A stretch of 64,000 nucleotides of DNA, taken from assembly GCA_038049695.1 (NCBI GenBank), contig CP142455.1:65482501-65546500 (forward strand). The letters run 5' to 3'. Below the pieces are notes generated by a model. It was not told where the DNA came from. It made no database searches and saw only the letters and a list, made by a program, of their open reading frames with translations. Below are positions 1 to 64,000 of this stretch, piece after piece. The stretch comes from Cinnamomum chago. Its lineage: Eukaryota > Streptophyta > Magnoliopsida > Laurales > Lauraceae. Position numbers and translations under genes: made by a program. Within the stretch, counting starts at the first letter, position 1. Every line of letters begins with the position of its first letter.

Positions 1-687
1 AGAGAAATGAGAAGCCAAGCAACCATCTTGGGCCCTACTGTCAAACCACATATCAACTAACTTCCCATCTCCACCGTCCACTTGCTGCCAGAATGGATAT
101 AGTGAGCATAATTCCTAATTTTGTGCCAAATGTAGGATCCAAATTTTGGAGCAGAAGGACTCTATATTACCGAGTTTGCAAAGTACCTGGAGGCCATCCA
201 ATTTTCCCAAAGAGAATTAGAAGAAGCTGCGACCCATCCCGGTTTTATAAAAGAGGCCTCATTTTGCTCGTGTATGTGCCTTACTCCCAGGCCCGGCCGC
301 CCCTTCCTTTATTGGGACACAAACCATCTCCCAGCGGATCTGATTCCTTCTTAGTCTAGCAGGCCCCCCTACCAAAGGAAGTTTCTCATTAAGGTTTCCA
401 TTTGGTTTGATATAGACTTTGGAAGAGGAAGAACCAGATCTATGTGAATTGGCAAACTACTTAACACATGCCTTACCAAGGTTCTGTGCCCTGCAAAAGA
501 TAATAGCCTGGATTTCCATCCTGCTAGCTTGAGGAGAAACCTGTCCAGCAGATGGGTGAAGTGCCGCCTTTTGGGAGTGCCAATGATGAGAGGTGATCCA
601 AGATAATTGAAGTGGAGGGTTTTCTTGGAGGTTAGTGATGGCCATGATCTGCCTTTTGGTTCTCCAACTGCATTTGCAGAAATACAC
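1..687 (-). mobile_element. L1-type LINE fragment (end of RT and zf-RVT region)
   Basis: Read on the minus strand, this encodes the end of a plant L1 reverse-transcriptase ORF: YLGSPLIIGTPKRRHF, LLDRFLLKLAGWKSRLLSFAG and LVRHVLSSLPIHIDLVLPLP. These match the corresponding part of the LINE at 18.6-18.8 kb in this window. Towards base 1 a diverged zinc-binding RT segment follows (DGKLVDMWFDS). The 5' part of ORF2 is missing and the 3' end runs off the window. Stops and frame changes show that it is dead. The family is clear; the right border is approximate. Confidence 0.85.
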
Positions 688-689
688 TG

Positions 690-1556
690 TCTAAATTTAT
701 TAATTAGAAAGTAAAAAGTGTATACTACACTACTATTTATAATGCAATTGTACCGCCACAATTGGTTATCTAACACAATGTGGTGAAAAAAAAAGCCCAA
801 AACCTTTACAATGCGGAAAAACTAAAAGAAATTCAAAACCCAAACTAAATGATGTGATAAGTATTAGGTTACTATTTTTTAGTTTCACATGTTCTATGTA
901 CACACTAATGTTCGTAAAAATTAAACTGTAGAGCATTTTTGGATTGTCTTTGTAACCTTTTTTTTTTTTTTTTCTTTTGATGACATGGGTATCCCGTGGT
1001 ATTTTATAAGGCGAAATAGTCTTTGTGAATTAAAATTAATTCGATTATAGTTTTATTATCATAAACAATAGGACAGGGATCTTAATCTTATAATGACGAT
1101 GATGGTGATCGATAATAATATCATTGTCATCTTATAAATTTATATATTATAATATCATATGTATGTTATCGTTTTCCTATTTCAATATATTTTATGCAAA
1201 CAATACTATATTTTTAATTGTTATTTTTTTTAAAAAGTTTATTTGATATGAATTATATTGCCTGAGCTAAGCACAAATTTGTTTTGCTAGTTATAATGAT
1301 TGTAATCTGTACACCTGTATACCTAAAGACTGAAAGTACTTCTTAAAAATCAAACACAACCCAACCACACTACAATCCTATTCTATGTTCTGTGCGTGTG
1401 TAGAAACACGAAACCTATGATCAATAACAAAACCATATACAAGAAAAGAGAAAGTCACACGAGAGATTTACATGGATCGGCGAAATTCCTACGTCCACGA
1501 CCAAAGAGAACCAAGTATCCATTTACTATTCCACTCTTAGGTCTAGGGTTACAAGT
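690..1556. other. AT-rich DNA, no gene recognised
   Basis: Very AT-rich with short homopolymers and no coding signal, repeat ends or RNA gene that I can support. Confidence 0.5.

Positions 1557-1590
<34 letters not shown>
1557..1590. repeat. (TA)n microsatellite
   Basis: About 17 TA units in a row, next to the A-rich (3') end of the LINE tail that follows. Confidence 0.95.
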
Positions 1591-1591
1591 T

Positions 1592-2080
1592 GCTAATTGG
1601 TAAGATTGTATTGAGAGGAAAAAGGGCAGAAGCCCCTAGGACAAAGGTTAAACTGCTCCCAAGACTTTGACTAGAAAGAGAGCGCTACAAAACAAAACAT
1701 CCCAAACTAGAAGGAACAAAGCATAGGAGCAGCTATACAACCAACTGACAGGGAGAAGAAAGAACTCCACAACACCTGTCATCCAGAAAAACTCAAAGCA
1801 GTCGCACTAAGAGAGCACCATTAGCATTAGCAAAGAGAAAGGCAAAGTAGGGCCTTTCACCACAAAACTGCACAAGATAAAAAGGAAGAACAAGGAGCAA
1901 CCGGGCCACCGCCACAAGAGCCACTACGGGAGCAAAAATAGCAAATTAATCACCCCAACCAAAGGCTCTCAATATAGGATGAGAGGGAATAGCCATACCA
2001 GAAGCGTAGCTAAACATTCCACTACACCTGTCATGGAAGACCATCTGAGCCCTCTCTAGGGAAGGCAATTATATAATATA
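1592..2080 (-). mobile_element. LINE 3' untranslated tail (L1-type)
   Basis: Read on the minus strand this pyrimidine- and G-rich non-coding segment ends in CTCAATACAATCTTACC just before the TA repeat. That resembles the end of the LINE at 20,060-20,080 (CTTAATACAATTTTCC). There is no coding part, so it would be a heavily 5'-truncated copy. The call rests on the end motif and base composition only. Confidence 0.45.
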
Positions 2081-2113
2081 TATAGCTCCCTCTTTCTTAA
2101 CAAAAAAAAAAAA

Positions 2114-2718
2114 GCCCGGTGCAATGACCAAAATACCTCTAACCCAAAGCCTGGTCCTTGGGTAACCTAATGGACCAATCCGGTAAACTTGAAATACGAG
2201 ACATAAACCCAACAATCATCACTGATAATGACTCCTTACCACAGTGGTCTGGTTATGTCGGTCAAATACAAGTCAGTTTGATTAAGTCAAATTTTTTCAT
2301 CCTTAACAATTATAGCGTAATTTCCTTCCACATCATTTTGTGACAGTTATTGATATTTTTAGCTTCTTCCATAGTTTTATATTTTAAAAATATGACGAGT
2401 ATTAAGAAAAAATGCGAAGTACTTAACTAACTTTGGTATCTCTCAAGTTATATTACTTTTAGAAAGTCTTTGGGCAGAGTAGATTATTTTTTATTACCTG
2501 ATATATTTTTATTTAAAAAATAAAATTGCTCCATCATCGTGTTTTTCATTTTTTAATAGTTTCTTCTAAGGCACAATTAACGAAAACTCAATTAAGATAT
2601 TGGAGACAACTGAAAAAATGAGGTGAGGATTTTATACTTCATTTTTAATTATATAGAAATTTGTATTATTTTAAAGTTATCAAAACTTTTGTTACCACTG
2701 TTGCTTTGTTATTTTTCC
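2114..2718. other. AT-rich intergenic DNA
   Basis: No gene or repeat recognised; short open frames here look like chance. Confidence 0.5.
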
Positions 2719-3091
2719 AAGGGGATTTGATATATTAATCACCCTTAAATCTTGTTCCCCCAATTTCATGATTGAAAATCTACCAAAGTCCACATTTTTT
2801 TTTTTTTTTACTTTTCTACTTTGGATCCCATGATATCATGGGATCCGAATGTAAAAAGTTTAAAAACCAATGATATCGTGGGAACTAAGTCTAGATAAGA
2901 AGACAGTCTAGATTTTTTTAATGCCTTTTCAACTTTTAACATTTGGATCCCATGATCCGGGCAGAAAAGTTAAAAAAAAAAAAATGTAGACCAAAGTCAA
3001 ACAACTATGGGACTCTGGTGACATCAGTTCAATTTCAATTATGAAATTGGGGAAGTAGGGTTTAATGGGGGTTAATATGTCAAATCCCCTT
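2719..3091. mobile_element. Foldback MITE, 373 bp
   Basis: The two halves are inverted copies. The left end AAGGGGATTTGATATATTAA pairs with the right end TTAATATGTCAAATCCCCTT. The inner sequence (CCCCAATTTCATGATTGAAA, ACCAAAGTC) pairs with its reverse complement near 2,980-3,050. A 24-bp perfect palindrome starting GGATCCCATGAT lies at 2,823-2,846. It has no coding capacity, and target duplications are not clear. Structure indicates a non-autonomous DNA transposon; the superfamily is unknown. Confidence 0.75.
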
Positions 3092-3740
3092 TTTTCTATA
3101 TGTATATCTTTAAAAACTCATGGGGATCTTAATACGGAATTCATGCACTTGGCAAAAGTTCTCATTTTTGTGAGAATATTGAAGCAGTTGGATCATGGTG
3201 AAGCGGGGGGGGGGGGGGGGGGGGGGGGGGGGGATTTCATTCTTCTATTTCTCACATATTTCTCAATGTCCATGAGGATCTAAGACATTAAACTTCACGT
3301 TTTGGAATTTATCATTTATGTATGTAAATATAAATATATAACGGCTTGGATCTTGAATTGGGGGACTACATGAGTGTGAAAAATCAGAAGAGTAGGAAAA
3401 GTAGGATTAGATTGTTTTGTGTTCTTCATTTGTTCCTTAAAATTCACGAGGATCAGCTATGGTATACTTAGCATCCCTGGGTTTATTAATTTCATGGAAC
3501 TATTAATGTAAGACCTAAAACTTGAATTAAGCACTTAAATGTAGAGTTTTCAAATGATTCCCTTAATGTATTGTTTGCCAAATTGACCATTTATATAATA
3601 TGAAAAATTATAATAAAAAAGTTAAGACCCTAATATTTGGATGCATGCAGCATATAATTAATACCAAAGACTTAAATGTTCTTAGATTTTGTTAGCAATA
3701 TTCTTAAATTTGTTGACATAGAGATTTAATATATATATAT
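3092..3740. other. AT-rich DNA with a 29-base G run
   Basis: No gene recognised. A run of 29 consecutive G lies at 3,205-3,233. The open frame through it encodes polyglycine by composition and is not a gene. Confidence 0.5.
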
Positions 3741-3925
3741 GGGGAAAGTTTCAAGTGCATCTATCCCTCACCATAGGGTGAGAGACACTCCCATTTTTAC
3801 ACATGAAGACAAGGATGTGTACATCACCCTATGTCCTTGAAAAGTAACTTTTGTACTTGAAAATGTCCAATTATGGAAGTGTCCCTCACCCTATGGTGAG
3901 GGATGGATGCACTTGAAACCTCCCC
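3741..3925. mobile_element. MITE, 185 bp, with 8-bp flanking duplication
   Basis: The left end GGGGAAAGTTTCAAGTGCAT pairs with the inverse of the right end (GTGCACTTGAAACCTCCCC region). The inverted match continues through CCCTCACCATAGGGTGAG, giving TIRs of about 50 bp. ATATATAT flanks both sides (3,733-3,740 and 3,926-3,933). This is consistent with an 8-bp duplication as in hAT elements, but the flank is low-complexity TA, so the superfamily is uncertain. It sits about 310 bp upstream of the ubiquitin-like gene start. Confidence 0.75.
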
Positions 3926-4237
3926 ATATATATGATGACCACGATGATGATATAATGACATTAAGAGGGCTCCACCAATGACCCTCATCGATTTTCTTGA
4001 ATCTTGTCATAGATCTATAGTTCCATGGGACCCCTATCAACACGAAATCCTGTGATTAAGAAATGCTACTCCGCTGCCTACTCTCAGCTTTCATGTAACT
4101 CATTCAACAACAGAATATCCACCATTTCAGGTACCCATGCGGGGGATCAACTTCATTCCGTTGCTTGTTTAAATCCTGCATTACCCATACCTGCTGTCCA
4201 AGCATTTCATCTTCTTCCTCAACTTTCTAAGAGAAAA

Positions 4238-7200
4238 ATGGATGTGGTTTTTGAAACATCAAAAGGAAGGCAATTCACAATCGAAGTAGGCTTTTTTGAC
4301 ACAGTACTGGATATGAAGGAGAAGATCCAGAAATACGAAGGCTTTCCAGTCGCCCAACAGACCCTTGTCTTCAAGGACCAGGTGGGTAATACTAAAAACG
4401 AGTCATACCCTATTGGCCTTTCTTAAAAAGAAAGGTTTCTGGCCATGATGTATACCTATTTTCTTTGTGTCCCGAGCTTATAATGCATTGATATTATAGT
4501 CTCACTGCGCCATATTATATTGTTTTTCTTTCTTTGTTCTGTTTGTATGAAAATAAACTATCATTGAAAAGAGCAAAATGAAACAGAAGGAAACACGACA
4601 GAGAGGAAAAACAACAGAGAGACCCAACAAAACCTGAACACAAGGAAACAAAAAAAGAGAACTCCGCAAAAAGAAAGAACAGTCCAAGCATCCCAAATCC
4701 ACAAGAAATTAAAACCAGTCTGACTTCATTTACCAGGATAGTGAGACACCATGTTAAAAGTTAAAACCTCTGGGAATGTAGAGACAGCCCCGAAAGAATC
4801 AAAACACCCATCACTTGCTCATATATTGCAGATGATTGAATGAATGTGCCAATCCGAGTCACCCTTGAAAGCTTTGACAATTTCTGATGTACCCAAACAC
4901 AAAAAGATCTAGACAGGTTGCGATCTTTAACAACATTTAATGCAAATAGAGCCGACCTGAACCAACCTCGTTTCAACCTTTTTCTGGGATGGTACGAGGT
5001 CCTTTGACAGTACCTGCAACAACAAGAGAGCCCCCTATATGAACATGGTGAAATCAAAAGCTGATTGGTCCGTGGAGGAGACATTGTAGGCTGCATCACT
5101 TAAATGAAGGGCAGCTTGTTCCAAATCACATGTCTCATCCCCATGTATATTAAAGGGGGGAATTGGGGGGTTTAGGTTGATCCGTTCCATAATCACCATG
5201 CTAGGAAAAGGTATTGAGAGGTGGGATCTGGAAGTGAGCGGTGACTTGAGTTGTCACTCTTAGTCCAACACCTCCATCAGACTAATATGTTATTACATGT
5301 AATGTGTCAAAACGTGAAACCGGGATCCGAACCATACTTGCGAGGGCATAAAAAGGACAAATTAGAAATACCAAATCTTGATTTTAAAAGAAACCTTATT
5401 GGAATTGCTCTTCAAAGGGCATTTCCACGCAAGCAGAAGGATTCTTTGTGGAAGGGAAATCTTATTAGAGACATGGTGATCCAGCTCCTCATTAATAATA
5501 CATTTACAGGCCGATTTAGTTGTTAGATCCCCATTTTTTTTAGCAGCGCTCTAGTTTTGTCTATCATCACCCGAGGAATGAATGTGTGTATGGGAAATAT
5601 TGATGCGTATATATATAGTGAGGGACAATATAATGGGGCCGACTTTATGATCAATCCATACCATCCACACACATGGGACCCCTGAATTACAATGGATCAA
5701 TTGAGTTTTCGCCAATCTGAATAGATTGAATCGTGGATTAATAGAGGGTCAAAGATTTTCTTTTACTTTCGATATATGAACTAACAAATTATGTAATATA
5801 TATCGTTTTCTTTTATTCCTTATTATAGTATTTTTCTTACATATATAAACTCATTGATCTGAATTGATTATCGTGTATGCATTTAAATAAATAATTTAAG
5901 AGGATTTTACTAGAAAAATCCTATTAAATGTACTATAGAGCAAAAAGGATTTAAAAGATATGAAATGATCGTACTAATCCCAGGAACCCTTTTCAATTCA
6001 CTTTGTTGTTGTTTCGCCGAATGGCGATATCCCCACTCACCTGCATACACGAGTAAGGATATCCCCTCTTGTATTTTCTTCTTCTTCATAGTTAAGCAGC
6101 AATATCCCTGCTAACTCGCATATACAAGCGAGGATATCCCCACTCCTTTATTTTTCTTATTCGTCCTCCTCCTTCCTCCTCATCCTCCCTCCAACTCCTT
6201 CCTCTAACTCATGGGTCTACTAGCATTATATGAGGAAAGGTGGAGAAATAGAGGTGGAGAAAACTGGCCATAGCTCTTATTTGTACTATAGACATTTTCT
6301 CCACCAATTTCCTCTGCATCTAAACAACCTCTAAATCCATTTCCCAAGAAACTAAGAAATCATAACTGCCACAAATGGAGAAAAAAACTAACAGCAGCGC
6401 TTCTCAATCTGAACAAGACCTGATCATATTTATATATATATATATAATTCTAACAATGAGCAATAATCTACCTCAAAGCATTATCAGGGGATAATTGCAG
6501 TAACTAATCTCAATTCCAAAACAACACTATCCATACAAAACCCTAGAAGCAAAGGATGATAGAAAATTCGAGTGAATCAAACTTGTCGAAGACCCTAATA
6601 TCAAAAACTCAAGATTTAGCTCGGATTATGCCACAAATTTTATGTAACAACAAACACAAAGTATACAAATTTAAGCAAAACTAAGCTAAGATTTAAACAG
6701 CAAAAATCATGAGAATAGGAAACTAAAAAAGATCATAGAAGAATTATCCCCTGATAAAGATCAAACAATCCAACCTTAAACTAAATGACATATATGAGCA
6801 AACTAAATTAGAAAAAAAAAAAAGAGAAGATATATTGCGATTACAAAGGAACAAGATGGAGATGAATTTCTATACCTGAAACTTGCTACGCAATGAAAGT
6901 AGATATGGGAAAGAAGAAGAAAAAAAAAAGGAGTTGTTATGTTAACCGTAAAGAAGAAGAAAAAACGAGATAGGATATTCCCGTACATATATGCAGGTGA
7001 GCGAGGATATCGCCGCTCGGCGAAAAAAAAAAAAAAAAAGAATCGAAAAGGGCTCCTAGGATTAGTACAGTCATTTCATATCTTTTAAGTCCTTTTGGTA
7101 CTACAGTGCATCTAATGGGATTTTTTTTTATATCGTCATATTCATAAAGTTTTCATTTTCCATTTATGCAATCCTTATTTAAAACCATGTCCATAACGGT

Positions 7201-8407
7201 CATGATCAAGTTGAACCGATGTTCCAAAAATGTATTTCAAGTAATTCTTCTTCTTCTATAAAAGAAAAAGGTAATTCTTCTTCCTTTTTGTTTTTCAAGA
7301 TTATTTCTCAAAGGTAACGGAGAGTGAAAGATTAAAATATCTCAATTAAACTTCTGTTTCAAAGGTCTTGAATGTAAATAAAAGGTGAAAAATATATTCT
7401 AACTGTATAATAATATAGTTGTTTGTATCTTCATAGTGAACATCAAATCACTATATATATTAGAAACCAATTAAAGCAACCATGAAAATATGAGATCCAC
7501 CTAACTATATCAGGAAAAAATTAGAGAATATTTGAAAATATGATGGGCCCACTAAATGATTCTCATGATTTCAAAAGAAATTTGCTAGTGTGAGTTGTAT
7601 TTGATTTAAAACAATTTTCCTTTAATTTCCAAACCAAATGAAGGGGCTTCATTTTAAATTAAACAATTCTATGTTTTCCTATTAGAGTATAATTTCTATA
7701 TTGTAGTTAACAATTATAACAGGACTAGTATTTATTGAGTGAAATCTTATGTTCGGGTTTTATTATCTTAAGCCACACAGGTAATGGTGGACGACCGGGA
7801 TACTGAATTCTATGAGATCATCCAAGGTTCCCACATCCGTCTTTTCATCGAACCAGAAACCGTAAAGCCCACCATGAAAGAAGAACCATCCAAGATTCAC
7901 CTCACTCTAAGAATACCTGCTTCAAAGAGGCAGTTTTCCATCGATGTTGATGCAACTTGTAGTGTTGCTCAGTTAAAGGAGAGAATTCATGAGATGGAAG
8001 GCATCCCTTCGAGCCGACTTTCTCTTTTAATCGCGGGCAACACCGAGCTACAAGACCATCGATCATTATCCGACTACGGCATCTTCGATGACTCAGATGT
8101 GAATGTGATTTTCAAACCATTTCCTCCTCCGACACAGCCACCATTGAGGAGACTAAAGGTGACGGTGCAATCAATGTGTGGGACAAAGAAGGTTCCAGTG
8201 GAGGTGAACGCATCTGATAATGTTTGTGAGCTGAGAAAAGAGTTGGAGATATTGCACCAACATAACCATTTACATCTTCCCCAAGATGGCTATTTCTTCA
8301 TCTACAAACAAAATGTCATGGAGGACGATCGCACCTTCCGGTGGCATGATGTCCGGCAAGGCGATGTGATAGAGATCTTCAACGGGAGTGTCACAGGAGG
8401 ATCATAG
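4238..8407 (+). CDS. Triple ubiquitin-like domain protein (two exons)
   Basis: Exons 4,238-4,381 and 7,781-8,407 are joined in phase 0 (CAG|GTGGGT donor, CACACAG|GTA acceptor) and give 256 residues. Residues 1-73 are a ubiquitin-like fold starting MDVVFETSKGRQFTIEVGFF. A second follows at about 82-155 (IHLTLRIPASKRQFSIDVDA) and a third at about 160-250 (LKVTVQSMCGTKKVPVEVNA). The junction reads LVFKDQVMVDDRDTEFYEI, matching the core of plant multi-ubiquitin-like proteins as I recall them. I chose the start at the usual family N-terminus. An in-frame ATG at 4,025 would add 71 residues with no intervening stop and cannot be excluded. The domains lack the ubiquitin LRLRGG tail, but the protein ends TGGS, so a Gly-Gly lies one residue from the end. 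Likely role (inferred): adaptor or decoy in the ubiquitin-proteasome system, cytosolic or nuclear. Confidence 0.85.
4500..4740 (-). mobile_element. Possible LINE 3' tail in the intron
   Basis: Minus-strand sequence is T- and G-rich, contains CTTTTCAATGATAGTTTATT, and then becomes A-rich (AAAGAAAGAAAAACAATAT), as LINE tails do. It has no coding part. Weak evidence. Confidence 0.3.
4741..5911. other. Intron DNA of the ubiquitin-like gene, unrecognised
   Basis: Two modest open frames occur here (4,761-5,099 minus; 5,251-5,526 plus). Neither resembles a family I know, and both sit inside the intron. No repeat ends seen. Confidence 0.4.
5912..7130. mobile_element. Long-TIR non-autonomous DNA transposon, about 1.2 kb
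   Basis: About 150 bp at the left (GAAAAATCCTATTAAATG through AAAAGATATGAAATGA to TTCGCCGAATGGCGATATCC) is repeated inverted at the right (GGATATCGCCGCTCGGCGAA through TCATTTCATATCTTTTAAGT to CATCTAATGGGATTTTT). Further GATATCC-bearing variants lie inside each arm (about 6,045-6,065, 6,095-6,150, 7,000-7,020). It has no transposase and no clear target duplication. Long TIRs suggest a Mutator-like or foldback element. It lies wholly within the intron of the ubiquitin-like gene. Confidence 0.75.
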
Positions 8408-8563
8408 GAACCACACAAATGAAAGTTGCAATTTTGATGTAAATAACAACTTAACAAAATAGGAACTCTGAAAGGTGAAGATGAGTTAATTTTGTCCCTT
8501 TCTTCTTCTTCTTTTTTTTCTGTTATAAATACCCACACGCCCATCTAAGTCCTTCACCATCAG

Positions 8564-9083
8564 CTAGGGGTGGTAATTTCTGGCTTGACCTAGTATCCAA
8601 CCTGAGTCTGACCCACATTTGACCTATATTACCACCCGCACTTTCTCCAGGCTGGCCATGGGTCAAGAAAATCTGACTCTCATGTAAACGGGTTGGATTA
8701 TATAGGGTTAATTGGCTAAACTTGTTTAACCAATTAAAATGTGTCCCGTTCGGGCTGACCCGCATATCTAAACCTATTTAAAAAATTTATGGTTTAATAT
8801 TTTAGTACACTTAGAATATATATTTTATATAGAATGAGCTGAACTTGTGTTGGACTTTTTTAGGACTCTAACTTAATTCATGTTGAGCATTAATATTTGA
8901 AATGTGTTAGGTTTCGACCAAATTTGTACAAGTTGGGACGGGTTAAATGGGTTTGCCCACATTAACATTTAGGTTATGCTGGTGGGATCAAGCGGCCATC
9001 ATTTGGTGTGGGTTGAAGTTACATGACACGTTTTAAAATGGGTTGAATACGGGTTGAAATTCAACCCATAGACACTCCTTGTT
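8564..9083. repeat. hAT-like non-autonomous repeat (uncertain)
   Basis: Begins TAGGGGTGGTAATTTCTGG and is rich in GGGTTGAATACGGGTTGAA/TTCAACCC and TGACCCACATTTGACC words, the style of plant hAT-derived repeats. The right end (near CAACCCATAGACACTCCTT) pairs only weakly with the left. No target duplication found. Confidence 0.4.
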
Positions 9084-9120
9084 CAGGTGAAGGTATGGGT
9101 TGTGCTCTGTCCGGTAGGTT

Positions 9121-10991
9121 AGGGATGTCAAATGGGCCAGGCCGTGCCGAACCAGTCAACAGGCCGTGGCTCGGCACGGCTCGGTCAACGGCACAGCCCT
9201 AGCCTGGGCCCGTTGGCCCGGGCCCACCCAACTGCCAAGTGCCCTTTTAAAAAAAAAATCCATTTTACACCCCCCCCCCCCCCCCCCACGTCTATAAAAC
9301 GGTCATATAAGGGGTATTTTGTATCATTTTTCATTTTACAAAGTCTATAAGTACCATAACCCTCCCATTCTCATTCCTCACCAATTTACACAACTCTCTC
9401 ATTCTTTATTGATTAAAACCACATAAAGTCCGTTTCAAAAAAGAAAAAAAAATCACATATGCCACGTCTGTATTCCTCTAACTGTATGGATTGTGAATTA
9501 TGTAGATATAACATCTTTCAAGTAATGTCTTTGTCCTTAGAAATTAAAATAAAAAATGATTTGACCTATGTGAACTCATCTTTTGCTTGGCTAATCTGCT
9601 CATATCATAAGCCCAATCAAGTTGTTAGTGTAGAGGCCGGCATCATAAAACTTAACTTCAAAACAATAGAAAAATACCTTTTACCAAAAGATAAATCCTT
9701 TTTTTTTAATAGCAAAATAGTTTATGAACCATTGGGCCCCTTCAATCGGGATTCTCTACAATGAGGCTTGGAGGCAAAAAAATTAAAAGAAGACAACATG
9801 TCATATGTAAGTGGGATCCATAATGGGGCCCACTAAATGAAAGTGATCAGCGGCCAATGGGGCCCATTATTTTGTGAAAACTTCAAGAATTATTATTGGA
9901 GCGAATCTCTTATGTCATACATCTGCATTAGCTACATCATGGATCCAACTCAGGGTCTGTCAAAATCATTCTAAAAAAAATTGATTCTCTATAGTTTGAT
10001 TTCAAAAGAGCACACGTTAGTGAAGTGGGTCCACATCAAATTGTACAATGATGCCTTTTTTCCTAGGTAAGGCCCGCATCAGAATGATTTTAAAAATGAA
10101 ATTGATTTTTGTGTAGTTTAATCTCAAAAGAACACATTTTTAAGGGGGGGCACATCAAATTGGTTTTGTGCAATTTGATTTTGAAAATATCATGTTTGTG
10201 AGGCTGATCCACATTAGATTGATTTTGAAAATCAAACTACACAGTGATAGCTCATTTTTTTCTAAGCCTAGCTCATATTAGAATGCTTTTGAAAATTAAA
10301 TTGTATCTCTACAATTTAACTTCCAAAAGAGCACGTTAGTAAGGCAAACCAACGTAAATTGATTTTAAGAATCAGATTGATTTTGGAAAAAAATTATTTT
10401 TAAGAGAGTATATTTGTGAGGTGGGCCCACATCAGCTTGATTTTTAAAATTGAGTTGTAGAATGATGATATCTCTTTTTCTGAGGTGCACCCACATAAAA
10501 AATTATTCAATTTTCACAATTCGGCACATGATTAAAAAACTAACTATAAAATAATAGCATGTCAATTTGATAGTGGTTGCATTTAAAGCGGGGTGAAATT
10601 TACTCTTTTGAAATAGTGGGCCTCACAGTGTATTTGGAGTGACCTTAAAATTAATTGAACTGGCCCTTGGGTTGAATTATTGAAGATCCACATGATGGCA
10701 TATGATGAAACCCATTACTACCCAGATCTGATCAGGATCCTTCTTACAATAATACAAAGCATAGCTGCACATCACAAATTTGTATTCTGCAATTCAAGAC
10801 AGCAGGCCGTGCTTGTGTTCTATTTTTTTTTTAATACTGATTAAAAAAAAGGAAAAAATATGAACAGGCCCGCCTAGCCCGCGGGCCCGGCACGGCCCAA
10901 CACATGGCGGGCCTTGCCAGTGGGCCGTGCCGTGCCAGGGTTTTTCCCTAGCGGGTCGTGTTGGCCCGGTCCAGCCCGTTTGACATGCCTA
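9121..10991. mobile_element. hAT-like non-autonomous element, about 1.87 kb
   Basis: The left end AGGGATGTCAAATGGGCC pairs with the inverse of the right end (GGCCCGGTCCAGCCCGTTTG then ACATGCCT). The sub-terminal zones are very GC-rich and full of GGCACGGC/GGCCCGTTGGCCCGG words, whereas the core is AT-rich. The core (about 9,960-10,500) holds diverged tandem copies of a block with GTGGGTCCACATCAAATTG and TTTGATTTCAAAAGAGCACA. There is no transposase. An 18-base C run is at 9,270-9,287. A clean 8-bp target duplication was not found, so exact ends are uncertain. Confidence 0.6.
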
Positions 10992-11031
10992 GTTGAAGTA
11001 TCTTGTCGTGCCGAGTCAGATTGCCATAGTT

Positions 11032-11771
11032 GGATGGTAGCTTAGTGCATACTCTCTCCAAAGAATTATTTTTATGGTCCCACTCCTCAGTTCTGTATCC
11101 ATGGGATAAACTTAATTTGTGATGGTGGATGTGTCTTTTAAGTTAACATGAGTTTGATGGATGGATGATGATTGAAGTGTTTTTATATTTATATATGCTT
11201 CCATGATGGATGGACAACATTGGATGTGATTTTGGTGGAAATTGGACTGATTTGGTGAAATTCCAGAAATCTGAAAAGTTACAGGGTGTGTGTACTCGGT
11301 CAACCGGGAACATTGGGAATCTAGAATTTCAAGTGCCAGTTAGCTTTTTAAAAAATTTACAGAGACAATGTACTCGGTCGATCCGACCTTGTGCCCGTCG
11401 ACCTGATACACTGATGACTCCAGAGTACTTTTAATGTACCCGATTGACCGGACCTTAGCCAGGTCGATTGGATACACTGAGAATGTTAGGAATTGAGATT
11501 TGGCCTGGGTATTGTTTGAGTCAGGTAGGCTAGTGTACCGCCAGCTGATCGACCGGATACACTGGAAATCTCAGGACTCAAGTCAGGTCTCAGCTTCTGA
11601 GCCCTGTATAGCAGCTCGAACCAACCCTTGCTAGGTCGTTTTGCCACACAATAGAAAGTGAATTCTGGTTTCAGTCTTTGATTAGTATTTAATCTGTTGT
11701 GGGGTCCATTGACCATCCAAATGGACTTCTATTGATGTACTAATCATGAGTTAATGGTTTGGCTCAACCTT
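11032..11771 (+). mobile_element. LTR copy A, left part (fossil)
   Basis: Partial large LTR of the same family as the solo LTR at 13,146-16,131. Shared blocks include GTTGGATGGTAG, TTGAAGTGTTTTT, CCATTGACCATCCAAATGGA and TGGCTCAACCTT. It contains four GTCGACC-type palindrome modules (about 11,285-11,580). Its continuation is at 20,093-21,768; the L1 element at 11,772 sits between. The start is approximate. Confidence 0.65.
11285..11580. repeat. Palindrome array in LTR copy A
   Basis: Four spaced modules built on TGTACTCGGTCAACCG, GTACTCGGTCGATCCGA, GTACCCGATTGACCGGA and GATCGACCGGATACACTG, each ending in a TACACTG-like word. Weaker copy of the array at 13,995-14,395. Confidence 0.7.
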
Positions 11772-11787
11772 TCTGGCATCATCCTCT

Positions 11788-12660
11788 TTGCTAAAGGTAA
11801 GATCTCAGGTGAACCAACCCACTTTTCCCCTAAAACCTCCAGACCCTGCTCCTCCTCATCTCTGTCTCCCCTCAGACCTTATGTCGCATCTCCTTCATCT
11901 CCAGGTCCCTCCTTCGAGTCAGCCTCAGCCCCCTCCCAACCAAAAACCCTGGCTAACCCTTTTCCCTGACTCCGTCCCTTTATCCCCCTCGAATTACCCC
12001 CACCCCCCCCCCCCTTCCTCCCTCATAGATGGCCAACTTACAATGAAAATCCCTTCCTCCTTGATTGAACCCAGTAAATCCTCCTTCTCTAATGCAGCAA
12101 TTGGAAATTTTTTTGGGAAAAGACCTATAGTTGAATGGTTAACTGTCCAGGCAAACTCAAAGTGGAACCTTTCCAAGCCATGTCTTATTTCTCTCACGGA
12201 CAAAGGTTCCTTTTTGTTTAGGTTTGCAACTAAGGAAGACAGAGATACTGCCCTTTCCAAAGGTCCCACCCTCCTGCAAAACAGAAAATTTCATATCCTA
12301 CCTTGGTCGCCTGGTCAAGACCTTTGCACCTGGCCCTTCCTGCACCCTGTCTGGATTCTCATCCATGGTATCCCCTACCATTGTTGGAGTTCAAATATCC
12401 TCTTCTCCATAGCCAGTTCCATTGGTTCCCCCCTTAAACTTGATGACATTACAGCCTCCCAAAAACTTCTTAGATTTTCTAGGATTCTAGTGAGGCTTGA
12501 CCTTTCTGGACCTAAGCCCTCAGAGATCAAAGTTAATCTAGTAGGATAATCGGAAATTCTTCTCTTTATCTCCTATGAAAACCTCCCCTGTTCCAAATGC
12601 CTATGCACAAGTCACTCAGAGAACTTCTGTAACTCTGGCCCCAAACCTCCCATTCCAAAA
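11788..12660 (+). pseudogene. LINE ORF1 (DUF4283-type nucleic-acid binding protein)
   Basis: After a proline-rich leader, the frame from 11,788 encodes a DUF4283-like domain: SFSNAAIGNFFGKRPIVEWL, KGSFLFRFATKEDRDTALSK, WILIHGIPYHCWS and SKLLRF-type motifs up to SGPKPSEIKVNLVG. A TAA at 12,547-12,549 interrupts. The same frame then gives YENLPCSKCLCTSHSENFC, a CX2CX4HX4C zinc knuckle. This is the order of plant L1 ORF1, which coats LINE RNA. A poly-C run at about 12,001-12,013 falls in the proline-rich part. The rest of the ORF is degraded before the LTR at 13,146. Confidence 0.8.
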
Positions 12661-13497
12661 TCTTCTATGCCAATTCAACAGCTCAATGCAGGCATTTTAG
12701 GAAAATACCCCACCAGACCCCTCCCTTTTCAGCAACTCCTCCTAACTTAGATTCTGCTACTGCTTTGGCCTCCAATGCTCCTCCTTTGGCCTCCCCTGCC
12801 AACTCCCTCCAGAATTTCCCCCTATCCTCAGCTAATCCTCTCCCATCAGTCCCATCTTCCCATCCGAACACTGAACCTCCAGGATGTCAACTCCCTGTTT
12901 CAGAAACCATGGATCCAGCCATATTCCATAAAATCTCAAACTTCACCTCCATCCCTTCTCTTATCCCCTGCTCTAATCATGTCTCTTACTCCTACCTTGA
13001 TGACCACCCCCCCCCCCCCCCAACCACCCTAAGACTTAACTTTCGAAATTCTAAAAAAATTTCCAGAACCAATTCTTGATACTTCAAATTCTTTCTCCAT
13101 CCTAGAAAATTGTTCCCTTATTGAACCTTCCTCCTTCTCCCTCCCTGTGAGGCCCCACCCTTTGTGGGCCCTCAATTTGATTTTTAATACTAATTAATAA
13201 TGTATATTAGTTAATTATACTAATTAATGGGTTAGTAAGGGTGGTTATGTATTTTCCTAAGTTTTAGTTAGATTAGTCTAGTTGTATTAGTAATAGGGTT
13301 TATAGGGGTCTTTTGCAATTTCTAGGGTTAGTTAGTGAGTGGATGCCCTAGCTAGATATTAGTGTTTTCTATAGGGGGTATTCCTTAAAGAGCCTTCTAG
13401 AAACCCTCACCTAAAGACCTAAATGCCTTCTACCCTAACCCTAATCCTATACAAACTAGAAGGGTATTTTAGACCCTAGCCAGCTAAACCCCCAATC

Positions 13498-13505
13498 TAT
13501 AAATA
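13498..13505 (+). promoter_or_regulatory. TATA box within the solo LTR
   Basis: TATAAATA followed about 35 bases later by CT-rich sequence (TTCATCTTCTTCATTTCCCC), the layout of an LTR core promoter and start site. Confidence 0.55.
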
Positions 13506-13994
13506 CAGCACATTTCCCCATACCATACCTAGCTACTGTTCATCTTCTTCATTTCCCCTCTCCTTTCTCTAAGCTTTGAGCTGGTTTTGTGCTGGAGAAG
13601 ACCCTAGGAGTTGGGATTTCTTCTTGTGGATTGGTTCTTTCTCTCTTCTTTGTCTCTCTCTCTACAACCTTTCATTTAAAACAAGGCATGCAAGTGCAAT
13701 ATACCTATTTAACATAGAACATATGTTTCTATTTCCTTGATTCTGCATTTTCAATCCAGTTAATATACATGTACTAGATCTATCTATGAGCTTAGTATTG
13801 TTGGATTGTTGGCATTGATGGATGGGATTTACCCATTTGGAAGATCAATGGCCCGTTTGGTGTTGGATGGTAGTGCATTGAAGTGTTTTTGTATTTTCTA
13901 TTGATTTTGTGATGTTTGGGCGAGATTGGAGGAGGTTTAATGGAAAAATGGGTTGAAAGGAAGAAACCCTGAAATCTGAATTTTTCTGCAGTTT

Positions 13995-14395
13995 GCGTGT
14001 ACCCAGTCGACCGACCTGCAGTTCGGTCAACCGAGCACACTGAAACTGGGGAAAAAACCAGGTCCCAGTTATTTTTCCTGCAGAACTGAAATTTCAGTGT
14101 ACTCGGTCGACCGAGCACACAGGATTTGCAGTGGAAATGCCTGAGAGCTGGGACATCATTTTTTTCCAGGTTTTTTGTGTATGCGGTCGACCGCCCAGGC
14201 CAGGAGGTCCACCGGACACACAGGGAACCACTGAGAACAGATCATGCCTGCCAGGTGCCTGACCCAGTTTTTCCAGTGCACTCGGTCGACCGACCAGGCC
14301 AGGAGGTCGACCGAGCACACTGCATCAGGGGTCGACCCCTAGTGTACTCGGTCGACCGAGCCTTGTGCCAGGTCGACCGAGCACACTGTGAACAG
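13995..14395. repeat. Array of GGTCGACC palindrome modules
   Basis: Five modules at about 13,997, 14,100, 14,179, 14,278 and 14,342. The core CTCGGTCGACCGAG is a perfect 14-bp palindrome. Modules open GTGTACTCGGTCGACC and often close GGTCGACCGAGCACAC, so each pair also forms a larger inverted repeat. Spacing is irregular (about 64-103 bp). Related, weaker arrays occur in LTR copy A and near 36.5-36.8 kb. Confidence 0.9.
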
Positions 14396-16346
14396 TGATT
14401 TTTCAGTTTTCAGTATTCTGAAGTTGTGATCATTTGTGAGGCCCATTGACCATCCAAATGGATTTCTATTGATGTCCAAGCCCGAGTCAATGGTGTGGCT
14501 CAACCTTGACTCGTGAGGACCACCAAGTAGGGTTTTGGTTGTTTAATCTAAGATGATTCGATCCTTAAAAATTGTCAATGATGCTCGTAACCTCAGGAGC
14601 ACCAAACACAGTATCCTTTGGCATCTGAGACTTCATTTAGAGATCAAATTACCTGAGATGGACCTGGACCTGAATGTGGTCCATTACCTAGGTTGGACTA
14701 TTGTTATTTTCCCTATTGATTCTCTTATTTGAAGTTCATACTTCACATTTCTTATTGTTGTCACTCTTATGCCCTTACTGTAGTTGTTAACTGTTAATTA
14801 AATGGAAATGGATGACCTAGACCTAGGATATCTTAGAGGTGACCCGATGGTGTGATTGGAAGAACACTGACCCGTGTCTGTGGCTAGGCAGGCCCTTTTA
14901 TGGCCTAAGTATGGATGTGATATACCCTTAGAATTGGAGAGGTGGATTGTATTAGTCTTATAACTACTTATGGATGATAAGGAGTTGTTTATCATTGGAA
15001 ATGGATATGTTGCCTCGTTTGGGACTGTTCTAGACCAGGCCATGTGTTTGATGGGCCTTGGTATGGATCCAACGAGTGGGCTTGGACTTGGATTGTAATT
15101 CATGGACTAATTGATATATGACCCTCTTAGAGACTTGGCTAGGACCTTGTTCACGCAAGGCAAAGCCTAGACAGACACAGACTCTTAGAGTTTCTTGAGT
15201 CGGCATAGACATTCACTCAGTTGATTTAAGCTCAGCCTTTGGATTGATCATCCCTGGTAAGAGCTATTTTTTAGTGTTGAGTGAGCTATCATGATGAGCT
15301 ATGTTTTTAGACGAACGGTGTGATACCGAATCCAGTCTCCCCGAGTGATGAGTGTGGTGAGACTGTTGAGTGATTTGCGGGGTTAGTTATCCCCAGCACT
15401 AGTGAGATTCCCCTCCGCAACTGTATTCAGTATGGGAGGGTCGCGGCATGATATCCCACGGTATCCAGCTCGTGTGAATGTGCCATATTGTAGTAGATTA
15501 GATGTTGCATATTGTCTTGCTTCTATATGTTTATTTGCTCAACTACATAGATCATGTATCTTGATATTCTTTAAACTGTGTAATTGTCTCTACTCTTTTG
15601 ATATATATGTCCTATGCTACTTGTATATTGTGACTTGCCAGATCTTTAGATCTGACCCATCTTTGGTGCTTAGGTCTTGACCTCGAGTACGCGGACGACG
15701 CGCTTGCGCTCGTAGAGGCGTCCATAGCTGGAGATTTCGTTTGGGAACCGGCCGACCCAGATGTCGAGCCGGAGGGTGGAGAGCCCTACCTGGGCTTTGA
15801 GAGTTTTACTTTGTTTGGGTTTTTGGAGCGAATTTTGTAGTGAGTCGGGTAGCTGTTAAATATGGAATTAACTTTTGTTGTTCTTATCAACTAATACTTT
15901 TAAACTAGGCTACAGTTATGCTCTTATTTGATATATTATGATACTCATTGCTTCCGTGTTACTTCTTATGCTTCCGCAAATTTAACCATTGATATTATAT
16001 TGTTCAAAAAGTTTTAAATTGGACCTCACTGCGGACCTACGATCCTGGAAGTTCTCGGATTTTCTGGGAAGTAGCGCGCCAACTTCGGATATTCTAACGA
16101 CTTTCTCGGTATCCGGAATTGGGGCGTTACACTCCATAACTCTAGGAATTCTTATACAAGTGAAGAATCTGTGTAGATCCCTGTTATCTCTCAAAACTCT
16201 GGCATCTCTTTAGTACTGGACCTCACCCCTTTCTCCAAGAAAAAGAAATCCAAACCCAATAGAAAAATAGCCAGTTCCAATTCCAGGCCAACAACAAGGA
16301 GCTCAAATGGTTCCCCCCCCCCCCCCCTCCTTTTTACTAGTTCCAA

Positions 16347-19300
16347 ATGATCCAAGTCCTCTACTGGAACTGCAGGGGTATTTCAAATTCCCCAACCATT
16401 AGATCCCTCCGCCACTTGGCTTCCTCAAAATCCCTTGATATCATTTTCATAGCTGAACCTAAGACTGTCTCCCCTCCTCCCTCCCTTCTTTCCTCCATGG
16501 GCTATGATGGTTTCTTCTCAAATAATCCCCTTTCTTCAGCCTCTATATGGTGCCTTTTTCAAATCAAATCCCAATCTTAGCATTACTCTCATTGACTTCT
16601 CACCCCAATTTCTGACCATCTCTTTCATCAACCCCTCTACTACCACAAATTGTCTTCTTACAGGGATCTATGCCTCTACAAACTATCTCCAGAGAAGAGA
16701 TATGTGGAGTTACCTCTCTTCTCAGGCTAACACCAATTGCCCCTGGTGTGTGTTGGGTGATTTCAACTCCATCATTTCTGCCTCTGAAAAATACAGTCTA
16801 AGGCCTTCTCGCCTCAATCTAGAATTCCAGCAGCTGCTTATCTCCTCAGGCTTGCATGACATGGGCTTTTCAGGCAATAAATATACTTGGTCCAACAACC
16901 GTAAGGGGACTAGCTATGTTGCAGCTAGGTTGGACAGAGCTCTCTGCAACCATCTCTGGCTCTCTAGTCCCACCAACCCCCTACTCACCCACCTGTCCAA
17001 ATTTTCCTCTGATCACTGTCCTTTGCTTCTCACTCACATCAGGCGGCCTCTAGCTCCTATGGCTCCTTTCAAGTTTGAAGCTATGTGGGTCCACCACTCT
17101 GATTTTCTCAATCTTGTGGCTGATTCCTGGAACCAAGACACTACAAGAAACTACCAGCAGGAGTTAGCTATCAACCTGAAAAGCTTGAAGCAGGTCCTTA
17201 AAGGTTGGAATAAAAATGTGTTTGGTGACATCAGGCACAAGGTTGCAGCTGCAGAATAGCTTGTTCTAGAGGCTCAAGATCTCCTTTTTGCTGGCCCTAC
17301 CCCTTCTCTTCATCATTCTCTTGTTGAAGCAAAGGCTTCCCTCCACAATTGTCTCCATCTTCAAGAAACTCACTGGCGCCAGAAATCTAGAATTAGATGG
17401 CTGAAGGAGGGAGACAGGAACACTGCTTTCTTTCATGCCTCTGCCAAATCCAGAGGGGCAGTTAACCGCATTGATAAAATCCAATCAGATGGTACTTGGG
17501 TGGACGATCACAAAGTTATCCAGTCCCTAGTTGTGGATCACTTCTCCTCTATAGCAAATTCATCTCACTCAGACCCCTCTGATTTCCTTTTTGGGTTAGG
17601 CAGCAATAAAGTCACTGAAGACATGAATATTTTCCTCTCCAGAACTCCTGATGCTGAAGAGATTAGGAGTGCAGTCTTTGCTCTAAAAAAGACAGTTCTC
17701 CAGGTCCGAATGGTTTCTCAAGCCATTTCTTCACTGCTGCCTGGCACATCATTGGCTCCTATGTGGTTAAAGCTATGCAACAGTTTTGCATCTCAGGGAA
17801 GCTATATAGAGCTTTCAACACCTATTTCCTAACTCTGATCCCCAAGTCCAATTCCCCTACCACCTTTGCTGACTATAGGCCAATTAGCCTCCTCAACTTT
17901 ACCTACAAAATCATTGCAAAAATATTGGCCCCCAGACTTTCAAAGATCATTACCCATCTTATATCTCCAAACCAGGCAGCTTTTGTCCAAGGCAGATCAA
18001 TTCATCAACACATAGCCTTAGCCCATGAGTTGTTTCAAAAACTCCATACCAAGCTGAAAGGTGGCACTCCGTGTATGCAATTGGATATTTCCAAGGCTTT
18101 TGATAAGCTTAGCTGGCCTTTCCTTTTCAAATCCCTCCAATTCTTTGGTTTCTCTTCCAAGTGGATTAACCTTATCCGAGAATGTGTTTGCACTGCCAAA
18201 GGATCTGTCCTCATCAATAGAACTCACTTTGGTTTCTTCAACTCCTCTTGTGGCTTAAGGCAAGAGGATCCCCTACCCCCTCATCTCTTTATCCTCGCAG
18301 AAGAAATTTTAAGCCTCAACATTCAAAGCTTGGTCTCAAACAATACCATTTATCCCCTCTCATCTGCTCCCAATACCCCTTGCCATCTTATGTATGTTGA
18401 TGATATTTTACTGTTCCTCAAAGCCCAGAAAAGGAGCCTCTTAGCCTTGAAGGAGGTAATCTCAATTTACCAATCCAGTGCTGGCCAGTCCATTAACTTG
18501 GACAAGAACAAACTTTTCATTGGCAAATGTAACCCCAGTAAGAGAAGACAAATTTTGGACATCACTAATATTCAGGAAAGACCTTTCTACTCTTCCTACC
18601 TTGGAGCTCCTCTCACTATTGGTAACCCTAGAAGACAGCATTTCACCTCCCTGCTTGATAGATTTCTTCGCAAACTTTCAGGCTGAAAATCTTAGCTTCT
18701 CTCTCTTTCTGGTCGCATGACTCTGGTGAGGCATGTGCTTAGTAGTTTGCCTATTCACATTGCTATGATTCTTCCAATTCCTAAGTCGGTGTCCACCAAC
18801 ATGGATACTATCATGAGGAATTTCCTTTGGTCAGGGGGGCAATCAGGCAAAAAAGAAGCCAGATTAACTGGGCACGGTCACTCTCCCCACCAAAGAAGGA
18901 GGCCTGGGCATCAGGCGTGTTAGTAAGAAAAATGCAGCCTCTTTCATTAAATTGGGTTGGACAGTTATGTCTTCAAATTCGCTCTGGGCCAACTGGATGG
19001 TCGGCATGTAGTTTCCAAAATCTTCTTTCTGGCACTCTTCCACCTCCAAATCAGGGTCTTGCATTTGGCGTAAAATCAGGAATTTGGCTCATCACATCCA
19101 TTCTGGCAGTAAGTGGAAAGTTGATGATGGAAAGCAGGTTGACTTCTGGTATGATAATTGGATGCATGTCGGTAGCATGGCCTCTCTGTATCCTTCTATC
19201 AATTTCCCTTCTAATCAGAAGCTCCATTCCCTCTAGGATGGAACCCAATGGACGACTCCTCCCGATATTCCAGATGCAGCTGCTGCTTCCCTGCGGCAAG

Positions 19301-19735
19301 CAACTCAGCATCTCTCCTTGGACATGTCTTCTAAAGACACTCTGCTATGGAGCTCCCACCAGGATCAAGGCCTCTCTCTCCAGGAAGCTTTGCAAATCAT
19401 CAGAACTCCAATCATTCAGCTTACTGGTCGATCTGGGCTTCGCTGGTCTAGAACTCTATTCAGCAGCCTAGGGTCGCCTTCTTTGCTTGGAGGCTGCTGC
19501 ACGAAAAAACCCCTTCTCAAGCTTGGGCTCAACATTCTGAAATTAGTCTTGCCTCTAGGTGCGGCCTGTGTTACCAAGATCAGGAGTCTACTCTGCATCT
19601 TCTTTTCCTCTATTCTTTCTCCTCTGATATTTGGAAGTGGATCCTTTCCTCGGCTGGCACGGCTGTTGCTGGTCCTCTTCTTCCTTCAAAGATTTGGCAC
19701 GCTCTTTCTCTTCACAGTGATAGCCTGACCTGCAA
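16347..19735 (+). pseudogene. LINE ORF2 (endonuclease, reverse transcriptase, zf-RVT)
   Basis: The endonuclease domain starts MIQVLYWNCRGISNSPTIRS with FIAEPKT, then WCVLGDFNSI, YTWSNNRKG and FSSDHCPLLL. The reverse transcriptase covers about 17,830-18,690: ADYRPISLLNFTYKIIAKIL, PNQAAFVQGRSI, QLDISKAFDKLSW, LRQEDPLPPHLF, and the catalytic MYVDDILLFL near 18,390. The usual LRQGDPLSPYLF motif has E for G and P for S. The zinc-binding RT segment follows to about 19.7 kb. It is broken by a frame change near 16,560, an amber stop at 17,257-17,259, a frame change near 17,695, a TGA at 18,684-18,686, and more beyond. The enzyme would nick DNA and reverse-transcribe LINE RNA; this copy cannot. Confidence 0.9.
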
Positions 19736-20092
19736 AGGAGTTGTTGCTATCTTCTTCTCTACAGCTTTTACCTTATGGAATTGCAGAAATGATGCCATTT
19801 TTTCTAACTCTAGAGCCTCCTAGACGAAGTTATTCTATACCTGACTGAGCTCCTTTCTATCTCTCTCAAGAGTATTGCCAAGCCTTTTCTGGTAGACCTC
19901 TTAAGCTCTTTTGTAATTTTTTGTTCTCTAATCCTTAAGCCTGGTATGTGTATCTTGGTTTCTGTTTCTTTTCTTGTTTCTCTTCCCTCTCTGTGTTGTA
20001 GCTCTTTGAGCTTTTTCTTTTGTGGGCTCTTTGTCTCTGTTTCCCTTCCCCTTCTCTCTTAATACAATTTTCCTTTTAGTAAAAAAAAAAAA

Positions 20093-21768
20093 GGTTTGGC
20101 TCAACCTTGACTCATGGGAACTACTAAAGTAGGGTCTAGTGTATTTATTGGATTTTGATTTGATCCTTAAACGTTGTTAAAGATGCCCGTAACTTCAAAA
20201 GCACCAAAATACACTTCATTGACATTTGAAACTTCATTTAGGAATTGAATTGACTGACATGAACCTGGACCTGAAAAAGGGGGGCATTACTTAGGTTGGA
20301 CCTTTGTTATTCCCATGAATTGGCTTGGCTTTAGAGATTTAATATACGTGATTCTTTACTATCACTCTTGCATCATTTCTATTGTTAATACCTAATTAAT
20401 TAAATAGAAATTGGATGACCTGAACCTAAGATTACCCAATGGTGACCTGGTGTTATGGATTGGTGGTCATTGACCCGTGTCAGTGGATAGGTGGGCCAGC
20501 ATATGGCCTAAGAATGGATAGTTATGGTACCTTAGAATGAAGAGGATGGTTGTTGTAGATTTATGACCCATTTATGAATGAGAATGGGAGAATGGGTTGA
20601 ATACTATTGGACTGAACTTGGATGTTATACTTGGACTATTTTGGACTAAGACCATGGCATTAATGGTGGGCCTTGGCAATGGATTTGATGATGGACTTTA
20701 ATTGTATTTATTGGATTGGATATGTACCTTGGCCTTTTATGGACATGATAGGACCTTGCTCACGCAAGGCAAGCCTAGATAGATACGCAAACCCTTACTT
20801 GTTTACTTGAGTCGGCACTAGCATTCACTGGGTTGTTATAAGCTTATCCATTGGACTGATCATCATTGGTGAGAGCTATTTATATTGTTTGTGGATTGGA
20901 GCTATCATGATGAGCTATAATTAGACGGAAGGTGTGATTCCAATTTCGGTCTATTGAGTGTGAGTTTGTTTATATTGATATTGTTATTGGCGGGGCTAAT
21001 TATCCCTTGCATTGTTACTATATTTTTTCTGTCGCGACTGGTTTACAGTATGGGAGGGCCGCAGCATAATATGATGCAGTGTCCAGCTCATGAGAATGTG
21101 CCGCATTGATGTATGGATAGGATAGATGCTTTACTTTCACACTGATTCTATTTGCTATATATTGCTTAATTGCCTAGCATCTGTACCGTTGTTATTCTTA
21201 TGATGCAGTTATCGTCTCTACTCTCTTTAATGCATACATCCTATGTTACTTGTATATTGTGCCTTACCAAATCATCGGATCTGACCCATCATTTGGTGCT
21301 TAGGTATTATCCCCGACCCTAAGGGTGACGCGCTCATCGAGGCACCCCTAGCAGACGAGTATGGATGGGGACCAGCTAACCAGGAGTTCGAGCTGGAGAC
21401 TGGAGTGCCTGCACTGGGGGCATGAGTGCACATTTATTTTGGTTTGAGAGTCTTTTGTTGTGAGCAGGGCGTTAGTCTAATATGTACTCGATCTATATTC
21501 ACACTTTGATATTTAGGCTGGACTTCAGCCCTGTTACATTTACTTTACGACTTACAATACCTTTTATTGTTTCCGCTATTATATAGTTTTGCTTTCGTTA
21601 TTCTTTATGCTTCAGTAAATAACTGTTGATCATTATCTTGTTCAAAAAGTATTAAATTTGACCTCACTACGAACTATAATCTTGAAAGTTTTTGAATTTT
21701 CCGGAAAGTAACGCACCAAATTCGGGTACCTTGGCGGTAAACTCAGTATTAGGAATTGGGGCATTACA
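20093..21768 (+). mobile_element. LTR copy A, right part (fossil)
   Basis: Continues LTR copy A after the LINE. It aligns along its length with 14,490-16,131: TTGACTCATGGGAACTACTA, TAGACTTCATTTAG-type words, ACCTTGCTCACGCAAGGCAA, GATGAGCTAT, CTACTTGTATATTGTG, TTGTTCAAAAAGT, and the end GGAATTGGGGCATTACA. It is clearly more diverged than a recent duplicate would be. No internal retrotransposon region follows. Confidence 0.75.
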
Positions 21769-21984
21769 ATGCTTGCTATTAAATATTTAATATTTTTTAT
21801 CATCTGTTTATCAATGAAACTTCCATCGTATTGCCGGTGAATAGGGAGAATGTTTACACCTCACTGTGGACCTCAACCCTAAGAGACTATGATTTGGGGC
21901 TACAACTATGTAGTTTTATTAAGAAGAATTTTAATTATCCTCCAATCTCACCAAAACCCTATGCTTATGAAATTGGGGCATGAC
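21769..21984. other. Short unrecognised spacer
   Basis: AT-rich; no feature recognised between the LTR end and the UGT pseudogene. Confidence 0.4.
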
Positions 21985-22515
21985 ACAGCTATAGAGCTTA
22001 ATATTAGGAAAGAAAGGCAAAGAGAAGAGCTCGTCATCTGATCTGACATCTTTAAGGGATCCATTGTCGACAATAAGGCATTGATTAATCATGGAGAAGG
22101 TGTTTATGTCAAAGAAGATGAGTGATGGCACACCAGCCTTTGAAACGGAGAGATGAGCCCATGGAAGGAGCCCGTCACAGATGATGCAGGAGACACGTGG
22201 GAGCAGGGTGGAGAGGAGTACTTGCTTGAAGTGGGGTTGAAAACGTTTGGTGGAATGAACGAAAGGGAGGAAGATGGATAAGGAAGGAAGGTTGTCTGTG
22301 CTTTCTACTCCAAGAGGAGGATTTTGAGGTTTTTGAGGGAAAGGGAGCTCGATTGAGGATTGTGGTTGTGGTGTGGGTGAGAAAGGAGTGAATGAAGGAA
22401 GAATTTTCATGTGCGGTGAAGATGGAGACGATGATGTGTGGTTGTGGAGAAGGTGGGCAAGATGGAGGAGAGGGATGGTGTGAGCCTTTAGACATGAAAC
22501 GAAGTAGCACAACAT
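21985..22515 (-). pseudogene. Partial UDP-glycosyltransferase pseudogene (UGT90-like)
   Basis: The minus strand encodes HTIPLLHLAHLLHN, LPFPQKPQNPPLGVESTDNL, FLPFVHSTKRFQPHFKQVLL, VSCIICDGLLPWAHLSVSKA and DDELFSLPFFPNI. These match residues of about 33-205 of the intact UGT at 39,351-40,799; by eye the DNA is near 87% identical over the middle. Only the sugar-acceptor half is present. The PSPG box and everything after it are missing, the first codons are lost, and a frame change lies near the N-terminus. The catalytic-Asp context HDG has become CDG. It has the same orientation as the intact gene. Because the intact gene has no intron, retroposition and segmental duplication cannot be told apart. 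Confidence 0.88.
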
Positions 22516-23206
22516 GGTCGGTATAATTGTATAGACGGTGATCAACCGTTTCACATTGACAATAAATATGATCTGCGTAGTTGTTCACATTCGATAGACA
22601 ATGACAGTAAAATGCCTAGTGGTGTTTGATAAAAGATTCGAAATCGTAAATAAATAGTGAAGGACTTGGTTTTACCTATGTGAACAGGTTCGTAAGACAA
22701 AGAGACAGACTATTGCTCAAAATTCCATAATTCACTTCCAATGATCTAATTTTCATAATTCAAATCAATATTTGAACTTCCATAATTCATATTCTATATC
22801 AATATCGAGCCAAAACAATAGTCTCCTCAAAGCCATAGATCAAGGCCACCGAGTCTCAACACTCAATTCAAATCAACTCAAATCACTAAGTTCGATGGTT
22901 CCAAAGTAGTTTATAAATCAACTTGAAATCATAAATAGTCTTAAGAGGTGGGGTAAAGTTAGGGTCCCAAAGTCTCAAACCTGAGTTAGAGTCTCCTTTT
23001 CCATAAAGTAACCATGCTTACATAGCCACTAGACTCAACAAAAACGTGAGTGTGCCCAGAAGAGAAAATCAAGTTAACAAATAATAAAGAATTCTAAAGG
23101 GAATCGGTTTTCAAATGAATAATAATAAATTACCCCATAATAAGCTTCTAAAAAGAAGATAAATAGCTCATATCGTTACTTATGGCCCCATTGCAGTCCA
23201 AAACTT
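22516..23206. other. AT-rich DNA, no gene recognised
   Basis: Contains near-repeated CATAATTC/AATTCAAATCAA words around 22,720-22,800 but no coding or repeat ends that I can support. Confidence 0.4.
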
Positions 23207-23525
23207 TTCTATTTTTATTTATTTATTTGCTAGAAGGCAATATGGATATAAAAGAGAGAGAAAAATATATGAGCTTAAGCCCCCACAAAAAAGGCTAGAA
23301 CTTCTAAAATAGTATAAGTACAAGCTTCATGAAGAAGCCAAAAGATAAAAAGAAAATTGGTTTCCGAACATGAACTCCAAAAGAATTCAGTATGCATGGG
23401 ATCTTCAGAACGCCTGTGAACAATACTCAGTAGTATGTTGACAAAGTCCGAGATATGTTCAATGAGGCGTCTCTTGACCGTTAGTAATGATATAGGACTA
23501 CTACAGAAAGTTAGACAATTCCTAT
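23207..23525 (-). mobile_element. L1-type LINE fragment, 3' part
   Basis: Read on the minus strand this gives RNCLTFCSSPISLLTVKRRL and continues the LINE segment at 34,714-35,047 directly across the Gypsy insertion. It ends in an A-rich tail (AAATAAATAAATAAAAATAG). The Gypsy element's CCTAT target site lies at its right edge. Confidence 0.75.
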
Positions 23526-24252
23526 TGTAAGTGCCTAAAAATTACGGACTTAGCTAATGGAGGATCAAGCTCCTGATTTGAGGATTTGGGGAAGACGAAG
23601 GGAAAGGATCGGGCCTCCAATGACCTGAAAGGAAGAAGATGACAGTTAGAGACCCTGGCTATGGGCAGCCGAAGGCCCTCCGACGCTCAAGTCAGTGTGA
23701 GAACTGAAAGAGAATGGAGAAAGAGAGTTCTGGGAGGGGAGGATTATGCGTACCTCGCATGGTTTTCCTTCATGCAATATATATAGACGTGAGAGTCATC
23801 ATGGCACTGTCCACATGAAGGGATGACAGTCCCATCAGCGTGTATTCGTACCTCCTGAGTGGGGGTAGGTAAAAAGGGAATGTCCCATCGGACCAGCACC
23901 CCTTACCTATGGACATGACTTTAGATAAGGCGTGCTCCTTATCTAGGTCCGGCGCCCACTCTGTTGTCAGTTTGCCGATCCCGTCATGGCAGCGCATTTA
24001 TGGCCACATTAATGGCTGAGTGACAGGGGCCGAGATCAGAAAGAGGCTGAGGCCGAGGTCGGGAAGAGGCTGAGGCCGAGGTCGGGAAGAGGCTGAGGCC
24101 GAGGTCGGGACTCGTGACGTAGCCACCGAGACTCGCCCTACGATTCTTCCGAGATGACGTTGCGGCCGACCTTGAGCGGTGCCGAGACCAATGGTAACCG
24201 AGACTGGAGGGTGACCCCATCTAAATCCGCGAGCACCGAACGACCCCACACA
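23526..24252 (-). repeat. 3' LTR of the Tat element
   Basis: 727 bp, opening TGTGTGGGGTCG and closing GGCACTTACA on the minus strand. It contains three tandem copies of a 23-bp unit (core GAGGCCGAGGTCGGGAAG) at about 24,030-24,105; the other LTR has two. A purine-rich stretch (AGGGGGCAAT) abuts it internally at about 24,253-24,262, the position of a polypurine tract. Confidence 0.95.
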
Positions 24253-24575
24253 ATTGCCCCCTATCTCTCAACCCCTTGGGCTTAGTCCGGGGTCGGGAGA
24301 TACGATTCGGAAGCGATGGGGCCGTCTTTTCGTATCTTGCTTTTATGAGATTCTCATCATGACGCCCCTCCGTCTGCCCTAGGCAATAAATAGGGCACCA
24401 TAATGGCTTCGCTCTGTCAAGCACGTGGGACGCCGTTCCGTATGTTCGAGGTGATAAATATCGTACCAGAGGCGTGGGGGAAGGCGAACCGTTGCCGCCA
24501 CGTGGAGTCTCCTGTCTGGTCGGTCGCCGGGATCGAAACGACGCGTGGCAGGGTAATGAAGAGGGGCGTTCCCTC

Positions 24576-24583
24576 TATAAAAA
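24576..24583 (+). promoter_or_regulatory. TATA-like site upstream of the antisense open region
   Basis: TATAAAAA about 280 bp before the first ATG of the plus-strand open region, followed by a CT-rich leader. Its position and orientation would suit transcription opposite to gag-pol. Confidence 0.45.
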
Positions 24584-24862
24584 TGGAAGCGCCCCCTTCC
24601 CTTTCTCTTTTACCTTGGTTGTTTGTCTGAGAAGGAGAGCTCTGTTGAAGACGAAGTTCTGCCACAGATTTTGCTGAAACACGAATTCTTTCTAGCCTTC
24701 TGCTTCTCCGTCCTTAGTAATCTTCAGCATCCTTTCTGTGAGTCTTCTCTCTCTGCTATTTCTTTGTGCCTCCTTTCTTCTCTTCGCTTTCAGAAGGTTT
24801 AGGTCCTTTAGGGTTTTTCCAGTTTTTCATTCTTAGTCACCTGCCTCCTATCCTTCCAAGAA

Positions 24863-27261
24863 ATGGGGATTTATAGCCACTGGTTAGAGGGTCCTGCAGC
24901 CTTGGAAGCCTTTAGGTCGTCGTTTAAGATCCCGGCCGACGTCTTGGTTAAACCTGACGACCTCGGGGACCTTCCTGGTGGCCTTACCCGGTACAACAAC
25001 TGGATGCCTTTCACCCTGCTGTCGGTGTGTGAAGGGGGGGTCAGGTTCCCCATCCACCAACTCCTCCGGTCCTGCCTCAATGCGTGGCACATCTGCCCCT
25101 TCCAGTTGATGCCGAATGGTTTCAAGATTATAATGGGCGTGGCGGAGCTAAATTGGATCCTCGACATCGATCTCGGGGTACATGACATAGAAGATGTTTA
25201 TGACATCTGCAAAGCTGCAGGGGGTGAGGATTTTTACTATCTCCGGGTGAAGCCCAGGCGTCGGCCCTTGGTGAATGCCCTAGAGGACTCGAACAAGTAC
25301 GCCGGATACGAACGGATCTTGGTCTCGGGGAACTGGAAGTTCAAGGGTACCGAGACCGAAGTGGAGAGGAGAATCCAGGTCCCACGGAAACCTGGGGCCC
25401 CTCCCAGTAAATACCTGTCCTTTGTGCTGTTTTTGCTCTTTTCTTTATGCCAAGCTGACGCCCTTGCTGTTTTCTTACGCAGGCATTCAGAAGAGGAGGA
25501 GGGAGGCCAATTTCGACGAGTGGAAGAGGAACGACGCGTGGTTGGAGAAGATTAGCAGTTACCACGGTCACCACGACCGAGCTGCCTTCTCTCTTCTTGG
25601 GTACAAGCCGCGGTACCGGTCTTATACTAGTAAGACTGCCGAGGTCCCCCTCGCACCGGTAGGGGAGGTCGTACTCGCGCTTGCCGAGACCAGCGGCCAA
25701 GCCACGGAGCCTCAAGACCCGATTGTCATTACCGACAGCCCTCCCTCCCGAGGTCAAAGAGGAGAAGAAGAGGAAGAGATGGAAGGACAGCGCCCCCCTT
25801 TGAAGAACTTGGGTGCTGCGATTTTTGCGGGCCGAGCTCCCCCCGCCTCCAATCGTGCCCCCAGTGGGTCGGGCGCCTCCCAAGGCTCCGCAGCGGCTGC
25901 TTCCTCCGTCTCGTCGGGAGCAGCGTCGGGAGCGGCTGGGGCCGCCTCCTCAAAAGCTAAGAAGGGGAGGTCGGTGGAACCCCCCAAGGAGGTCCGGCAG
26001 CCCAAGGAATCTCATCCGCTCAAGGACAGCAGGCCGCGGGTGGTCGAGCCCGCGAAGGAAGCTCTGCCGCCTCTGCCGCTGCCGTAGAGGGATACCCGGT
26101 CTCGGCCCGTTGAGGCCGGAAAGGAGGGCGAGGGGCCCCCTCCCGAGAAGAGGCCTCGCCTGGCGGGCGTGGAGGGGAGGCCCCAGGGAGCGGAGTCGCA
26201 GGCCCAGCCTTCAGTGCCGGCACCTTGGAGGCCCAACTTCGACCTCAACCCCAACGAGCCCATGACCATGGGGGAGCGGCTGGGCTCCAGCTGGGAGTCG
26301 GTCGTGGCCCTTGGCCGGGGATGTGCCCTCCCCTTGGACATGGAGAAGCACAAGAAGGTTGCGTCGGCGGGTCTACTTCATCAGACTATGAGGTCGTCGC
26401 TTGAGGTAGTCTTCTTCCTCCTGGTTTCAAATTTCTGCCCCCTGGTTGCTTGAATCGATCGATCCCCTTACTATTTTTATCCTTTTGTAGAATGTACAGA
26501 GGACTCAGGTGCTAATGGATAGTCTGGCGGAAAGGACTGCCTATATCGCCGCCCTGGAGAAGGAGAAGAAGAAGATGGGGGGCGCGCTGGAGGCCAGCGC
26601 GGCCGAAATAAAGAAGGCGGAGGAGAAGCTCGCTCAGTCTGCAACTGAGCAACAAGCGGCAAAGGCCGAAATTATCAAGTTGTGGGGCGAGAACAAAAAT
26701 TTGAGGGGCGCCTTTGACGATAAGGCCAAGAGGGCGGCCACCCTGGAGGCCGAGCTCGCCAAAAAGGGGACCGAGCTCACCAAGAGGGAGGCTGAGCTTG
26801 CTGGAAAGCAGAACGAGTTGGCCAGGAAGGAGTCTGAGCTCGAGGCCTCCAGGAAAGAGAAGGCCGATGTCGAGTCCACCCTGAGGGCCCAAGCCGCGAA
26901 AGCTTATCAAGAGGGGGTGGACTGGGCGTCGGAGGAGTATACGGCTCAAATCATGGATCTGAGCCCGGTGCTGTTTGAGATGGGGTGCAAGGAGGCTCTC
27001 CGCAAGTATGGGGTTTCTGAGGACGATCCCATATTCGCGGACCTTCCCAAGTTCCGGCCTGCAGTGCCGGGTTCAGAATCAGAGCCTGGCTCCAATCCTC
27101 CTGGGACCCCTACCGAAGTTCCAGACGTGCCCCCTCCTCCTCCGACCCCCACCGAGGCCGAAGCGACCCAGGCTCCTCCTCTGGCTCCTCCATCTGATGC
27201 TCCTGCCCCATCAGATCCTCCAGCTCCAGAAAATAAAGAAGCGGCGCTCGAGAAGCCATAG
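24863..27261 (+). CDS. Antisense open region of the Tat element (gypsy-type transposon domain protein)
   Basis: Several long open stretches run opposite to gag-pol, between integrase and the 3' LTR. The first (from ATG 24,863, about 180 residues) resembles the plant 'putative gypsy type transposon' domain (PF04195 as I recall): FPIHQLLRSCLNAWHICPFQ, LMPNGFKIIMGVAELNW. The middle is rich in Ala, Pro, Ser and charged residues. The last (26,509-27,261) is a strong coiled coil (AELAKKGTELTKREAELAGK) ending in a proline-rich tail. Some junctions between open stretches look like splice sites, so a spliced transcript is possible. Such antisense ORFs are known in Tat relatives; their function is unknown. 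Listed as part of a fossil element, not as a host gene. Confidence 0.7.
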
Positions 27262-27657
27262 GATTTTTATCTCTTATGCAATTTTTTCTTTTCTTTCGGA
27301 TTGTATAGAAAGCTCTGTATCCATTCCTCCATTAATGAATTTTTCTTTTTGATTCACCAACTGTTTTCCTATCTCTTTCTCCCTGCTATGTGATGTGGAT
27401 GTTTTGGTGCGAAATCTTGCAAGTCTTTGAGGTCGGTAGAACATCTAGACTTTAACCCTTCTTTCTCAAGAAGGAATTTGCAGTTAGTTTCGGCTCATAC
27501 CCCGAGATGCGGCCCGTTCGCTGGAGAGCTGGGCATGGACCAAACTTGTGCGTAGGCCGAACTCTGTGCCTTCGCGGATGGCCCTATTCGCATCCCGTGG
27601 TGATTGTTGCTCGGAGTTGCTGTGAGGGACAGAGCCTTGGTCCCGTGACTGGCTTCT

Positions 27658-27962
27658 AGGAGGCTGGCGCGAGGGCCGGTGCCTTGGGGAGTTGGTCCTG
27701 TGACCGAACTCAAGGAGGCTGGCGCGAGGGCCGGAGCCTTGGGGAGTTGGTCCTGTGACCGAACTAAAGGAGGCTGGCGCAAGGGCCAGAGCCTTGGGGA
27801 GTTGGTCCTGTGACCGAACTCAAGGAGGCTGGCACGAGGGCCGGAGCCTTGGGGAGTTGGTCCTGTGACCGAACTCAAGGAGGCTGGCGCGAGGGCCGGA
27901 GCCTTGGGGAGTTGGTCCTGTGACCGAACTCAAGGAGGCTGGCGCGAGGGTCGGAGCCTTGT
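27658..27962. repeat. 55-bp tandem repeat, about 5.5 copies
   Basis: Unit AGGAGGCTGGCGCGAGGGCC plus 35 more bases, starting at 27,658, 27,713, 27,768, 27,823, 27,878 and 27,933. Copies are nearly identical. It lies between the end of the antisense open region and the end of integrase, where the two transcription units would converge. Confidence 0.95.
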
Positions 27963-28036
27963 TTTCAACTGGAAGGACATAAGGCAGATCTTTGCCAAAA
28001 GGCTCTTCTTTATTGATCAATCATTTTGAGTACAAT

Positions 28037-31000
28037 CTAGAAGTAATATTTCTTGAGGTGCGCAGCGTTCCATGGTCGTGGCAACTCCTTGTCATCCATC
28101 CCTTCAAGTCTGTAGGCCGACCTTCCTGAGACTGAGACCACTTTGTAGGGGCCGAGCCAGTTCGGCGCAAGTTTGCCTTCATTAGGATCTTTATCAGCTG
28201 GGAGCGCTTTCTTCAAGACTAGTTCTCCAACCGAGAACCTTCTTTCTCTAACCTTCTGATTATATCCTCGGGACAGCTGCTGCTGATAGGCGGCCAGACG
28301 CACGGACGCTGCTTCCCTTCGTTCCTCGGCCAGGTTGAGCTCTCTGGCGAGGTTTATCTCGTTCTGCCCTTGATCGAATAGATTCGTCCTTAAGGTCGGG
28401 AGGCCGACCTCGAGAGGGATTACAGCCTCCATCCCGTAGGCTAATGAAAAAGGGGTTGCCGAGGTGGATCGCCTCGGGGTGGTTCTGTACGCCCAAAGGA
28501 CACTTGGCAATTCTTCTGTCCACCTGCCTTTAGCTTTATCGAGCCTTTTCTTCAGTCCTTCCAGGACCACTTTGTTTGAGATTTCCGCCTGCCCATTGCT
28601 CTGTGGGTAGGCCGGGGTTGCATAGAGGTTCCTGATGCCGAGCTCTTGGCAGAAGTTTTTGAAGAATTTTGAATCGAACTGGGTTCCGTTGTCCGAGACC
28701 AGGGTCCTGGGGATCCCGAATTGTGTGACGATGTTCCTCCATACGAAATTCTTTGTGTCGTGCTCGGTGATGGAGGATAAGGCCTCCGCCTCAATCCATT
28801 TTGCGAAGTAGTCGGTGCCCACCATCAGCCATCTCTTGTTTCCTGGAATTCGGTGAAGAGGCCTCACAATGTCTAGTCCCCATTGAGCGAAGGGCCAAGG
28901 ACTAGAGATAGGGCTAAGGTCCCGAGCTGGCTGGTGAAGGGAATGGGAGAACTTCTGGCATTTTTCGCATTTCCTGGCGTAGATCTGGGCATCCTTTTGC
29001 ATGTAGGGCCACCAGTAGCCCTGGCTGATAGCTCTGTAAGCCAGTGATCTTTCCCCGATGTGGCTTCCACAGATTCCCTCGTGAATTTCAAAGAGGAAGT
29101 CTTCCACTTTGCTCAGATGGACGCATTGGAGGTATGGTCCTAAATAGGATTTTCTGTAGAGCTTTTCATCCGGTGATAGCCAGAAGTGAGCTGCTTTCAG
29201 CCTGACCTTGTGAGCTTCAGTCTTGTCTTCAGGGAGCTTATCTTCTCTCAAAAATGTCACGATTGGGTCCATCCAGCTTGGGCCGAGATCGGTGCGCAAT
29301 ACTTGCCGAACTGGAAGGAGCTCTATGCTCGGTCTTTCCAGCGCCCCCACATCCACTGTCCTTCTCTTCCCAGGTTCTACGGCCTAGGCCAAGCTTGCCA
29401 GGGCGTCTGCATGGCGATTGGACTCCCTGCCGATTTTCCTGACTTCAGCTTTTTCAAACTGGGAGAGGAGCTGCCTGGTGTGGGCTAGGTAGGCCATCAT
29501 CCTTTCATCTCTGGCTTGGTAGTCTCCGCTCAGCTGGCTCGTCACCAACTGGGAGTCACTGAAGACTGCCACCCGACGCGCCCCCAGCACCTTTGCACTG
29601 CCGAGACCGGCGATCAGGGCTTCATATTCTGCTTCATTATTTGATGCCTTGAAGTCCAGGGTCAGTGCTTGCTCAATGACTAGTCCTTCTGAAGATTGAA
29701 GGACAACGCCGGCGCCTGCTCTTCTGGTAGTTGACGATCCGTCAACGAAGACTTTCCAGGCTGACTCAAGGAATTTTTTCCAAGACTGGTCTTCCTCGGT
29801 CTCGGTTTCAGCTTCATCATTGCTCTTGGGGTCCCCCAGTTCGGTATCGAGCGAGGTCGGTGCCGAACTAGGAGAGGTGAATTCGACGACGAAGTCTTCC
29901 AGGACCTGTGCCTTGATCGCCGTTCTGGGTTGATATTGGATATCGAACTGACCTAGTTCGACGGCCCACTTGGAGAAGCGGCCAGAAAAGTCCGCCTTGC
30001 GGAAGAGAGATTTGAGTGGGAATTCCGTGATGACCACCACCGTGTGTGTCTGGAAGTAATGGGAGAGCTTGCGAGAGGCGCTGATCAGTGCCAGTGCTAG
30101 CTTCTCAAGTGGTAGGTACCTGGTCTCAGCGTCGAGCAGGGTTTTGCTGGTGTAATAGATGGGGTACTGCTGCTTGTTGCTTTCTCGAACCAGCACCGAG
30201 CTCACCGCATGGTCCTAGACTGCAAGGTAAAGATAGAGAAAATCATCTTGCGACGGAGTGGACAAAAGTGGCGGTGAGGAGAGGTACCTTTTGAGCGTTT
30301 CTAATGCCAAGTCGCATTCAGGAGTCCATTGGAACTTGGAACGTTTCTTTAGGAGCTGAAAGAAAGGGCGGCACTTGTCCGAGGCTCGGCTGATGAAGCG
30401 GTTAAGTGCAGCAGCCATTCCTGTGAGTCGCTGGACTTGCTTGGCCGAGGTGGGGCGCTGGATTGACTGGATGGCTGCAATCTGTTCGGGATTAGCCTCG
30501 ATCCCTCTTCTGGTCACCAAGCTGCCCAGGAATTTGCCCAAACCGACGCCAAACGCACACTTGGAAGCATTTAGTTTGAGCTGGAACTTTCGGAGGATGG
30601 CAAATGTTTGGCGTAAGTCTGTCAGGTGGTTCTTCGACTCCTTGGACTTGACTACCATGTCATCAATATAGACCTCCATCGTCTTCCCGAGCTAGTTCTG
30701 GAACATTCTCGTGACCATCCGCTGATACGTTGCCCCGGCATTCTTCAATCCGAAGGGCATCACCTTGTAACAGTAGATGCCTCGAGGTGTTATAAATGCA
30801 GTTTTTTCCTCATCTGATTCGTGCAGCGGGATCTGATGGTAACCTCGGTAGGCGTCTAGGAAACTCATCCTGTCATGTCCCGAGGTGGCGTCGATCATCT
30901 GATCGATCTTTGGGAGGGGGAAGCTGTCCTTGGGGCAAGCTTTGTTGAGGTCGGTGAAATCCACGCAGACCCTCCATTTGCCGCTTTTCTTTTTTACCAC

Positions 31001-32197
31001 CACTGTGTTGGCGAGCCACTGGGGATAGTGCACCTCGCGGATCGCCCCAGCCTCGAGGAGCTTATCCACCTCTTCGATTACTGCCTCTGTCTGCGGGATC
31101 CCCGTCCTGCGAGCCTTCTGCATTATGGGCTTGTGTCCGGGATCCACATTCAGCTTGTGACACATGACCTTGGGGTCGATTCCTGGCATCTCATATGGAG
31201 TCCAGGCGAAGACATCCTTATTCAGAAGTAGGAAGTCTAGCAGCTCGGCCTTCTCGGTGTCGGGGAGCTGGCTACCCAGCATGAAGTAGCGCTCGGCGTC
31301 CTCGGGATTGATCCTGACCTCGGTGAGGTCCTCTATGCTTTTCTGCCCTGCCGTCCGCCCAACATCCTCAATCTCGGCTTCAAGCTCGGCCATATGCACC
31401 TGTCTCGGCTCTGCTCCCCCAGGTGTTACGGCTATGAGGCATTCTCGGGCCATCTGCTGATTTCCGCACACAGTCACAATCTCGAACGCCCCGTCATGCT
31501 TTGCTAATGGAAACTTGGGTTTTTGATGTAGGGTGGAGGGCACTGCTTCCATGGCATGCAGCCAACTCCGTCCCATGATCACATTGTAGGGGGATGGCGT
31601 GTCCACTACCATTAAGTCTGCCATCTTCGTGGCGCCTCCGATCCGGACTTCGAGTGAGATCCTGCCTTTGGGGTACACTGGTTCGGCGCTGAACCCCACT
31701 AGAGGGATATGGGCCTCCTGCAAGTCGGATTCGGTTAGGCCAAGCTGCTTAAAACAACTATAGTAGATGACCTCGGAGGAGCTCCCCGGATCCACAAGGA
31801 CGCGCTTGGTGGTGTAATTGTTGAGCCGCAGGGTGAGGATGAGGGCGTCATTATGGGGGAGCTGGACTCCCTTCAGGTCCTCATCTGAGAACCAAATCCT
31901 GGGCCTTTCCCACTTCACTCTCTTCGGGGCGCTTTCTAACTCTGCCGACATCACTTGCTTGCCGTGGGCAGCCCTCCTGGCCTCTGACCGAGCTCGGGTG
32001 CTTTCTTTGCTTGGGGAGGGGGCCAGGTGGATGACGTTGATGATACATGCTGGTTCGTCACTGTCCTGGTCTTCACTGGGCGGAGCGCGCCGCTGAGTTT
32101 GGTTAACCCTTTCTTCCTTCTTGATGTACTCTTGGAGGTGCCCGTCTTTAACGAGCTTTTCAAGGTGGGACTTTAGCGCAAAGCAGTCTTCGGTCAT
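28037..32197 (-). pseudogene. Tat element pol region (PR, RT, two-part RNase H, integrase)
   Basis: On the minus strand, from high to low coordinates: an aspartic-protease-like region (about 31.5-31.9 kb) with the ALILTLRLNNYTTKRVLVDP context; reverse transcriptase (about 30.3-31.2 kb) with KWRVCVDFTDLNKACPKDSF and VYIDDMVVKS; RNase H (about 29.4-30.2 kb), the last part of which (VFVDGSSTTRRAGAGVVLQS, NNEAEYEALIAGL) is the extra plant-type RNase H typical of Tat; then integrase (28,037-29,356) with CEKCQKF, the D,D-35-E core (GLDIV, SDNGTQF, SNGQAE) and a C-terminal chromatin-facing domain. Broken, with a small number of breaks; the integrase block itself reads open. Fossil. Confidence 0.9.
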
Positions 32198-32206
32198 GTG
32201 CCCGTG

Positions 32207-33958
32207 CTATTTGTGATAGGAGCAGTTCTTCTGCTGGTCTCGAGTAGACGGGTCGCTCATCATCGGCCGCGGCCACTGGAAGTACGGTTCTGCCTTGATC
32301 TTGTTCAGGATTCTGTAAATGGGCTCCTTGAACACAACACTGATGGCTCTGTAGGAATCGCCGGCAGGCTTGGGAGGTTGGAACCTTGGTCTCTTGCTGT
32401 TATCCGAGGAGATTGAGAAAGAGCGGGCGGGCTTCCTCTTATCCGACCTCGGTTTGGGGAACGCTCCTTCTCCGGCAGAGGCTTGATGCTTCTTCGGGAA
32501 TCCAAACCGCTCTATGCCGTGGGCCTCGTCCTCCTCTTGCTCAATGTACTGCTTCACCCTTGCCATTAGTGCTTTCATTGTAGCCACAGGGTTCCGGACC
32601 AGGTCTCTGCGGAGTTCGTTTCCTGGGAGTAAGCCCTCCCTGAAGCACATGATGGCGACTTCGTCGTTGGCGTCGGTAATCTGGCTATATATCGTCCAGA
32701 ATCTCCTGGCGAAGGCAGTGATACTCTCACCGTTTTTCATCCGGATCGCCATGAGATTGCTACCTGTCTTTGGGATGATGCAGTGTGCTTGAAACTTTTC
32801 AAGGAAAGAGCTCCGGAGCTGCCGCCAGCTCGAGACCGATCCGGGGAGGAGCGCGCAGAACCACCGGAGGGGGAGGTCCCCCAGACTGGATGAAAAGACC
32901 CTGCAGTTCAAAAGACCGACGTCCCCCCAGACCGACATCCGCTGAGTGAAATGCCGAAGATGCGCCTCTGGGTCCGAGGCTCCGTCATAAAGGACGAACC
33001 TCGGGACACTAAATCTCTCGGAGAGAGAGAAATTTTTTATTTCCTGCGAAAAGGGGGACATGCCCTGGTCGCTTTCTTCACATTCATCGGTCTGGTCTCG
33101 GGCAAACCCGACTTCGGCCAAGCGAGCCTGGACCTCCTGTTTGACGTAATGGTCCAGTAACTCCATGAAGTCCGCCCGGTCATCTGGTCTCGGTGATTCC
33201 GGCTCGTGCCGCGATCCCCCGAGGCCACTAGGCAGATGACTGCTGCTCGAGCCCTCCTCCTCACAGCGGTATCTTCTTCTGCTGTTGAGGACCTGCCTCA
33301 GGTCTCGGTTGTCCGGGTGGGCCTGCTGTCGCCGGGGAGGTGGACCACGAGACTTCCTCTCATTCATTTCGAGCCGCTCCTCGAGGCGACGAATCACCTC
33401 GTCTTTATCTTGGAGGGCCCGGTGCTGGGCATTGAGCTCTTCGAGCAGGGGGTTGTCATTTCTGGCTCCATGGGTTTGATGAAAGGACTGGCCGTCGTCG
33501 TGGACGCACTGGTGGGACTGACGGGATCCCGTCCTGACGGCGGTCTTGCCTCGTCGTCGAAGATCCGTCGTGGAGGCGTTCTGCTGCGGACCGCCGTGTG
33601 GCCGCTCACCAGTGTGGTGAGGAGTCTCACGACGGCTATCTTGGCGGAGGCGCGTGGTTATGGGCCGAGACGAAGAGGTCGATTGAACAATGCCCTCCAC
33701 GTATGCGGCACCCGTCTGCCTCACTGACCTCCTCTGACGCGGGGTCCCTGATGGCTCCTGCCCGACGGGAGGAGCTCCGGTCGGTCCCGGAGGGGGAAGA
33801 AGAGCAGAATGAAGGCCATGGGGTGGTTCCGGAACAACCGGCTGGGCTGGTTGCAACTGCAAGAATGGTGGAAACACAGGTTGCTCCCGTAACGGCAAGG
33901 ACGATGCTTTTTGGGGCTTCGATGGTCCTCCGCCACCGTATCTGGTCTTTGGAGGCAT
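32207..33958 (-). CDS. Tat element gag
   Basis: A single open frame of 583 codons next to the 5' LTR. The long basic, proline-rich N-terminal part is followed by a retrotransposon gag (capsid-like) domain, recognisable by FSVPRFVLYDGASDPEAHLR, LPLRWFCALLPGSVSSWRQL and SITAFARRFWTIYSQI. Gag would form the particle that packages element RNA. It belongs to the element at 23,526-34,713 and has no host role. Confidence 0.9.
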   Translation of the reverse strand: MPPKTRYGGGGPSKPQKASSLPLREQPVFPPFLQLQPAQPVVPEPPHGLHSALLPPPGPTGAPPVGQEPSGTPRQRRSVRQTGAAYVEGIVQSTSSSRPITTRLRQDSRRETPHHTGERPHGGPQQNASTTDLRRRGKTAVRTGSRQSHQCVHDDGQSFHQTHGARNDNPLLEELNAQHRALQDKDEVIRRLEERLEMNERKSRGPPPRRQQAHPDNRDLRQVLNSRRRYRCEEEGSSSSHLPSGLGGSRHEPESPRPDDRADFMELLDHYVKQEVQARLAEVGFARDQTDECEESDQGMSPFSQEIKNFSLSERFSVPRFVLYDGASDPEAHLRHFTQRMSVWGDVGLLNCRVFSSSLGDLPLRWFCALLPGSVSSWRQLRSSFLEKFQAHCIIPKTGSNLMAIRMKNGESITAFARRFWTIYSQITDANDEVAIMCFREGLLPGNELRRDLVRNPVATMKALMARVKQYIEQEEDEAHGIERFGFPKKHQASAGEGAFPKPRSDKRKPARSFSISSDNSKRPRFQPPKPAGDSYRAISVVFKEPIYRILNKIKAEPYFQWPRPMMSDPSTRDQQKNCSYHK

Positions 33959-33989
33959 TGTTTTTGCAGAGACTTTGGCACGGATCCTT

Positions 33990-34009
33990 TTCCCACAGAC
34001 GGCGCCAAC
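33990..34009 (-). other. Primer-binding-site-like sequence
   Basis: Immediately inside the 5' LTR the minus strand reads TTGGCGCCGTCTGTGGGAA. TGGCGCCG-type sequences at this position are common in plant Gypsy elements and pair with a tRNA 3' end. Confidence 0.65.
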
Positions 34010-34713
34010 TGTAAGTGCCTAAAAATTACGGACTTAGCTAATGGAGGATCAAGCTCCTGATTTGAGGATTTGGGGAAGACGAAGGGAAAGGATCGGGCCT
34101 CCAATGACCTGAAAGGAAGAAGATGACAGTCAGAGACCCTGGCTATGGGCAGTCGAAAGCCCTCCGACGCTCAAGTCAATGTGAGAACTGAAAGAGAATG
34201 GAGAAAGAGAGTTCTAGGAGGGGAGGATTATGCGTACCTCGCATGGTTTTCCTTCATGCAATATATATAGACGTGAGAGTCATCATGACACTGTCCACAT
34301 GAAAGGATGACAGTCCCATCAGCGTGTATTCGTACCTCCTGAGTGGGGGTAGGTAAAAAGGGAATGTCCCATCGGACCAGCACCCCTTGCCTATGGACAT
34401 GACTTTAGATAAGGCGTGCTCCTTATCTAGGTCCGGCGCCCACTCTGTTGTCAGTTTGCCGATCCCGTCATGGCAGCGCATTTATGGTCACATTAATGGC
34501 TGAGTGACAGGGGCCGAGATCAGAAAGAGGCTGAGGCCGAGGTCGGGAAGAGGCTGAGGCCGAGGTCGGGACTCGTGACGTAGCCACCGAGACTCGCCCT
34601 ACGATTCTTCCGAGATGACGTTGCGGCCGACCTTGAGCGGTGCCGAGACCAATGGTAACCGAGACTGGAGGGTGACCCCATCTAAATCCGCGAGCACCGA
34701 ACGACCCCACACA
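34010..34713 (-). repeat. 5' LTR of the Tat element
   Basis: 704 bp, same ends as the partner LTR, with two instead of three copies of the 23-bp unit. It abuts the PBS-like site at 34,009 and the CCTAT duplication at 34,714. Confidence 0.95.
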
Positions 34714-35047
34714 CCTATATTTCCATATCAAGAAGGTAGTGTGATACAGAATGAAAGCTGCCCAGACCTAAGAGTAGTTGAGGAGATAGTCCGCTGGTAG
34801 AGGAACTGCTAACTACAATCAACCAATTCCAGAGATTTGAGGGAAAAGAGCAAGTGAAGAAGACATGGAGGTCAGATTCTTCCTATTTGTCGCAAAAGAT
34901 ATATTTGGAAGCAAGATGGACCCCTTTTGACGTTGTCCAATTTTTGGTTGGAATGCGTCTATGAAGAAGCCTCCATGCCTCCATCCTAAACACAAGAACC
35001 TCGGTTTGATGTCTGCATTCCAGGGAAGGGGAGCCCAATGCACTCGC
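34714..35047 (-). mobile_element. L1-type LINE fragment, zf-RVT part
   Basis: The minus strand gives WNADIKPRFLCLGWRLLHRR, IPTKNWTTSKGVHLASKYIF, then after one stop ESDLHVFFTCSFPSNLWNWL. This is the zinc-binding domain that follows RT in plant L1 ORF2. It continues into 23,207-23,525; the Gypsy element sits in between. It stops abruptly at the LTR-like block at 35,048. Confidence 0.8.
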
Positions 35048-37494
35048 TGTCACATCCTAATTTCATATTAAGCCTTTTAATCCAAATTTAGAGGCATGAC
35101 ATTCCCACATGATAAAATTCCCATAAACAGAGCATAAACAGAACTAACAGAACTATTTATTTACAATATTAAAGTTTAAGACTGGAAACAAATGTATTTT
35201 AATATACAACCCAGACAGAAATACCAACAAAAGTTAGTACATATTACAGAAAATAAAACCATCCCATGTGATTACGCATGCAACTCATGGAACCAGATGT
35301 CTATATGACATCTGCAAATCAGAAGAAAAATCATATGGTTTCTAGTCAAACACTTGAAATGCCAAAGGATGAATTAGATAAACTGGCAAGAAGCTAATAT
35401 GCTAAACAATGGTGAATTTGTCTTAAAATATGAATAAAACAAATTAAATACAAAATAATAACTGATTCTGATAAAATGACAAGAAAACTGATAAAAACAT
35501 GATAAAATAGAAGAGAAAACCTGATAATAACTGAAATATCATAATATCGATAAACATGATAAATCTCTAAGAAACATGTGTTCAAAATCCAAACATCAAA
35601 ATACCAAATACTGAGTAAAATAAAATACATATCGAACAACTAAATACTGATCAAGTCATTAATACCGATATAGCCAAAATACTGATTAAAGTCAAATACT
35701 GATCAAAGCACTAAAACTAATTCTGATGCTGATACTGATGCCGATACCGACAAATGCTAAATACGAATTTGAAACAGGAAGGCAATACCACCTTAGCCAA
35801 TAATTTGAATACAATGTATGAAACAGTAGGTACCATGGATGTCAGGGAGTAGCCACAAACGTTATAAAAACATATCACAGATGTACCTAGAGTAGAATTA
35901 CTCCACAGAGAGCAAGACTAAACTGCAGTTAGTATCGGAACAATACAGTCCAACTTTACTACGTCAACTTTCAGAAGGACCGGGCTAAGTGATGCCAATC
36001 AATGTGTGCTCATGTACATATATCACTATGTAACAAAATACAAACTTGCTTTGCAAAACAAAACCATATACTTGCAAAATACGAGAAAACACACTTATAA
36101 TCTGATAATTAGAACATCAATCCATATCCCAGTTAGTATCCCAGGCTTGAGATTTCTGGTCAGTTGTCCTAGTCGAATAAGATTTAATACATCTAACAAC
36201 TTATCTAAAAAGTCCATCAGTCAGTCTAAAATATTGGATATCATCATTAGACACTAATGTGTACCATAGCTTTGCGTTTCGGACGTTAATTCAGTAAATA
36301 GAACCTATTTGGTATCACATTGATGTTTAATTGTGGTATTTCCGGATAAGTGGCAATCTAACAGAATTATAGGTTAATACCAGTCTTGGACATCACCTAC
36401 AATGGTCTCCTAAAGTTTCAAGGTCATTGAACTATCATATGGAACATTTTCAAGCTATAGAATCTAAGTTTGGAAATTAATTGGGTAAATACATGTGTCC
36501 GGTCAACATCATAGTCAACATGAAGTATATCTAGTCGACATCATTTATGTTCGGTCGACCTGGTACAAAGAAAATTGCTACGGGAGAGTCACAGTTACAA
36601 AAAATGCAACTAACAGGAAATTAGGTGTGGCCAGTCGACATCATGGTCGACCTGGTTCTCATCAAGTCGACTTGGTACAAAGAAAATCAGTACAGAAGAG
36701 TCTCAGTCGCAGAAAATGCAACTATCTGAAAATGTTGTATTGTCAATCGACCGAGTACACTGTTATTCCAAGAATCCCAGTTTCGGGGTTCTCTGCTTTA
36801 GGTCTGATTCAGTCCTTTCTTCTTCCAATCTGTAATAAACATATTCTAACATTTAAAACCACTTCTAACTCATCATTTAATCCAATTAAAACACATAATT
36901 TCTAACTTAACAAAATCATCATTTGAGCTAAAACTTGGAAATTAATAGAAATAATCTAAAATTCATGTAATTTCTTGAATCCAAAACATATAACCAGGTT
37001 TAGTATATCGGTAACTTGCCTCTGAACTGAGATTAACTAAACTAACTAATTTCTCTGAGAAATCCTTCAAAATGCCACTTGACTGAGCTTCTCCTCGAGC
37101 TTCAACCAAGAACAAACAAGAAGAAGAAACAAGGAAGAAGATGAAGATGGTGATGGCTAAAGGCTGAGATGAGACAGAGAGAAAGAGAGCTGCGAGAGGG
37201 AGAGGGCTAGGCTGGTTGGAACCAGAGAGAAATAGCCAATGAGAGGGAGCCGAATGAGATAGGGATGAGGAAGGAGCTGGACTCCTTGGTGATGTTAATC
37301 CAAATTTTGCAAAAAGCCCCCTATGATTAAACCAAATCACTTGCAAGTCCTCCCTGAAAATAGAATTTACAAATAGGTCCTTTTGAATAAAAAAATCACA
37401 CATCAAATTACTAATCAAGGTTAATTAAGCTAAACATAATAATTAACACTAATGATCTTAATTAAAAATCAGGATCTCCCAGTCGCTCTGACAT
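35048..37494 (-). mobile_element. Large LTR-like block (fossil), minus strand
   Basis: On the minus strand it opens TGTCAGAGCGACTGG and closes AATTAGGATGTGACA, so it starts TG and ends CA. Like the solo LTR at 13 kb it has a CT-rich leader (GCAGCTCTCTTTCTCTCTGT near 37,180), then a zone of GTCGAC palindromes (about 36,490-36,770), then a long AT-rich part. No matching 5-bp flanks and no internal region were found, so it is a partial or rearranged LTR of a related family. Ends are tentative. Confidence 0.5.
36490..36775. repeat. Degenerate GTCGAC palindrome array
   Basis: Spaced words CCGGTCAACATCATAGTCAA, TTCGGTCGACCTGG, GGTCGACCTGGTTCTCATCA and ATCGACCGAGTACACTG. The last matches the module of the 14-kb array in inverse orientation. 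Confidence 0.65.
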
Positions 37495-37499
37495 AAATA

Positions 37500-37926
37500 G
37501 AAAAGAAGTCTAGAAAAGTAAATTTATCGGTATGAGTTTTTCACAATGCTCTCAAAATCAATGATGAATCAATGGCTAAAGTCAACCCTAACTCATTTTT
37601 GGCCTTCTAAAGAAGATGAACTAATATTCCAATTGTTATTTAGGGACCCACATGAATGAAGAAATTGAAAAAAGTGGCTTGGCGGTAAAACTCTTGCAAA
37701 ACAGTTGCAGTAGATCAATTATATGAGGTTTTTCGCAACTTTTTAAAGATCCATCATGAATTATGACCCCAACTTTGACTCCCTAGCCATAATTAGCCTT
37801 TTAAAAATACTGAAGGGCTCAGATTGCGATAGGGGCCCACAAAAAGTTCACAAAAGTAGATCTAATGGTATGGAGTTTTCCACAATTAATTTCTCTAAAT
37901 TTGTGATGATCAATGGGAGACATTTA
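37500..37926. repeat. Diverged tandem repeat, about three units
   Basis: Related blocks near 37,520-37,580, 37,700-37,765 and 37,850-37,915 share GGTATGRAGTTTTYCACAAT and GATGATCAATGG-like words, spaced about 165 bp. Function unknown; it may belong to the neighbouring LTR-like block. Confidence 0.5.
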
Positions 37927-38837
37927 GGGCATGTTTGGTACACATCCTCAGAGAGGATTTCTGTCATTTTTCCGCAATCCCGTGGAAAATCCACGCTTGG
38001 ATCAGCGTGGAAAAGCACAGGGAGGAAGAGAGAAATCCTTGTTTGCAATTATTTTGGAAGTCAGACACCCCCCCATAGGATCCGCGGAATCCACAAACTC
38101 GCGGATTTGCGGAGCTACAGTGAATCTGACGTTAATATAGGTGGGACCGGTTTTTGCGTTTTTTTGGTTTTTTGGGCCCCACAATGAAGATCTGAACCGA
38201 TAATATTGTTAAGAAGGTCCAAAACGGCTATCTCCCAAAATTTCAGCCGTTGATTCATCTTAGATCTTGAGATATTTGCAAAATCGTCCAAACCGTTAAA
38301 ATGCCATATTCTGTGATGCAGTGGGCCAAAAAACGGGATTAAACACAGTCCCTTGTTTTCAATTTTCTGGTTCCTGTGGGCCCCAAAATCAAGATCTGAA
38401 CCGTTAATTATGTTAAGAAGGTCCATAACGGCTATGTCCCAAAATTTCAGCCGTTGATTCATCTTAGATGTTGAGATATTTGCAAAATCGTGAGGGACAT
38501 TTGCCAAAATGTATTACTGAGCAAATTATTATTGAAAACAGTCCGTTTTTTCTCATTTTTGGGTTCATGTGGGGTCCACGATCAACATCAAAACCGGTCA
38601 TTAGTTTTGGACGGTCAAACACGGTAAGGTGACCAAATTATAACCGTTGATCCTTACTTTATCTTGAGATACATGTATAAACATCAATTGGATCATACAT
38701 TCTATAACTTATAAGAATCCTCCATCCATCCAAACATGGAACTTTCATTGGGAATTCTACTTGAGGATTGTGGCTTTCTTTGGAGATGGAGAGAATCCTC
38801 TAAATATAGGATTCTTCACCGTTTACCAAACGTGCCC
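37927..38837. mobile_element. PIF/Harbinger-like non-autonomous element, 911 bp
   Basis: The ends GGGCATGTTTGGTA and TACCAAACGTGCCC are inverted repeats flanked by TTA on both sides (37,924-37,926 and 38,838-38,840), as in Tourist/Harbinger elements. Inside are three tandem units of about 200 bp. Two are very similar (38,190-38,290 and 38,391-38,493, with CCCAAAATTTCAGCCGTTGA); one is diverged (about 38,578-38,690). No transposase. Confidence 0.8.
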
Positions 38838-39350
38838 TTAACTTGCTACCCTTTTTAGCTTACTAAAAAACACAAAGCCACGAATGGTTCGAATCATGAC
38901 TTAGGACACACAAGAATGAGAAAAAAAATAAAATGAACTAGCACAAAAGCACATAAAAGAACACTCCAACGATGCCTTTTTCTAATTCTAATGTGTTTCA
39001 AAATCTTTTCTTCAATTTTTTATTGAACATGGATTTTCCTTGAAGGCATGGAAGATAGAAGAGGAATCCTCTTTGTGGATTTTTACCAAATGTTCCCTAA
39101 ATAAAACACATCACATCTATATATATATATATATATATATATTTATTTATATATTTATCTAACATGTGATCACAATTCCATAAAAAAGAAAAAGAAAAAT
39201 CACACCTTAGATAGTGGGGAGGGATGCTTCAAACAAGATTAATGGGATTAATTATTGGAACTGGGTTAGGAGTGAGGGCACCCAAACATCATATCAAGCA
39301 ATCCCAAGAAAGACAGTTTGAGAGTACATTGGTCATATCAATTCTTCCTG
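38838..39350. other. Intergenic DNA downstream of the UGT gene
   Basis: Includes a second Harbinger-like end (TTTACCAAATGTTCCCTAAA near 39,089-39,108) and a (TA)n run at 39,118-39,141. Probably holds the 3' UTR of the UGT gene just right of it. Confidence 0.45.
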
Positions 39351-40799
39351 CTAACGGCTAACCTCATCCAACATCAAGCCCAAAGAGCGCCAAGAAGACC
39401 CACCTTCTTCAACAGCCCTTCTGGCTTTCTCTCCCAACTCCTTCATCTGCTTCCCAGCCTCCTTCCCTTTCTCTCCCACCATCAGCTCCCTTACCATCTC
39501 CCTCACTCTCTCCCACCCCACCATTCGACCTCCTTCTTCCTTCACTCTCAACCCGATCCCCAACTCCTCCACAACCATTTTCGCATTCATAGGCTGCTCT
39601 GCCATCACTGGCCACGCCAAAATAGGCACCTCTGCACAAATGCTCTCAAGCACTGAGTTCCACCCACAATGGCTCAAAAACCCTCTAACAATCTCGTGCT
39701 TTAGTATCTCCCCCTGCTCCACCCACTCCCTCACCACCATTCCTCCCTCTGCAACTCTCTCTTCATACCCACCTCCCAATTCCACTTCCTTTCCCCTCAC
39801 AACCCACAAAAAATCCACCCCAGATCTCTCCAACCCAATCCCAATCTCCATCAGCTGGGTTTGTGAGATCTCCGCCTGGGTACCAAATGCAACATACAAA
39901 ACAGGCCTCTGCTTGGCTTCCCTGTCGTCAAGCCATTGCACCCATCTGGGTTTTTCCAGTGATTCGTGCTGGTTTAGAGGCGATGCGGTGCAGAGAGGCC
40001 CAACACACCAAGCTTTTGGGTTGAATTTTCTGTTGAAGAAGTCAACATAGATGCTTTCGAGCTCGTAGAAGCTGTTGACAACTATCCCACTGCTTTGGGC
40101 TGTTGCTCTTCCGGACTCCATCACAAGATCGAAAAAGGGTCCTTTGGGTTCTGGGTCTTTGAAGGGCTCATTGAGGTCGCGCCTGCAGAGCATAATGTTA
40201 GGAAAGAAAGGCAGGGAGAAGAGCTCGTCGTCTGATTTGACATCTTTGAGGGACCCATGCTCGAAAATAAGGCGTGGGATGATCATGGAAAAGGTGTTCA
40301 TGCCAAAGAAGATAAGTGATGGCACGCCTACCTTGGAAGCAGAGAGCTGAGCCCATGGAAGGAACCCATCATGGATGACGCAGGAGACATGTGGGAGGAG
40401 GGTGGAGAGGACTTCCTCGAAGTGGGGTTGGAGAAGTTTGGTGGCATGAACGAAAGGGAGGAAGAGAGACATGGAAGGAAGCTTGGCTGTGCTTTCTACT
40501 CCAAGAGGGAGATTTGGAGGGCTTCGAGGGAAAGGAAGCTCGAGGACTGTGACCGTGGTGTGGGTGAGAGAGGAGCGAATGAAAGAAGAATTTGCAGGTG
40601 TGGTGAAGATGGTAACGATGATGTTGCGGTTGTGGAGGAGGTGGGCAAGATGGAGGAGAGGGATGGTGTGGCCTTTAGACATGAAAGGAAGGAGCACAAC
40701 ATGGGTGGTAGAAGGAGCAGAATCAGCAGCAGCAATGGTATTGGAAGTCTCAATGGAAATAAGAGGAGGAGCAGGAGGTGTGATTTCAAGAGAAGCCAT
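39351..40799 (-). CDS. UDP-glycosyltransferase, UGT90-like, intronless
   Basis: 482 residues in one exon. Family 1 glycosyltransferases move a sugar, usually glucose, from UDP-sugar to small acceptors in the cytosol. The catalytic His is about residue 44 in FMSKGHTIPLLHLAHLL and the partner Asp about 144 in VIHDGFLPW. The 44-residue PSPG box runs from W359 to Q402 (WVEQGEILKHEIVRGFLSHC, GWNSVLESICAEVPILAWPV, MAEQ). Its final Gln favours UDP-glucose. Ala replaces the common Gly before VP in the box. The overall sequence closely follows Arabidopsis UGT90A1 as I remember it (WCVGPLC, LYVAFGTQAEIS, NAKMVVEE). Length is typical and the frame intact. The acceptor is unknown. A partial copy lies at 21,985-22,515 in the same orientation. 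The first ATG is used; the N-terminus is about 25 residues longer than the motif start needs. Confidence 0.95.
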   Translation of the reverse strand: MASLEITPPAPPLISIETSNTIAAADSAPSTTHVVLLPFMSKGHTIPLLHLAHLLHNRNIIVTIFTTPANSSFIRSSLTHTTVTVLELPFPRSPPNLPLGVESTAKLPSMSLFLPFVHATKLLQPHFEEVLSTLLPHVSCVIHDGFLPWAQLSASKVGVPSLIFFGMNTFSMIIPRLIFEHGSLKDVKSDDELFSLPFFPNIMLCRRDLNEPFKDPEPKGPFFDLVMESGRATAQSSGIVVNSFYELESIYVDFFNRKFNPKAWCVGPLCTASPLNQHESLEKPRWVQWLDDREAKQRPVLYVAFGTQAEISQTQLMEIGIGLERSGVDFLWVVRGKEVELGGGYEERVAEGGMVVREWVEQGEILKHEIVRGFLSHCGWNSVLESICAEVPILAWPVMAEQPMNAKMVVEELGIGLRVKEEGGRMVGWERVREMVRELMVGEKGKEAGKQMKELGEKARRAVEEGGSSWRSLGLMLDEVSR

Positions 40800-40891
40800 C
40801 TACCTCACTGATTCTTCTTCTCCGCTCTCCTGTTATTCCTTCTCGTTTGTCTCTTTTTCTTTATTACTGGACTGGAGTTCTTTTCTTGTAG

Positions 40892-40897
40892 CACGTG
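40892..40897. promoter_or_regulatory. G-box CACGTG upstream of the UGT gene
   Basis: CACGTG lies about 93 bp upstream of the UGT start codon. G-boxes bind bZIP or bHLH factors in plants, but one hexamer is weak evidence. Confidence 0.3.
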
Positions 40898-40899
40898 AT

Positions 40900-42369
40900 T
40901 TCAGCTTCTGTGATTATTTATTTCGAGAGGACGGGCCCAAATGATGTCAAAAGACAAGCACATGGGAGCTGCGCATCAACCAAGTTCTAGTTTTCACTTT
41001 TTCCTTACATGGCGTAGCTTGGGTTGGGGTAGAATCATATTATGGAGGAGAGGAAGCATCCACCATGGCAGAATATTCTTAGTTACTCAAGATTCTGATC
41101 CAAAACTTTTTAAGGGGTAGCTTTATCTAATTATATTTTTAAATTTGGTGAATTAAATCATTTGGATTCACCTATTAATCCATCATGTAGGCCCACATCT
41201 AAAACTCAAATCACTAAAAAAATGTCCTTTTCTATTTAACTGTAGACCAAATTTCCCTCTAATAAGAGTTAGGCCTGCCAAATTGAACATGTGTAAAACA
41301 AAACAACTAAAATCAAATCAAAGTCAGGAACTACGTAAGCATATGAGGAAACTACGTGAGCATGTCATGTTGCGTGACTTCTATAATAGGAGCTTTTCAT
41401 CATTTACAAATTATTGTTATTATTTATTTATTTTTTATAACTAAGGGTGTCTTCTGCCCAACTCATGAGCCTTTGGCATTGAATCCGAGGGATACTCGAT
41501 TCTGAACAATCAAGAACTAATCCCTAGATGCACATTCAAACTCCCCTATCCACATTATTCATCAGTCACAACTTATTATGGGCTTGGTTTGGTGAGCTGC
41601 CCCTTTCTTCCATTTAACAAATGATTGTTTAAAGGGTTAAAATATTGATTAGGTTAAAGACGCTTGGTGCATGATTTTAAGTCTAGCGTTTAAGGTTTTA
41701 CTAGAAATTCGTTTTTGTGATATGTGTGATCATACCAATCGACGTTGATGCTGGTCGTTATTTATTAATATAATTTTTTTAATCATCACTATTATCATTA
41801 AAGTTTTAGTTCAAATCTATCCATCTAAGAATATTTTTACAGAAAAATAACTGTCAAACTTTCGGTTTTGATTATACCCAACTTAGGCATCTAAAATCCA
41901 AGGCAAAATGAAAGCAGCCTTCTGTTTTTTGGTTACAAAGCCCCCACCTAGTGCAGTGGCAAATCTGTTTGCATTGTTAGGCCACAGATGCATGTGGGCT
42001 TGTGGGGCCCACTGTTTCTAGAATATGAGGAAAAGTGGTTGTGATTAGTGCGATGATGAATGTGAGAGTCAGCATGTGGACAAGGCATTTAATGAGAGAG
42101 GGTATGGAATCATCAATCAGTGTTGTGGAAATTGATGAGAGAGAGGGGAATGGAATCTGATTCAGGATTTGGGAGATTTTTAGTTTCGTTTTTAAGCTTG
42201 GATCGATGTGGAAGTTTTTGGATCTCACCTCATGGATGTTTGAACCACACATCAAGCCTGTTGAGCTTGAATGGTCTAGCATGAGCAATTGCCCAATATA
42301 GGTAGACCCCACAATGAGAGATACCTTGTGAATTGCAATTCTTATATTTCCTTCCTAGAAAATACTTGG
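40900..42369. other. Intergenic DNA, no gene recognised
   Basis: AT-rich. A 111-codon open frame at 41,977-42,312 (minus) resembles nothing I know and lacks coding character. Confidence 0.4.
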
Positions 42370-42690
42370 GGCTGTTTGTTCCATGTAATCTAATACATTG
42401 GAATTGTAAAACTCCAAGTCTCAAAATAGTTAAATTGAAGAAACTTAAGTGAATCAACAAAAATAACCATCAAATTATCTGCCCAATGATAGAAAATGAA
42501 TCGAGAGGAAGTGGGAATTGAATAGCCAACCACGATCCTAATAATTCAAATACTATGAAAGTGAAGGTTGCATCTATATGGCTACCTTGCATCCTTCACC
42601 TCTCATTTCATATCCTTTGGTGGAGTTCATTAATTTGGCTATGAGTTCCCATGTATTCAATTCATATATATTATATGGAAACAAACAGGC
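42370..42690. mobile_element. MITE, about 320 bp
   Basis: The left end GGGCTGTTTGTTCCATGTAA pairs with the inverse of the right end (TTATATGGAAACAAACAGGC). A diverged copy of the interior occurs at about 60,558-60,810 (shared ACCATCAAATWATCT, AGAAAATGAATC, CTARTAATTCAAAT). No clear target duplication. Confidence 0.65.
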
Positions 42691-43562
42691 TATCAAAGAA
42701 AGGACCCCAATAATCTTAACTAATAAATTAGATTTTGAGTCTAAACTTGATTTCAGTAAAGAAGACGAAGAAAGAAATGTTGTAAATCCACAGAAAAATC
42801 AAGGCTGTGATCATCAAGAGAAGAAGGTAATTGCTCGATCACGAGTTCAGGTACAGTATGAGTTTACTCTATTGTTTGATTCATTCAGCTAAATCCATCC
42901 TACGGCTGTAAAACATTAAAGAGCTCACAAATGATATAAGACCAAGGTTTTATGGAATGAATGACTCTGATTGCAAAGGAGAAAATTAAGAGATCTTTGT
43001 TTCAGGTAGCAAGACTCTTTTTTTTTTTTTTTTTTGTAGAAAAAGCACATGTCAGAAGGTGCAGATCCAGATTCGATCCAAACTCAGGTCCCCAATCTTA
43101 TGACCTAACCCAGACACAATAAAGCCCTGAGGGCTGGCTTTGGGTTAAAGCCCATGACTGATCTCGTGAGAGAGTGTAGTATATGCAACTCTATTTCGGG
43201 CCTTGCTCAAATATTTTAGGATCCAATGCAGTGGAACCAAACTCAGTCCTTACACATAAATGTGTCAAGTATCCATACCCATTTTTATGGCTCAGATTCT
43301 GGTAAATGGGTTCACAGTGCTATCCCAAATCAGTATTAAGTACCTGGCTTCACTCTCTCTACAATAGGAGGCACACTTAAGATCCAGTGTGGGTCACCAA
43401 GATATTTATTATGAAAATTAAAATCAAGCACACATGCAACCCATCCGAGGTCTTGGCTCGGGATAGATCCAAATGAAGAAGCAACATTCATGTAGCCGAT
43501 GCCGACATAAGTTGGAACAACGCTTTGATGATGATGAAGCCAAACCAAGCATACATACAGCT
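42691..43562. other. Intergenic DNA, no gene recognised
   Basis: Contains a 17-base T run near 43,019-43,036. No coding or RNA gene signal that I can support. Confidence 0.4.
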
Positions 43563-43921
43563 GCCAGGGGTGGCATTTGTCAATCCAACCCCCAACCATC
43601 TCGAACCAACATGGTAATTCAGTGCCCAGATTAACCCTTCCTATTTGCAAGTTGGTTACAGTCGACACTTCTTATACAATTAATTAATGAATCAGCTAGG
43701 GCTGAGTTCAGATTTGCTATTTGACCTGCCAAGACAACCCATCTGACCAATTCGATTCCAACCCGAACCCACCCGATTAAGTAAGGTTTCAAGTTGACCC
43801 TTTTAACTCCCGGGTTGGTTTTGGGTTCATGTTATAAAACCTAATTAATAAATGAGTCAGGTTTGGATTGTGCCCATATAGTTTACCCACAATGCTCAGT
43901 TCAACCCATTGCCACCCGTAG
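43563..43921. mobile_element. hAT-like non-autonomous element, about 360 bp
   Basis: The left end CAGGGGTGGCATTTGTCAAT pairs with the inverse of the right end (CAACCCATTGCCACCCGTAG). The interior is rich in CAACCCG/GGGTTGG words, as in the repeat at 8.56 kb. Flanks CAGCTGC and AGCTAC are similar but not a clean 8-bp duplication. Confidence 0.5.
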
Positions 43922-44457
43922 CTACAAGCCACCAATCATTTCCATTTTCAACATGTACTAGATATGCAGAAAGGCTTATGTAATGCCAATGGTGAAGTCA
44001 TCCTGTAATTTTGGTCTTCTTGTAATAGGGAGTTAAAGTGTATTTACAGAACTTATAGAGAGGAATTCAACCAAAAAAAGAAACGAGAAAAAAACATGCT
44101 CAATATCATCCCTCTTTTAGGCATATAATGGAAGAAAATCCAGCACCAAATAGAAGCATTGAACTGGTAAATTCTGTACAAACAGGTCATGAGCAATTTT
44201 TTAACTCCAACAAGATAATGAGCATTGTAGTCATTTTTGCCTGCTGTGTCATGGCTACCTTCCATCTAAACACCTACGGTTGAAATGTTACACAGAATCG
44301 CATTCGCAACCAATCGGTTGCATCTCTTTTTCTGATTTCAATTTTTATTCTTTTCAATCGCCTGAGCCAACCCATGATATTTGACAGTTGACACCATGGG
44401 AGTCTCAAAGAAGGATATTTTCATTGCTAAGATGGTATCCACTAACCTTAAAACAGA
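43922..44457 (-). other. Probable 3' flank of the membrane-protein gene
   Basis: Lies directly downstream of the stop codon at 44,458-44,460 of the minus-strand gene. AT-rich; no separate gene recognised. Confidence 0.4.
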
Positions 44458-47400
44458 TTATGAGTCAGGTATAACAGCGGAGGGGAAAAACCTCATGAGG
44501 AAACTTGAGAGAGACCAGATGCATATCACTCCAAGGAAATGGAGGACATTCAATAGAGTCCCCAGTGAGCTATTTATGGCCATGGTCTGGGATGTTGTCT
44601 CGGCTCCCCTGACTGAGAAGGACAGCGCCGTGACCAACTGAGCTGCTCTATTCAGCTGGTGGAGTCTGTAAACCTGAGAAAGAGAAAGTCCATTTTTACA
44701 GTGTAATATAATAGTTAAGAAGGATGCAATGCAGTTATCACCATTCAGGAAAACAAAGGGGCAGAGGTAGCTATCTGAAGAATGCCATGACAAAGTAGAT
44801 GAGCCTTGACCCAATAAGGATACATAGAGGAATCACATAACCTTCAGCCTTGATTTTGTACACATGGGTTTCAGTTTAAGGCTGCAAGGTTTATTTTTCA
44901 TCATGGGCCCTGTCATCTGAAAGATCACAGTATCTGATGTATTGTGCTTATGTTCCTCTTTTTCTTTTTCCTTTTTCTTTTATTGATGTGATTGTGCTTA
45001 TGTGAGTGTGAAACTACTGTTCTTCATTAATCAAATATTGCAAGTCATTGACAGAATGGTTAAAATGGTCCGAGCAGGAGAGTTGGGCATCTGTAAGGGT
45101 CCCATGATGCCATTAGAGAGAAATTCAGTAGAAACACGTGACCTCCTTCACAACTAACGAGCTTGTACATATAGAGCTCACGAGACAATGACCAAGACTG
45201 CAGGTCAAATTTGACAAGGATCTATTATCATTAAATAGACCTCAGCCATCGTCAGCTAGCAAGACAAAATGCCGATGTCTGCTATTCTTCCAGAAACAAG
45301 GATATGGGAATATGCCCAGGCAGCACATATGTGCAAGATTTGATCCATATCAAGGTGGGCCTCCAATGGATGGCTGAGTGAAAAAGCAGGCTATCAATGG
45401 AGGGTGATAGAGCTGAACCAATTGAAAACACTTGGGACAACAACCAACATTCATTGCATATGTGAGGATTTCAGGAGTAGACTGGCCTTTCTTCCGTGAC
45501 CAACAAAGTGGATTTCACCTGAATCCTAGTTTGGGTGTCACATGGCAAATCCGCATATGCAGCCAAATAATAATGAGTATAGATAGTGTAGTGTGAATTG
45601 TGATATTAGAACACTTTAGCAGGTCCTCACCTGAAAGATAACAGGAATGACAGGCCAAGCTACTGACTTTCTATATCTTGCATACTGTTCAAATGCAAAT
45701 TGCACAATAAGCCCAACCAAATATGGAGCAAGAGTAGCCGAAGCTGCAGGCCCAGTCCATGGCCAGACCAATCCCATTGTCACCAGGGGTATAATCAGGC
45801 TTAGTACCAAGGTAGCCACAGAAGAAATCCGATGCCCTATTCCAGCTTTTGACAGGCTGTTACTAACAGAAATTACTGTCCTGCGAGGTTTCTGCATGTG
45901 ATCCATTATAAGAACAAAGATAGCAACCCCACTATAGAAAAGAGCTTCTGTGAAGAACAATATCAGGAAATCTGCATACGAAAAATAACATAGTTTAGTA
46001 CAGTAACAGATGCAGCTTCTCATCAAAGCAGTAAAAAAGATGCAAGGATACATCTTCATGTGCCCCAAATTCAATCAATAAAAAATGAAAGAACATCCGT
46101 GGATTATCGTAAAACATGTTATGACTGAAGGTTCCTAACCATGAACTTCAGACTCTAGTTCAAAGTAAAATGAGCAGAGCCTTATTCTACTTGGGATATA
46201 TAATGCCATGAAAATTTCCCCAAATCCAGGGACTAGTTTTAACTTAATTTCACTTTCTGCATTTTACCAAACAGTTTTCAGCTGCTATGGCCCTGTTTAG
46301 TTTACACGTTTCCAATTTGGCCAAAACCTAGCACACCATCAATGATTTAGGCCGAAGAAAATGCAACAGTCAGGAAAAAGAAAAGGAAGAGAAGAAAAAA
46401 GTCGACAAAATGCTGTAACATATACAAAGGCTAAAAATAGTGCTTGTACAATGAAGGGAAGGCTTACAAGTTTAATGAGCAGGGGCCTAGGAGACAGTCG
46501 ACACCAACAATAAAGACCATGACAAAAAGTAGGGAGGAAAGAAATGTACACACACACACACACACACACAGACACACACTCCCTTTTTACTCCAAAATGG
46601 ACAGAACAAACCCTGCCTTTAGTGAGATCAACTCAAAGGAGGAAGAAGAAAAAAGAAAACCAATCACTCTTCAGTTCATTCGACTAAAAGACAGAAGAAA
46701 GAAAAGGGGGAGGAGGATGGCGGGGTACGTGCGAAGAATGGTGTAACGTGAAGTAGCCGACCTGAGGCCAAATCTACAGCTAGAGCTTGAAGCCGAACAG
46801 GTTTGCTTATCCTTCTACCGTTGACTTCTGCTTTTCCTTTTTTTTCCTGTTTGTTTTCACTGTTATGCTGCATTTGGCCATTGTTTATTGTCCCAAAAGA
46901 GTTTTTTTTTTTTTTTATTCTAAAATCTGTGCATACAAGTGCAAGTAGAAAGAATGTAGATGCTTTTTTAGGTATTTTGAATAAAGTTGTTTTGTTGGTT
47001 GGGCTAGAGAATGTTGTCCAATTTATAACAGACACTGATGTCGCATATAACGCAACAGGAAAGCAACTGGCGATAAAATATGGAACATTCTATTAGACAG
47101 CTTGTGCAGGACACTGTATCGACCTGATTTTAGAAAAATATGGTGAGGCCCTTGTAGAGACAGATAAGATGGCAAGGAAAGTGACTAAACTGATTTGCAA
47201 TCATGCATATGTCTTGAATTGGATGAGAATATATTATACTAATAGGGGAGATCTGGTTCACCCAACTATCACAGAATTCGCCATTAATTTTATTAGCTTG
47301 CAATATCTTTTTGAGTTCAGAAATGAAGTTAGACAAATGTGGACAAGTAATTCTTGATCCAAATCTAGCTATTCTTCTACTCCTATTGGCTTGGAGATCA

Positions 47401-49582
47401 CTAACATTCTACTGAATAATTCGTTTTGGAGGAATAGAGCATATATATTAAAAATCAGTGAATATCTTGTGACAATTCTTCACCTTGTTGATAATGAAGA
47501 TGGCTCTCATGGGCTATCTATATGAGGCGATTGGATAGAGCTAAGTAAGTCATCCAGAGTAAGTTGAGGAAGAAAAGTAAATACTTACCCTATTGGAAAA
47601 TTATTCATCGCAGGTTGGACAGTCAGTTGCACAGTTATATAAATATATAAATATATATTTATATATAATGGACAGTTCTATACATGCTGTGGTGACGCAA
47701 CAAGGGTAAGGTAGAATAGCCAAGGACTGTTCTCTAAGCCAAAAGGCTTGGGGTATATTGTCTACATCTCACACCAAAGACAGAAAAACTACTCGATAGA
47801 GAGAAAACTCATTCTTTATTCAATTGCAATGATAGACTAAGAGGGGATTACAACTCCTTATAAAGACTCCATACCAATCTAATTTAGGAAACAACTCAAG
47901 ATAAACTCTGACATAGTCTTTCTAATTTAAATTCATAAATATCTCTAAATATTAGCTATTACGAAAAATCAAGAAATCTAAGAAATCTTCTAGAAACTTG
48001 ATAAATAAGAAAGTGCAGCTGGAACACGTCATGAGAGATTTTCTTCTTCATTGGCCCTTGTTGGACATGGGCCTTCAGTATAGACCTTTGGGCAAGGCCC
48101 ATTAGTTTGGCTTGCATCATGTGGCCTAATTTTTGAACCCACAATTCTAATTCAATCCCAACGTATCCAAGCAATGTAGAGAAATTACGAAAGGTTTGAA
48201 TGATGTCATCAGGAGACTGATACTTGATGAAGATATTCAAGACATCATTTTCAAACAATGTGCCAATTATGAATCAACAATTATGACTTTGGGACTTTAA
48301 CTATGATATACAATTGTTATAAGATGTTTCCAAGTAAGCAAAAGTTTACTGTTCTTTAACTTTCATTAATTATTGGGTGATTAGTTAGAACTTATAATTT
48401 TTTAGTCTTATATTGAAATTAAAATTTCAACAAGTAGATTTGTGTTAGATTCGGAAGCGACACTTCTGAGTAACAAAAACTCACAATTCGAGTGTTTAAG
48501 CCAATGCTGCAGTACTAGTGGGTGTTAAAGAACTGCAGCATTGTTTAGCATATCCACTCTCCCAAAGAAACAAAAGACAAGAAAATCAAAGATTGAATGA
48601 TCTAGTCTTTGTGCATTATACTTTTTTTGTTTTGGGTTTTTTTGGAGGGGGGCGGCGGGGGCGCTACAATGGGGACTCGAAACGTATGCACTCTCACTCA
48701 TGCACTCATGTTCCAACCAGCTGAGCTACAGCTTAGGACCTTTGTGCATTATAATTTGAAGTTGCATGAAAGGAATGATTTAATTTAAGTGCTATAAAAA
48801 GTTTCTTTGCTTAATTCATTTTCATATACATAAAGAATAATCATTGAAACAGTGACAATCATTTAACTTACGTAAATTGTACGGAATGATAGAAAAGGAC
48901 CGGAAAAATGCCACTAACCCATTAGCTTGGAGAATACTGATATTTTGGATGAATGGATTGGTGAAGAACCAGCTCTCTTGACTATGGAGGAGGCTGTGGT
49001 TGGAGAAGCATGGAGATTGGTTGGATAGAAGGGGATGCTCCTGAGTTCAATGGGGGAGATGAAGTAGGTCCTACCGCAGGAGAGGAATAAGGAGATGGCA
49101 AAGGAGATGACAATGATGCTCTTGATTAAGTTTCTTTGGGTATTTTTAATCTGTTCTTATGATTTGGCCATTTGGGAGAATGTCTTTGAATGTTTTTGGT
49201 TAATGAACTTAATGGTTGTGGGGAATGTAATTAAACTTAATGGTTGTGAAGAATGTTTTTGAACTTTAAACTTATGGGCCAAAATGATGACATTAATTTG
49301 TTCTGTTGACAACATTCTTGTATATTTATAAAATGCAGGTCATATTATGAGTTGATTCGAGAGTACATTAAATGTACCAATTCATATTTTTAAATTGTAA
49401 TATCTATTTTATATCTTTCTATGCTTTTTTTTTTATTTTTCTCTACATATATTCTTATTTTTATTTTTTTTAAATAAAACTCCAAAATGTTTTAAATTCT
49501 GAATTAGCTGAAACATTTCCATTTGGAGTATACCAAAACGGGATCTGAAATGAAATTCTCAACTATGCATAACACAACACAC

Positions 49583-49626
<44 letters not shown>

Positions 49627-52600
49627 AAACTTTCATGCACAATGGTTTGAAAAAGAGGATTTTCAGACATGGCCGATCCTAGAGTAAATATTAAAATACA
49701 AAAAGCTAGCCCAAGAATGCAACAAGATGATTCTTTACTCCACTGAATAAATAACACCCAGCATGCAAAAGTAACAGCAAGACTAGGATGGGAGGGGACC
49801 AAAAAGGGTCAGAAAGAGAGAACATACTGCATAAATTTTATCTAAAAAACTGGCTTTTCAAATGCAACAGTATTCCATCCTTCACAGGGATGAAGAAGTT
49901 TGATCGTTACCTTCCAACATTTGGAAGAAAAATCATGTCAATAAAAAAAAATAAAAAAAAAAAAGCAGCAGCATCCGGTTAAATAGGTTTGATTTTAAAA
50001 GGGAAAAAAAAAGTTTTCAAATGCGACAGTAGCTCCATCCTTCACAACAATCGAGAAGGTTGATCTTTGCGTTCCAACACAAGGCAACAAAATCATGTCA
50101 ATGCATAAAAGAAGCATCAGGTTAACTTACCAGTTAGAAGGGAGTCCTCAAACACAGTCGATAGTATTCTCCGTAGATATAGTGATGGGAACACCAAAGA
50201 GGCCACCAAGACTGCTGGACCAATAAACCAGAAAAAATTCGATTGTCCCTTTGGTGGGTCTGATACAAGGACATCGTCCTGTCTTCTGTATGAAAGCCCA
50301 TAAAAGGAGATAAGACCAGGTTTTCCATCTGATTTCTCAGTGTGGAAATTCGAACCGCTTTCTGCAGATATTTCTTTGGCAATAACAAATGGCTCTTCTT
50401 GCTCCGAAGCAATTGAGTTTAGTTCATCATTAGGTGTCTGATCTTCAGAAGCAGCAAAGAGAATTAACCCTCTCTTCAGAAGTTTACCCTTCACCTTGAG
50501 CATCCCATATACAAACTGGCTTGATTTGCCTACTTGTCAAAACATACACACATAAAGATGACAGTCTTCCTTAAATTGAGATTTTACAGGAGTAGAAATC
50601 AAAACCATTACCGCCAACTCACAGCAGATGAGAAAGATTTACCCTTATCAGTGCTTAAACGTTGAAGCTCACATCTCTGGCCTTCAGATGAGAAAGATTT
50701 ACCCTTATCAATGCTTAAACGTTGAAGCTCACATCTCTGGCCTTCAAACAATCCCAATGACAAACTTGGCTGTCCAACAACAGAATGGAAATTAAACAGA
50801 GGAAGAAAATTATAAACTAAAAAGTCTCAAAAAGAACATATTTCGCATGAATATCTAGGTGACTATCCCATTATCCCCATCCTCAAACTTTTTTGGATAG
50901 CTTTTGAAGTCATAGAGCAACAATCCTCTAAATTCTTTGATTTTCTAGCCCAACACCATTGATACAACTGGCATGGTAGTCCTGTATAATTAATCCTTAG
51001 GTTCATTATTAGTGTCTCCTCATTTATTGCAAATTGAACCCTGATATCTAACAAAAGCTAATATATTCAAGTAATGTTCTACGGATTTCTTCTCCTTCGC
51101 TCCCTCTCCCCAAACCCAACCCCTCTCCTCTCTCCCTAGTTCGTCATTCATAGATTTTTTCCCTAGTCAATTAAGTATTTTAGAATGTTGTATCAGGAAA
51201 GAACGTACCCACCCAGTAAAGTTTTTTGGATGAAAAAAATAAAACTATGAGAATTCCAAATGCAAGGGGTTCAATGTGATCCCAACTTGACCAAGTTGAA
51301 CATTGAGCATGGGTGGAAGACCCAACAAGATGGATACCTTCAAACAGAAGAGCTTCAGCCTCGATTAGCGGTTAACCATGCCTGAAGTCAATGTGAATCG
51401 AATCTAGGGTTATAGAAACCTTGCTTGTTGCTACAACATATCATGAGGAAGATTGTCTTCTTCTTGCCCAGATCCAGCGTTAAACTGGAACAATTATAAT
51501 ATGTTGTGTCTACCCAAGTAAGATTTTCACCTTAAAGAAAATTCTCTAAAGCAATCTTATTCCAAATAACCATCTATCATCTTATTCCAAGAAGCTATCT
51601 CAAAAATATTCTCAAAATCTATTTTACAAGTAAAAGAAGGAAACCTAATTAATCTAAACGACTAAAATTTAATAAGCTAAATCATCCATCTAAATATAAT
51701 AAGCGAAAAAAGAATACTTAAACTCATAATTATCACACACTCTAAAATGAGTCAGAAGAAGAAAACAAATTGAAATAAATTTACAAATAAACTACTCCAT
51801 AGGCCATGGCTTTAGGTGATTTGGTTGAAACATGAGCCCAGTGGATCTCTTATATACAGCCCAAATTCCTTCCAGATTGGAGGAAAGTCACCATCAAGTT
51901 TTTAAGTGGCATTGTTGTCCTTATGGATTGAACAATAAACACACAACAACGAACATTCATCGCCGTGGCTCCATCAGATCTTCGCCAGCATGCTAAGATG
52001 AGAGTTGAATCCTCTACACTGTAGCTAGATCTAGGTGTAACCTTGTTAAATAGTTAGGTCTTTTCAGTGATGTCATAGAACCATTGAAATCAATTAACAT
52101 CCTCATCTGTCCCCTAAATTTGCTTTGATTGTCAACCACAATCTAACTGTTGATTGGATTACTAGAATGTTGCTTCCCATCTCCAACAATAAAACCAATT
52201 GCCTCCAGAGTTTCTGATGTCACATACAGAAATTCAATTTACTTTTCATTTCTCTAAAGTAATTTTATTCCAAAAAACACAATCTATACCATTAAATAGA
52301 ATATGCCAAATGCCAGACATCTAAAGATAATAAAATTATATAGAAGTCACATCTCCCTAAATTTGTAATACTCGTACACTCAACCGGAAAATTGACCGCA
52401 ACTTACTCAATAGGACTCAAAAAGATAAAAATAAAATTAATATAACATTACAAAAAGACCACTCCATGAGCCATGACCTCAAGTGACTTGGTTAAAAACA
52501 TGAGCCCACGTGGGTCCCATGTATACTAGCTGCATCATCTTTGATGATGATAGACATTGAAGATTAACACTACTAGCTGCATCATCTTTGATGATGATGA

Positions 52601-55600
52601 GACATTGAAGATCAACACAACGAGAATTTCAGGAAGATGCAAGTTGCATCCTTCTTTCCCATATATATTAATATTCAAATATCAACGTGAATAATTCAGT
52701 AGTCTAATAAAGTAACACGGTACATAGTGAAAATGGTGTATTTAGACTATAATCATCATGTTAAACTAAAGAAAATATTTTCAGTTCAAGGAACCCAACA
52801 TGGTTGGGACAAGGGTTTGATGATGGTGGTGGTGGTGGTTTTCAGTTCAAGGTACTTAACAGATAGACTAGTGTTTTTCTCCATCATTTATTTCCGCATT
52901 GCAAGATTACTAGGTGTCTTTGGTATTTCCTGATGTACCCTTATTTCAATTTATTGGGTCCTATGTCCAATGTTCAGGAACATTATGAATGATCAGTATC
53001 CACATCCCTTTAAAGCCCAAGGACCAATTTATGAGGAAGTTCCTGGCACTACCCTTGGCTTGGACTGCTTGGAAGAAAAAGTATTGGAGAATTTTATTCT
53101 ACTAAAGAGTAACAGATGGTAACGTTAGGAGCACTAGCTTCCAAAATTGAACTCTCTAGGCAGCACACTCAAACCACCCTAACCCAAAAACACCAACTAA
53201 CCACGACCCTCCTTAAACCACCCATCTATTAATGACTCAAGGGTCCGGTTGGATGTAGAGAAATGTAGGAAGGAGACCTTTTTTTTCTCTAGTGAAAAAA
53301 AAAAAATTTCCCATTTGGATACAATTTTAGGGAGAAAAATAGTTCCCTTCTAAACTAACTTGTGCAAAATAATAGGAGAAAATAGTTTCTCCTAAAAGGG
53401 TGGAGAAAACACCCTTTCCACATTGAAATTCTAATTTTTATCAATAAAATTGACCAGTAGCACAGTTGGAAAGTGCTCATTGTTGCAACTGCAAGCAGGG
53501 CTGAATCATGTTACATCATTATCATCATCGCCTTGTCCAACCATGGTGGGGTCGGCTACATGAATCATATTTCTCCATTCTGATCTACCTTGAGTCAAAT
53601 CCTCCAATAAGTTGCACTTCTACAAATCTACTTTTATTGCTTCCATCCACATCCACTTCAGCCTACCCCTTTTCCTTACCGGCACCGTTACCGGCCTGTC
53701 TTGGACGTTCCCAAACCATCTCAAACGGGTTTCTCTAATTTTATCCCTCATTGATGATATCCTTAGATGCTCTCGAAAATGCTCATTTCTAATTTTATCC
53801 TTCCTAGTTTTACCACACATCCACCTTAACATTCCCATCCCTCTGCTACATCCATTTTGTGCATATGTTGCTTCTTGATTGGTCAACATTTTACTCCATA
53901 GGTCATAGCTGATCTAATCACAGTCCTATAAAATTTTCCCTTCAATCTTGTTGAAATCCGTCGATCATAAAGCACTCCAGAAGTAAATCTCCACTTCAAC
54001 CATCACACATTTATCCTATGTTTGACATCTGCATTAATCTCCCCATCCTTGCTAATTATCGAACCAAAGTAACGGAAAGAATCTCTTTATGGACTTCAAT
54101 TCTCGCAGTAGTTTCAACTCTTTGTAAATGCCCACTAAAGTTGCAATCCATATATTCTGTATTTGTAAGATTTATTTTAAAGCCTTTGGATTCTAAAGCC
54201 TCCCGCCATCTCCTGAGTATTACATTCACACCATCTCTTGATTCATCCACCAACATTATATCATCTACAAACAACATACACCAAGGCGCCTCATCTTGAA
54301 TATAAGTAGGTAACTCATCCATAATCAAGTCAAAGATGTAAGGGATTAGAGATGACCCCTGATGCAAACCTATGGTCGTTGGGAACTCATGTCTCTCCAC
54401 AGGTAGTTCTCAATCTCGTTACCGCTCCTTCATAAATATCTTTAATCATTTTAATATAACCTCTTGGAACATTCCTTTTATTTAAAACCCACCAAATTAA
54501 ATCTCTAGAAACCTTATCATGAGTTTTTTCTAGATCGATAAAGACCATATGCAAAATTTTCCTCTTCACTCGACATTTATTTTTTTTTAAAACCATGATA
54601 GAAATTCATTGCTCGAAAGAAACTGTACAGTATAAGAATGGCGTACTGCATACAAAAAACCCATAAGATGGGAGAGAAAACAAAAAATAAGAGGACAGAA
54701 GCTAATTCTCCCAAATAAACACAAAAGGCCATTAAGAATGCATGGTCAGAGTAGTTTTCCAGACTCCCTCTTTGGCAAGCTTATTAGCTCCCTCGTCGGC
54801 CAACCGCTTAATATGTTGGAATGATATGTTCAAAACTCCAGAAAGTTGGATCACCTCTTCAAAGATATCTAGAAGGTTGGAGGACCGGGTTGCCCATTGA
54901 ACGTCGCAATAGGAATCTCCTTCCACAATTAACCGCTGGGGTTACAAACTTGAAGCTTGTCGAAGACCGATGTTAAGAGCCAGCAATTCGGCTTAGTTAA
55001 TCGAACAGAAACTTGTTGGACCCGAATAGGAAAGAAGGATGGTTCCTACCTCATTACGGATAACACCCCCCGACCTGCCGAGCCAGGATTCCCAATAGCA
55101 CTACCGTCAAAATTAAGTTTAAGAGCACCTGAAGGTGGATGACACCATTTAAGGGAAACAGTCTGGCGGTGAGCTCTAGAAAAAGTTACTTCCTTCCAAT
55201 TCTGAATAAGGTTACTTATGGGAAACCCAGTATCACCTCTCCGCTCCATATTTTTCCATTAATTGCATAAGTGAGAAGATAGCTTCCATAGCTGACCTCC
55301 CTAACATAAAACCAAATTGATTATTAGATATCTTGGTCTTTTGTCTTAGTCTTTACTCCATTACTCTCTCCCATAGCTTCATAGTATGACTCATAAGTTT
55401 AATCCCACAGTATTTGGTACAGTTTTGTATATCTCTCTTGTTCTTTTATATATAGGTCTTACAACATTTCTTCTCCATTCATCCGGCATCTTCTTTGTCA
55501 TTAATATATTATTGAAGAGCCTAGTTAACCAAATCCCCCCAACTTCTTCTAAGCATTTCCAAGCCTCTATCGGAATCATTGTTTAAAATATCGGCCGATA

Positions 55601-58600
55601 CCGGTACGTATCGGTCATGAACGATCCAATATTTCACAATGTAACGGTATCGATATTGGTCCAGTGAACTATCACCATCGTATCAGTAATATCAGATGAT
55701 ATTTTAAAATATTAGCGGAAAAACGGTATCACCCAATATATTCACCATAGTGGTTCTGAAGTCTGGAAAAAAAAAAGTAGAGAGAAGAAGAAAAAGGGGG
55801 AGGGAGACACAATCTACGTGCATTCCGCTTGAAGTTCTTAACAAAACAAAAACGAAAAAAAAGACAAGGGGAAGGAGAGATCATCTTGGAGTGAAAAAAA
55901 AAAAAGAAAAGAAAGAAAGAGACGGAATAGAAGGGGACGTACCTATACAAGCCTTACTCTGGTGGTTGCCGCTCCTTGCCTCTTCTTCTCTCACCCTTTT
56001 TTTTCTTTCCTTTTTTTTTTTTTTTTCTTTTTCCCCACTTTCCCCTTCCGAAAGCCAAGAAAGGGGCAACCCAATGGATAGATTTTTACTAATTGTTGCC
56101 AAGGTGGGTAAACATCCATTTTATGATAGGTGGTGTGACTTCAAGTTATTTTAAGCTTTTAACTTTTTAAGTGACGAAAAAAAAAAAAAAACTTCTAAGT
56201 GACTAGATCTCTTAAGGGCTCCAAGATGAGGCCCACATTAAGTTCCTGCTTGCCAACTAAATGACGCACTATTACATATGGGTATTGGCAAATTTCAACC
56301 AAATTCGAGTGGGCCCACATTTAGAATGACCAGATTTTAAAATATGGGACCATTATGGAGAGTAAAAAAAAAAACTTAATATTGAGCATTTTTAATTAAA
56401 TGTTCCTGGCTAATAGGCCCGCATAGGAACAAATGCCCGCACTTGAATGGTCCCATAGCAAATTTTATCTAGATTCCACAATGGGATTACTCACTTGCAA
56501 AACATGTAAATAAAATTAAAAAGAAAGTTCTAAGAGATTCTATTGAATCTAGATTTTAAGTGATCTAAACTTAAATATGAGCTACATTAATAGATTTATA
56601 AATTGTAAGAATTGGCCCGAAAATTAAATACTAAAACTTAACATATCTAAAAGCTTTAGATAAGACAGTGACACGAGATGTTAGGGGGACCGATATTTTG
56701 ATTTATGCTTGTTATTAATAGGAAAAAAAAATTGTTTTCCAACATTTTACAATATTATGGATTTTTTGGATATTTTTTTAAAAAGTTTTGGGGTTAAAAA
56801 AAATTTACACCGCCACGATCGTGACAAGCCGAGAACTGCGACGGTATTGATTTTTTGGGGTTGACTGATACCGCGATTTTCATCCATGATCGGAATGCCA
56901 TCTACACATGTAGCCTTTCCTGACTTCATTTGTTTCAATGCTTTCCTCACTTCCACCACCTTAATTCTGCGGAAAAAAGTATGTTCTGCTAACAAAGTTT
57001 CCTCGCTTGTTCCCATTCTCCTACACAGTCTTCATTCAAAAGTTTGCTAAAATATTTCATCCACCTTTCTTTGATATCTTTGTCCTTCACTAGAACCTTT
57101 TGGTCATTGCTTTTAATACATTTGACATGGTCTAAGTCTCTACTTTTCCTTTCTCTTATTTTTGCAAGCTTAAAAATACCTTTCTCTCCTTCTTTAGTTC
57201 CTAACCTATTGTATGTGTCATCATATGCTTTGAACTTTGCAATGCTTACAACTTTCTTAGCTTCTTTCATTGCCTTCTTATCATCGAAACAAATATTAAA
57301 AAGACAACTACTATATGAACAATGTTCCATTTGTTCCAAATAAATTTTCATCGACATTATTGGACGACTTTGGTGGGGACATGAAGAAATGAAATCTCCA
57401 ATACGATTAGAAGAGCGCGGGTTCATCAAATAGTACAAGAACGATCTTGACAAGGCCTTTGGTAGTGGCAAATATCAACCCATAGGGATGCAAACTGGTA
57501 TCGCAGCTGACGAAGGGTGGAAATTCAAGTAAATGAAAGTCAATGACGGGAGGATCTACATGGAACAACCGCACAGTTTTGGGGACCAACAGAAGCTAGC
57601 ATCACGAGCATAGAAAACCTTTTCAATTCCAATGGAAAGTTAGCATACTGAGCATCAAGTCAGTGCTAAGGGGGAGTGTTGAAGTCATCGCTGACGCAAC
57701 ACATGCACTAGAGGGCAGGATCAGTAACGCTAATTAGATTGGGAGTAGGATTAGTTTCCTTACTTAATTGGGTCTCTTCATTTGATGAGATTGTGGTTAT
57801 CGTTTATGGCTGTGTTTCCTATTTTGGTTCTTATTTAGAAGGTTTGCTCTTAGTTTTCTATACAAATGTTTGCTGTAATGCGCCTCTAGTAGAATGCAAT
57901 AAAAAGGGTTTCTTGTGTTCCCTCTTTCACCTCCTCTCTTTCCCCCAACACTCCAGAACAATCCACTTAAAAAAAAAAAAAAAACTACTAGACAAAAAGA
58001 CCCAAAGCAACATCAACTATTAATAAATAAGGCATTATCAACTCAAAATACCATGCAACTACCATCGGCTACACTGTAACAACAGAAGGTGGCAGTAATA
58101 TAGGATGAAAGATCACCTCCCTTATTACTTGGAATTAAATGAGGCTGATTCAGCATCTTAGGAAAATGCATGGTTTATAACAAAACTTTGGGAAAAAATA
58201 TAAAATGGAGCAACAATTTCATTTTTCCTTGAGATTTTCCCAAAGATTGCTAAAAATCAATAATATTTTTCTTCAAAAATAAAATAAAAAAGAACCCCCA
58301 AACCTCTCTTTGATCCCTGCTCAATCATAAGCACCCATTTTAAAGCTTCCTCTGGGACCTGTCCATATAACTTAAGGGACTAATTGTATGGGTGTAGAAG
58401 GAGACTTCTTCGGCCTTCAATCGATCTGAGTAAGATAGAGAATATAGAATGGAGAGGAGAAGATGAGATAGAGAAGAAAAAAGGAAGATGCTAGAAAGAG
58501 ATACAAGGAGACGAAAGCCATGGGTGTATAGTTCTCTATGTGCTCTTATACATGTTTTCGGAACATAAGAGAGCTCCTTCATTTGGATTGATTATACTAG

Positions 58601-61506
58601 GCATCACATCCCCCATCTTCTTTGTTAACAGCCTATACACGTATCACACACGTTATGGGTGTAAAATCCTTGAGTTCCTCCAGCCTTCTCTCTTTACGCA
58701 TCTACGATGGAAGAATTTGTATCCATATTTAATTTGCTTATAGGGAAATCTCCTAAAATCTCCAACAAAGTCTCCTTTCATAAAATACCATTCCACCTTA
58801 ATGAAGGTGAAGTTGAAACCATCCAAACTTGATGTTGTATCTCCTACATTTCTTATGACTCCAACTTCATCCTCTCAAAACTCCCTCACCGACCATTGTA
58901 TTAAATAACATCAAAGTCAATCCCATCAAAAGTTGGGTGTAACACATCTTCATAAGTTAACAAATTATCATTAGTGAACAAATTAACAAAATGATCTTTT
59001 CCTCCACTTTAAACTTCATCAAGTTCCACTAACTTTCTAGCATACTTCTTAATACTTCGAAGAGTATTTGATCTTCATTTGCATTACACATTCTGAAAAA
59101 AACTAAGTATTCCTCTCTCATTCCACCATCATTGCCTTGGTTTTTGCATCCAAAGAATGTCTTCATTAATTGTAAGGTCCACAGCTTGGATTTGTTGGCT
59201 ATGCCAATGGGTTGGATCTGATTGACCCAATAGCTCACAGACTAGGCCCAGTGGACTTGGGCCTGGCTCAACTTGCACCATAACTGGTACATGGTCCTAA
59301 AATTTCCAATTATCTTGACTCTACACACTCCATTATATTTCCCTCCCAACTCTTTGGAATAAAAAACTTGTTCGGGCTGATCGCTGCCAGTGATTCTGTC
59401 ACTAGGCAACATAAGTCTTGCCGTCACTAATGGAAAATCAATTAGGTCATTCATAATTGTGAACCTTAAAATCTTTCCATTGAAGGAGGACTGATGTAAC
59501 ACCCTTCTCTCCTTTTTGCTTCAAATGGAAAATGAATCATATTGAAATCTCCATCATGCACCATGGTAGATTGAGATGTTGTTTGCATGTAGTTCTTTTT
59601 CATAAGATCCTCCTCTTTTTGTAGCGTCATTCAGCCCATATATGTTACTTGCCAACAACATAAAACCATTTTCCTGGTTTCTGAAAACTACATAGATTCC
59701 ACTTTCTCCTTCAATCTCAAATTCAATCTGCATGACCCACTCATTCAATACAATTTTGAATACACCCCAAGCCCCTGCTGATGGAACCCAACTCCATCCA
59801 TACTGTGCTTTCCCCAAAATTTTTGCTACTATTCTCTGTTGTTTCTTCTAGTTTAGATTCTTGGAGAAACATTATAGCCATCTTCCTTTTTCTAATCAAT
59901 TTCTGCACTGCTGTGTGTTTTTCTTTACTACCCAGCCCATAGGCATTCTATGAAACCATCTGCTTGGTCAATTTTGACTGCTACAAATAGCCCCTTCACC
60001 TTTTTGTTCTGTCCCTTCCCCTTCCTCCTTAACCCAAGTTACCTTATATTAATTACACATTCCTCTCTCTTTGCTGTTTCAATTTGTTTTGAGTCACTTC
60101 AAAGTAGCTTTTGAAGCATTTTATGGTTTGTCTTGACTGAGATAATCAACCAAGCTCTCTTTAAGATAACAATGGAAACTGAAAAGCATTCCCATGCCAA
60201 TAACTTTCTTCTTTTAAGGGCATTTTCTTTTGTCTTCACATATTGAATTCTTAGACTTTCTAGCCAATGTGCTTCTATCAAAGGAGCAAGGAGTGCAAGG
60301 ATTAGAGATTTAAGTGTACAAAAGACCAATTTGATGGGAAACAAATGCCAAGTGCCAACCCTACCCTAGTAAAATGAACCCTAGATAACTGATGGTCCCC
60401 TCTAGGTCTCTACATTCACCATTCACTCTTCACCTCTCAATACAACTTAGACAAAAGCATCTTTCTCATGAATTCCTAAGATTTCAATATGAACAAAAAA
60501 AAAGGCATATGAAATGCAAGTTTCCCTAAATAAGCAATAAAATATTATAAGTTCTTTCATGTAATTGAATTCCAAGAAATTCAAAGACTTGTATATTTAT
60601 AAAAGTGGTTAAATGAAGAAACAAAGGTGAATGTCCAAAAATTACCATCAAATAATCTCCCTTTTTATAGAAAATGAATCAAGGGAGATAGGAAATGAAT
60701 ACCCAGCCATCGCCCTAGTAATTCAAATCCTAGGGAAGTCAAGGACCCATACACATTTTTAATAATCCTTTTGTTGGAGCCCATTTAATCATGGATTCCT
60801 CTGCATTGCAAACAATCGGGTCCTCAATGTAAAATGCAAATTCCACTAAAAATTCAATAAAATGATTCTACAGTATAAATGACAATTCTTGATTTCAACC
60901 CCAACAAACTGAAACCCATTTCACATTTAAAAAAAAATGGTAACATGACTTGAACCCACACCCTAACACATTTTGATAAATAACATCACGAATTTGTTGC
61001 CAATGATAATTCCTTAAAAGAGTTCTAGAATCATAAACTCATATCAGTCAGAACCTAAAATCAATATAAAAATAAATTCATGAGAGAGAGATGGAATGGG
61101 TCATGGGAAACAAAAGGCAATCACTATTCACTACAGTGGACAATTTGCAAGACATCAATCAATAGCCGAATAAAAAAGAATATGACTGCAAGAGCAAACC
61201 CCCAAACTGCATGTTAGTTAAACCCCAAGAAAGTAAAAATAAAAATCCTACAAAAAGAATAAGGGTATTTCTAGAACAAAGCAGAAGCAAACATTTCAGC
61301 TGTAGATTGAAAGATTGAAATGAATAAATCACTATCAAGCAAGTACCACTACCCCTGGCACAGTTCATTAAAAGCTCAAACAATAGTAATAACATGGGTC
61401 ATCCTTGTAAACAACAGTAATATACCTTAGAATTCTTCTGAAGAGAAGGAGAAGAGATAGAGATTGAAGCCCAGGAGAAGGAAGAGGACCCAACTGAGAC
61501 TGACAT
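44458..61506 (-). CDS. Probable plastid multi-pass membrane protein (five exons, 17 kb)
   Basis: Exons on the minus strand: 61,426-61,506, 50,703-50,769, 50,131-50,529, 45,631-45,971 and 44,458-44,673. All borders are GT-AG and all phases agree, giving 367 residues. Exon 1 encodes a Ser-rich N-terminus (MSVSVGSSSFSWASISISSP) like a chloroplast transit peptide. Exon 3 ends with a hydrophobic helix (FFWFIGPAVLVASLVFPSLY). Exon 4 has further helices (DFLILFFTEALFYSGVAIFV; VATLVLSLIIPLVTMGLVWP then WTGPAASATLAPYLVGL). Exon 5 has VYRLHQLNRAAQLVTALSFS and LLNVLHFLGVICIWSLSSFL. These blocks are highly conserved in unnamed plant proteins as I recall; function is unknown. Intron 1 is 10.66 kb and full of transposons. 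Exon 1 is the least certain exon. A duplicated donor at exon 2 could add 20 residues. Confidence 0.85.
45972..46929. other. Intron 2 DNA with an (AC)n microsatellite
   Basis: Right after exon 4 on the plus map. (AC)n lies at 46,548-46,579. Otherwise no gene or repeat recognised before the hAT remnant. Confidence 0.45.
47687..48145 (-). mobile_element. LTR-like insertion in the hAT remnant (fossil)
   Basis: hAT coding sequence stops at about 47,686 and resumes at about 48,146. The insert, read on the minus strand, opens near TGTGGGTTCAAAAATTAGGC, has TTTATAAGGAGTTG, AATAAAGAATGAGTTTTCTC and a G/T-rich end (CCTTGTTGCGTCACCACAGC), the layout of an LTR. No target duplication found. Confidence 0.45.
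48621..48739 (-). mobile_element. tRNA-derived SINE, 119 bp
   Basis: On the minus strand, box A (TAGCTCAGCTGG, matching TRGCNNAGYNGG) and box B (GTTTCGAGTCC, one off GGTTCGANTCC) are spaced as in a tRNA. A C-rich link and an A-rich tail (CCAAAAAAACCCAAAACAAA) follow. A perfect 14-bp target duplication, CTTTGTGCATTATA, flanks it (48,607-48,620 and 48,740-48,753). Its small size and tail mark a LINE-mobilised SINE, not a tRNA gene. Confidence 0.85.
49585..49624. repeat. (GA)n microsatellite
   Basis: Twenty GA units, in intron 2 of the membrane-protein gene. Confidence 0.95.
50625..50745 (-). repeat. 60-bp tandem duplication across an exon end
   Basis: Two copies of a 60-bp unit with a single difference (GCACTG/GCATTG on the minus strand). 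Each carries the end of exon 2 and its donor, GATAAGG|GTAAAT, at exon ends 50,703 and 50,643. Both donors keep the frame, so the isoforms would differ by 20 residues. Confidence 0.95.
50770..53459. other. Intron 1 DNA with a diverged direct repeat
   Basis: Blocks at about 51,520-51,860 and 52,240-52,520 resemble each other (TCTCTAAAGYAAT-TTATTCCAAA near the start; CTCCATRRGCCATGRC, GTGAYTTGGTT and ACATGAGCCCA at the end). A 47-bp tandem duplication is at 52,524-52,617. No coding sequence seen. Confidence 0.45.
52524..52617. repeat. 47-bp tandem duplication
   Basis: Two copies starting TACTAGCTGCATCATCTTTG at 52,524 and 52,571. Confidence 0.9.
54590..55247 (-). mobile_element. L1 3' end with RNase H, inserted in the RTE LINE
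   Basis: Minus strand: SLKWCHPPSGALKLNFDGSA, IGNPGSAGRGVLSVMR, then EGDSYCDVQWATRSSNLLDI and RLADEGANKLAKEGVW. This is the RNase H domain seen at the end of some plant L1 ORF2s, then a 3' UTR and an A-rich end. It replaces RTE sequence between MEKY and the VFIDLEK motif. Broken by frame changes; 5'-truncated. Confidence 0.75.
55577..56888. mobile_element. hAT non-autonomous element, 1,312 bp, with 8-bp duplication
   Basis: It interrupts the RTE codons DGIPI/EAWKC, leaving ATCGGAAT on both sides (55,569-55,576 and 56,889-56,896), the 8-bp size of hAT. The ends CATTGTTTAAAATATCGG and CATGGATGAAAATCGCGG (inverted) match at most positions. The interior holds GGCCGATACCGGTACGTATC and a long purine/pyrimidine-rich stretch (55,770-56,050) but no transposase. 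Confidence 0.88.
57345..57950 (+). mobile_element. Ty1/Copia 3' end with LTR (fossil)
   Basis: The LTR spans 57,677-57,950 (274 bp), opening TGTTGAAGTC and closing CCCCCAACA, with AATAAAAAG near its end. Directly before it is the purine tract AAGGGGGAG, the usual Copia polypurine tract. Non-coding sequence of the internal 3' region precedes it. Only the 3' part is present. Confidence 0.75.
57951..58989. other. Intron 1 DNA, no feature recognised
   Basis: AT-rich with an A run at 57,968-57,984. No coding or repeat ends recognised. Confidence 0.4.
58990..60100 (-). mobile_element. L1-type LINE fragment, endonuclease region
   Basis: On the minus strand, in shifting frames: NRKRKMAIMFLQESKLEETT-like sequence (about 59.85 kb), LLASNIYGLND (59.66 kb), GDFNMIHFPFEAKR (59.53 kb) and NDLIDFPLVTARLMLPSDRI (59.42 kb). 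This is the order of the apurinic-type endonuclease at the start of plant L1 ORF2. No RT was found. Several frame changes. Confidence 0.75.
60101..61425. other. Intron 1 DNA with a MITE-related repeat
   Basis: About 60,558-60,810 is a diverged copy of the interior of the MITE at 42,370-42,690. A further pair of similar blocks (AAATGCAARTTYC...CAATAAAAT) flanks it at about 60,508 and 60,835. The remainder is unrecognised. Confidence 0.45.
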
Positions 61507-61547
61507 TGTTCTTTCTCAATGACCCCAAAAAAACCCACCAATCAGAA

Positions 61548-61554
61548 GTTTATA
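61548..61554 (-). promoter_or_regulatory. TATA-like site of the membrane-protein gene
   Basis: TATAAAC on the minus strand about 42 bp upstream of the ATG at 61,506. It would imply a very short 5' UTR. Single weak motif. Confidence 0.35.
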
Positions 61555-62493
61555 CAGTGCATGTGGTGTGGGGTTGATTGAAATTACAAGCTCATTGAAA
61601 TTGAGGAGATGAAGATTGATGAGGTACCCATTTAAGGATTTTGGAGACTGAGATATCTGGAGCAGAAGACGATGCTTTGGGCTTTCCGTTTTGATCGAGC
61701 GGAGATTCTATGGTCCTGATGCGTCAGGACTGTGTACAATGTTTAACACGATGCAATCGCTGATTCCTCAATTAGATTGGCAAAGTGGTGGTCCTGTCGC
61801 CCGGTTAACCAAGGACCAGACCCCAAAAAATTAGGGTAGACACCATTTTGGGAGGAAAGTATTGCAGGCCCTTGTGTTGCCAGCTGGGTGCATGCCCAAT
61901 TGGCCATCATGGGAAATAGGATGACTAAAGGGTCTAATTGTGGATTTGCCTCTTGCTTATTTTTGGTCTAAAGATAAAGATGATGGTTGTAATGTATTCA
62001 ACCATTTTACATGTTTCAGAAGTATTTACATACTTTTGATGGTGTGATTTACACCCCATTTTCAAAATTATAATGGCCGCTTGTATTTTTAGAAGAGAAA
62101 AGATTTGGGTAAGCCCATCTCAACCCACATTTCAAGAACCTAAAAGTTTAAGTTATGAAAATGAAATCATTAAAAAATCCTAATTTTTAGTGGATGTTCT
62201 GCTCACATGGTGGGACTAACTCCTATTACAGATCAATTTGATGAGGGGCCATAAGTTATGAAGCCACCAACAATGATTGTTTTGAAATTTTTTATTATAA
62301 ATTGGGCCCTTGGAAGTCTCTTTTTTTTAGTACCAATCTATTAAAAACTAGTTAATATGTCCAACTTAATTATCTTCTCCTTAAAATTAGATATATTTTA
62401 AAGGGGTTCTGTTACTTTGCAAATCTGAATTGACATTATTTCATTGGACAACTAAAAAGAGGCAGAAACGCCTCTTCTGAAATGGGTGGTTTC

Positions 62494-62535
<42 letters not shown>

Positions 62536-63484
62536 CACACACACACCCATGTAAATAATTTACAAGTGTAAATTTTAGTATAAATAATGTATTTTTCGTG
62601 TTAAGGTTTTTGCAATCTAGATCTTAGTAAAACTATTTAAATATGCAAGAAATATACTCGTTACAGGTCCCGAAAAGGTGCAGTTTGCAACAAAAAAAAA
62701 AATTCATTCATTCAAATGGGGCTTATCAATCAATCTATTTGTTTGCAAAAATTAAAAAAATTGGTATCTTCTGTGAAAAGCTAAACTTTGATAGTTTGGG
62801 CGTTCGCTTTTCTGGCATTGCTCTTTTCTCTTTTTCTTCTTTTGGCTGTCCCACCATCTCTCTATTCTTGCTGGCTTTTCTATTGCCTCTTTGGGTTCAA
62901 GTATTCACATGCATTGCATAGCTAGCTGATCTCCTCATTGGAGATTGGTAATTGAGTCTTGAACTTTCTTTTGATTTATACAATGGCTCTCTTTTTAGTA
63001 ATAGAAAAATATTTACCTAGTTTCCAAACAAAAGTTACAAGGTTTTCTTTTTGGCCCTTGGATGGAAAGGAGCTGCATCAATGCCACTTAAATGGGCATA
63101 TGCTAAATTTAGGCATGAATATGAGGCCCAATAAAAAAAATGGACTGGGCATAGATAAGGGCTAACCCAGCCTTTCTAGGCCTATATGTAGCTGCTCTTG
63201 GAAGCTGTTAAGTAGGGGTGCTCATGGGCTCGTTCAGACTGTGCTAGATCTTGTCCAAGCTAGGTTGTCCAACATTCTGGCTACAGTCCAGGCACTGGGC
63301 ATGGAATTTGGCCTGAGCCCAACCCATTAGCAAAGTGTATGTCCCATTTGTGTTCAAAATGATGGATTTAGCCAGGCCTACAGGCAAAGATGGGGGCAAG
63401 GCTGGCCCATTTAATCATTTAGCCAAAATATACACCTGGGCCCATTTAATCATTTGCTTTTGAATTACTCATGAGTTTCTTGAT
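61555..63484. other. Intergenic DNA, no gene recognised
   Basis: Upstream region of the membrane-protein gene. A (TA)n-(CA)n microsatellite is at 62,496-62,546. 63,150-63,470 is rich in GGCCCA/TGGGCC and has TAGGGGTGCTCATGGGCTCG, a hAT-like terminal word, but no full element could be drawn. Confidence 0.4.
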
Positions 63485-63743
63485 ATTTTTGGCAGATTCT
63501 TCTTTTTTGATGTTGGGAAGCCCCTGATCTTTGTTCAAGTCAATTAGTTCTAAACATAATAAAAGCATTAGGATGTTGTGGTGTTCTATTATAACTAGAA
63601 AAACACACCCGTGATTTTTGGCAGATTCTTCGTTTTTTGATGTTGGGAAGCCCCTGATCTTTGTTCAAGTCAATTAGTTCTAAACATAATAAAAGCATTA
63701 GGATGTCGTGGTGTTCTATTATAACTAGAAAAACACACCCGTG
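63485..63743. repeat. 129-bp tandem duplication
   Basis: Copy 1 is 63,485-63,613 and copy 2 is 63,614-63,743. They differ by one inserted G and one T/C change, so the duplication is recent. Confidence 0.95.
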
Positions 63744-64000
63744 CCAATATAATCATAATATTAAAATTTATAAAAGAAATTTATAATTAGTTTCTTTAAA
63801 ATTAAATGCAAAAGGTTTTAGTTTAAGAGAGAGGAAAAAAAGAAGAAGTCCATAAGAATTCAATACCGAATACCATATAATTTAAAAAAATAATAATAAG
63901 CCCATGAAAATTGAAGATTAATGATCAAGAAGACTAAAAAAAATAAAAACAAACAAACAATAAAAACTATGAATAAAATCCAATGAAATTTGAAAGATAC
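63744..64000. other. AT-rich DNA to the window end
   Basis: No feature recognised. Confidence 0.4.

Follow-up and report, generated by a model that had tools for sequence, protein, structure and literature searches.

A 60 bp tandem duplication places two identical candidate 5′ splice sites before one acceptor in a predicted plastid membrane protein gene of Cinnamomum chago

The host gene and its surroundings

A five-exon gene (61506–44458, minus strand) was reconstructed within the window by combining open frames with splice signals and intron phases; by the window we mean the whole 64,000-nucleotide stretch of DNA that was analysed. In this predicted model, the coding part of exon 1 (61426–61506) begins with a start codon at 61506, comprises 27 codons and ends in phase 0 at the donor AAG/GTATAT (the slash marks the exon–intron border). 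This exon was selected by its open frame, serine-rich start, donor, phase and composition, and it sits across a 10.7-kb intron from the rest of the gene. Exon 2 is predicted in a short form (50703–50769) and a long form (50643–50769), depending on whether the distal or the proximal of two donors is used. It is followed by exon 3 (50131–50529; donor CTG/GTAAGT), exon 4 (45631–45971; donor CAG/GTGAGG) and the coding part of exon 5, which includes a TAA stop (44458–44673). As read from the sequence, the predicted exons form one coherent gene model with matching phases. Skipping of exon 2 would lead to a stop at codon 40 and retention of intron 2 to a stop at codon 81.

The gene is otherwise ordinary and intact, and its product is probably a chloroplast membrane protein. 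A Pfam search of the product returned no family at E values up to 1, and a PDB search gave two chance-level matches (E 0.65) that are uninformative. Apart from the window itself, a genome search with the exon 3 protein found a single distant match, located on contig C4 (37% over 67 residues, E 7.7e-8); the exons around that match do not extend to an alignable exon 2, and this relative has no bearing on exon 2. Arabidopsis At5g27290 is a putative relative of the gene, with the likeness located in a stretch of exon 4, in which case the product would be a plastid protein of unknown function. Two papers list At5g27290 as an unknown, plastid-assigned protein (PMC3529323, PMC3651351), and in one of the two it serves as a marker of chloroplast perturbation.

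According to the gene model, intron 1 (50770–61425) has a length of 10,656 bases and contains the remains of a reverse transcriptase, seen as an RVT_1 fragment on the minus strand (54056–54409, E 9.3e-10); three neighbouring frames were tested and matched no family. The same intron holds a two-copy duplication with a 47-bp unit and 95% matches (52524–52618). Elsewhere in the window, an intact open frame of 482 codons on the minus strand (39354–40799) matches the UDP-glycosyltransferase family (PF00201, E 2.6e-18).

The duplicated unit and its donors

Positions 50625–50684 and 50685–50744 are two head-to-tail 60-bp copies which, by direct comparison, are identical at 59 of 60 positions and differ by one C/T change. 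This agrees with an earlier sequence-only reading, as does Tandem Repeats Finder (50625–50746, period 60, 2.0 copies, 98% matches, 0% indels, score 237). The similarity between the copies is far beyond chance. The duplication spans the border between exon 2 and intron 2 of the minus-strand gene, and its unit, correctly described before as a multiple of three, comprises 42 exon bases and 18 intron bases. In transcript order, the first copy (50685–50744) contributes 42 bases of exon 2 and the 18 bases past the distal donor, and the second (50625–50684) repeats this unit with C for T and holds the proximal donor. Microhomology at the junction amounts to 2 bp: CA is common to both ends of the duplicated stretch, so that the register is uncertain by at most two bases. 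When 401 bases around the duplication were compared as DNA with the whole genome (1.06 Gb, 14 contigs), the sole match was the window itself; this search found no paralogue or processed copy with the single-copy state.

An assembly artefact, or two alleles of a heterozygous plant placed end to end, might leave a similar pattern, and the single-base difference is of the kind expected between two alleles. However, there is no N anywhere in the window, the junction is clean with its 2-bp microhomology, and the genome sample described below contains several other two-copy duplications with 95–100% matches and varied unit lengths. We regard an origin of this kind as distinctly improbable.

Read on the minus strand, both copies contain the sequence GATAAGG/GTAAATC, and the doubling of the donor that had been proposed is thus present in the DNA. 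The G of the GT lies at 50702 in the distal donor and at 50642 in the proximal donor. With the acceptor that starts exon 3 at 50529, both donors are in frame, with introns of 173 nt (distal) and 113 nt (proximal), and the resulting products of 367 and 387 codons, respectively, have no internal stop, which bears out the claim that either donor keeps the frame with exon 3. An AG located 3 nt upstream of the main acceptor (exon from 50532) likewise keeps the frame for both. The locus therefore has the arrangement of an alternative 5′ splice site, with two donors able to serve one acceptor across introns of workable length.

A third possible donor, GCT/GTGAGT (G of the GT at 50622, minus strand), is a candidate that had been thought to break the frame. 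It does so when joined to the acceptor at 50532, 50529 or 50519, but in combination with an AG that starts the exon at 50515 it is in frame and open, giving 389 codons. This open product adds to the case that the model is wrong at this point and that the real gene has a different exon 2 or a different donor there, which would place the duplication in intron or untranslated sequence, as does the placement of exons 1 and 2 from signals and phase alone. Against this, the frame requires exon 2, given exon 1 as placed, and the borders of exon 2 fit the splice consensus; we consider an error of this type unlikely.

The splice sites were scored solely by their calculated pairing with the 5′ end of U1. 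The distal and proximal donors have the same value (−6.2 kcal/mol) and the third candidate a value of −5.5 kcal/mol, compared with −5.7, −9.1 and −11.6 kcal/mol for the other introns of the gene. About 6% of some 4,000 minus-strand GTs that were scanned pair with U1 as well as the doubled donors, which are thus not strong. Between +1 and +60, there are 17 U residues after the distal donor and 25 after the proximal donor, whereas the A+U counts are almost equal (35/60 and 37/60, respectively). In plants, a downstream sequence rich in AU or U reportedly influences the choice of donor (PMC9813592). If U-richness weighs on this choice, the proximal donor would be favoured owing to the more U-rich stretch that follows it, although the preference would be weak since A+U content after the two donors hardly differs.

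Frequency, origin and age of the duplication

To place the duplication against its genomic background, two-copy duplications were counted with the same finder and score throughout, by a rule that admits units of 25–300 bp, fewer than three copies and at least 95% matches. The comparison sample was a non-random 200 kb, made up of 20 stretches of 10 kb taken from the 10-Mb and 30-Mb positions of contigs C1–C10 of the same genome, and it contained nine qualifying duplications, two of them with at least 98% matches. The window has three (50625–50746, 52524–52618 and 63485–63743), of which the last is a near-perfect tandem duplication with a 130-bp unit and 98% matches. Scaled from the sample, such duplications would number roughly in the tens of thousands genome-wide, and some would therefore straddle splice sites. 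The duplication in exon 2 looks ordinary, a representative of a mutation kind that is common in this genome.

The chance of keeping the frame was estimated by simulating donor-spanning duplications with units of 20–120 bp over the four donors of the gene (21,093 placements). The unit length was divisible by three in 7,148 placements, and the product was also open in 2,262 (10.7%). Frame-keeping duplications are those that survive, and since about one in nine is in frame and open by chance, the preserved frame is no strong sign of selection. This result weighs against the idea of regulated alternative splicing, in which both donors would be used in a ratio dependent on tissue or stress and the precursors would differ in import or targeting. 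Both forms are in frame and open, and the calculated U1 pairing is equal for the two donors, which speaks for such regulation. However, the 2,262 of 21,093 placements mean that the frame alone carries no signal of selection, and there is no sign of long maintenance; we judge regulation of this sort very improbable. We give the same low standing to the related proposal that a very young doubling of the 5′ splice site produces two stable precursors whose transit peptides are 20 residues apart in length and which differ on import.

The age of the duplication was calculated from one difference in 60 sites with substitution rates of 1.5e-8 and 3e-9 per site per year. The faster rate gives 0.56 My (about 0.01–3.1) and the slower rate 2.8 My (0.07–15). 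A recent event, as had been suggested from the near identity of the copies, is thus plausible, but a single difference in 60 leaves a wide range of ages.

The head-to-tail arrangement, the copy length of some tens of bases, the near identity and the short homology at the junction all match short tandem duplications of the end-joining type, and the 2-bp microhomology fits break repair. Tandem duplications that arise in plants from inaccurate break repair were reportedly described by Vaughn and Bennetzen in 2014 and by Schiml et al. in 2016. Tandem duplications in rice are attributed to inaccurate break repair in PMC7407515, and a title cited in PMC8153287 attributes those in plants to adjacent single-strand breaks. 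The present case resembles such duplications: here too, some tens of bases are directly repeated and the junction shows hardly any homology, and only its position over a splice site is special.

Plant introns have a minimum length of about 60–70 nt, and the six possible introns between the two copies would measure 21, 26, 28, 35, 49 and 59 nt. On this ground we set aside the gain of a new intron between the copies and hold it to be extremely improbable, even though GGCCAG in the second copy follows a stretch rich in pyrimidines and intron gain by tandem duplication is proven for other genes (PMC3443670).

We consider it quite probable that a break-repair duplication arose in an intact predicted plastid membrane protein gene and left it with two competing identical donors and a near-neutral outcome. 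In a presumed single-copy ancestor, a DNA break repaired with little homology would have led to the duplication of the last 42 bases of exon 2 together with the first 18 of intron 2. Since then, the acceptor would have had a choice in the pre-mRNA between two identical 5′ splice sites separated by 60 nt. Use of the distal one would yield the message of a single-copy gene (367 aa), and use of the proximal one would add 20 residues (387 aa). The proximal donor would be expected to be the main site, with the distal donor used somewhat.

The longer N-terminus and related cases

The 20 residues gained by the long form are residues 51–70. Residues 1–77 of the short form include 18 S/T, 3 D/E and 11 K/R, and the insert contains 5 S/T, 3 D/E and 4 K/R; for its length, the insert is described as less basic and more acidic than the remaining N-terminus. 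Visual inspection puts the most probable cleavage region at FAA/S, which follows residue 76 in the short form, with the first membrane segment downstream of this putative region. The insert had been placed near the border between transit peptide and mature protein. The N-terminus is a putative transit peptide, and residues 51–70 are probably inside the part that would be removed on plastid import. Little effect on the mature protein would be expected, because the added residues are probably cut off at this step, although the composition of the insert may have an effect on import itself.

The duplication is a donor-side counterpart of a published acceptor-side case and no new kind of event. The closest published case considered is the potato RdRp gene (PMC4974935), in which a new intron arose from a tandem duplication that spans an acceptor border; as here, a short tandem duplication straddles a plant exon–intron border and includes a genuine splice signal. 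The two differ in that the acceptor side was copied in potato, giving a new intron, whereas the donor side is copied here, giving one intron with two donors. The potato case was also proven by RNA and DNA reads and shows ten differences between copies, compared with one difference and the sequence alone in the present case. More broadly, a review covers introns and altered coding sequence that derive from tandem duplication (PMC3443670), and the origin of introns by tandem duplication is shown for Drosophila positions (PMC2891723).

Competition between donors can turn constitutive exons into exons with alternative 5′ splice sites, and the intervening piece often keeps the frame (PMC1876488). 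The present locus is alike in that a second donor would compete with the original one and the piece between them is a multiple of three; the exons in that work are from vertebrates and acquired the new site by mutation, whereas a whole site was copied here and its dual use is only predicted. Among the matches listed, no title or abstract opening described a plant donor doubled by tandem duplication, a statement that covers those titles and openings and makes no claim of absence from print.

The modest value of the locus is that of a test case, in which two donors with the same sequence, set apart just by their position and by what follows them, would compete for a single acceptor. The gene is a native one with both products open, and it could reveal whether position or U-richness decides the choice of donor. 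If two precursors do form, the locus would be a natural experiment on how plants choose between equal donors 60 nt apart.

Multi-copy tandem arrays are also present in the window. A minisatellite at 27637–27961 consists of about six 55-bp units with 94% matches. A 23-bp unit (GGCCGAGGTCGGGAAGAGGCTGA) is common to two arrays with about 10 kb between them (24028–24110 and 34512–34571), which may belong to two copies of a single element.
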